Shown here piece after piece: positions 1-30,166 of a stretch of DNA of 30,166 nucleotides (positions are counted from its first letter, which is position 1; every line of letters starts with the position of its first letter). This DNA comes from a virus. The notes beneath the pieces were generated by a model. That model was not told the DNA's origin, searched no databases, and saw only the letters and a list, made by a program, of their open reading frames with translations. Position numbers and translations under genes: made by a program. The stretch lies in IMG/VR virus record IMGVR_UViG_3300011271_000015, positions 1-30,166 of that record. One strand, given 5' to 3'.

Positions 1-1676
1 GTCGCCATCGCTTCCTGAGTGCCGCGCACCATCGGGGTAGCCAGCATCTGGATATTGTGGCTGATGTCGAGAAGCTTGGCGCCGGCATCCTTGACGGCAG
101 CCACCAGCCCACCGGCCCGCGGCGGCGGCTGTTCGTCCAAGGTGGGCAAGCTCTCTGGCCGCGTGATGTCGGCGCCAGCCGATGCCGGCCGCAACTCCCC
201 ACTCTCCATTGCCCGCGCCACAATCTCCTTCGCGCGCGCAATCTCCTCCACGGTCGGTTCCGGCACCGGGCCGGCCTCGCCCTTTGCCGATCGAATATCC
301 TGATGTGGATAAGGCTTCTCGTACAGGTTCGGTGGCGGGTTGGCCGGGTTCTCGTGCTCAATCTGGTCGATGAACGGCCGGTAGGCTTCCTCAGCCTTAG
401 CCTGGTCGATGCCGTGCGCCTTGTACCATGCGCCTTCAGCCTTTTCGGCCCATTCATGATGCGCGACCTTGTAGGCCGTTCCCTCATCCATGCCGCCCTT
501 GATGAGCATGTCCATGACGTGCTGCTCGATGTTCTCGTGGATGGTAAATGGATCGGCCGGATCGAACGTCACGCCGTCGATCGTCATGGACCGTGGGAAG
601 TGGCGATCGATATATACGGTCGGGTCAGCAAGCGGCGTCGAGCCCCCAGCCGAATACGGCACATCGTAGCTGTCGTTGATGGCCGGATTGTCGATGTTGC
701 GGTTGGTGACTTCGCTGTCGAGCACCGCATCAATGTGAGCCTCGCCGGTCTTGGCGAGCTCGGTGCGAGGCGTTCCTTCCGCCACAGGCGAGCCGGTCAC
801 ACGAGCAACACCACTACGGTCGCGCGGCTCGGGATTGGGGTGCGTCAAGTCAGCTTTAAGGAATGTGTCGCTGTCTGCATCGTGCACGGCTTCGGCCGGA
901 TGGATACCACGTTCCTCCCACAGGTCGCGGAGGTTCTGTTCGGCCGCCGGCGAGCGCAGGACATCGGCGCCGGTACGGAAATCCTCCGGCTTCGGCAGGC
1001 CGCCAATATCCTGACTGGCAAGAACACGTTGCGTTGCAGTGGGCGCCTGATCAGGCGGCGGCCCCAGCCTTGTGAACCGGCCCATGCCGGCTTCGATCAT
1101 CGCGAAATTGCCGAAGTTGATAGCCTCGCGCTCGGCTTTCATGCCCGAACCGCCAAGCTCATCGACAAGCTGCCCGAATGCGCCGCCGGCGCCGTGAATA
1201 CCGGCCTCAAGACCGCGCATCAACATTTCCAGGCCGCTCAACGTCGTGTCGGTGACACCCTCGCTCAAGAGGCCAAGCAGGCTCGGCGAGCCTCTGTGCG
1301 GATCATGAAAGATGCCGAGATCGCGAAGCTGCCGGACATGCTCAGGAGACAACCCCCCCGGCTCACTGCCGAAGCCTTCGACCGCACCACCGACGGCCTT
1401 GTCCAAAATGCGCTTGAGCGCTTCGCCGCGCCGCACGCGCTCCAAAAAAGCGTTCGGCGCCTGGCTGGGGCCGAACGCCTCAGCTGGCCCCAGCGCGAAC
1501 TGATTGCCGCGCGCCGGGTCGATAGCATCGAACTGTGCCTTGCGGTCGGCAGATGGCAGCGTTTCAAATGGCTTCGACGGATCGAACGGCGGCGCGTCTA
1601 TGTCAAACGGCTTCGACGGATTGAAATCTGGAATCGCAGTTTCAAAAGATTGAACTGGCGGGAAAGTCTCAGCCAT
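1..1676 (-). CDS. Large internal virion / DNA-ejection protein, N-terminal part (cut by window edge)
   Basis: The frame is open from an ATG at 1676 to the window edge, giving about 558 residues with the C-terminus missing. It is the last of three genes downstream of the tail tubular proteins, where T7-like phages encode internal ejection proteins. The start overlaps the previous stop as TGATG. The N-terminus has two copies of an F-[ND]-P-S-K-P-F motif (residues 18-36). Residues 337-460 resemble a conserved phage domain: DVPYSAGGS, then TVYIDRHFP, then HENIEQH (380-386), then AHHEWAEKAE and finally a PPxLYEKPYPH stretch. The clustered His/Glu residues suggest a metallopeptidase-like (zincin) fold, perhaps for cell-wall penetration. 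That function is inference, because no canonical HExxH is present. The opposite-strand open frame at 57-1718 is a codon-bias shadow. Confidence 0.75.
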   Translation of the reverse strand, partial: MAETFPPVQSFETAIPDFNPSKPFDIDAPPFDPSKPFETLPSADRKAQFDAIDPARGNQFALGPAEAFGPSQAPNAFLERVRRGEALKRILDKAVGGAVEGFGSEPGGLSPEHVRQLRDLGIFHDPHRGSPSLLGLLSEGVTDTTLSGLEMLMRGLEAGIHGAGGAFGQLVDELGGSGMKAEREAINFGNFAMIEAGMGRFTRLGPPPDQAPTATQRVLASQDIGGLPKPEDFRTGADVLRSPAAEQNLRDLWEERGIHPAEAVHDADSDTFLKADLTHPNPEPRDRSGVARVTGSPVAEGTPRTELAKTGEAHIDAVLDSEVTNRNIDNPAINDSYDVPYSAGGSTPLADPTVYIDRHFPRSMTIDGVTFDPADPFTIHENIEQHVMDMLIKGGMDEGTAYKVAHHEWAEKAEGAWYKAHGIDQAKAEEAYRPFIDQIEHENPANPPPNLYEKPYPHQDIRSAKGEAGPVPEPTVEEIARAKEIVARAMESGELRPASAGADITRPESLPTLDEQPPPRAGGLVAAVKDAGAKLLDISHNIQMLATPMVRGTQEAMA

Positions 1677-3316
1677 CACTCAACCACCCTGTACTGGCCG
1701 TCCGGCTGCTTCTCGTAGGTGTGTCCGTTCTGGCGCACCCTGGTTGGCGTTACGCCAGTAGCCTTGCCGGCCGTGCTCGATACGTTTTCAATCTCTTTAC
1801 GGCTCTTGTCCGCCTGCAATTGCTTTTTGAAGTCGGTTTCCTCTTGCATAGTCGGACGATACTTCTGGATGCTCTTGCCGAAGAAGTTTGGCGACGTAGG
1901 ATCATAGAGCGAATGCGGGTCCTGGCCCTTGGATTCCAGAACACGTTCCAATCGCTTGGCATCTTGCGCCGCCTGATAGATTTTCTGGTCACCGAGCGCA
2001 GAGCCGCCAAGGCCAGTGGCCTTGTCTCGGTTCGGATCGATGGTGGAAATGTAACGGTTGAAAAATTCCCCTCTGGACTTGTCAAGCGCAGCTTGTACCG
2101 GGTCGCGCCGCCCGGATATTTCCCCACGTATTTCGTTGAAGTCCGCACGGGTCAGACTGCCGGCTGTGCCGGGGTCTTTGCCACGCGCGTCATAAGCATC
2201 GTTCAAAATCTTCGGAAGATCGTCATCGGGGGCACGCATCCGCCGCAAAAAATCAACGGTCGTCGCTTCCGAGATGCGCCGCTCCGTTTCCGGCTTCGCC
2301 TCGCGTTCAATGATGTTGATTAGATTTTTCTTCGTCTGCGGCAGCAAGTTGTCGTTATTGACGATCGATTTCGCCGACACTTTGCTTTGTTGTTTGGGAT
2401 CAGGACTATAAATGTTCTTCAGAGCATCGTTTTCGGCATCCTGGCTTCGATCCTGCTTTTCCTGCCGTTCAACCGTGCGCGCATAGCCTTCGTCGGCCCG
2501 CTGCGCCCTGATCTGCGTGCGGGCATTGCCGGCAAGCGTCTTGGCCTCGTCTCCGGTGATGTACTGTGGGTACCTTCTCGTCCATTCCTCAGCCGTCTTT
2601 TCCGGGTCGCTCGACTTGGCGATCGCGCCCATCGCGCCGGCCTTGACGATGGCTTCCTTTTGCTTCTCGCTGATTTCTGTCTTTGCCCGACCGGCCGGTG
2701 CACCTTTCAGGTTCGGACTTGAGTCGACCAATGCGCCGATCGACGCATCCACATTGCTAAGCAGATGATCAACGGAAGACGGGTCGTTGTAGGCAGTATT
2801 CGATGTAGTGTTACCGACAGTGCGCACGTTATTTGAGATTGCCTGTGCCGCCAGCGTGCCCATGTCGGCCGCCGTCTTCTGGTACATGTGGTTGAGCGTG
2901 TCGCGCGTCTGCGTCTGCGCCCACTTCTGTCCACCCTCGGTATGGAAAGCGTCGTTGAACTTCTCCAGAGCCGGACTGAGTTGTTCCTCAATGAACTTCT
3001 GCCGCACTGACGGATCGTTCGGGTCGGCGCTCTTCGCAATATCGTTCCACTTGTTGGTCAGGCCGTTTTCAAGTAAAGCATGCGCACCGATGCCCTGCCC
3101 AATCTCGCGATGCGTGGTGTATGCAACCGCCGCATCGCCCGCATCTCGAATAGCGCTACCAATCTGCTGCGCAGTGCGGTTGCCGAAGTCGCGCGTCGAC
3201 TCGGCCACTTGATTGAAGAACGCCCCGACGCGGCGGCCTTCCTGCACGCGCGCTTCGATGCCGCGATCGGTCGGCGTGATGTTTTCTTTGTTTACGTATT
3301 CGACAAGTTGGGGCAT
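1676..3316 (-). CDS. Internal virion / ejection protein (T7 gp15-position)
   Basis: This 546-residue protein is hydrophilic and predicted to be largely helical, rich in Gln, Lys, Asp and Ala. It has no transmembrane segment or signal peptide. By position (after the tail nozzle and a 169-residue internal protein, before a very large protein) it matches the second ejection protein of T7-like virions, which builds the channel that carries DNA across the envelope. Its C-terminus (NGHTYEKQPDGQYRVVE) is a short tail motif seen at the end of many phage virion proteins. It starts 7 bases below the 3324 stop and its own stop overlaps the next start. Functional assignment rests mainly on synteny. Confidence 0.72.
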   Translation of the reverse strand: MPQLVEYVNKENITPTDRGIEARVQEGRRVGAFFNQVAESTRDFGNRTAQQIGSAIRDAGDAAVAYTTHREIGQGIGAHALLENGLTNKWNDIAKSADPNDPSVRQKFIEEQLSPALEKFNDAFHTEGGQKWAQTQTRDTLNHMYQKTAADMGTLAAQAISNNVRTVGNTTSNTAYNDPSSVDHLLSNVDASIGALVDSSPNLKGAPAGRAKTEISEKQKEAIVKAGAMGAIAKSSDPEKTAEEWTRRYPQYITGDEAKTLAGNARTQIRAQRADEGYARTVERQEKQDRSQDAENDALKNIYSPDPKQQSKVSAKSIVNNDNLLPQTKKNLINIIEREAKPETERRISEATTVDFLRRMRAPDDDLPKILNDAYDARGKDPGTAGSLTRADFNEIRGEISGRRDPVQAALDKSRGEFFNRYISTIDPNRDKATGLGGSALGDQKIYQAAQDAKRLERVLESKGQDPHSLYDPTSPNFFGKSIQKYRPTMQEETDFKKQLQADKSRKEIENVSSTAGKATGVTPTRVRQNGHTYEKQPDGQYRVVE

Positions 3317-3323
3317 ACGGTCC

Positions 3324-3833
3324 TCACAATACTGCCACCATGGCGGCTATCTTGATGGCGCTGGTGATAAAGCCTGCCGTCTCGGTATCGTTCGCAAGGT
3401 TCTCCTCGGAGTGCGCAGCCTGACGGGCGGCAGCAGCCATGTTGACGTAGCTGTCGTGCTGCTCCTGATAACCCGCTTCGGTAATCAGGCCCTGTTGCCC
3501 GATGATGGCGTGAGAGAGCGCACCTTGACTGGCGGACGAGCGCAACAAGTCCAAGGCGCTGCCGGATGCTGCTAAGCCGCCGCCCGCCACGCCTGCCTGT
3601 TGCGAACTGATAGTCTGGTACACCTCGCGCTCGTTCTGCACTTCCTTCACGGCCGTTTCGGTGACGGTGTACTGCTTGTTGAGCAACGCCAGCTGCGCCG
3701 CCATGTCATAGCTGCGGGCTTCCGCCAGATCGCCCTGGGCCTTTATCTTCAGGGACTTGGCACCGAGCTGCGACGAGAATATATCCGACGCGGCGCCGGC
3801 ACCAAATGAAGCTGCAGATGAATTATCCGCCAT
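3324..3833 (-). CDS. Small internal virion protein (T7 gp14-like)
   Basis: This 169-residue protein is Ala/Gln-rich and helical. It has a glycine-rich turn followed by ASGSALDLLRSSASQGAL and a GQQGLITEAGY stretch, a pattern I associate with gp14-type internal proteins of podoviruses. The last ~15 residues (SAIKIAAMVAVL) are hydrophobic and could insert into a membrane. That fits the gp14 role, in which the protein leaves the capsid first and forms the outer-membrane part of the ejection channel. It starts 4 bases downstream of the tail nozzle stop, in the same operon. The gene order nozzle, gp14-like, gp15-like, giant protein supports the call. Confidence 0.75.
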   Translation of the reverse strand: MADNSSAASFGAGAASDIFSSQLGAKSLKIKAQGDLAEARSYDMAAQLALLNKQYTVTETAVKEVQNEREVYQTISSQQAGVAGGGLAASGSALDLLRSSASQGALSHAIIGQQGLITEAGYQEQHDSYVNMAAAARQAAHSEENLANDTETAGFITSAIKIAAMVAVL

Positions 3834-3836
3834 GGC

Positions 3837-6800
3837 TCACTCGTCGACTGTCTCAATGAACCCGCCGATATTGGCGATGTTCGCCGGCCGTGGACGCGTT
3901 TGCTGCCAACAAATCATGCCATCGAAGCTGTAATCGTCAGTCAGCGTATCCCGATAGATGCCGTTGAACTGTTGATTGACCGTGTAAGCCGTATCATTCG
4001 CCAGCCGGAACTTAGCGGGGTCCATCTTGGCAAATGTGGTTCCGAACGTAATGCCGACGCCGGTCCCTTCCAGTTGCGCGGCCATCTTATGACTGCGGCG
4101 GCGCTTGCCCACTGCGGGTCCATTTCTGGCGCCACTCTCCTGCGGGGTCGCAGGCCTCACAATCTGACCCTGTGATGTAAATGTGAAGCCCACCAGCATT
4201 TGCGATAACGATAGGGTTGCCGCATACGCTGCAGTGAATAGCCCCGCCGCTGTTCCCGCCGAAATACCGTCCCCATATGGAACCGTGATCGAGCCGCTCG
4301 CTACTGTGTAATCGCCGCAGTCGAGCCCGCCAAGCCATGCCGTCACCGTCTGTCCGTTAAAGTGCCAGAGACCGTTGATCGTCAGGCCGCCATAGGGTGC
4401 AGGCGTCACATTGGACGACGTAACCGACGACGGGTTGATCGCATCGTCCAGGTAGGCGGCCTGCACGAGCGTATTGCCCTCGTCCACCGTGTCGGTCATG
4501 ACCTCGACGTAATTGATGCCAGTCACCGGATCCCGCGTCACCATGGTTAGGGCGTCGAGATTGCCACCTACACTAGGCCCGGAACAAATTGACTGAACTG
4601 TTCGTCCAGAACCCAAACTGTGGCGGTGCCAACCATTGATAGTAGGACCTGTGCTGGTGGCGAGAGTATCTCGTTTGTAGGTTGCTCCCCACCAGGTTCC
4701 ATCGGCGTTGCGTCCCCAGATAGAAGGAACGACTGCCTGCGTGTAGGCGAGCTCGGCCACCCCAGGTTTGGTGATGTGAAGCGTATCTTTGGCCAAGTTC
4801 GGAGCCGCGAACTTTCCTGAGTAGACATCGGTGAAGTACTCCATTACCTTGCGGGTATAGCGCTGCACGAACACGTTGGTGTGGTCGGTCTTGCGCGGTT
4901 CCACGTTGGCGCAGCCGATGCGGGTCACCCGATGCGCCCCGATATTGGCGGCCGACATGGCGCCCGGCGATGGTGCGGAGATCAACCACTCGCCCGCCTG
5001 CGTGCCCATGATGATGCCCTGCAGGTCAGGTGTGAACCAGAAGATCGGGTTGACGCCGTCCGAATTGACCACCCCCGTGATTGAGTTGGCTGCGCCCACC
5101 GTGCCGTTCTGATCGGTCGGCGCCATGTTGAGCGTGGTACCAATGAGGCCGTTCGAGACCGACGCGTCGAAGCGGTTGCCGATCGCGCCGCCAAGCCAGA
5201 TACGGCCTTCATGATAGGTGCCACAGGTCGGATAGCCGGTCGTATCGCTGTAAGCCCCCAGCCGCCATGTGATGCACGGATTGGTGTAGAGCAGCGGCTG
5301 ACCAAGTACTTCGATGTTCACGGCATTGCCGGAGCCACCGGCGCTGGGAGCGAAAAACTGCATCTCAGCAGCAGCAGCAATCACTTGAAGCGTTTGATTG
5401 CTGATGCTGAATCCTCCCGATACGAACGTCACATTGCCAACGAATTCAAACCAAACGTAATTCCAGGCCGTCACCGGGTCATTCGAAACCAAGGTCAATG
5501 AATTCGGCAAAGTTACGGAAACAGTTCCTCCGGTTGACCCCGTAATATTAGCCGTTGCCAGTAATGTGCCGTCCAACGCCGAAATCGGCGCAATCTGTTT
5601 TGCCCGCAAGTTCACGGTGTAGTTTGCTGACGATATAGTATCCAAACCAGCCAAAAAGCCAGTCGGGGAACCAGTCACATTGGCCTGGAAAAGGTTCGTG
5701 TTGGTCCCGCCAGTCATCACGACTGAAGCAACCTGTTGAGGAGATGCAGAAAAATTCTTGCCTACATAGGCATCGATCAAAAGAGTATGTGACATCCGGT
5801 CACTAATCGCCAGCGATGTCACGGCTTCGGCCGATTGCGACGCGGGCTGAAGAATGATGCCGTCGAACGCCGCCGCAAGACCGCCGCCCTGCGTCATCGT
5901 GCCGATAGGGCTGCCGGTCGCCTGCGAGATCGATCCGGCAAGCGACGTGATCTTGCCCCACGTCCAGTTTGCGGCGTTGCCCGGCGTCAGCGACCAGTTG
6001 GTCACATCGTTGCCGGGGATCTTGCCGGTGTTGCCCGCAAGCGCCGTCCAGTAGGTTGAAGCCCCGGGCGCGCCGGTCGGATTGTAGGAAACGATGTTTC
6101 CTGTCACATAGGCCGTTGCGACATTCCACGGCGCCGGTTCGGAGAACAACCGCACCAGGCGGCCAACGTCGGACCCAAGAAATCCCCGCCCATCATTGAT
6201 TGCGGTTCCAGCCGCAACCACTGCCCATGCGGCTGGCGCGCCTGCCGGCGTATTGCCGACGTTGTTGTCGATCAACGATCGGTAATCGATCGCCACCGAT
6301 ACGACGAAATCACCAACCTTGTAGGCTTTACCGGAATCGAATGCCGGAAACGCCAGCGAAAGCGTGATATTACCCTTGGTGCCATTCGGCACCGCCTGCA
6401 CGCCGTTGACGAACGGATCAAGGTATGGGCCATCGAGGAACGTCAGACCTGTCAGGCTGAACACCGCGCTGAGGCCGCCGGCCGGCAAGGTCGTCACCGA
6501 TAGCAGCTGCGGCGGGATCGATCCCTGCAGCTGCACCGCATTCGTCTCAGCCTGTACGAGACGCAGCGAGGCCCAGCTTCCGGCTATGTAGGGCGATGCA
6601 AGTTCCTGGAAACGAGAGACCGCCGTGGCAGTCGCAATCGGGCCAATCGTCGATCCATCGATGCTGGCGCCGGTGATCGCATCGGCCAGGCTGAAATGCG
6701 TGGAATCGATCACCGTAATGACGAACTGGCGGTTTTGCAGTGTCGGTGCGGTGACGCCAAGATTGCCGATAGTCACCGTATTCCCGGTCCCCCATGTCGT

Positions 6801-7160
6801 GGCGGCCGCGGCCTGCAACACCGCCGGATTGGCGGCGCTGATCGCCAACACCCCCACGCCATCATTGGTGGTTGCCCTTGCCAACCCATTACGAAACCGC
6901 ATGAAGCCATCGGTGAACTCGATCGTATATGGAGTTGCCTGGGCAAAATCGAACTTGACGACGCGCGCCGACGCACCGCCACGGGTAAAACCGGCTGCCA
7001 TCGTGCCGGACCGCCGTACCCAGCCGCCGGCTTCGGTCGGATGGCCGTTCACGCAAATGTTGAGCCAAGTGCGGTACTCGCGATCGGTAATTCTACCCTG
7101 TGCGAGCTGGGACTTCTCACCTCCCGCGAACGAGTCCTGGATGTAAGAGGCGCTCGCCAT
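3837..7160 (-). CDS. Tail tubular protein B / tail nozzle (T7 gp12-like), enlarged
   Basis: This 1107-residue protein opens with the typical nozzle N-terminus: a self-start around SFAGGEKSQLAQGR, then a Trp/Cys-containing WLNICVNGHPTEAGGWVRRSG segment and a KFDFAQATPYTIEFTDG strand. It would form the hexameric distal tube of the short tail. T7 gp12 is about 790 residues, so this version carries roughly 300 extra. Two inserted segments (about residues 273-315 and 343-393) have a W/Y-x-x-G-x-x-V pattern, as in carbohydrate-binding type 5/12 modules, and match repeats in the adjacent tail tubular protein A. The C-terminal half contains the conserved run ITWRLGAYSDTTGYPTCGTYHEGRIW and then NVFVQRYTRKVMEY. 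It follows tail tubular protein A after 2 bases. Confidence 0.88.
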   Translation of the reverse strand: MASASYIQDSFAGGEKSQLAQGRITDREYRTWLNICVNGHPTEAGGWVRRSGTMAAGFTRGGASARVVKFDFAQATPYTIEFTDGFMRFRNGLARATTNDGVGVLAISAANPAVLQAAAATTWGTGNTVTIGNLGVTAPTLQNRQFVITVIDSTHFSLADAITGASIDGSTIGPIATATAVSRFQELASPYIAGSWASLRLVQAETNAVQLQGSIPPQLLSVTTLPAGGLSAVFSLTGLTFLDGPYLDPFVNGVQAVPNGTKGNITLSLAFPAFDSGKAYKVGDFVVSVAIDYRSLIDNNVGNTPAGAPAAWAVVAAGTAINDGRGFLGSDVGRLVRLFSEPAPWNVATAYVTGNIVSYNPTGAPGASTYWTALAGNTGKIPGNDVTNWSLTPGNAANWTWGKITSLAGSISQATGSPIGTMTQGGGLAAAFDGIILQPASQSAEAVTSLAISDRMSHTLLIDAYVGKNFSASPQQVASVVMTGGTNTNLFQANVTGSPTGFLAGLDTISSANYTVNLRAKQIAPISALDGTLLATANITGSTGGTVSVTLPNSLTLVSNDPVTAWNYVWFEFVGNVTFVSGGFSISNQTLQVIAAAAEMQFFAPSAGGSGNAVNIEVLGQPLLYTNPCITWRLGAYSDTTGYPTCGTYHEGRIWLGGAIGNRFDASVSNGLIGTTLNMAPTDQNGTVGAANSITGVVNSDGVNPIFWFTPDLQGIIMGTQAGEWLISAPSPGAMSAANIGAHRVTRIGCANVEPRKTDHTNVFVQRYTRKVMEYFTDVYSGKFAAPNLAKDTLHITKPGVAELAYTQAVVPSIWGRNADGTWWGATYKRDTLATSTGPTINGWHRHSLGSGRTVQSICSGPSVGGNLDALTMVTRDPVTGINYVEVMTDTVDEGNTLVQAAYLDDAINPSSVTSSNVTPAPYGGLTINGLWHFNGQTVTAWLGGLDCGDYTVASGSITVPYGDGISAGTAAGLFTAAYAATLSLSQMLVGFTFTSQGQIVRPATPQESGARNGPAVGKRRRSHKMAAQLEGTGVGITFGTTFAKMDPAKFRLANDTAYTVNQQFNGIYRDTLTDDYSFDGMICWQQTRPRPANIANIGGFIETVDE

Positions 7161-7162
7161 TC

Positions 7163-8824
7163 TCAGAGCCTACAGGTGACCAAATCATCCTCGGGGGCTT
7201 CGGTAGCGCCGGTCTCGATACCGTTGACGGTGCGAGCCTCGCCCATCGTGTCTTTGTAGAGCTTCTCGATCTGTTCGACCTTGGTAACCGACTGCGTCAG
7301 GATTGCCATCACCTCAACAGCGATGCGGCACGCAAGCCCCTCACAGAACATGTCGTCCATGGCGGTGACATCGGTCACATCGGCCACGAACCGCAGGATG
7401 ATCGGTATCGCGTCCCACGAGACGATGTAGTTGCCCTCGAAATTCCAATCTTCATACGGGAGCGCGGACGGTGCGCCGAGCTTCGATGTCGAGCCCTGCT
7501 TGGGATCCCGCGGGGCCTGCCTCAGAAAGCCGCTCGGCAACCGGAAGACATTGCGGGTACGGTCCTGCGTTACAGGTCCGGAGTTGAGAGGGTAGACGAT
7601 GTTGAGTTGGGCAAGACCAACTCCGGTTGGGAAAGCAGCTCCACCAATCTGGCGCCATTGCTGGTTGCCGCCACCAAGTACAAAGACGCTCGTCCACGGA
7701 TTAAGGGTTCCGGTGTTTTGCCAATGAACACCGCCGTCGAGGGTCGGATCGTGTCCAAGATTTCCTCCGGCCAGTGATTTATAGATAACGCCATCCGAAC
7801 CTCCGACGAGGTTGTTGATCGCATACGTGGTGCCGCTCGCCCATAGCGCCGGCGCGTTGGCCGGGCTGTTGCCGAGGTTGAGGTCGATCAGGCTCATATA
7901 GAGCACGCCACCCGTCATGGCAGCCCAGAACGTCGAGCTCACGACGTTCGGGAAGTTGCCGGTATTGTTGGCGAGGATCGACACGTACTCGGTGCCGTTG
8001 AACATCACCACGTTGCCGAGCTGGTAGGTCGTGATCTGCGACCACTCGCCGACGGGCGAGGCAAAGGCCGGGATTGGCGAAACCGATGAATTCGCCGGCA
8101 CCGAGAGGCTCGTTAGCGTGATGATCGGTACCAATGCCCAGAAAGTCGGACTTACGTTCGGGGCGTGGTTGAGGTTGCCGTTCTGGATCGAGGTATAAAT
8201 ATTGCCGTCAGTGAAAGAGACGGTCTGGCCTTGCGCGTAGGTCGTGCCGCTTGACCAGGCCGGGAACGCCTGCACGACCTGGTTCTTCATGTAGACGGTC
8301 GAGATCGCCCACTGGTTCGGCAGCGACGGGTCAAGCGTGTTGCCCTCAACCAACGACACATAGATGTTGGCGGTGCCGTCGCCGGGCGCCGTGTAGACCA
8401 CCTCGCCGGCGAAATAGCTCTGCGACGAGTCGTAAAGCATCGCGGTGAGCGGCCCGAAGTAGGGCTCCCACGCGAAGGGCGAATTCTGCGGATCGTTGCC
8501 GGTGTTGTTCGGGATCCGGGATTGCCAGATGTTGCCCGACCCATCGGTGACCAGCGAGCCGACGAAATAGACCGTGGCCAGAACCCACAGCGACGGCGAG
8601 AGCAGCAACGTGTTCTGGTCGACCGGCCGAATCACCGCCTTGCGGGTAGCGAAGCGCCAGACGTTGCGGCGCAGCTCGGCACGGCGCAGCTTGCCGTAGA
8701 CGAACGAAACCTGACGGGCGTTCTTGGAATTCTCTGTAAACCCGAGCGTCGGGTCCATCATCTCGGCGCCGCAGTGTTGAAGCCCGCGGTTGCCGATGTC
8801 AGAAGGAGAGAAGAACTCAGTCAT
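7163..8824 (-). CDS. Tail tubular protein A / gatekeeper (T7 gp11-like) with repeat insertion
   Basis: This is a 553-residue protein, whereas T7 gp11 has about 196. Residues 1-80 (IGNRGLQHCGAEMM, NARQVSFVYGKLRRAELRRNVWRFA) match the adaptor N-terminus that docks on the portal. Residues about 405-553 (RLPSGFLRQAPRDPK, DWNFEGNYI, FCEGLACRIAVEVM, EKLYKDTMGEART) match the rest of the fold. Between them, residues about 84-372 hold five or six imperfect repeats of roughly 40 residues. Each has a Y-x-x-G-x-x-V strand, an (I/Y)-Y-x-S strand, a glycine/asparagine turn (NNTGN, NGNLNHAP, LGNSPA) and a closing Trp, as in CBM5/12-like carbohydrate-binding modules. This insert would project from the tail and may bind host or environmental polysaccharide (inference). 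The ORF is intact. Confidence 0.88.
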   Translation of the reverse strand: MTEFFSPSDIGNRGLQHCGAEMMDPTLGFTENSKNARQVSFVYGKLRRAELRRNVWRFATRKAVIRPVDQNTLLLSPSLWVLATVYFVGSLVTDGSGNIWQSRIPNNTGNDPQNSPFAWEPYFGPLTAMLYDSSQSYFAGEVVYTAPGDGTANIYVSLVEGNTLDPSLPNQWAISTVYMKNQVVQAFPAWSSGTTYAQGQTVSFTDGNIYTSIQNGNLNHAPNVSPTFWALVPIITLTSLSVPANSSVSPIPAFASPVGEWSQITTYQLGNVVMFNGTEYVSILANNTGNFPNVVSSTFWAAMTGGVLYMSLIDLNLGNSPANAPALWASGTTYAINNLVGGSDGVIYKSLAGGNLGHDPTLDGGVHWQNTGTLNPWTSVFVLGGGNQQWRQIGGAAFPTGVGLAQLNIVYPLNSGPVTQDRTRNVFRLPSGFLRQAPRDPKQGSTSKLGAPSALPYEDWNFEGNYIVSWDAIPIILRFVADVTDVTAMDDMFCEGLACRIAVEVMAILTQSVTKVEQIEKLYKDTMGEARTVNGIETGATEAPEDDLVTCRL

Positions 8825-8853
8825 GCCACATCAGTGGCCGAGTGTGACCTTCC

Positions 8854-8864
8854 GGCAACGCACC
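8854..8864 (-). promoter_or_regulatory. Repeated 11-base element, copy 1
   Basis: On the minus strand this reads GGTGCGTTGCC. It lies 3 bases after the stop codon of the repeat-protein gene and 30 bases upstream of the tail tubular protein A start. The same 11 bases occur at 15928, 20406, 23156 and 27778, always in this orientation and always at a gene junction. A phage promoter or a regulator-binding site are both possible. The function is not established. Confidence 0.5.
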
Positions 8865-8867
8865 AGC

Positions 8868-10427
8868 TTATGACGGAGGATTGCCGGGAATGCTCATCAT
8901 TGTCCCCATCCCGCCAATGATATAGTTGGCATAGACGGCCGTAGGCGGCGGCGGTGTAATCTGAATGATCACCTGCGGCGGCCACGCCTGACTGGAAAGC
9001 AACCAGATCTTCGGCAGCGGCGGAAGAAGCCCCGGCTCGCATCCGGCCCATGCCATGCCGGCAATTCCGGCAACAGCCGGCGGCACTAACGGGACTGGCA
9101 CCGCATCAGCTTGTAGCGTTCTGCGATAGAGCGGCTGATCGAATGCCGCCAACCATCCTGTTGGCTGAGTCGGAACCGCAAATGAGAACGTTGCCTGATC
9201 AATTGGCCGGGCCGGTCGCTTAAGATAATCCTCCTGAAAACCTAGCCAGCCCAACGATTGGGGCGGCAATGCAACTGGCAGACTACCGCCATCCGCCTGC
9301 CGAGCTAGTTTCTTCGGCAAGTCATCGGCCGCGCCAAGCCAGCCGGTCGACGGCGCCACTACAACCGTTGTTGGAACGTTCTGAAACGGTCCAGGATCGG
9401 GTTGCAGTGGAATCCTTCTTGGCAATACATCCGTAGTCGAAAGCCATCCGGTAGGCGACGCTGCGACTGCGGCGGCCGGAGCATTTTGGAATGGCCCCGG
9501 ATCAGGCTGCACCGGACGCCGGCGTGGCAGCGGGTCGTCGCTGCTCCATGTCGCCTGAATGCGAGGCGGAACAAGAATCGGCGGGGCTCGCGGAAAATCC
9601 AGGATGGGCCGCTTAACCGGTCTCTCATCAAAAGCCTGCATCCAATCGGTGGCTGGCGTGACCGCAAAAGCCGGCGGCACCAGAGGACGCGACGAACCCG
9701 CGTCCAAGAACACCTGCCGGCGCGGAATTGGCGTATCGTCTTTGCTAAACCAGCCAGTAGGCGCACCGCCAGTAGCCGCAGCCACGATCTCAGCCGCTAC
9801 AGCTGATCCATCATACCCCCCGACAGGGGCATTCCATAATACTGCGGTAGATACCGAACCAGTTCTAGTCTGAGTTTGTGAATCGACGTTCTGTGTATCG
9901 CTGAGATGAAACTGTTGTGTCCAGCCGGTTCCTGCCACAATAATGGCAGCGCCGCCTCCCGTGTCAACCCCAAATCCGGCCAACACTTCAGACGTGGTGG
10001 CTGGCGCAGCATTCAATGTCATTGAGAATGCTGAACTATTGGTGTTCACAGTGCCGGTTATGGTAGCGCCTACCGGCGTGCTCGTATTGTAGCCGGTATA
10101 AGTGAAAACGTGGACAACGCCTTCGGCGGTGCCATCCGAAGGCATGTTGCCTACGGTTACGGTCATGGACGCCCCTGTCGTTACAGGAGCAGTCCACAAT
10201 ATGGTAAAATGACCAAAGTTCTGAGGATCAGGACCAGCTTGTAATTGCTTGGTCCAAGTTAACCCTCCTCCACTTATAGAAGGAAGGAGAGAATTATTAG
10301 ATGACTGAAGAGTAGCAACAACGACAACCAGCGAGTTATCGGCTGGCGTAAAGGCAGCTGTGGTTACTGACGTTGCAGCGCCAGGCGCCTTGACGGTAGT
10401 CCCGACATTAGTGCGGGCGAGCGCCAT
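8868..10427 (-). CDS. Virion-associated tandem-repeat protein
   Basis: This 519-residue protein sits between the small virion genes and the tail genes. Residues 1-215 look like a secreted-style beta-sandwich: Thr/Ser/Gly-rich strands, GGGLTWTKQ, ILWTAPV and a second repeat of the strand pattern with WNAPVGG. Residues about 224-450 are seven imperfect copies of a 31-36 residue unit, with a Trp near the start (W226, 262, 294, 328, 363, 394, 425), then acidic residues, a P-[RK]-[RK] basic motif and a proline-rich linker ending in P-P or A-P. Copies 3 and 4 share the exact string QPDPGPFQN. The C-terminus contains PPPP and Gly/Met-rich segments. I do not recognise the family. A tail-tube or head-surface protein is plausible from its position. 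Confidence 0.7.
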   Translation of the reverse strand: MALARTNVGTTVKAPGAATSVTTAAFTPADNSLVVVVATLQSSNNSLLPSISGGGLTWTKQLQAGPDPQNFGHFTILWTAPVTTGASMTVTVGNMPSDGTAEGVVHVFTYTGYNTSTPVGATITGTVNTNSSAFSMTLNAAPATTSEVLAGFGVDTGGGAAIIVAGTGWTQQFHLSDTQNVDSQTQTRTGSVSTAVLWNAPVGGYDGSAVAAEIVAAATGGAPTGWFSKDDTPIPRRQVFLDAGSSRPLVPPAFAVTPATDWMQAFDERPVKRPILDFPRAPPILVPPRIQATWSSDDPLPRRRPVQPDPGPFQNAPAAAVAASPTGWLSTTDVLPRRIPLQPDPGPFQNVPTTVVVAPSTGWLGAADDLPKKLARQADGGSLPVALPPQSLGWLGFQEDYLKRPARPIDQATFSFAVPTQPTGWLAAFDQPLYRRTLQADAVPVPLVPPAVAGIAGMAWAGCEPGLLPPLPKIWLLSSQAWPPQVIIQITPPPPTAVYANYIIGGMGTMMSIPGNPPS

Positions 10428-10442
10428 TCATCATGCCAACCG

Positions 10443-10802
10443 TCAGGCCGGATGCAGGAAGAAATCGTTGAACTGACTGGAAATCGCCGTGTCGATATGA
10501 GCATCCGTCACAAGCGCCGCCTGCGTCGCCGCATTGCCCGACGTAAGCGCCACGGTTCCATTGGCCGTCGCATCGTTGATTACGTTGCTATCAGTCGCTA
10601 CGCCGAGCGCGAATAGCACGGCCGCACTGGTCGGCGCCCCAAGGGCGTTCACGGCAAACTGCGACCGTTGCGCATGAAAGGGCACCGCGGTCGGACTTTC
10701 CGTCATGATCGCTTCGCACGCCGCAATCATCGACATCTCGACGCGATTACGAAAGCCGGAATCCTGAGCAAGCAGGAACTTGTCGTTGTAGGAGACAGCC
10801 AT
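10443..10802 (-). CDS. Conserved phage virion-region protein, function unknown
   Basis: This 119-residue protein has an N-terminus (MAVSYNDKFLLAQDSGFRNRVEMSMIAACEAI) predicted to be two helices. A central helix with a P-F-H-A-Q-R motif follows, then an Ala/Thr-rich stretch and a short helical C-terminus ending in DIDTAISSQFNDFF. Proteins of this appearance (YNDK...AQD..F..RV.MA...AA) recur in phage structural clusters. I cannot assign a role. Its stop lies 15 bases above the repeat-protein start, and its start follows the secreted-protein gene stop by 1 base. Confidence 0.62.
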   Translation of the reverse strand: MAVSYNDKFLLAQDSGFRNRVEMSMIAACEAIMTESPTAVPFHAQRSQFAVNALGAPTSAAVLFALGVATDSNVINDATANGTVALTSGNAATQAALVTDAHIDTAISSQFNDFFLHPA

Positions 10803-10803
10803 A

Positions 10804-11190
10804 TCATTGCAACTTAAAATCAGAGATGGCGCTTGGGGCGCTTAAAGGGATGAGCACCGTATTGCTCCCTGGTGAGAAGTCAGGCGGGGTCGCTGTATCT
10901 TGAACGACAAGCACAAAGGAATGACCAGGCGTGACGTTCGCGGCGCAGGTCCCTGTTGCGGTTGTCGGCGGAATGGTGGTCGGGCAAGGCACCGCGGTCC
11001 CGTTATTGCAAGTGCCGCCCGGGACCGGGACGCTCATGTCGCAAAGCTGAAGACCACCGATCTGTGTGAGCGGCAAAGCCGTCCCATCAGTTCTTGTGGT
11101 CGGCCACGTCCACGTCGCCACCTTGGTTACGGCGAGAGCCGGCGTAGCGCTTAGGATGATGGCGGCGGCCGTAAAAAGCATTTTCCGCAT
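10804..11190 (-). CDS. Secreted protein with signal peptide, FN3/Ig-like
   Basis: This 128-residue protein begins MRKMLFTAAAIILSATPALA, a clear Sec signal peptide with a likely cut after ALA. The mature ~108 residues are beta-rich: a W-T-W-P-T strand, DGTALPLTQIGGLQLCD, four cysteines that could make two disulfides (CDMSV, GTCNN, PCPTT, GTCAA), and a strand HSFVLVVQDTATP. The order of strands resembles a small fibronectin-III or Ig-like domain. The start is supported by a GGGAG ribosome site 7 bases upstream. An exported protein inside a virion operon is unusual. It may alter the infected cell surface (for example superinfection exclusion) or be a chitinase-like accessory domain. Both are guesses. 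Confidence 0.68.
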   Translation of the reverse strand: MRKMLFTAAAIILSATPALAVTKVATWTWPTTRTDGTALPLTQIGGLQLCDMSVPVPGGTCNNGTAVPCPTTIPPTTATGTCAANVTPGHSFVLVVQDTATPPDFSPGSNTVLIPLSAPSAISDFKLQ

Positions 11191-11246
11191 GTTGGTCTCC
11201 CAAAATAGTTCGACGGCGGAATTTCCGCACGAATGGTTTAGCTTTC

Positions 11247-11537
11247 CTACGCTTTATGGCCGTGACGTTCATTCCATATCTTGTGCGTGAAACCTATGCC
11301 GACTTCCGGCATTCCGGGCGCATCGCGCTTCTGCCAGCCGGTAGCGTTCTGACACTTAGTGCATGACACCCGGATGTCGTTCTCGTTCTCGGCGTGCAGC
11401 TCCTCACGGTAGTCAGGATCATGCTCCCACTGACCGTGCTCGTCCCGGCGCTGCTGACGATGATCTTCCGGGGTGAGGTGTTTGCGGGTCTGCTCGACGG
11501 CTGGCGCACCGCAATGCTTGCAGGGGTGAAGGCTCAT
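11247..11537 (-). CDS. Zinc-ribbon protein, Lar-like (restriction alleviation) candidate
   Basis: This 96-residue protein has PCKHCG at residues 5-10, a long charged His/Glu/Asp linker, then SCTKC (about 58-62) and a closing W-N-E-R motif. The order CxxCG, CxxC, then WN-R is that of the Lar-like restriction-alleviation family of phages, small proteins that modulate host type I restriction. The linker is longer than in typical members. Its first four bases overlap the stop of the upstream zinc protein (ATGA), so the pair is translationally coupled. The family call is tentative, but zinc binding is well supported by the cysteines. Confidence 0.62.
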   Translation of the reverse strand: MSLHPCKHCGAPAVEQTRKHLTPEDHRQQRRDEHGQWEHDPDYREELHAENENDIRVSCTKCQNATGWQKRDAPGMPEVGIGFTHKIWNERHGHKA

Positions 11538-11803
11538 ATCATGCTCCTGAATCTCTCGCGGGCTTCCGCTTCCTCAATCTTCCTCATGAAGTGCTTGCAC
11601 GTCCGGTGACACTCAGGACTGTCGCACACGAAACCGCCGCCCCGATAATCATCGCAGTTGGGGCAACGATTGAGATTGATCATCTCTTTCGGCTTAACAA
11701 AGTGATAGCTTTCACAGTGGCAGCACTTGAAGAAGTCCTGTTCGATGATGCCCCGCTTGCCCTCCGGGTCATTGATTTGGCTATAGCCGGCCGAAAACCG
11801 CAT
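11534..11803 (-). CDS. Small zinc-finger phage protein
   Basis: This 89-residue protein has eight cysteines in four pairs: KCCHCES, RCPNC, VCDSPEC and HRTCKHF. It also contains HFVKPKE and a charged C-terminal helix (RKIEEAEARERFRSM). The pattern suggests two zinc sites. Small proteins with this C-x-x-C...HFVKP...CxxC...CD arrangement occur in phage virion regions, but I know of no role. Its stop overlaps the start of the Lar-like gene, and its own start lies 4 bases after the stop of the 162-residue virion protein. Confidence 0.65.
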   Translation of the reverse strand: MRFSAGYSQINDPEGKRGIIEQDFFKCCHCESYHFVKPKEMINLNRCPNCDDYRGGGFVCDSPECHRTCKHFMRKIEEAEARERFRSMI

Positions 11804-11807
11804 TCGC

Positions 11808-12296
11808 CTATTCCGTCATAAACCCGCTGACTACAGCCGTGCTGGAATAGCTCGACGCGACCGGAGACTTGGCGCGTATCACTGGACCAGCGAGGTTGAC
11901 GGCCGGCACGATGATGGACGACTTATCGTCGCGGAACTGGACGCGCCAGGATTGACGCTGGTTGAGCGGCATCGCCCATTGATTGGAACTCGCCGTCACG
12001 GTCGGTTCGGCCGTGTAATTTGCCGTGTAGGTGAGGAGCGCCGCCGCATCGCTATCGTCCGTCGTTGGCGTCAAAGCCGAACCGGTTCCAGCCGCCGTCA
12101 TCTTGTCGATGGAGTAAGACACAGGACCGTCTGTGGTCGACGGGGCGCCATCCTGACCGATGGTAAATTCCGTCAGCCACCCCCGCCGAAGCGTGGTTGC
12201 GCCGGTCGCAGCGTTGATACCGAGCAAGGTCTTGAACGCGCTCGTAAGCGATTGCTGCGAACCGGCATTGAGGTTGCTGACCTTATAGATCGGCAT
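11808..12296 (-). CDS. Virion-associated protein, possible head or tail decoration
   Basis: This 162-residue protein starts MPIYKVSNLNAGSQQSL, followed by a helix-like FKTLLGI, RRGWLTEFTIGQDG and alternating Thr/Ala/Ser-rich strands, with a W-R-V-Q-F-R-D-D strand near residue 128. The composition (neutral, beta-rich, few charges) fits a minor virion or decoration protein. A GGAG ribosome site sits 6 bases before the ATG. It lies in the set of small genes between the capsid and tail genes, each with its own Shine-Dalgarno or coupled start, as expected for abundant structural proteins. There is no specific homology I can name. Confidence 0.62.
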   Translation of the reverse strand: MPIYKVSNLNAGSQQSLTSAFKTLLGINAATGATTLRRGWLTEFTIGQDGAPSTTDGPVSYSIDKMTAAGTGSALTPTTDDSDAAALLTYTANYTAEPTVTASSNQWAMPLNQRQSWRVQFRDDKSSIIVPAVNLAGPVIRAKSPVASSYSSTAVVSGFMTE

Positions 12297-12305
12297 GACG
12301 TTCTC

Positions 12306-12857
12306 CTATCTAGCCAACGCTGCGGCGGCCAACACGGGCGCCATGTGACTGTTGAACTTGGCGGTGCGACTTTCGAGATCGGCATGCGCTTCCGCCAACT
12401 TCGCTTCGCGCTCATCCAGCGCCTTCAGACGCACCTCATGAGACGTCCTTGCGGCATCAAGTTCTTTCTGAAATCCGGCCACCCCAGAAGCATGCAGGGC
12501 CTGCTTCACCCGCAAATCGTCCTCGCGCTCTTGAAGCGATGCAGCAGCTTTGGCGTGAGCATCGATCCGCTTGCGAAGATCAGCATCCGTCTTGGCGAGA
12601 CGACCCTCTACCTCATCACGATGCGCCTTTGTTTGAATGGCAAGCCGCTCGGCCTCAGCGCGATTAGCTTCGGACTGCCTGACCGCCTCCATGGCCGCAT
12701 TGGCTCTTTCAACGGCAGCATCCTTTTCCGTACTGATCTCTTTCAGAAAATCCGCCGCCGCTTTGGTTTTCGGGTTGCCGACCATATCCAACAACGCCCA
12801 TACGCCGCGCATCTCGCTGGTGGTCACGTCCGGCATAATGGTGTTCTGAAAGGGCAT
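12306..12857 (-). CDS. Coiled-coil virion-region protein
   Basis: This 183-residue protein is counted from ATG 12857 (MPFQNTIMPDVTTSEMRG). An upstream in-frame GTG at 12914 would overlap the previous gene by 50 bases and is less likely. After a short N-terminal segment, residues about 40-165 are a continuous amphipathic helix rich in Ala, Glu, Lys and Arg (for example AVERANAAMEAVRQSEANRAE), a strong coiled-coil prediction. There are no cysteines, membrane segments or catalytic motifs. It could be a trimeric fibre stalk, a head-tail spacer or a chaperone. Nothing in the sequence decides between these. Confidence 0.62.
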   Translation of the reverse strand: MPFQNTIMPDVTTSEMRGVWALLDMVGNPKTKAAADFLKEISTEKDAAVERANAAMEAVRQSEANRAEAERLAIQTKAHRDEVEGRLAKTDADLRKRIDAHAKAAASLQEREDDLRVKQALHASGVAGFQKELDAARTSHEVRLKALDEREAKLAEAHADLESRTAKFNSHMAPVLAAAALAR

Positions 12858-12864
12858 AGCCGGC

Positions 12865-13185
12865 CTACGTGCTGAGGATGACCGCGACTTTGAAACTTTG
12901 GCCTTTGGGGACACCGAAGTATTCCGTCTGGTTGGCCGCTAGTCTCGCCGTTCCGCTCGCACCAGCCGCTACGGCAGTCGGATTGAGACCAAACTCAATC
13001 GCGCAGATGCTATCCGCATGCAGCCGCACAAACCGCGTAGCGGTGTTGAACGCTGCCGATTGAGTGTTGCCGCCGGTGTTGACAATGGCCTGTTCGGCCA
13101 ACGGAGGCTGGGCAGCAAACTGCCCGACCCGCCCCGCCGGCCCGATCTCGACCTCGGCGAACTCGGTGATGTAGAGGAAGGCCAT
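12865..13185 (-). CDS. Small conserved virion protein
   Basis: This 106-residue protein begins MAFLYITEFAEVE. It contains QPPLAEQAIVNTGG, SAAFNTATRFVRLHAD, a FGLNPTA turn and ends with TEYFGVPKGQSFKVAVI. Beta-rich proteins with this F-N-x-x-T-x-x-V-R-x-x-x-D and E-Y-F-G-V pattern recur next to phage capsid genes and are probably virion surface or decoration subunits (family knowledge, role uncertain). Its ATG overlaps the preceding stop (TGATG), so translation is coupled to the 73-residue gene upstream. Confidence 0.68.
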   Translation of the reverse strand: MAFLYITEFAEVEIGPAGRVGQFAAQPPLAEQAIVNTGGNTQSAAFNTATRFVRLHADSICAIEFGLNPTAVAAGASGTARLAANQTEYFGVPKGQSFKVAVILST

Positions 13186-13406
13186 CAGACGCCACCCGCG
13201 CCGAGCGACCGCAGCGCCGCCGTGAACGTATCAACGCCGCACTTGTTGGCTAGCGCCGAGACGAGACAAGCGCGGTAATGCGTGATGGCAGCAGAATTTG
13301 CGGTCGTCTGAGTTGCGCCAGCGGCAGCAATGGCGGCCTGATGCGCGCCCTCACTTGCCCTCACGGTAGAGTCATGCGCCAACACGCCGGTCTGAACCTG
13401 GCTCAC
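13185..13406 (-). CDS. Small Ala-rich virion-region protein with GTG start
   Basis: This 73-residue protein (VSQVQTGVLAHDSTVRASEG... ending LRSLGAGGV) starts at a GTG that overlaps the upstream stop as GTGA (13403-13406). The same frame stays open upstream to 14078, but that upper part reads as an arginine/cysteine-rich nonsense protein, so the GTG is the credible start. It is Ala/Thr-rich, probably helical, with two cysteines (RACLVSALANKCGV). It shares the start E-G-x-x-Q style with the neighbouring 103-residue protein (ASEGAHQAA compared with AAEGVRQSA), which suggests an old duplication. Confidence 0.6.
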   Translation of the reverse strand: MSQVQTGVLAHDSTVRASEGAHQAAIAAAGATQTTANSAAITHYRACLVSALANKCGVDTFTAALRSLGAGGV

Positions 13407-13714
13407 CCGATTGCTCCCAGCGTCGCAATGTTGCCGCCGATCAGAGAGAACGACCCGATATCGCCAATAATGACGTTGCCGGGGTTTGGCGTGCCAGAAT
13501 TCGGGATCGTGTAGCCGACCGCGCCGGCGGTGCTGGCCGCCGCATTCGCCGAAGTGATGAAGGCGTTGTCGGCAGCTTCGAGTGCAGTCAGGTAGGCCGC
13601 AAGGTTGGCTGGATTGAAGGCATAAGTATTGAACGCCGCCAGCTTGGCAGACTGGCGCACGCCCTCCGCAGCTCGCACCGCAGTGATGAACGTGAATTCC
13701 GATGCGGTCGCCAT
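13403..13714 (-). CDS. Small conserved virion-region protein
   Basis: This 103-residue protein starts MATASEFTFITAVRAAEGVRQSAKLAAF. It is helical in its first ~65 residues (Ala-rich, TALEAADNAFITSANAAAS) and ends in a Gly/Asn/Pro-rich region with short strands (GNVIIGDIGSFSLIGGNIATLG). A GGGA ribosome site lies 6 bases before the ATG. This type of protein is common in phage head/tail gene sets of related hosts, but I cannot name a function. It is coupled to the downstream GTG gene by a 4-base overlap. Confidence 0.64.
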   Translation of the reverse strand: MATASEFTFITAVRAAEGVRQSAKLAAFNTYAFNPANLAAYLTALEAADNAFITSANAAASTAGAVGYTIPNSGTPNPGNVIIGDIGSFSLIGGNIATLGAIG

Positions 13715-13723
13715 GATGTTCCC

Positions 13724-13936
13724 TTACGGCGGCAGCCGCGCCGCATAAACCTGCCGGATGTTCGCCAGCAAGCTGTCCAACAGCGTCATGCGGGTGATGA
13801 GTGCAGAGTCGATCGCAACCGTGACGGCGCCGCCATCCGCAGCAGCCCCGCCCACCTTGTTCCTGTGATCGACGCGATCCGACTTCAGCGAAGCCGCCGC
13901 ATCGAGAGTTCCTGTGACCCAAGTATCGATCGCCAT
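13724..13936 (-). CDS. Small virion-region protein
   Basis: This 70-residue protein (MAIDTWVTGTLDAAASLKSD...) has a GGAG ribosome site 6 bases upstream of the ATG. It ends in an amphipathic helix (LITRMTLLDSLLANIRQVYAARL). It has no cysteine or membrane segment. It fits the run of small capsid-to-tail genes with 3-10 base spacing. It is not recognised. Confidence 0.55.
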   Translation of the reverse strand: MAIDTWVTGTLDAAASLKSDRVDHRNKVGGAAADGGAVTVAIDSALITRMTLLDSLLANIRQVYAARLPP

Positions 13937-13939
13937 CGA

Positions 13940-14512
13940 TCACTCCACGAAGTCGCATTCCAAGGCAATGATGCCGGCCGTAACAGTAAGCGCCGTCGTC
14001 AGCTTCATGATGATGTCGAAGAAACCGCCCGGATCGGACAGGAACTGCGTGCAACCGAGATTTACCAGCACCTGCCATAGCGGCAAATTCTGATGCGCCG
14101 CCGTGAAGGTGTTATTGAACGTAATGTCCAGCTGCTTTTGCGTAGCCGTCAGAGACTGCGCCGCGACGAACAACTTGTTATCGGCCGGGCCTGAAGTCTG
14201 CACAACCGGATTGGCGAGTTGCGAAAAGGCGAACTGCGTGCCGTCTGTCAGGCTGTCACTGAACGCAATCCCGATATCGCCAGCGCCGGCCGTCGAGGCC
14301 GTAAAGATATTCAGCAGCACCTTCTTGATCTTGGCATTCACCGGAATACGGGCAAGCCGGTAGATCGAGCCAATGGAGTCGCCAACCACGCCGGTCAGCG
14401 AATCGTTGAGAACATGCAGCGGACCTTCGGCGCCCTCGCCCCTGGTCGGGACGAAAGTCGGCGTAGCATCCCAGTTAATGATTGAAGGAGATTTCGTGGT
14501 AACGACGGCCAT
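13940..14512 (-). CDS. Beta-rich virion protein, function unknown
   Basis: This 190-residue protein has an N-terminal MAVVTTKSPSIINWDATP followed by GEGAEGPLHVLNDSL. Regular strands of hydrophobic, Thr and Ser residues come next (SIGSIYRLARIPVNAKIKKVLLN, AGDIGIAFSD). The C-terminal third is TALTVTAGIIALECDFVE. The phrase Y-R-L-A-R-I-P-x-x-A-x-I-K matches a pattern seen in phage proteins encoded next to the capsid gene, possibly a head-fibre or decoration subunit. A GAGGA ribosome site is present. It is probably a virion component, and the exact role is open. Confidence 0.66.
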   Translation of the reverse strand: MAVVTTKSPSIINWDATPTFVPTRGEGAEGPLHVLNDSLTGVVGDSIGSIYRLARIPVNAKIKKVLLNIFTASTAGAGDIGIAFSDSLTDGTQFAFSQLANPVVQTSGPADNKLFVAAQSLTATQKQLDITFNNTFTAAHQNLPLWQVLVNLGCTQFLSDPGGFFDIIMKLTTALTVTAGIIALECDFVE

Positions 14513-14522
14513 GGCCTATTCC

Positions 14523-14747
14523 TCAGATGGTCGGAGGTGTGATGAACAGCGCATCGCTCTCGATCGCGCGCGTGAATGCTTCCAGCGCGATCACGCATGC
14601 CTTGATCGTGACCGGGTTGCTGCTCGCATCCAGGGTGTTGAACCGGAATTCAAAATCACCGGCTGACGGAGCATTGACACCCGTCGTAAAATCGGAGATT
14701 CGAAAACCGTCCTTCCCGGTCGTGATGGTGAGGCTTATCGCTGCCAT
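14523..14747 (-). CDS. Small virion-region protein next to the capsid gene
   Basis: This 74-residue protein (MAAISLTITTGKDGFRISDFTTG...) consists mainly of alternating strands, with a central FEFRFNTLDASSNPVTI and a C-terminal helix (ACVIALEAFTRAIESDALF). A GGGG-type ribosome site sits 6 bases before the ATG. Its place directly after the major capsid gene is where short-tailed phages often encode a decoration protein. I regard that as possible, not shown. Confidence 0.58.
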   Translation of the reverse strand: MAAISLTITTGKDGFRISDFTTGVNAPSAGDFEFRFNTLDASSNPVTIKACVIALEAFTRAIESDALFITPPTI

Positions 14748-14756
14748 CGCTCACCC

Positions 14757-15698
14757 CTACGGCGTCACGTCAGTAGCTGCCGACGCATCGGCGCACAGCA
14801 CCTGCAACAGCCGGCCTGGCTCCAGGCGAGTCGCGCCGGAAACCATGCCGGTCCAAATCTGGTAGGGCAGCGACGACAGGTCGAAGCGCTGAGTGATGTT
14901 GTTCTCGACATCTTTCCAGATCCCAAGGTAGATGCCGGACTGCACCCAGGCGATGTTCTGGCGGACGCTTGCGGTCGAGATGAGACGCTCTGAGTAGACG
15001 ATGTCCCAGCCCATGAAGCGGGTCACCTTGCCCTCGATCAGGGTCGGACGGTCGGCGCCGGTGAAGTCGGTCGACACCACCTGCACCTGATTGAGAAGAT
15101 CGCTCTCGCCCTGACTGTTGGTGATCCAGGTCAACGGCTCGTCGTCCACCGGCACCTGCAGCTTGCGCATGGCGCGCTTGGCTTCGATCATCTTGGCAAC
15201 GGTCAGGCCGGAAGCCGCAGAAGAACTGAAAGTCGAAGGAATCTGAAAACCTGCGCTGGTGACGGTCGATCCGGTGTTGAACACCTCCGCCGAAAGGCCG
15301 CCGGCATCGGCGCCGATCTGCGAGCTGGCGAAAGCCGCACCGATAAGACGGTCGTCCCATTCGCGCGCCACGGCCGCGGAAGCCACGGTCACATACTGTG
15401 CCTGCGGATCCATGTTCAGGTCGACCTTGTCGAAGCGGTCGATGAGCTGCTGGGCTTCCTTCGGCTGGGGGAAAACCCACCGACGGGTGAAATCCACGTC
15501 CTGGCGATCGAGCGGCGCAAACCGTCCGGACGGCGCGCGCATCTGGATAGCGCCAATGTACTGGACCGGTGAGGCCTGTTTGCCGAAGTGCGCCCCCTCC
15601 ATGCACTTGCCGCGCAGCTTGGATTGCGTCTGTTGCAGCTTGACACGAAGCAGGGTCGAAAATTCCGTAACGAACAGTTTGAAAAGGTTCTCGGACAT
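14757..15698 (-). CDS. Major capsid protein
   Basis: This 313-residue protein is counted from ATG 15698 (MSENLFKLFVTEFSTLLRVK). The frame is open to 15836, but the extra 46 residues are basic and unlike a protein start. Features of HK97-fold podovirus capsids are seen: an N-terminal helix with KLQQTQSKLRG, a YIGAI and PLDRQDVDFTRRWVFP strand region, FDKVDLNMDPQAQYV, AREWDDRLIGAA, a central AKMIEAKRAMRKLQVP spine-helix, PLTWITNSQGESDLL, and a strand FMGWDIVYSERL followed by WVQSGIYLGIWKDV. Its position after scaffold and portal agrees with assembly order. Upstream lies a 241-base untranslated region with a strong hairpin and copy 2 of the repeated element, which is fitting for the most abundant virion protein. 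Confidence 0.9.
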   Translation of the reverse strand: MSENLFKLFVTEFSTLLRVKLQQTQSKLRGKCMEGAHFGKQASPVQYIGAIQMRAPSGRFAPLDRQDVDFTRRWVFPQPKEAQQLIDRFDKVDLNMDPQAQYVTVASAAVAREWDDRLIGAAFASSQIGADAGGLSAEVFNTGSTVTSAGFQIPSTFSSSAASGLTVAKMIEAKRAMRKLQVPVDDEPLTWITNSQGESDLLNQVQVVSTDFTGADRPTLIEGKVTRFMGWDIVYSERLISTASVRQNIAWVQSGIYLGIWKDVENNITQRFDLSSLPYQIWTGMVSGATRLEPGRLLQVLCADASAATDVTP

Positions 15699-15833
15699 GG
15701 CTAACCCACGTTGGAGTTGGTCGAATGTCGGAGCCTTGTCTCGCCAAGCGAGGGGCCAACGTTCGGCCTTGTCCTTGCGGGGGCCTGCTAACTTACGGAC
15801 GCGATCTTGCCGGCCGGGCCGGGATCGTATTGC

Positions 15834-15866
15834 CACGGCGGCTTGCCGGAATACCGGGCCGCCGTG
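15834..15866 (-). promoter_or_regulatory. Two-step hairpin in the capsid-gene leader
   Basis: CACGGCGGC (15834-15842) pairs perfectly with GCCGCCGTG (15858-15866). Inside it a second CCGG-AATA-CCGG stem can form. A further GC-rich inverted repeat sits next to it, near 15803-15827. The structure lies about 135 bases upstream of the capsid ATG and downstream of copy 2 of the repeated element. There is no U-run on the minus strand, so an ordinary terminator is unlikely. An mRNA-stabilising 5' structure or processing site fits better. I see no gene in 15699-15939. Confidence 0.5.
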
Positions 15867-15927
15867 ATTTCTGGATGCGACGTCAGGAGAACACGCAGGC
15901 AGGAGGATGGGGAACGAAAGTCACGCC

Positions 15928-15938
15928 GGCAACGCACC
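15928..15938 (-). promoter_or_regulatory. Repeated 11-base element, copy 2
   Basis: GGTGCGTTGCC on the minus strand, 1 base after the stop codon of the Cys-rich gene at 15940 and 229 bases upstream of the capsid start. The downstream flank GGCGT resembles copies 1 and 3 (GGAAG, GGATA). If this is a promoter, the capsid message would begin with a long structured leader. Confidence 0.5.
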
Positions 15939-15939
15939 G

Positions 15940-16155
15940 TCATTTCTTTCTCACGTGCCGCGACGCACCGGCCTTGTAGCCGCCGCCTTTTCGCTTGAAC
16001 AGCTTGCACCACATATCCTCGCCGATCGGCCCATCGACGAGTTCGCACTTCCCGGTTTCGGTAGCTTCGTTCTCAGCCGCCTCGATGAAATGCGTGCAGG
16101 CGCCGCAATGGTCGCCGCCAAGGCTGTAGTCGACCGACGCCTTGCTGCGTTTCAC
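15940..16155 (-). CDS. Small four-cysteine protein (Fe-S/zinc-type)
   Basis: This 71-residue protein has a GTG start at 16155. It has DYSLGGDHCGACTHF, then KCELVDG, then MWCKLFKRKGGGY, and ends with a basic tail SRHVRKK. The four cysteines in the order HCxxC...C...WC and the phrase C-x-L-V-x-G-x-I match small phage proteins that look like minimal high-potential iron-sulfur proteins or zinc knuckles. The ligand cannot be told from sequence. It is the last gene of the cluster before the capsid leader. No other Met is available, so GTG is chosen. The C-terminus resembles that of the preceding 59-residue protein (HVRKK in both). Confidence 0.62.
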   Translation of the reverse strand: MKRSKASVDYSLGGDHCGACTHFIEAAENEATETGKCELVDGPIGEDMWCKLFKRKGGGYKAGASRHVRKK

Positions 16156-16162
16156 GTGAAAC

Positions 16163-16342
16163 TCACTTCTTGCGTACGTGCTTGACTAGATTGCCAATTT
16201 TGCGGCCTTTGTCCGCGGCCTGGTAGTCTTTGGCGACAGCGGCCGGGGCAGGCTTCTTGCCATGGGCGCGGAGTTTGGCGCGCCCGGCTGCGGTACGAGA
16301 CATCGCCATGAAGCCCGCTTGAGCCTGGCTAACTGACGGCAT
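16163..16342 (-). CDS. Short basic phage protein (59 aa)
   Basis: The protein begins MPSVSQAQAGFMAMSR, continues with AKLRAHGKKPAPA and ends KIGNLVKHVRKK. A clear AGAAGG ribosome site sits about 9 bases before ATG 16342, which decides the start over the internal Met codons. Very short lysine-rich proteins starting M-P-x-V-S-x-A-Q and ending with K-G-x-K-[IL] runs are frequent in phage head gene clusters. Their function is unknown, though nucleic-acid binding is plausible from the charge. It overlaps the 3' 157 bases of the 16186-16422 frame in another register. Confidence 0.62.
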   Translation of the reverse strand: MPSVSQAQAGFMAMSRTAAGRAKLRAHGKKPAPAAVAKDYQAADKGRKIGNLVKHVRKK

Positions 16343-16422
16343 AGCCGTTCTACCTTCTTCTCTAATTCCACAATCCTGTTGGCCTGATCAGCGATGATCT
16401 TGTTGTAGCTCTGGCGTTTCAC
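16186..16422 (-). CDS. Small coiled-coil protein with GTG start, overlapping its neighbour
   Basis: The GTG at 16422 overlaps the upstream stop as GTGA. The first ~37 residues (VKRQSYNKIIADQANRIVEL, then EKKVERLCRQLARLK) form a regular heptad coiled coil that would not be expected by chance. From about residue 27 onward the frame runs over the gene at 16163-16342, and its last ~40 residues are Pro/Arg-rich, low-quality sequence (78 residues in total). The N-terminal part is well supported. The C-terminal part may be only the consequence of the overlap. Confidence 0.5.
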   Translation of the reverse strand: MKRQSYNKIIADQANRIVELEKKVERLCRQLARLKRASWRCLVPQPGAPNSAPMARSLPRPLSPKTTRPRTKAAKLAI

Positions 16423-16799
16423 GGCCGCTTGTCTAGCTCCACATGGGCAAGGTGCTTGCGGGCGCGATTGTAGCGCTCGACCGTCTCGCGGTTCGACATA
16501 TACACAGGCTGGAGCGCACCCTTGCAGGGATGACCACAAAATCCCACGCCGGTGATGACACAGTGTTCGGCAGTGCAGTCCACCGGGCAATCGGTCCTGG
16601 TGATGCCGAGGAATTCGCGCGGTGCAGCCGTAGGTTTTTTCAGAAGAATCCTTGGCGGATCAAGTTCCGCTAATTTCCCGACCGCAGCAATAGCCCGTTT
16701 GCGCTCCGCGGCGGCACGCTCTCGGCCGGCCCTCATCTTTGCCTTAAGTTCTTCACTCATCACACGTTTCGGCCTGTCGGCGACAGTTTCCGGCTGCAT
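16419..16799 (-). CDS. Basic Cys-cluster protein, function unknown
   Basis: This 126-residue protein has a strong AGGAGT ribosome site 5-6 bases before ATG 16799. Residues about 10-45 are a highly charged helix (KRVMSEELKAKMRAGRERAA). A compact cysteine cluster lies in the middle: DCPVDCTAEHCVITGVGFCG, followed by HPCKG, in all five cysteines and two histidines, which suggests a zinc site. The C-terminal helix is RETVERYNRARKHLAHVEL. It lies between scaffold and capsid genes, where virion-assembly factors are common. I do not know the family. Confidence 0.62.
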   Translation of the reverse strand: MQPETVADRPKRVMSEELKAKMRAGRERAAAERKRAIAAVGKLAELDPPRILLKKPTAAPREFLGITRTDCPVDCTAEHCVITGVGFCGHPCKGALQPVYMSNRETVERYNRARKHLAHVELDKRP

Positions 16800-16816
16800 C
16801 AGTCACTCCTTATATA

Positions 16817-17632
16817 CTAGGACGCTGCGGCGATCTGTTCGGACAGGGCCCGGAACTCGCGCCAGGTCGCGGCATCGCCCTTGTTGAGTTTGGCGCCCCA
16901 GGCTTTGTCAGCCTCAAGTTCCGCCAGGCGCGCCTTCGCACCCTGCGCCGTGGTGGGGGCGCCCGGTGTTACACCGTCGACGTAAGGGGCTTCCTTGAAG
17001 CCGGCGCCGATCTTGCGGAAGATTTCCGCCGCCCGGTCGTAGCCGATCACGCCGGCCAGCTTATCGTACTCGGGTTGCGAGATTTCCAGACGCTTAAGCG
17101 CCTGCAACGAATAGTTTTCATTCTCTGCCCGATTGGCGCCCCAATCCTTGAGGACTTTCTGTATCTGCGCCGTCTTCTCGGATTCGCGGATCGTCGCTTC
17201 GGCATTGTCGGCATCGTCCAGGTATTTGATGACAGCCTTGACGATGTCCGGTGCCTTGTCCTTGGCAACGTTGGCCTTGTGCAGCTCCGAGCGCATCGCG
17301 GTGGTGAACTGCTCGTCCAGCTCGGTACCATCGGTGAACTTGATACCGGCGAAATCGTATTCCTTCACGTCCTTTGGCACGCCGAGGCGCTGGTAGATGC
17401 CTTTCCAGCCGTCCGCATCGTCAGCCTTCTCGGGCAGGCGCAAAATGCGATCTTGCGGCACGCCCAAGTGCTTCTCGGCATTGCGGTAATGCTCGGTGAT
17501 CTTGGTGGCGAACGCCTTCTGATCGGTGAGGTCGTAGCCCTTGTTCTGCCAGAACCCCAAGGTTTCCGCCTCGACGCCCTGGTGCCACGGCGTTGCAGGG
17601 ACCACAACAGGCGTTACAACAGGATCAACCAT
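16817..17632 (-). CDS. Capsid scaffolding protein
   Basis: This 271-residue acidic protein is rich in Ala, Asp, Glu and Lys. It has GFWQNKGYDLTDQKAFATKI near the start, then KADDADGWKGIYQRLGVPKD and EYDFAGIKFTDGTELDE. A central helical part and a C-terminal helix (TAQGAKARLAELEADKAWGA, then LNKGDAATWREFRALSEQIA) follow. This W-x-x-[IL]-Y-x-[RK]-L-G-x-P followed by Y-x-[FL] architecture, located between portal and capsid genes, is that of podovirus scaffold proteins, which nucleate the procapsid and leave before packaging. The start overlaps the Bbp19-like gene by 8 bases. Confidence 0.82.
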   Translation of the reverse strand: MVDPVVTPVVVPATPWHQGVEAETLGFWQNKGYDLTDQKAFATKITEHYRNAEKHLGVPQDRILRLPEKADDADGWKGIYQRLGVPKDVKEYDFAGIKFTDGTELDEQFTTAMRSELHKANVAKDKAPDIVKAVIKYLDDADNAEATIRESEKTAQIQKVLKDWGANRAENENYSLQALKRLEISQPEYDKLAGVIGYDRAAEIFRKIGAGFKEAPYVDGVTPGAPTTAQGAKARLAELEADKAWGAKLNKGDAATWREFRALSEQIAAAS

Positions 17633-17897
17633 TCGTCTCTCCGATCTTGACGTGTCTGCCGGTATAGAGCCCGTACAGCTGTTCGGTGCTCAATTCGAGG
17701 TGGCGCGCGATGTGCAGCCACACCTCAAGACAGCCCACCCGCATCATGGTTTCGTCGCGGTCGCCCGGCGCGTAGGGTCCCTCTGTCGCCCGGCAGAACG
17801 CCTGCAAGTCCGTCAGCACGCGCTGGCCGGCCGGCGAACCAAACGCGAGCTGGTAGTCGCGCTTCTTTTCCTCGACGATCAGCCTGGCCTTGCTCAT
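17625..17897 (-). CDS. Bbp19-like phage protein
   Basis: This 90-residue protein contains DYQLAFGSPAGQRVLTDLQA, FCRATEG, the signature PGDRDETMMRVGCLEVWLHI and LELSTEQLYGLY. The R-D-Y-x-x-x-F-x-x-x-x-G-x-x-V-L followed by F-x-P-x-x-R-x-x-x-x-x-x-x-G-x-x-x-x-x-L pattern is that of the Bbp19 family, which is encoded between portal and scaffold in many short-tailed phages. Its molecular role is not established. ATGA overlap with the portal stop (17894-17897) and an 8-base overlap with the scaffold show tight coupling. Confidence 0.78.
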   Translation of the reverse strand: MSKARLIVEEKKRDYQLAFGSPAGQRVLTDLQAFCRATEGPYAPGDRDETMMRVGCLEVWLHIARHLELSTEQLYGLYTGRHVKIGETNG

Positions 17898-19651
17898 GCC
17901 GGAACCATCTGCTGTTGCTGCGACGACCCGCCACCCGGCTGCATCTCAGGCCCCGCAACCTTGGCGGTCTTGGCTCGCGCGTTCATCAGCGCGGCCTGGC
18001 CGGGCATGGCCTCGATCTGCTGCTTCTGCGCCTGCACCTTCGCTCTAGCCTTACGCACTTCGGCAACCTGCCGATCATCGTACCGCCACGTTTCGGGCAC
18101 GCCTGTGATGTCCATTATCGCCGGGCCGGCAACATCCCAATTGATGCGATCGAGCGGCGCCGGATCGCCAGTAATGGCGATCGTCTCGCGCACCGAGTCG
18201 ACGTAGCGGAAGAGGCCCGCCGCCTCATTGGACTTCGCGGCCTTGGCAAGCGGCGAGGTGTCGGTCACCTTGTAGTTCCCGCGCGCCTCCCGCAGCCGTG
18301 GCGGCATCGGATCGAGCGCTCCCATGCTGGAGGCGAGGTCCATCTCGCGCTCGACCATCTGGCCAACATATTCCGAGTGCTGCCGGCCGAGCGTCGGGGC
18401 CACCAGCATGCCCTTCTCGTTGACGAGCTCGATTACCTGCGTGGCGGTCATGTTGGGGTGTTCGGTCAGCACTTTGAAGAGGCTCACCAGAAACGTATCG
18501 TCGATGAGGCCACGCTCCTCGCCCATCATCTTTTCGGTGATCTGGATTCCTCCGGTCGGCAGGATGTGGACGAGCTGCTTGCCGTCGGCGGTGACGCCAC
18601 CTTTGTTCAAAGCGCCGGGTCGAAGGGAGAAATCGATGAGGCCATCGTCAGCCAAGAGTAGAACCGGATCTGCAGCTCGGTGTCCCGACTTGAGGAACAT
18701 GCGCTTTTCGGCGTTGAGGGTCTTGAGAGCAGGAAGGACAATTTGCGCAGGTCCGCGGCCGTAGGCTTCGTTCGGTGTCTGGTCATAGCGGCTCACCGCA
18801 AACGGAAATACCCGGTAACCGCCTTCTGGCTGCATCAGGCAGTTGCCTTCGATCGACACGTAGTATGAAGCGAACGGCAGACCCTTGGCATCGAGGCGTT
18901 CGGGGTCGTAGTCGTGCTGCGGCTTGACGACGTGCAGGAATTGATAGGGCCACGGATTTGACTGTTCGAGCGCGGGGCGCAGATTTTCCGGCAAAGCGTC
19001 AAGGCCCCACTTCTGAACCGCCTGGTAGGCAGTGAGACGGAACCAACGGATCAGGCGATCGACCTTGCCCTGGTGGTTCTCGCCGTAGAAGGTCTCGCCG
19101 AGCGGCACCGCCCGGTAGCGCAAGCCGCGTTCGCCACCGTGCCAGCGGCCGTCGAAGGAGTCGACGTACATGGTAGCGTTGCCGAACGCGCCAAGCGACT
19201 GCCAGTTGTTGTAGTTCTGAGCGGAGAAATTCGCGTTGGCGGCGTAGCGCATCCGGAACAGTGTGCGCACGGTCGATTCGAACCACAGCCGCGATTGGCG
19301 GTCCTTCATCACGTAGTCGAAGTCGGATTCGAGACCGTGCCAGAACATGTTGCGCGGGGTGACAAGGCTGTCGGCGATGGCGCAGAAACGGTGCAGCGCA
19401 AGGCCGCCGGAAGCGTCGATCTGCTCTTCCGTCTTTTTCTGTCCTGGCCAGTTGAAGTTGCCGTAGTAGAAAGTGTTGCGCGAGGTCGGCAGAATGAGCC
19501 GTGCGGCCTCTTCCCACTGAAGCGCGAATTGGTTGCGCCAAACCTGGAACTGCGCAAATTCCTGCATGAGGTAGCCGACCAGCTCATATTCCCACTGGGG
19601 AACCTGCCGTGGCGTTTTCTTGGCTAGCGTGGTGACAAGATCGTTGGCCAT
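17894..19651 (-). CDS. Portal (head-to-tail connector) protein
   Basis: This 585-residue protein is counted from ATG 19651 (MANDLVTTLAKKTPRQVPQW), which overlaps the upstream stop as TGATG. The open frame reaches 19891, but the additional sequence is arginine-rich and is the wrong-frame extension of the upstream gene. Conserved connector features are seen: NQFALQWEEAARLILP, ASGGLALHRFCAIADSLVTP (T7 gp8-like start of the wing), SLGAFGNATMYVD, PFAVSRYDQTPNEAYGRGPA, ILPALKTLNAEKRMFLKSGH, LTEHPNMTATQVIELVNEKG and PTLGRQHSEYVGQMVEREMD. Twelve copies form the DNA channel at one capsid vertex and bind terminase and then tail tubular protein A. The C-terminus is Gln-rich (SSQQQQMVPA). Confidence 0.93.
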   Translation of the reverse strand: MANDLVTTLAKKTPRQVPQWEYELVGYLMQEFAQFQVWRNQFALQWEEAARLILPTSRNTFYYGNFNWPGQKKTEEQIDASGGLALHRFCAIADSLVTPRNMFWHGLESDFDYVMKDRQSRLWFESTVRTLFRMRYAANANFSAQNYNNWQSLGAFGNATMYVDSFDGRWHGGERGLRYRAVPLGETFYGENHQGKVDRLIRWFRLTAYQAVQKWGLDALPENLRPALEQSNPWPYQFLHVVKPQHDYDPERLDAKGLPFASYYVSIEGNCLMQPEGGYRVFPFAVSRYDQTPNEAYGRGPAQIVLPALKTLNAEKRMFLKSGHRAADPVLLLADDGLIDFSLRPGALNKGGVTADGKQLVHILPTGGIQITEKMMGEERGLIDDTFLVSLFKVLTEHPNMTATQVIELVNEKGMLVAPTLGRQHSEYVGQMVEREMDLASSMGALDPMPPRLREARGNYKVTDTSPLAKAAKSNEAAGLFRYVDSVRETIAITGDPAPLDRINWDVAGPAIMDITGVPETWRYDDRQVAEVRKARAKVQAQKQQIEAMPGQAALMNARAKTAKVAGPEMQPGGGSSQQQQMVPA

Positions 19652-20130
19652 CAATGCACCACGAGGCGGCGCGCATCCGGGTCGGCAGGATCCATGGTGG
19701 GATCGAGCCGCCGGTCGGCCACTACCCAATTCCTGGCGGCGGCAAACAGCTGACGGCGGTCGTCGTCGTTGAACTTCAGGCGATCGGCGAGACGGCGAAA
19801 CGAGGTTTCCATGTCGCGAAGCGAGAAAAAAACAACGTTGTCCTTTCGGACATATCCATCGCCACGCAGCACCATGTCGACCACGATCCATCCGCGCTTA
19901 TTGATCTTCGCAGCTGAGCAAATGAACGGCGCACGAATACCGGCAAAGCGGGGAAAAACCGCTTTCAACAGGATCAGAAACGCATCATCGAAATTGTGTG
20001 CCAGGACCGAGATGACAACTGCACCAAGTCTCCCCTTATCGTGCACCTCACGCAGCACGCGGCCCTGCCACGTCTCACAAAGGTCCTGGACATGGCGGTT
20101 GAAGTCGAGGTCGAGCACCGCCCCCGTCAT
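19651..20130 (-). CDS. Conserved protein between terminase and portal, function unknown
   Basis: This 159-residue protein is counted from ATG 20130 (MTGAVLDLDFNRHVQDLCET), which overlaps the preceding stop as ATGA. A longer frame up to 20418 reads as arginine-rich noise. It contains alternating strands and helices: RLGAVVISVLAHNFDDAFLI, an ICSAAKINKRGWIVVDMVL strand pair, RKDNVVFFSLRDMETSFRRL, and then DRLKFNDDDRRQLFAAARNW. The C-terminus is acidic with PTMDPADPD. The family recurs in podovirus packaging clusters, as far as I recall, but has no known role. A small alpha/beta fold with a helical tail is likely. Confidence 0.65.
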   Translation of the reverse strand: MTGAVLDLDFNRHVQDLCETWQGRVLREVHDKGRLGAVVISVLAHNFDDAFLILLKAVFPRFAGIRAPFICSAAKINKRGWIVVDMVLRGDGYVRKDNVVFFSLRDMETSFRRLADRLKFNDDDRRQLFAAARNWVVADRRLDPTMDPADPDARRLVVH

Positions 20131-20375
20131 CGGCCGTAGCTCCCGAACAGCTGGGAAGCGAAGCCGCCACGGCCTGAGCCGGCGCCGAAGATCGAACCAG
20201 CGCCAGTCTGCTGCCTGCCGAATAGGCCACCAATGCCAGACTGGTCCTGCAACGCCTTCAGTCGGCGCCTTCGCTCCTCGTCGGTCTCGCCTTGCACCTG
20301 GTCGGCAAGCTGGTCGCCGAGACCAAGCGAGATTGCCGGGTTGAGAGAGCCGAGAGACATGCCGGGTGTTGCCAT
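20127..20375 (-). CDS. Small conserved packaging-cluster protein
   Basis: This 82-residue protein starts MATPGMSLGSLNPAISLGLG, continues with DQLADQVQGETDEERRRRLK and ends in a Gly/Ser/Phe-rich low-complexity tail (GRGGFASQLFGSYGR). The M-S-L-G-S-L-N-P-A-[IV]-S-L-G-L-G-D-Q-L string is frequent in phages of this type directly upstream of the portal cluster. The function is unknown. Copy 3 of the repeated element and an operator-like inverted repeat lie just upstream of its ATG, so it may be the first gene of a transcription unit that runs on into the portal. Confidence 0.66.
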   Translation of the reverse strand: MATPGMSLGSLNPAISLGLGDQLADQVQGETDEERRRRLKALQDQSGIGGLFGRQQTGAGSIFGAGSGRGGFASQLFGSYGR

Positions 20376-20395
20376 GGCGGCATGGTGTTGCCAGT

Positions 20396-20416
20396 GTTGC
20401 TATCCGGCAACGCACC
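20396..20416 (-). promoter_or_regulatory. Repeated element copy 3 joined to a GTTGC-N6-GCAAC inverted repeat
   Basis: GGTGCGTTGCC (minus strand) occupies 20406-20416, 1 base past the stop codon of the zinc-ribbon gene and about 30 bases upstream of ATG 20375. GTTGC (20396-20400) and GCAAC (20407-20411) form an inverted repeat with a 6-base spacer that shares bases with the element. The same GTTGC-N6-GCAAC layout occurs at 23172-23187 next to copy 4. Confidence 0.5.
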
Positions 20417-20417
20417 A

Positions 20418-20609
20418 CTATCGTAGGACTGTCGGATCAATCATCTTGTTGATGTCACAATGGATCGCAACGCCAGCCTCAAACTGACGCGGGTGCAACC
20501 AATGACATGCTGGGCACTCGATTAGCAAAGCCCTGCTCTCAAACTCCTGGATATGACGGGCGAAGGTCGTATCGCAGTGCTTGCAGTAAAATTTTTCCGG
20601 CTTTCTCAT
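20418..20609 (-). CDS. Zinc-ribbon protein (63 aa)
   Basis: This protein begins MRKPEKFYCKHCDTTFARHI and contains IECPACHWLHPRQFEAG. Two CxxC pairs (CKHC, CPAC) and nearby histidines make a zinc ribbon. It starts at ATG 20609, which overlaps the terminase stop as TGATG. The codon before is a TTG and is less likely to be used. Small zinc proteins downstream of terL are sometimes translation regulators (Com-like) or packaging helpers, but here there is only the zinc motif and the position to go on. Confidence 0.62.
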   Translation of the reverse strand: MRKPEKFYCKHCDTTFARHIQEFESRALLIECPACHWLHPRQFEAGVAIHCDINKMIDPTVLR

Positions 20610-22153
20610 CAATCCAAATCGAAATTGATATCCTTGGCCAGATTGCCTTCGGGCCCGGCGGGACGGCCGCGGAACTTGGTTGCGGTGCGGAAGTTCACCG
20701 GGGTCTTGGCATAGCGAATGTCCATCACCAGCTGCCGGGTCGCGGACATCAGGTCATCGTCGACCTTCACCACCAAGCCGTCCTTGCGGTGATAGCCCTG
20801 GTATTCGTCGAACCATTCCGACAGATGCGCGGCAACGAGCAGGCCGCCGCGTCCGAACCGCCGGTCCATCTCATCGATGCCGTTCTCGAACTTGAAACTG
20901 CCGTCAAGAAATTGCGCCCAGGTTGGCCGCATCGCCAAGCCCAGCCTTCGATACACTGCCGCTACCGTCTCACCCGACATCAGGCTCGCCGCCCTGCCGC
21001 CGTCGTGGGGCCACGCCACGGGAGCGTCCCACATGGGGTGCGGCTTGATGGCCGCTACGTGCATGGGGGCTTGCCCGAGGAGTCGTACAGCGTGGACAAT
21101 GTAGATGATGTCATTATCACGGTCCCAAGCAGCAAGTACCGCTGCAAAGGGGTGGCCTCCCGTAAGGCTTCCTGAATGTCTGAAGTCGACACCCCATAAC
21201 CAAGGCCAATACGCCGGAAAATCGGCAGGGTCTTTGGTATGCCTGATCCGGTCGGATGGTGTTTCAAAGACCGCTCCTTCGCCCTGCATATCGGCGCCGT
21301 AGGCCCGGGTCGCCCGCTGGTGCTCCTTATACCTGGAGACGATCGCCGGGATGTCCTGGTCCGGAATGTGCCCGCCGCGGCTGACAGCGCAGTCGTCGAT
21401 CGTCATCAGGACTTCGGCAGTTCCTTCGGTCCGGGTCTTGAACCGCTTGCGCACCGGCGACAGGCCCAGCATCGGGGTCATGGTCACCACGACCTTGCCC
21501 CGGGTCGTCGTCAGCCGCGCCAGACACTCGCCGTAGACCTCGTCGTCGCCCGGGTCCTCGTCGATCCACATTTCATCGACCGGCTCGCCCTGGAAAGCCT
21601 TGCGGCCCATCTCGTAGGTCTTGAACCGGATTACCGCGGTGCCGCCGTTTTCTCGTCGTAGGGTAACGCTGTCGACAAAGTCCGCAATTCCTCTAGCCAT
21701 AGCAGGTTTTCCGACGATATTGTCGAGGGGGATGAGGCCAGTACCAAGGCCACCTTCCTGCATAATGTCGCCAAGTAGTTTGGTCTGAACACCTGCTCTG
21801 GTGGTAGTGCTGGTGTCGCAGGCAGCCCATCCCAGAAAGTCGAAAGGTCTTTCGATCGCAGGGGGGACTTCGAACCGTCTTCCATCGTACCACTCCGGGT
21901 ATAGAGACAGCGCATCCATCGTCATCTGCGCTGCGGCAGCATGAGTTTTTCCCAATTGATTTCCTGCGCGCAACATGCACTCGGCCGCAAGCAATCCGTG
22001 AAACTGCGCCTGCTTCAGGCTCGGCCGGTAGAAATCAAACCGACGATACTTCCGCCGGTACTCGAACTCGGTGCACATTTTCTTGGCGTGCCGCCGGATC
22101 GCGTTCGGGTCGGGGCCGTCATCCTTCGACAAGTGCTCAGGATCGTTGGTCAT
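20609..22153 (-). CDS. terL: Terminase large subunit
   Basis: This 514-residue protein is the ATP-driven DNA-packaging motor and headful or cohesive-end nuclease. Visible motifs are Walker A RAGNQLGKT (residues 62-70), an adenine-binding-type sequence before it (YRPSLKQAQFH), Walker B with catalytic acid MWIDED (195-200), and a coupling motif VVVTMTP (about 221-227). The C-terminal RNase H-like nuclease begins GVDFRHSGSL with D323. Length and motif spacing are normal. It overlaps the 66-residue gene upstream (ATGA, 22150-22153) and the zinc-ribbon gene downstream. Its place as an early gene of the minus-strand block is usual for short-tailed phages. Confidence 0.95.
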   Translation of the reverse strand: MTNDPEHLSKDDGPDPNAIRRHAKKMCTEFEYRRKYRRFDFYRPSLKQAQFHGLLAAECMLRAGNQLGKTHAAAAQMTMDALSLYPEWYDGRRFEVPPAIERPFDFLGWAACDTSTTTRAGVQTKLLGDIMQEGGLGTGLIPLDNIVGKPAMARGIADFVDSVTLRRENGGTAVIRFKTYEMGRKAFQGEPVDEMWIDEDPGDDEVYGECLARLTTTRGKVVVTMTPMLGLSPVRKRFKTRTEGTAEVLMTIDDCAVSRGGHIPDQDIPAIVSRYKEHQRATRAYGADMQGEGAVFETPSDRIRHTKDPADFPAYWPWLWGVDFRHSGSLTGGHPFAAVLAAWDRDNDIIYIVHAVRLLGQAPMHVAAIKPHPMWDAPVAWPHDGGRAASLMSGETVAAVYRRLGLAMRPTWAQFLDGSFKFENGIDEMDRRFGRGGLLVAAHLSEWFDEYQGYHRKDGLVVKVDDDLMSATRQLVMDIRYAKTPVNFRTATKFRGRPAGPEGNLAKDINFDLD

Positions 22154-22350
22154 CTGCTGGTAATCGGCATCGTTCCCAACCTGCGTCTAATCTCAGCAAC
22201 CTGCTCCTCAAGTTCTTCCGGTCCGGTTCCGTTGAACATGTAAGTTCTTAGCTGCTCCTCAACCATTCTAGTGTCAGCTCCGAATAACTTGAAAACAAGT
22301 GCGGCACGAAGCCGATCAATTTCTTGAATGCTGTATTTACGGCTTATCAT
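22150..22350 (-). CDS. Small helical protein upstream of terL
   Basis: This 66-residue protein (MISRKYSIQEIDRLRAALVF...) is charged and predicted to be helical throughout. It contains ADTRMVEEQLRTYMFNGTGP and ELEEQVAEIRRRLG. It overlaps both neighbours by four bases (ATGA). A helper of terminase assembly is possible from position alone. It is not recognised by sequence. Confidence 0.6.
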   Translation of the reverse strand: MISRKYSIQEIDRLRAALVFKLFGADTRMVEEQLRTYMFNGTGPEELEEQVAEIRRRLGTMPITSR

Positions 22351-22550
22351 GCTCGATCACCTTTCGTTTCCCGCTCAGCCGCCTGAAAATCACCAAGCAG
22401 CACGCGTATCTCTTCCAGCTCCACAGCCGCCCGACCCCTGGTAAAAGGCGGCTCCGTAATCTCGCGGAACGCAGCCGCTGCAAAAAATCCCTCCGCCCGC
22501 TGCAAAACCTTGAACGCCCTCGCCAGCAATTCACTTTGGCTCATGCTCAA
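22347..22550 (-). CDS. Small helical protein between terminase subunits
   Basis: This 67-residue protein (MSMSQSELLARAFKVLQRAE...) has two amphipathic helices with a short loop (EITEPPFTRGR) and ends in VELEEIRVLLGDFQAAERET. It begins inside the last codons of the small-terminase gene. The Met at 22544 is an alternative start. Its stop overlaps the next start as ATGA. No known family is evident. Confidence 0.58.
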   Translation of the reverse strand: MSMSQSELLARAFKVLQRAEGFFAAAAFREITEPPFTRGRAAVELEEIRVLLGDFQAAERETKGDRA

Positions 22551-23124
22551 TCACCTTCATCTTGCTGTCGCGCTCAAGCAGCATCTTCTCGTACCGCGCC
22601 AACCCGGAATGCCCGAACTGCTCCACCAGCTTGTCGCGAGGAACCGCCATCGAACGCAGATAGGCGAGAGCTTCCAGGGCCGCGTCAGTATGACTCAGCT
22701 CGATCGTGCCAGAGTGACGGTGGTCAACCAGCACCTTCTCGCCAAACCCAATCCGCGACAGCACCGCCGTCACCGCCTTGAAGTGATCCGGGTGATCGGG
22801 TTTCAACACCAGGGTTTCCAAAGCCGAGATCGCCGTCAGCCCAAGGCTGCCAAGGTTCCTCCACCCGCACTCGTGGATCGCCTCAATAATCGCAGGCTTC
22901 TGCCGCAACTCAAATGCCCGAACCTTCGCAGCCTCACTGGCATTCGAATACCCAGCCGCGATCGCAGCCTTGTACCCAATCCCCCCATTGCAAACCATGA
23001 ACCACACGAACGCCCGCTCCCGAGGAAGCAAAGCCGCCATCTTCGGACCAATGTCCAAATTATCAGGCAACGATGGTAACGGGTTAACGGAGTAAGGTAC
23101 CTTTGGACGGGTGCTACGTGCCAT
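22531..23124 (-). CDS. terS: Terminase small subunit candidate
   Basis: This 197-residue protein is the first gene of the packaging block. After a basic, proline-rich N-terminus there is a helix-turn-helix-type stretch: LPRERAFVWFMVCNGG, then YKAAIAAGYSNASEAAKVRA, FELRQKPAIIEAI and a long helical C-terminal half. The A-A-x-x-A-G-Y-S followed by R-x-x-x-L-x-x-x-P-x-[IV]-x-x-A-I arrangement is typical of Terminase_2-type small subunits, which recognise the packaging site and load terL. The site it binds may lie in the 301-base gap upstream, or within its own gene. The gene-order support is strong. Confidence 0.82.
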   Translation of the reverse strand: MARSTRPKVPYSVNPLPSLPDNLDIGPKMAALLPRERAFVWFMVCNGGIGYKAAIAAGYSNASEAAKVRAFELRQKPAIIEAIHECGWRNLGSLGLTAISALETLVLKPDHPDHFKAVTAVLSRIGFGEKVLVDHRHSGTIELSHTDAALEALAYLRSMAVPRDKLVEQFGHSGLARYEKMLLERDSKMKVIEHEPK

Positions 23125-23155
23125 AATACCACAAGTACAGTAATTCGGTTACTCA

Positions 23156-23166
23156 GGCAACGCACC
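23156..23166 (-). promoter_or_regulatory. Repeated 11-base element, copy 4
   Basis: GGTGCGTTGCC on the minus strand, 32 bases upstream of the small-terminase start and so ahead of the whole packaging and virion block. The flank after it (TGAGT) differs from the GG seen in copies 1-3. On the upstream side it is immediately preceded by an inverted repeat (23171-23188). Confidence 0.5.
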
Positions 23167-23170
23167 ATAC

Positions 23171-23188
23171 TGTTGCTAATGTGCAACA
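23171..23188. promoter_or_regulatory. Operator-like inverted repeat
   Basis: TGTTGC, a TAATGT spacer, then GCAACA: perfect 6-base arms with a 6-base spacer. It has the same GTTGC-N6-GCAAC geometry as at 20396-20411. It lies about 47 bases upstream of the small-terminase start, in a suitable place for a phage repressor or activator. Confidence 0.45.
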
Positions 23189-23252
23189 CCTTCTCTGGCC
23201 AGTCCGCGAAAGAGAGAGTGGAGGTACCGATCTCGGCAGTCCCAACCGTCTG

Positions 23253-23273
23253 CCCCCACCCCCACCCCACCCC
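23253..23273 (-). other. G-quadruplex-type tract
   Basis: On the minus strand four runs of guanine (4, 4, 5 and 5 bases) are separated by single T bases, an ideal pattern for an intramolecular G-quadruplex. It lies about 130 bases upstream of the small-terminase start, on the strand that would be mRNA-like. The rest of the gap 23125-23425 holds no open frame that I believe in. It contains the repeat elements listed, small hairpins (for example GGTGG-CAAT-CCACC at 23303-23316) and AT-poor DNA. It may be the packaging-site region or a regulatory leader. Confidence 0.45.
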
Positions 23274-23404
23274 GGTACATTCCTACCTGCACCACGAACC
23301 AAGGTGGCAATCCACCAATCCAATCCTGGGAGGAGGCTGGGAGCTGTAACCAATAGCCCAATCATATCAGTTGTTTGCACTCCCTTGGTTGGGGAGTATC
23401 GTAA

Positions 23405-23422
23405 TGTAGCAACGTTGCTACA
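23405..23422. promoter_or_regulatory. Perfect 18-base palindrome, operator candidate
   Basis: TGTAGCAACGTTGCTACA is a perfect palindrome, with further near-symmetry outside it (GTAA at 23401 and TTAC at 23426). It is at the 3' end of the gene at 23426 and contains the same GCAAC/GTTGC core as the inverted repeats near the terminase and portal clusters, but with the arms inverted in order. A dimeric regulator site is the simplest reading. It could also be part of a terminator. Confidence 0.45.
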
Positions 23423-23425
23423 ACG

Positions 23426-23698
23426 TTACTGCGCTGGTTGGTGTGACGAGTTCGCTTCCCCTAACCAATTCTCGATGGCAATCCCCTTCTCCTCACTCGT
23501 TAGCCCCAACCACTTAACGCATGGCATATCGAGAACGATATATTCGTGATTGGTGTAGATTCCCTCGCTGACCAGGTACTCATCGAGCTTCAACCAGAAC
23601 TCGTAATCGAATGGCTTGTCACCCCAAGAGCTCATTGCCTTCACGTGACGCTGATAGCGTTGAGGCCGAGTGTTCCTGGCAACCTCGTTAATGTTCAT
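23426..23698 (-). CDS. Small protein of unknown function
   Basis: This 90-residue protein begins MNINEVARNTRPQRYQRHVK and contains SWGDKPFDYEFWLKLDEYLV, then HEYIVLDMPCVKWLGLTSEE and an IENWLGEANSS end. It is acidic with many aromatic residues and no membrane segment. An AGAGA ribosome site precedes the ATG at a normal distance. It is transcribed away from the divergent plus-strand operon starting at 23862, so it may be an early gene. The ending Q-P-A-Q lies at the palindrome. I do not recognise it. Confidence 0.58.
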   Translation of the reverse strand: MNINEVARNTRPQRYQRHVKAMSSWGDKPFDYEFWLKLDEYLVSEGIYTNHEYIVLDMPCVKWLGLTSEEKGIAIENWLGEANSSHQPAQ

Positions 23699-23861
23699 CG
23701 TTTCTCTCTTCAGAAACAGCGTTTCAATTATTGAGGGAATGCCCTCGCGCGTATCATATTTTTGCTGATTTGCATAGATGCGTCAGTCTGACTCACATAC
23801 ATCTCGTTGACATATACATCTGCTTGATGCACATTGGTGTGGTCAGCAGATGGAGATCAAC
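23699..23861. promoter_or_regulatory. Divergent promoter region with inverted repeats
   Basis: This stretch separates the minus-strand gene at 23426 from the plus-strand operon. A TTGACA box at 23807-23812 suits a plus-strand sigma-70 -35, but the -10 at the right distance is weak (CACATT). GTCAG-T-CTGAC (23782-23792) is a perfect inverted repeat and may be an operator. GAGGG-AATG-CCCTC (23733-23746) is a small hairpin. TATGAT on the minus strand near 23755 is a possible -10 for the leftward gene. Confidence 0.45.
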
Positions 23862-24050
23862 ATGAACTACACCGCAGGAACATTCTCCGAGTTCGCCAAT
23901 GCCCGCAAACTTCGCGACGAACTCACCAAGGCCGGCATCGCTTCCCGCATCGATACCCGCGGCAGCGGCGCAATCACCATGGTGTTTGTTGCTCCCCGCA
24001 ACGGTGACGCCGCAGTCGCCATCTGTCGACGAACGTTCCACCATGGCTAA
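23862..24050 (+). CDS. Small early protein
   Basis: This 62-residue protein is counted from ATG 23862 (MNYTAGTFSEFANARKLRDE). A GGAG ribosome site lies 6-7 bases before it. An earlier in-frame ATG at 23850 overlaps that site and is therefore unlikely to be the start. It has a helix followed by ELTKAGIASRIDTRGSGAIT, then MVFVAPRNGDAAVAICRR, a small alpha/beta pattern. It is the first gene of a four-gene plus-strand operon and overlaps the next start by 8 bases. It is not recognised. Confidence 0.58.
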   Translation: MNYTAGTFSEFANARKLRDELTKAGIASRIDTRGSGAITMVFVAPRNGDAAVAICRRTFHHG

Positions 24051-24246
24051 CAAACCCATGTCCACCAAGGAATACCGAGCTGCATGCGAGCAGCTCGGAC
24101 TATCTCCCTCATATTCGGCAGCCCCCGCACTCGGCATATCACAGGTGACAGCCAGCCGGTATTCGTCCGGCAGCTCCACCGTCCCAATGCCGATTGCGTT
24201 GCTGTTGCGGGCCATGATTGCCCTCAAGAAAGCCACACGAACATGA
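24043..24246 (+). CDS. Small helix-turn-helix DNA-binding protein
   Basis: This 67-residue protein (MANKPMSTKEYRAACEQLGL...) contains a compact HTH: AACEQLGLSPSYSAAPALGI as helix-turn, then SQVTASRYSSGSSTVPMPIA as recognition helix and wing, and a last helix LLLRAMIALKKA. The order Y-R-A-A-x-x-x-L-G-L, A-x-x-L-G-[IV], [ST]-x-x-[TR]-x-x-R-[YW]-x-S-G is that of small Cro/C1-like phage regulators. It overlaps the preceding stop by 8 bases and the next start by 4. It is the best candidate for a regulator that acts on the operator-like repeats around 23171-23422 (inference). Confidence 0.72.
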   Translation: MANKPMSTKEYRAACEQLGLSPSYSAAPALGISQVTASRYSSGSSTVPMPIALLLRAMIALKKATRT

Positions 24247-24458
24247 AGCGCAAATGCATCGCCAAGCTGATGAACGAAAAGACCAGAACGATTTTTGCCC
24301 TGATCGACAACGGCAATGAAACATTCTCGGTCCTAAAACTCTGCGAAAACTACAGCGGACGAGTCCACGGCGGCATCGCCAAGACATGGCGAATCGTCGT
24401 TTCCAACGTCGACAAGATCGCTGCACGCCATTGCTTCTATAACCGGATCAGCCAATAG
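24243..24458 (+). CDS. Small early protein, function unknown
   Basis: This 71-residue protein (MKRKCIAKLMNEKTRTIFAL...) has an ATG that overlaps the HTH gene stop as ATGA. It has beta-strand character: TIFALIDNGNETFSVLKLCE, then RVHGGIAKTWRIVVSNVDKI. The ending is basic and aromatic with a third cysteine (AARHCFYNRISQ). No known motif is evident. It is probably part of the early operon that takes control of the host. Confidence 0.55.
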   Translation: MKRKCIAKLMNEKTRTIFALIDNGNETFSVLKLCENYSGRVHGGIAKTWRIVVSNVDKIAARHCFYNRISQ

Positions 24459-24468
24459 GGAGAAAGAT

Positions 24469-24693
24469 ATGAACTCAGTAATTCCATGCGGCAAACGAGA
24501 TGAATGTAACTGGCCAGCATGTCCACAAGATTGCCTTGGCCGCCCAGGCGCAAAAGTTCATTGCTGGGAAAACGGTCCCGAAACCGAAGATGGCTGCGGC
24601 ACGACCTGCATGCTGGAAGATGGTCACGAGGGCGAACACCAATGGACGCAAGACGATCAAATTACAGTCTCTTTTGAACAGAAACCCCTATGA
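24469..24693 (+). CDS. Cys-rich early protein (74 aa)
   Basis: This protein begins MNSVIPCGKRDECNWPACPQ, with eight cysteines in the first ~47 residues. It then has CWENGPETEDGCGTTCMLED and GHEGEHQWTQDDQITVSFEQ. The C-x-L-E-D-G-H-E-G-x-H-x-W-T-x-D-D segment is a recurrent small phage and prophage domain with probable zinc binding. A GGGAGAAAG ribosome site is present before the ATG. The gene ends the plus-strand operon, followed within 12 bases by a palindromic terminator. Confidence 0.62.
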   Translation: MNSVIPCGKRDECNWPACPQDCLGRPGAKVHCWENGPETEDGCGTTCMLEDGHEGEHQWTQDDQITVSFEQKPL

Positions 24694-24704
24694 ACATTGG
24701 CCCC

Positions 24705-24722
24705 ATGCGGAGCGCTCCGCAT
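24705..24722. terminator. Palindromic bidirectional terminator between convergent genes
   Basis: ATGCGGAGCGCTCCGCAT is a perfect 18-base palindrome followed by TTTAG on the plus strand. It sits precisely between the plus-strand operon (stop at 24693) and the convergent minus-strand gene (stop beginning at 24723). A stem of 6-7 GC-rich pairs with a 4-6 base loop is the likely RNA form. The T-run is short, so termination efficiency is uncertain. Confidence 0.6.
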
Positions 24723-25199
24723 TTAGTCGCCCCATCTGTGCTTTGCAAGGTATTTACCTACCTGTTTTCGCTGGGTGGGTGTTAATTTCTTCGCGTAGGC
24801 CTCCCCGCCCTTCCTTCCCATCTCCTTGATCACCACAGGCCTCGCCCGCTTGATGGCGAGCTTGCTGATGCGTCCGTTTTCGGTGTTGGCGTACTGGGCC
24901 ATCCGCTTGCCGGACCTGCTACGGACCTTGCTGAAGCGTTCCATCTTGGCGGCATCTATCCACAGCGCGCCTGAAACGCCCAACGCGTCCATCATCAGGT
25001 GAAGGCTATGCAGGTTGGGCGATTTGGCGCGGGTGGGCCCGAGATACTTGTCTACCTGCCCGATGACAAATCCACATATCTGTTCCAGTTCGGCATTGGA
25101 CAGCTCAAGATCGAGCTGGCGCCGGCGGATGAGATCGAGAAGCTCGTCGGGCGTAGCGAAGTCGCCTATAATGCCGCGGCCATCCAAGGAGCCTACCAT
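24723..25199 (-). CDS. HTH-like regulator with basic tail
   Basis: This 158-residue protein is in two parts. Residues about 15-90 (PDELLDLIRRRQLDLELSNA, ELEQICGFVIGQVDKYLGPT, then LHSLHLMMDALGVSGALWID) follow the scheme of XRE-like HTH proteins of alphaproteobacterial prophages, in which L-S-N-A-E-L-[DE]-x-[IL]-x-G and x-Y-[LV]-x-K-L are the helix-turn-helix. Residues 95-158 are strongly basic, with KLAIKRARPVVIKEMGRKGG and PTQRKQVGKYLAKHRWGD, resembling a small DNA-binding tail (R-K-G-G-x-A-x-x-K-K-L). The start ATG lies back to back with a plus-strand ATG (25197-25200). Its stop abuts the terminator. Confidence 0.66.
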   Translation of the reverse strand: MVGSLDGRGIIGDFATPDELLDLIRRRQLDLELSNAELEQICGFVIGQVDKYLGPTRAKSPNLHSLHLMMDALGVSGALWIDAAKMERFSKVRSRSGKRMAQYANTENGRISKLAIKRARPVVIKEMGRKGGEAYAKKLTPTQRKQVGKYLAKHRWGD

Positions 25200-25326
25200 G
25201 TCTCGCTACCGCATTGCTTTCATGTTCTGGATAGCCGTCATGCTGCCGCTTGCTGCCGAGCTGTCATTGCAATCCAATACCGGCATGTTCAGTACCGATA
25301 TCGCGGACTGCGCTGCCAATAACTGA
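25198..25326 (+). CDS. Tiny membrane or secreted peptide (42 aa)
   Basis: This protein begins MSRYRIAFMFWIAVMLPLAA and ends in DIADCAANN. A perfect AAGGAG ribosome site stands 6 bases before the ATG, which is the main reason to believe the gene. The first 20 residues form a hydrophobic segment preceded by Arg-Tyr-Arg, as in a signal anchor or signal peptide (possible cut after LAA). It runs opposite to its neighbours. Its start overlaps that of the HTH gene on the other strand and its 3' end overlaps the last 38 bases of the gene at 25289. It could be a small inhibitor, holin-like or toxin-like peptide. That is speculation. Confidence 0.45.
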   Translation: MSRYRIAFMFWIAVMLPLAAELSLQSNTGMFSTDIADCAANN

Positions 25327-25717
25327 ACGGCCTGAAGTAGCCCGGGCCATAGTAGCGATAGCCGGGCGTGAAGCCGTAATTGCCCCGCGGCCATTCCCGC
25401 CAGCAACCCCAGCACTGATAGCCGCTCGGCAGCAGACGCCAGTAGCTTTGAGCCTCGACCGGGGAACTCCCGGCCATTAGCACCATCGCCACGCACAAGC
25501 TCAGGATCACAGCGGCGAGCTGGCGGGCTTGCCGATCAGGTTTGGCCTGCCACTCACCACAGCCATCCTGCGGCCCTAACGGCTGACAACCCTTGCGGCA
25601 ACCCGGCGGCCATTCGTGATTGTGTGTACCCGGCAGATAGAACTCACACGCCCCACACACCCGTCCCTTGAGTGCATCGATGTCGTGGAACGCGCCCATC
25701 AGCTCAAGCATGTTCAT
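25289..25717 (-). CDS. Two-part protein: Cys cluster joined to a hydrophobic segment and Tyr/Gly-rich tail
   Basis: This 142-residue protein shows three zones. Residues 1-60 hold a zinc-type cluster (GRVCGACEFYLPGTHNHEWP, then PGCRKGCQPLG and DGCGEWQAKPD). Residues about 66-90 are a hydrophobic helix with the sequence LAAVILSLCVAMVLMAGSSP followed by VEAQ, which resembles a signal peptide with a cut after EAQ. The rest is Trp/Tyr/Gly/Pro-rich (SYWRLLPSGYQCWGCWREWP, then GYRYYGPGYFRP). A GGAG ribosome site precedes ATG 25717. The order zinc cluster, export signal, exported tail is odd for one protein and may reflect fusion of a zinc gene with a secreted Gly/Tyr protein. Start overlap with the upstream gene is ATGA. 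Confidence 0.55.
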   Translation of the reverse strand: MNMLELMGAFHDIDALKGRVCGACEFYLPGTHNHEWPPGCRKGCQPLGPQDGCGEWQAKPDRQARQLAAVILSLCVAMVLMAGSSPVEAQSYWRLLPSGYQCWGCWREWPRGNYGFTPGYRYYGPGYFRPFSYWQRSPRYRY

Positions 25718-26037
25718 TGCATTCTCCGTCGCGCCATTGTCTCTTGAACCGCCCTCTCGATGCGCCAGCTGCCGTTATCCACAGATGGCGGCCCCAACTC
25801 GTCATCCCACCGCCCCCCGTTGATCCACGTCGCCGGGTGCGGAATGTATTGCGGATCCTTGCCCTTCACCGATCGCGCGAAGTTTTCTACGGCTTTCAAC
25901 AAGGCCTGGAACTCCACCTCACCTGATCGCCGCACCTTGTCGAGTGCACGTGCGGCGTCTTTTTTCGCGATGCGGCGCGGATATTTATTCCAAAACTCTT
26001 CAAACCAGTTCAAAGGCCAATCAGTTTCTAGTTTCAT
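25714..26037 (-). CDS. Replication-protein-like C-terminal domain protein
   Basis: This 107-residue protein contains WFEEFWNKYPRRIAKKDAAR and, about 35 residues later, DPQYIPHPATWINGGRWDDE. These two motifs, F-x-x-F-W-x-x-Y-P-[RK]-[RK] and Q-Y-I-P-[HN]-P-x-T-[WY]-[IL]-[NR]-x-x-x-W-x-[DE][DE], define the DnaT-like or replisome-organiser C-terminal domain found in many phage replication proteins, which contacts primosome components and single-stranded DNA. Here it stands alone without an N-terminal HTH region. An inverted repeat (26099-26148) lies just upstream of its start. The methylase and nuclease genes upstream form a DNA-metabolism set. Confidence 0.72.
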   Translation of the reverse strand: MKLETDWPLNWFEEFWNKYPRRIAKKDAARALDKVRRSGEVEFQALLKAVENFARSVKGKDPQYIPHPATWINGGRWDDELGPPSVDNGSWRIERAVQETMARRRMQ

Positions 26038-26098
26038 CTCTTTGAACCTCTAGTCCCTTACTTTCTAGGGGACTGTCACTGAGTTCAGACCTGAGAGA

Positions 26099-26148
26099 GG
26101 GCATAGGACGACCAGCCCCGGCATATAGCCAAGGCCGGTCCTATGCCC
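26099..26148. repeat. Long-arm inverted repeat in the replication-gene gap
   Basis: GGGCATAGGAC (26099-26109) and GTCCTATGCCC (26138-26148) are perfect 11-base arms around 28 bases of GC-rich loop. Direct repeats of CTGTCACT (about 26073 and 26157) flank the structure on either side. There is no T-run, so it is not a typical terminator. The 183-base gap 26038-26220 contains no credible gene. A replication origin, a regulatory RNA or a mobile-element remnant are all possible. Confidence 0.5.
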
Positions 26149-26220
26149 TTAGCGAACTGTCACTTGAGACGAGCCGTCGCTTCGGGTCTACGCTAGCAGC
26201 GGTGCCACGTAGCTTGACGC

Positions 26221-26463
26221 CTACTTCCCGAACTTTCCGCCGTTCAGCTGCCGTCCCTCGCGTCTTTCGGACCGGGACTCCACTTTGGCAGGCCCCACAG
26301 TAGTGGCTTCACTCTTCACGCCGCTGCCGTCTGACGACCGAACCAGCGTGAAGTTCAATTTTGGGTTCCATGGCTTACCGCCATTGCGCACACGTTCGCG
26401 TACGGCGTCGTAAGCCGCGTTGATCGATTGGGCGAAGTCATCTGTCGCGTTATAGTCGATCAT
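26221..26463 (-). CDS. Small protein with disordered basic tail
   Basis: This 80-residue protein (MIDYNATDDFAQSINAAYDA...) has an N-terminal helix with VRERVRNGGKPWNPKLNFTL, then a Ser/Gly/Glu/Arg-rich disordered tail ending RREGRQLNGGKFGK. The start overlaps the nuclease-like gene stop as ATGA, so the two are coupled. It is not recognised. The composition fits a nucleic-acid-binding accessory protein. Confidence 0.55.
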   Translation of the reverse strand: MIDYNATDDFAQSINAAYDAVRERVRNGGKPWNPKLNFTLVRSSDGSGVKSEATTVGPAKVESRSERREGRQLNGGKFGK

Positions 26464-26861
26464 GCGACACGCTGTTCATCGCCATAAACCATTTTCCACC
26501 ACGCTTTGACCGCTTCGCGGAAAACCTCCAACGAAGCTTCGAATGGGCGACTTTCTGGATATCCAGGAATACCCCACGTCCGCATCAATGAAATATCGGC
26601 GCCATCCGTGCGCGTGCACCAGATCGCAACGAATGAATTCCCTTGCAACACCAAGCCTTCTATCGAGCGAAGTTGCGGGCTGGTAATCCATCCATTTGGA
26701 TGTTTCTTTTCGATGAAAAGACATTTACCTCTTTGATAAATGTATCCATCGATGTCCGATGGCTTCACTCGTGTATCGCCAAAGCAGCCGTCGAGCATTC
26801 CCCAATCGGGCAATTGGTCGCGATAGCAACCATATTCGGCGCACTTCCACCTGAGCGTCAT
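26460..26861 (-). CDS. PD-(D/E)XK nuclease-like protein
   Basis: This 133-residue protein contains DTRVKPSDIDGYIYQRGKCL followed by FIEKKHPNGW, then SPQLRSIEGLVLQGNSFVAI. A first acidic position (D in PSDIDG), a strand with Glu-x-Lys (FIEKK) and a following Q-L-R-S-I-E-x-L helix are the core of PD-(D/E)XK nucleases, and many small phage proteins show this G-x-x-[LF]-x-E-x-K pattern. It also has three cysteines near the N-terminus (WKCAEYGCYRDQ and GCFGD). It may act in recombination or host-DNA attack. Activity is inferred, not shown. Four-base overlaps bind it to both neighbours. Confidence 0.6.
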   Translation of the reverse strand: MTLRWKCAEYGCYRDQLPDWGMLDGCFGDTRVKPSDIDGYIYQRGKCLFIEKKHPNGWITSPQLRSIEGLVLQGNSFVAIWCTRTDGADISLMRTWGIPGYPESRPFEASLEVFREAVKAWWKMVYGDEQRVA

Positions 26862-27667
26862 CGATCAACTCTCCTTACCACTGCACCGAACTCAGAGAAA
26901 CGCTTTGCAAAAGCGGCGATATCTTTTCCGAAATAGGCGATTGCGGAACCATGTGTCGAGGTCGTCGACACGGGGCGGCTTGGGCCGCCAAAATCAATGC
27001 GCCCCTGCACAAAGCACACCGCATAATCGAACAGCGGCTGAAACCATTTTGTCTCTGTGGGATGTGAATTAACTAGAGCGCAGGCGGCAGTGACATTGCC
27101 GACCTCGTACTCACGGATGAGCCTCTCGACGAAAAGTCGTGCCTCTCCACCGTAAGGCGGATTGAGCCACACGCGCCCCTTCCAAGGCTTCTGCAGCCCA
27201 TTGTCGGCCTCGGTGTAAAACGTCGAGGCCTGAACAGTCTCGTTCGCCTCGGCGCTTGTGGCGGGATCGAGATCGATAGCGCCCATCACCTCGCGCGCTG
27301 CATCGAGGAATTTGCGCGGCGTGCGCCAATCGTTCTGATCGGATTGGGAGAGGCGCTCGCGGGTTGATAAATCTTTGGCCGCTATTTTTTTCTCAATAGT
27401 TTCAATTAATGGCGCGTCATTTGACGCATTTTTTGCGTCATTTGACGCAGCTATATCTCTATCTATCGTCTTCGGGCTAAACCCCGTAACTTTGGCAATC
27501 TGCCGATTCGAGAAACCATTATCCGAGAGGATTGGTGCGGCTCGTTTGCGCGCTTCTTGCGTAAACCGAAGTTCAAGATCTTCTTCTTTGACGAGACCAA
27601 GCCTCAAGTCGCGATCCAAAATCGCCTTGGCCGCAAGCACTACGTCAATGGTTTCTTTGGATGTCAT
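26858..27667 (-). CDS. DNA N6-adenine methyltransferase (Dam family) with N-terminal HTH
   Basis: This 269-residue protein is counted from ATG 27667 (MTSKETIDVVLAAKAI). An upstream extension to 27706 exists but is arginine/proline-rich. Residues about 50-72 form an HTH (NGFSNRQIAKVTGFSPKTID). The catalytic part runs from about 112: WRTP (114-117), DLDPATSAEAN (132-142), FYTEADNGL, and the amino-methylase motif NPPY (169-172), followed by the nucleotide-pocket region. This is the phage Dam family (PF05869 type), which methylates adenine, in known members at GATC. The role may be protection from host restriction or timing of replication. An HTH fused in front is less common and could target the enzyme or autoregulate it. 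GATC lies in each of the three structured repeats at 29330-29639. Confidence 0.85.
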   Translation of the reverse strand: MTSKETIDVVLAAKAILDRDLRLGLVKEEDLELRFTQEARKRAAPILSDNGFSNRQIAKVTGFSPKTIDRDIAASNDAKNASNDAPLIETIEKKIAAKDLSTRERLSQSDQNDWRTPRKFLDAAREVMGAIDLDPATSAEANETVQASTFYTEADNGLQKPWKGRVWLNPPYGGEARLFVERLIREYEVGNVTAACALVNSHPTETKWFQPLFDYAVCFVQGRIDFGGPSRPVSTTSTHGSAIAYFGKDIAAFAKRFSEFGAVVRRVDR

Positions 27668-27777
27668 ATTCCGTTGCCGCGGTGCACGGGGCCAGGACGG
27701 CGGCAACCGCCCTGGGAGACCCGGCTAGTTATGAGGGAGCTACCCTCGCGCCTTACATCGCGCGCCGCTCGCGAGGC

Positions 27778-27788
27778 GGCAACGCACC
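27778..27788 (-). promoter_or_regulatory. Repeated 11-base element, copy 5
   Basis: GGTGCGTTGCC on the minus strand, 3 bases after the stop codon of the 72-residue gene at 27792 and about 110 bases upstream of the methylase start. It is the only copy in the DNA-metabolism region. The 124-base gap 27668-27791 otherwise holds only GC-rich DNA with no credible gene. Confidence 0.5.
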
Positions 27789-27791
27789 CCC

Positions 27792-28010
27792 TCACGCCGC
27801 TGCTGAGCTCTTGTCGAAGCACCTTTGCGCCGATGTCAGCCCCGTCGAATTGCTGCGGGTATCGCCAACCCGGCGCATCAGCTCAGGATGGGATTGCCGG
27901 ACGATCTGCCTGACCCGCTCGAACCCCAGACCCACGCGTTTGCCCACTTCCCGCAACGAATGGCCCTTGCGGTACAGCTCGACTATTTGCCGGTCCCTGG
28001 CGTCGTTCAT
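27792..28010 (-). CDS. Small HTH protein (sigma-region-4-like)
   Basis: This 72-residue protein is counted from ATG 28010 (MNDARDRQIVELYRKGHSLR), with a 4-base overlap to the upstream stop. A longer frame to 28412 is nonsense from the resolvase gene's other register. The segment IVELYRKGHSLREVGKRVGL, then GFERVRQIVRQSHPEL is a classic HTH: a helix ending in a loop with G-x-S-x-x-E-[VI]-[GA]-x-x-[VL]-G, then x-x-R-V-R-Q-I-V as recognition helix, as in sigma-70 region 4 or small transposon-like regulators. The C-terminus is Ser/Thr-rich. It is followed immediately by copy 5 of the repeated element. Confidence 0.7.
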   Translation of the reverse strand: MNDARDRQIVELYRKGHSLREVGKRVGLGFERVRQIVRQSHPELMRRVGDTRSNSTGLTSAQRCFDKSSAAA

Positions 28011-28399
28011 GCTTCCATCCACGGCCTGACAGCGACGCGGCAGCCCAGCTCTACCGGTCCCCACTCGACAACCAGGCGCCGGCACCACCGATCGTTCTCG
28101 ATGATCATGACGCGCTGCAAATAGTCGAGTAGCGGCTTGATCGGGTTGTCGCAGTCGAAGGAGCCGAACTGGTCGACATTCCACGTCACTGTCAGCTCGA
28201 ACCAGCCTTTGATATGCGGCCGTGGCCGTATCGCCATGACGTAGCGGTCGCACTGTTCGATCCACTTCAGAACGACGGGCGACTTGTTGCCTGCCCTGGC
28301 CATGAACCTGTTCACCGACGGCGGCCGCGGCAGGTCGAGCACGAAGGCCGCTGCATCGCGCCGCAGCTCGTTGGTGATAGCGGCAAGAGCTATGCTCAT
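28007..28399 (-). CDS. rusA: RusA-like Holliday-junction resolvase
   Basis: This 130-residue protein contains FVLDLPRPPSVNRFMARAGN at the start of the fold, then ELTVTWNV and the active-site helix FDCDNPIKPLLDYLQRVMII followed by ENDRWCRRLVVEW. In RusA the catalytic residues are three acids and a lysine, and D82, D84, K88 and D92 can be placed here. The later DD of E. coli RusA is represented by N102-D103. It would cut Holliday junctions during phage recombination and replication. The ribosome site GAGGA stands 6 bases before the ATG. It overlaps the HTH gene downstream (ATGA). Confidence 0.82.
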   Translation of the reverse strand: MSIALAAITNELRRDAAAFVLDLPRPPSVNRFMARAGNKSPVVLKWIEQCDRYVMAIRPRPHIKGWFELTVTWNVDQFGSFDCDNPIKPLLDYLQRVMIIENDRWCRRLVVEWGPVELGCRVAVRPWMEA

Positions 28400-28590
28400 G
28401 TGGTTTCCTCAACAGGTTCCACAGTCACAGTCCTACCGTAGCGCCGGAACCGCCGCGTTCCCGCCTGAAAGGTTTCCTTGCGGAGCTTCTCGGCAAGTTG
28501 GTTTGCGGTTTCCTCGTTGCCTACCCGGCAAAGCTCCTCTTTTCCGTCAGTGTTGCCGAAACGATGCTGAACCATGATGCGGAAGGTCAT
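28396..28590 (-). CDS. Small protein of unknown function
   Basis: This 64-residue protein is counted from ATG 28590 (MTFRIMVQHRFGNTDGKEEL), chosen over ATG 28602 because GGAG stands 6 bases before 28590. The codons after 28602 contain that site. It is basic with beta-strand and helix alternation: CRVGNEETANQLAEKLRKET, then RRFRRYGRTVTVEPVEE. It could be a small nucleic-acid-binding protein. It is not recognised. Stop overlaps the resolvase start as ATGA. Confidence 0.55.
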   Translation of the reverse strand: MTFRIMVQHRFGNTDGKEELCRVGNEETANQLAEKLRKETFQAGTRRFRRYGRTVTVEPVEETT

Positions 28591-28829
28591 GCGGCGCTCC
28601 ATGTCTGATCGAAGCCATCGAACAAACCGTCGCCGCTGACGCGCAACAGCCCGCTTGCGATGGCCGCTTGTGCAGACCTGGGGCCAACGGAACGCCCAGA
28701 TGGCTCGAAGTAAAATTTGACTTCCATCACGCCTGTTTCTTTCAATCGAACGGATTTGCAGAGCCGTTGCCCCCTTTGCAGGATCTCGACAATTCTCTGC
28801 GCTCGTTTCGGTACGCGCTTCGGTTTCAT
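28587..28829 (-). CDS. Small basic protein of alphaproteobacterial phage type
   Basis: This 80-residue protein begins MKPKRVPKRAQRIVEILQRG, continues with KSVRLKETGVMEVKFYFEPS and then SVGPRSAQAAIASGLLRVSG, and ends DGLFDGFDQTW. The layout (basic helix, two strands with L-x-E-T-G, then S-A-x-x-A-I-x-x-G-L-L and D-G-L-F-D-G) recurs as a short winged-helix-like protein in rhizobial phages and prophages. Its role is unknown. A GGA-type ribosome site is upstream. It overlaps the 64-residue gene start region by 4 bases. Confidence 0.62.
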   Translation of the reverse strand: MKPKRVPKRAQRIVEILQRGQRLCKSVRLKETGVMEVKFYFEPSGRSVGPRSAQAAIASGLLRVSGDGLFDGFDQTWSAA

Positions 28830-28832
28830 CGC

Positions 28833-29183
28833 TTATTCCTTTCCTCCAAGGCGGCCGCGACGTCGAGCTGCCAGATCGCGAAGGAAATCCACGTGCGGGC
28901 GATGAAAATCAGCGTCGCTCGCTTCCAGCCGAGCAGCCGCAGTTTCAAGCTGCTCGATGACGTGCTGTTGCTCATTTTGTCTTTTCTCGGCGGCAATCTT
29001 CAGCCTGCGGGCTGTCTCGAATGAAATGTTCGGTTCGCTGTGCCACACTCCCCGTACGGCGCGCGGATGCAATCCGGCGGCCTCAGCCACCCGCCGCAAC
29101 CAGTCAGCCCGCGTTTCCCGCGGCCGACGGTTGCCCCCGATTGCAGCTACCAACTCACGCAAGTGAAATTCTCCCGTATCCAT
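28833..29183 (-). CDS. HTH regulator with coiled-coil tail
   Basis: This 116-residue protein is counted from ATG 29183 (MDTGEFHLRELVAAIGGNRR), with GGAG 8 bases upstream. The frame stays open to 29381, but the extension covers the repeat region and is unlikely to be coding. Residues about 22-65 (TRADWLRRVAEAAGLHPRAV, then RGVWHSEPNISFETARRLKI) resemble a lambda-repressor-like HTH of the kind with W-[LI]-x-x-x-A-x-x-A-G-L and S-x-x-T-A-x-x-L. A coiled-coil helix (NEQQHVIEQLETAAARLEAS) and a basic tail (LAARRRGRLGGKE) follow. It is the first gene of the minus-strand metabolism block, directly downstream of the structured repeats. Confidence 0.68.
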   Translation of the reverse strand: MDTGEFHLRELVAAIGGNRRPRETRADWLRRVAEAAGLHPRAVRGVWHSEPNISFETARRLKIAAEKRQNEQQHVIEQLETAAARLEASDADFHRPHVDFLRDLAARRRGRLGGKE

Positions 29184-29329
29184 CGCCCCATCTCCGTGTT
29201 TTGAGTTGCCGACACGAGAGACGGATTGGATCGACCTTGATGAAATGAGGAAAAAGCGGGCGGCCGCCAATTGCCATGTCGCCAGCCGCCCGCAGTCATC
29301 CGGCATAAGGGAGGGCCCATGCCGAGAAG

Positions 29330-29426
29330 ATGAGTGACGGCGGCAGCGACACGGGTTCGTGAGGCCGTCAACCTCGCCCATGCCGTGGGAGCTTGACGAA
29401 GCTCCTGCCGCCGCCGCCGATCAGCC
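29330..29426 (+). repeat. Structured repeat unit 1
   Basis: It begins ATGAGTGACGGCGGCAG and ends CTGCCGCC...CGATCAGCC. The arms GGCGGCAG and CTGCCGCC pair. Inside lie four consecutive small stems: CACG-GGTT-CGTG, GAGG...CCTC, CCCA...TGGG and AGCTT-GACG-AAGCT. The first bases can also be read as a 10-codon frame MSDGGSDTGS ending in TGA. The unit is 97 bases. Confidence 0.6.
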
Positions 29427-29464
29427 GGTGCAAGATTTCCACGTCGAGCACATGGCCGAATGGA

Positions 29465-29540
29465 ATGAGTGACGGCGGCAGACTGTTGGTTCGGTGACCA
29501 ATGTCCGCGGACTCCGCAAGGCTGCCGCCGTCGATCAGCC
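29465..29540 (+). repeat. Structured repeat unit 2
   Basis: The first 17 bases are the same as in unit 1, and it ends CTGCCGCCGTCGATCAGCC. Arms GACGGCGGCAG and CTGCCGCCGTC pair over 11 bases. Inside are TTGGT...ACCAA and GCGG-ACT-CCGC stems. The reading frame from its ATG is MSDGGRLLVR then TGA. The unit is 76 bases. Confidence 0.62.
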
Positions 29541-29575
29541 TTTGAGCGGGTTAACTCTCCATAGGCTGAACCAGA

Positions 29576-29639
29576 ATGAGTGACGGCGGCAAAGTCGTTG
29601 CGGTTGTCCGGTAACGGAAGTCGCCGCCGTCGATCAGCC
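29576..29639 (+). repeat. Structured repeat unit 3
   Basis: It begins ATGAGTGACGGCGGC and ends GCCGCCGTCGATCAGCC. Arms GACGGCGGC and GCCGCCGTC pair over 9 bases. The inside has a TCCG-GTAA-CGGA hairpin with a GNRA-type loop. The frame from its ATG is MSDGGKVVAVVR then TAA. The unit is 64 bases. Units 1 to 3 keep their ends and change their interiors and lengths. Confidence 0.62.
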
Positions 29640-29722
29640 GACGGGAGATCGGCCGAACAGGTTGTGATAGGTTGTGGCGTTAATAAAAATAGTCTTGACA
29701 GTTGTATAGAGGTAACAGAATC

Positions 29723-30061
29723 ATGACAAAGGCCACTCGAAAACCGCAGATAAGGCATGGAACGGTCAAACGTTTGGCCGGGGGAAGCGTAGTCATGGAT
29801 TTTATTGAGGAGATTGTTGACGAAGGTGCGCCTGAATTCGCCGTCACCGGGATTGCCAGCATAGAACGCATCAGCGCAGGCCAAGTTCGATTGACAAAGT
29901 ACAGCCGGCGCCGGGATGGCAACGTCGTCGTCTTTCACGAGGTGTGGGATTTCGAGACGCTCAAGCGCTCGCAGAACATGTACACGAAAGCTCTGGCCGA
30001 TATCGACCGCGTGTGGCGCAGTGATGGCCCCGAGGATGGACGGCGGCGGGAGGCGCACTGA
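29723..30061 (+). CDS. Small protein of unknown function, plus strand
   Basis: This 112-residue protein is counted from ATG 29723 (MTKATRKPQIRHGTVKRLAG), with GAGGT about 9 bases upstream. An earlier in-frame ATG at 29702 overlaps the ribosome-site region and is less likely. It is basic at the start, then has strand/helix alternation (VMDFIEEIVDEGAPEFAVTG, RISAGQVRLTKYSRRRDGNV, VVFHEVWDFETLKRSQNMYT). It is not recognised. It may be an early gene of a new operon. A TTGACA box stands 23 bases before the ATG, without a clear -10. It is convergent with the gene at 30064. Confidence 0.58.
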   Translation: MTKATRKPQIRHGTVKRLAGGSVVMDFIEEIVDEGAPEFAVTGIASIERISAGQVRLTKYSRRRDGNVVVFHEVWDFETLKRSQNMYTKALADIDRVWRSDGPEDGRRREAH

Positions 30062-30063
30062 GG

Positions 30064-30166
30064 TCATTCCGCGGCCTCCCGATCGCGCGCGTGAATGCGC
30101 ATCAGAAACTCTGCCGTCACGCCTTCAAGTCTGCGCCCAGCGGCCGCTTCGATGATCTTCGGCCAA
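30064..30166 (-). CDS. C-terminal end of a minus-strand gene (cut by window edge)
   Basis: The frame is open from the window edge to a TGA at 30064-30066. The last ~34 residues read PKIIEAAAGRRLEGVTAEFL and MRIHARDREAAE, a regular amphipathic helical pattern with normal codon use. The stop lies 2 bases from the end of the plus-strand gene, so the two are convergent. The function cannot be told from this fragment. Confidence 0.45.
   Translation of the reverse strand, partial: WPKIIEAAAGRRLEGVTAEFLMRIHARDREAAE

Follow-up and report, generated by a model that had tools for sequence, protein, structure and literature searches.

An array of alternating hairpins that keeps one reading frame open in the early region of six phage contigs

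The nutR–tR1 interval of phage lambda, between cro and cII, occupies the same place in the early operon as the locus described here and likewise has hairpins, one of them terminator-like, ahead of the next early gene; we know of no alternating array, head exchange or long open frame in that interval. ColE1 RNAI and R1 CopA are similar in having tandem stem-loops on overlapping transcripts, with loops that could set specificity. HK022 likewise makes an early transcript with stem-loops in tandem: its put RNA is a conserved sequence of about 70 nt with two stem-loops, whereas the present array has two to three A/B pairs, freely differing heads and an open frame (PMC9378689). Measured against nut and put elements, the array agrees in position and hairpins only. 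TIGR arrays are tandem variable palindromes in phage genomes, built from regular units with two variable 8–12 nt spacers (PMC12045711). Rickettsia palindromic elements and PARCEL (PMC2996958) consist of palindromic units that are compatible with open reading frames and move between genomes, and the present array, like an inserted Rickettsia palindromic element, leaves an open reading frame open. It differs from them in its single locus per genome, variable heads and lack of a conserved peptide.

The window analyzed here is a stretch of 30,166 nucleotides from a virus (IMG/VR record IMGVR_UViG_3300011271_000015, positions 1 to 30,166). A first-pass annotation had described three tandem structured repeats in it. 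The coordinates given for them are exact, and comparison of repeat and fold with shuffled sequence excludes chance. The array elements, scored where applicable with a covariance model (R1) and compared with the related contig L004, are as follows.

About 29256–29325: unit 0, an A-type hairpin at 29256–29293 (GCGGGCGGC..GCCGCCCGC) and a B-type hairpin at 29300–29325
29330–29426, 97 nt: A unit 1, defined by repeat and fold; R1 score 51.9 bits; interior 94% identical in L004
29421–29459: B hairpin 1, defined by its arms; weak pairing inside (one A·C cell)
29465–29540, 76 nt: A unit 2; R1 score 69.1 bits; interior 98% identical in L004
29535–29569: B hairpin 2, with covarying arms; homologue of the first B hairpin of L004
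29576–29639, 64 nt: A unit 3; R1 score 67.8 bits
29634–29656: B hairpin 3, defined by its arms

Units 1 to 3 begin with ATGAGTGACGGCGGC and end with CGATCAGCC, as originally stated. The whole record contains three exact copies of ATGAGTGACGGCGGC, all in the array. Exact copies of GAGTGACGGCGGC (n = 3) are likewise confined to the array within the window, and with up to two mismatches this motif occurs at 8 places in the window versus 1.8 expected (the maximum of 100 shuffles was 6). The ends do pair with each other, though the core arms of the A units are better given as GACGGCGGC/GCCGCCGTC, with one additional GCC triplet in the 3′ arm of unit 1. Hairpins that had been missed also form between the units and after the last one; they make up a second class, B (arms TCRGCC..GGCYGA), that alternates with the A hairpins. 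Linkers read AACTGGAAAGAGT or are variants of this sequence. Units 1, 2 and 3 fold better than shuffled sequences on either strand (z −3.1 to −4.8), as do whole arrays on both strands (z −4 to −7.5). The GNRA-type loop proposed for unit 3 can be drawn as CCG-GTAA-CGG but is absent from the minimum-energy fold. The interiors were correctly said to differ between units, yet L004 also contains the interiors of units 1 and 2, at the identities listed; the unit 3 interior has no counterpart among the other contigs compared. Unit 0 has the same design as the array units with different arms, lies inside a small plus-strand open reading frame and gives a weak R1 match at 29246–29302 (E 0.11). On the minus strand, its A-type hairpin carries a TTTTT tail at 29255–29251 and is terminator-like (nT 4.0).

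Five other IMG/VR phage contigs (L004, L012, L033, L047 and L095) carry the array, and the six contigs amount to about four independent lineages. In all six, it lies in the interval that separates a cro-like gene from the following early gene, as a single copy per genome. L004 was found by an exact array pattern. A looser pattern gave over a hundred loci, of which only those of L012, L033, L047 and L095 share flanks; L148–L152 and most of L005–L123 were discarded as chance matches. A more specific pattern scan and protein scans yielded no additional contig. Phage and plasmid records searched by DNA or protein gave no match for the array region, only distant terminase and portal relatives, and the ten matches of a genome pattern scan included no array. 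R1 and a pair of protein profiles were run on 385 genomes from the class to which an Acetobacter genome belongs, and one protein profile on 398 genomes of its phylum; neither search, each a weak test, gave a match, and they lend no support to a Rhizobiales host. Units of the six phages score 51–70 bits with R1, and strong matches occur only at the array locus; because the model, whose E-values are rough, was trained on most of these same units, these scores indicate coherence, not independent discovery.

The array is set among the following genes and sites.

28833–29183, minus strand: next early gene, in a cII-like position; family common to the relatives by alignment
29206–29337, plus strand: small basic open reading frame of 43 aa with an uncertain start codon; homologues in 5/5 relatives
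29695–29724, plus strand: promoter-like site TTGACA-18-AATCAT, a consensus match only; same in L004 (3515–3544)
29723–30061, plus strand: gene of an undescribed family, conserved in L004, L095 and L012; possible other start at 29795
30064–30166, minus strand: 3′ end of the cro-like gene, identified by translation and truncated by the window end
29147–30067, minus strand: 306-aa open frame that spans the array; stop-free in six phages, with indels that keep the frame

Read along the plus strand, the small basic frame is followed by the A/B array, the plus-strand gene and the cro-like gene, which is on the minus strand; beyond the cro-like gene, L004 has a cI-like gene on the plus strand. The complete cro-like homologue of L004 (3887–4114) gives a weak repressor-family match, and family searches gave no family name for the next early gene. 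The stop codon of the small frame (29335–29337) falls in unit 1, and its homologous products end in ..DE or in ..DWKE/..DWEE. Counted by plus codon position, substitutions number 3/4/9 and 2/0/6 in the small frame, with the third position dominating, and 28/17/48 in the plus-strand gene; by this measure both are coding on the plus strand. The presence of plus-strand coding genes on both sides of the array implies that plus-strand transcription exists. The product of the larger gene has no Pfam or PHROG match, and its structure model (pLDDT 73) has five strands and one helix, for which a fold search returned insignificant matches only, Borrelia Pur-alpha among them. L047 lacks this gene and keeps the array. 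In all relatives, TTGACA stands ~27 nt ahead of the first ATG of the gene, with a −10-like box over the ATG; the place and direction of this promoter-like site recall lambda pRE. The true start may instead be the second one (position 29795 in the window), which has an SD-like GGGGGAAG.

Several lines of comparison show that pairing in the array has been kept by compensatory change. In an alignment of B arms that were hand-trimmed and joined by a dummy loop, a procedure that favors pairing, 89% of cells are paired, 6/8 pairs show double changes and the covariation score is 0.385 versus 0.182 in shuffles (at most 0.106 when slid); 0/500 shuffles came as high. Comparison of L033 with L095, which is free of the hand-trimming bias, shows three double changes in the B stems (TA to CG, GC to AT and GC to AT) within DNA that is 92% identical around the array. 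A sub-hairpin common to L012 unit 2 and L095 differs by one compensatory pair (CTCTCG..CGAGAG versus CTCTCA..TGAGAG). Homologues with compensatory changes, whose absence the first-pass annotation had named as a refutation, do exist, and judged by such changes the array has conserved structure at the nucleic acid level, in either RNA or DNA. Its wobble pairs single out neither strand as the functional RNA.

The head of L033 unit 1 equals that of L047 unit 2 (32/32 aligned positions), and the head of L047 unit 1 equals that of L095 unit 1 (36/36), while outside the array place the contig DNA of L033 and L047 is hardly alignable. Conversely, L033 and L095 differ in the heads of both units despite their 92% identical surroundings. 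By these comparisons, heads are replaced between phages as cassettes and the arms are kept.

Lengths within the array are constrained as well. The heads of all 14 units, all inter-unit linkers and the six array-to-gene distances are constant modulo 3. Distinct lengths fall in one frame for 10/10 heads, 6/6 linkers and 6/6 array-to-gene distances, with a joint chance of about 9e-10 that counts distinct alleles only, from about four independent lineages and with the frame chosen after the fact. When the arms are masked and each set of homologous segments is counted a single time, minus frame f1, again chosen after the fact, has 0 stops in the six phages, compared with 23 and 16 for the two remaining minus frames; a Markov null has a mean of 15.8, and 0/3000 runs fell below 3. 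The part of the frame opposite the plus-strand gene is unremarkable, an open in-register antisense frame having a chance of about 0.2 per gene. The plus frames through the array contain 36, 35 and 20 stops, which rules out plus-strand coding there and makes UGA recoding at the repeated GAG-TGA-CGG unlikely. Where visible, the ATG of the minus frame overlaps the cro stop codon (ATGA) in 4/4 phages (the window, L004, L047 and L095), and GGGAGG lies 8 nt upstream of it in the window and L004. Substitutions in the array show no codon periodicity, so what has been kept is an open frame, not its amino acid sequence. A conserved minus-frame protein was rejected on this lack of a codon-position signal and on amino acids that give no sign of conservation. 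Since one reading frame is kept and the minus frame is open throughout, the array is not plain non-coding DNA.

The simplest reason for an open frame without a kept protein is that ribosomes must pass. Our preferred reading, to which we assign a probability of about 0.4, is that the array is a structured early-operon leader within a ribosome-traversed spacer frame, predicted to act as an attenuator or RNA recognition element. The early (minus-strand) transcript would be translated from the ATG coupled to the cro stop codon over as much as 1 kb of sequence antisense to plus-strand genes. The early transcript is C-rich across the array stretch, and Rho would have access to such RNA if it were untranslated. 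Coupled translation keeps terminator hairpins from forming and Rho from loading (PMC5021804). We infer from the open frame that ribosomes translate the minus transcript past the array and may thereby spare the early operon from loss to Rho-type polarity. On an early transcript free of ribosomes, the hairpins would fold and serve as a structured element for attenuation or recognition. The U5-tailed unit 0 would form a terminator-like end ahead of the next early gene in 4/6 phages, and a U5-tailed hairpin indeed stands there in the window, L004, L033 and L095. Against a terminator role for the array itself, terminator U tracts are absent after A units 1–3 (nT below 1.4, only unit 0 being near 4), and an intrinsic terminator array was discarded on this ground. 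Since transcription probably runs on both strands, an antisense RNA bearing these hairpins may contribute as well. The array sits at the phage decision region, and its open frame suggests that a phage may hold antisense sequence open to ribosomes solely so that early transcription passes.

Attenuation alone does not explain head exchange. Selfish or neutral palindromic repeats, similar to Rickettsia palindromic elements, could multiply in a spacer frame and be tolerated only where they are in frame and stop-free. The in-frame lengths, the open frame, the absence of amino-acid constraint and the duplication and exchange of units and heads are all compatible with such repeats, but the single locus per genome, interiors that are unconserved between units and compensatory changes in nearly identical phages, which point to selection on pairing, make this explanation rather unlikely. 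Heads that are exchanged while arms are kept could instead serve immunity or recognition: a plus-strand array transcript, antisense to the early transcript, would form kissing contacts with it through matching heads and so shut off early expression, and new specificities would arise as heads are exchanged, in principle as in ColE1 RNAI/RNAII or R1 CopA/CopT. This is consistent with hairpins that are stable on both strands and with the flanking plus-strand genes; L004, however, has a cI-like protein repressor, and we consider the idea unlikely. Quite unlikely is its fuller form, in which heads would be specificity cassettes of RNA-based immunity or interference, recombining at the conserved arms in frame with the ribosome-traversed early leader, such that matching sense and antisense heads decide mutual phage shut-off. 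The array is a clear example of hairpin structure and reading frame being conserved together while cassette exchange replaces the sequence, and it provides a compact model for hairpin-head exchange.

A set of small structured plus-strand RNAs from the 3′ region of the small frame, serving as sponges or decoys, would fit the start of unit 1 at the stop codon of that frame and the stable local hairpins, but it accounts for neither the locked frame nor the absence of stops on the minus strand and is very unlikely. Antitermination sites, nut- or put-like and repeated in the early leader, are suggested by the position after cro and by a minus-strand linker, CACUCUUUCC, that resembles boxA-type sequences and occurs in five units from four relatives. 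In the window and in two units of L004, however, the linker is CACUCAU.., the heads differ freely, whereas HK022 put RNAs share sequence (PMC9378689), and translation through an antitermination site would be unusual; we regard this explanation as highly improbable.

Comparison with named element classes gave no assignment, in keeping with the original annotation, and no Rfam match scored above the gathering threshold. A REP-type element, raised there as an alternative, is not recognized: in each phage record the array is confined to one locus with no dispersed copies, on which basis both REP and Rickettsia palindromic elements were set aside. Near-identical repeats with equal-sized spacers, as in a CRISPR, are absent, and the view that these are not simple iterons holds. 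A TIGR-Tas array was rejected because the heads are 24–69 nt and paired, the linkers conserved and the unit lengths unequal; no Nop-domain (Tas) protein was found near the array in the six records, which may be incomplete, and control genomes did match. A type III toxin–antitoxin RNA was rejected because the heads differ, where near-identical tandem repeats would be expected, and the neighboring proteins, among which a ToxN-type toxin would be expected, match no family.

A 307-aa open frame lies antisense to minus-strand genes at 11952–12875 (plus strand) in the window; its length is no evidence by itself, since long antisense frames occur elsewhere in the genome. In L012, a plus-strand open reading frame specific to this phage follows the array (~5766–5894, array strand), and its product resembles a small membrane protein (MMFFVGLAIGFVCGAAVMLLILWIW..). 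Two more conserved hairpins (GCGCACGGGC..GCCCGTGCGC and GGCGGCAGCG..CGCTGCCGC), seen in neither the window nor L004, lie past the array in three of the contigs.

L033 12790–12870, L095 3766–3850 and L012 5976–6062, array strand: additional post-array hairpins
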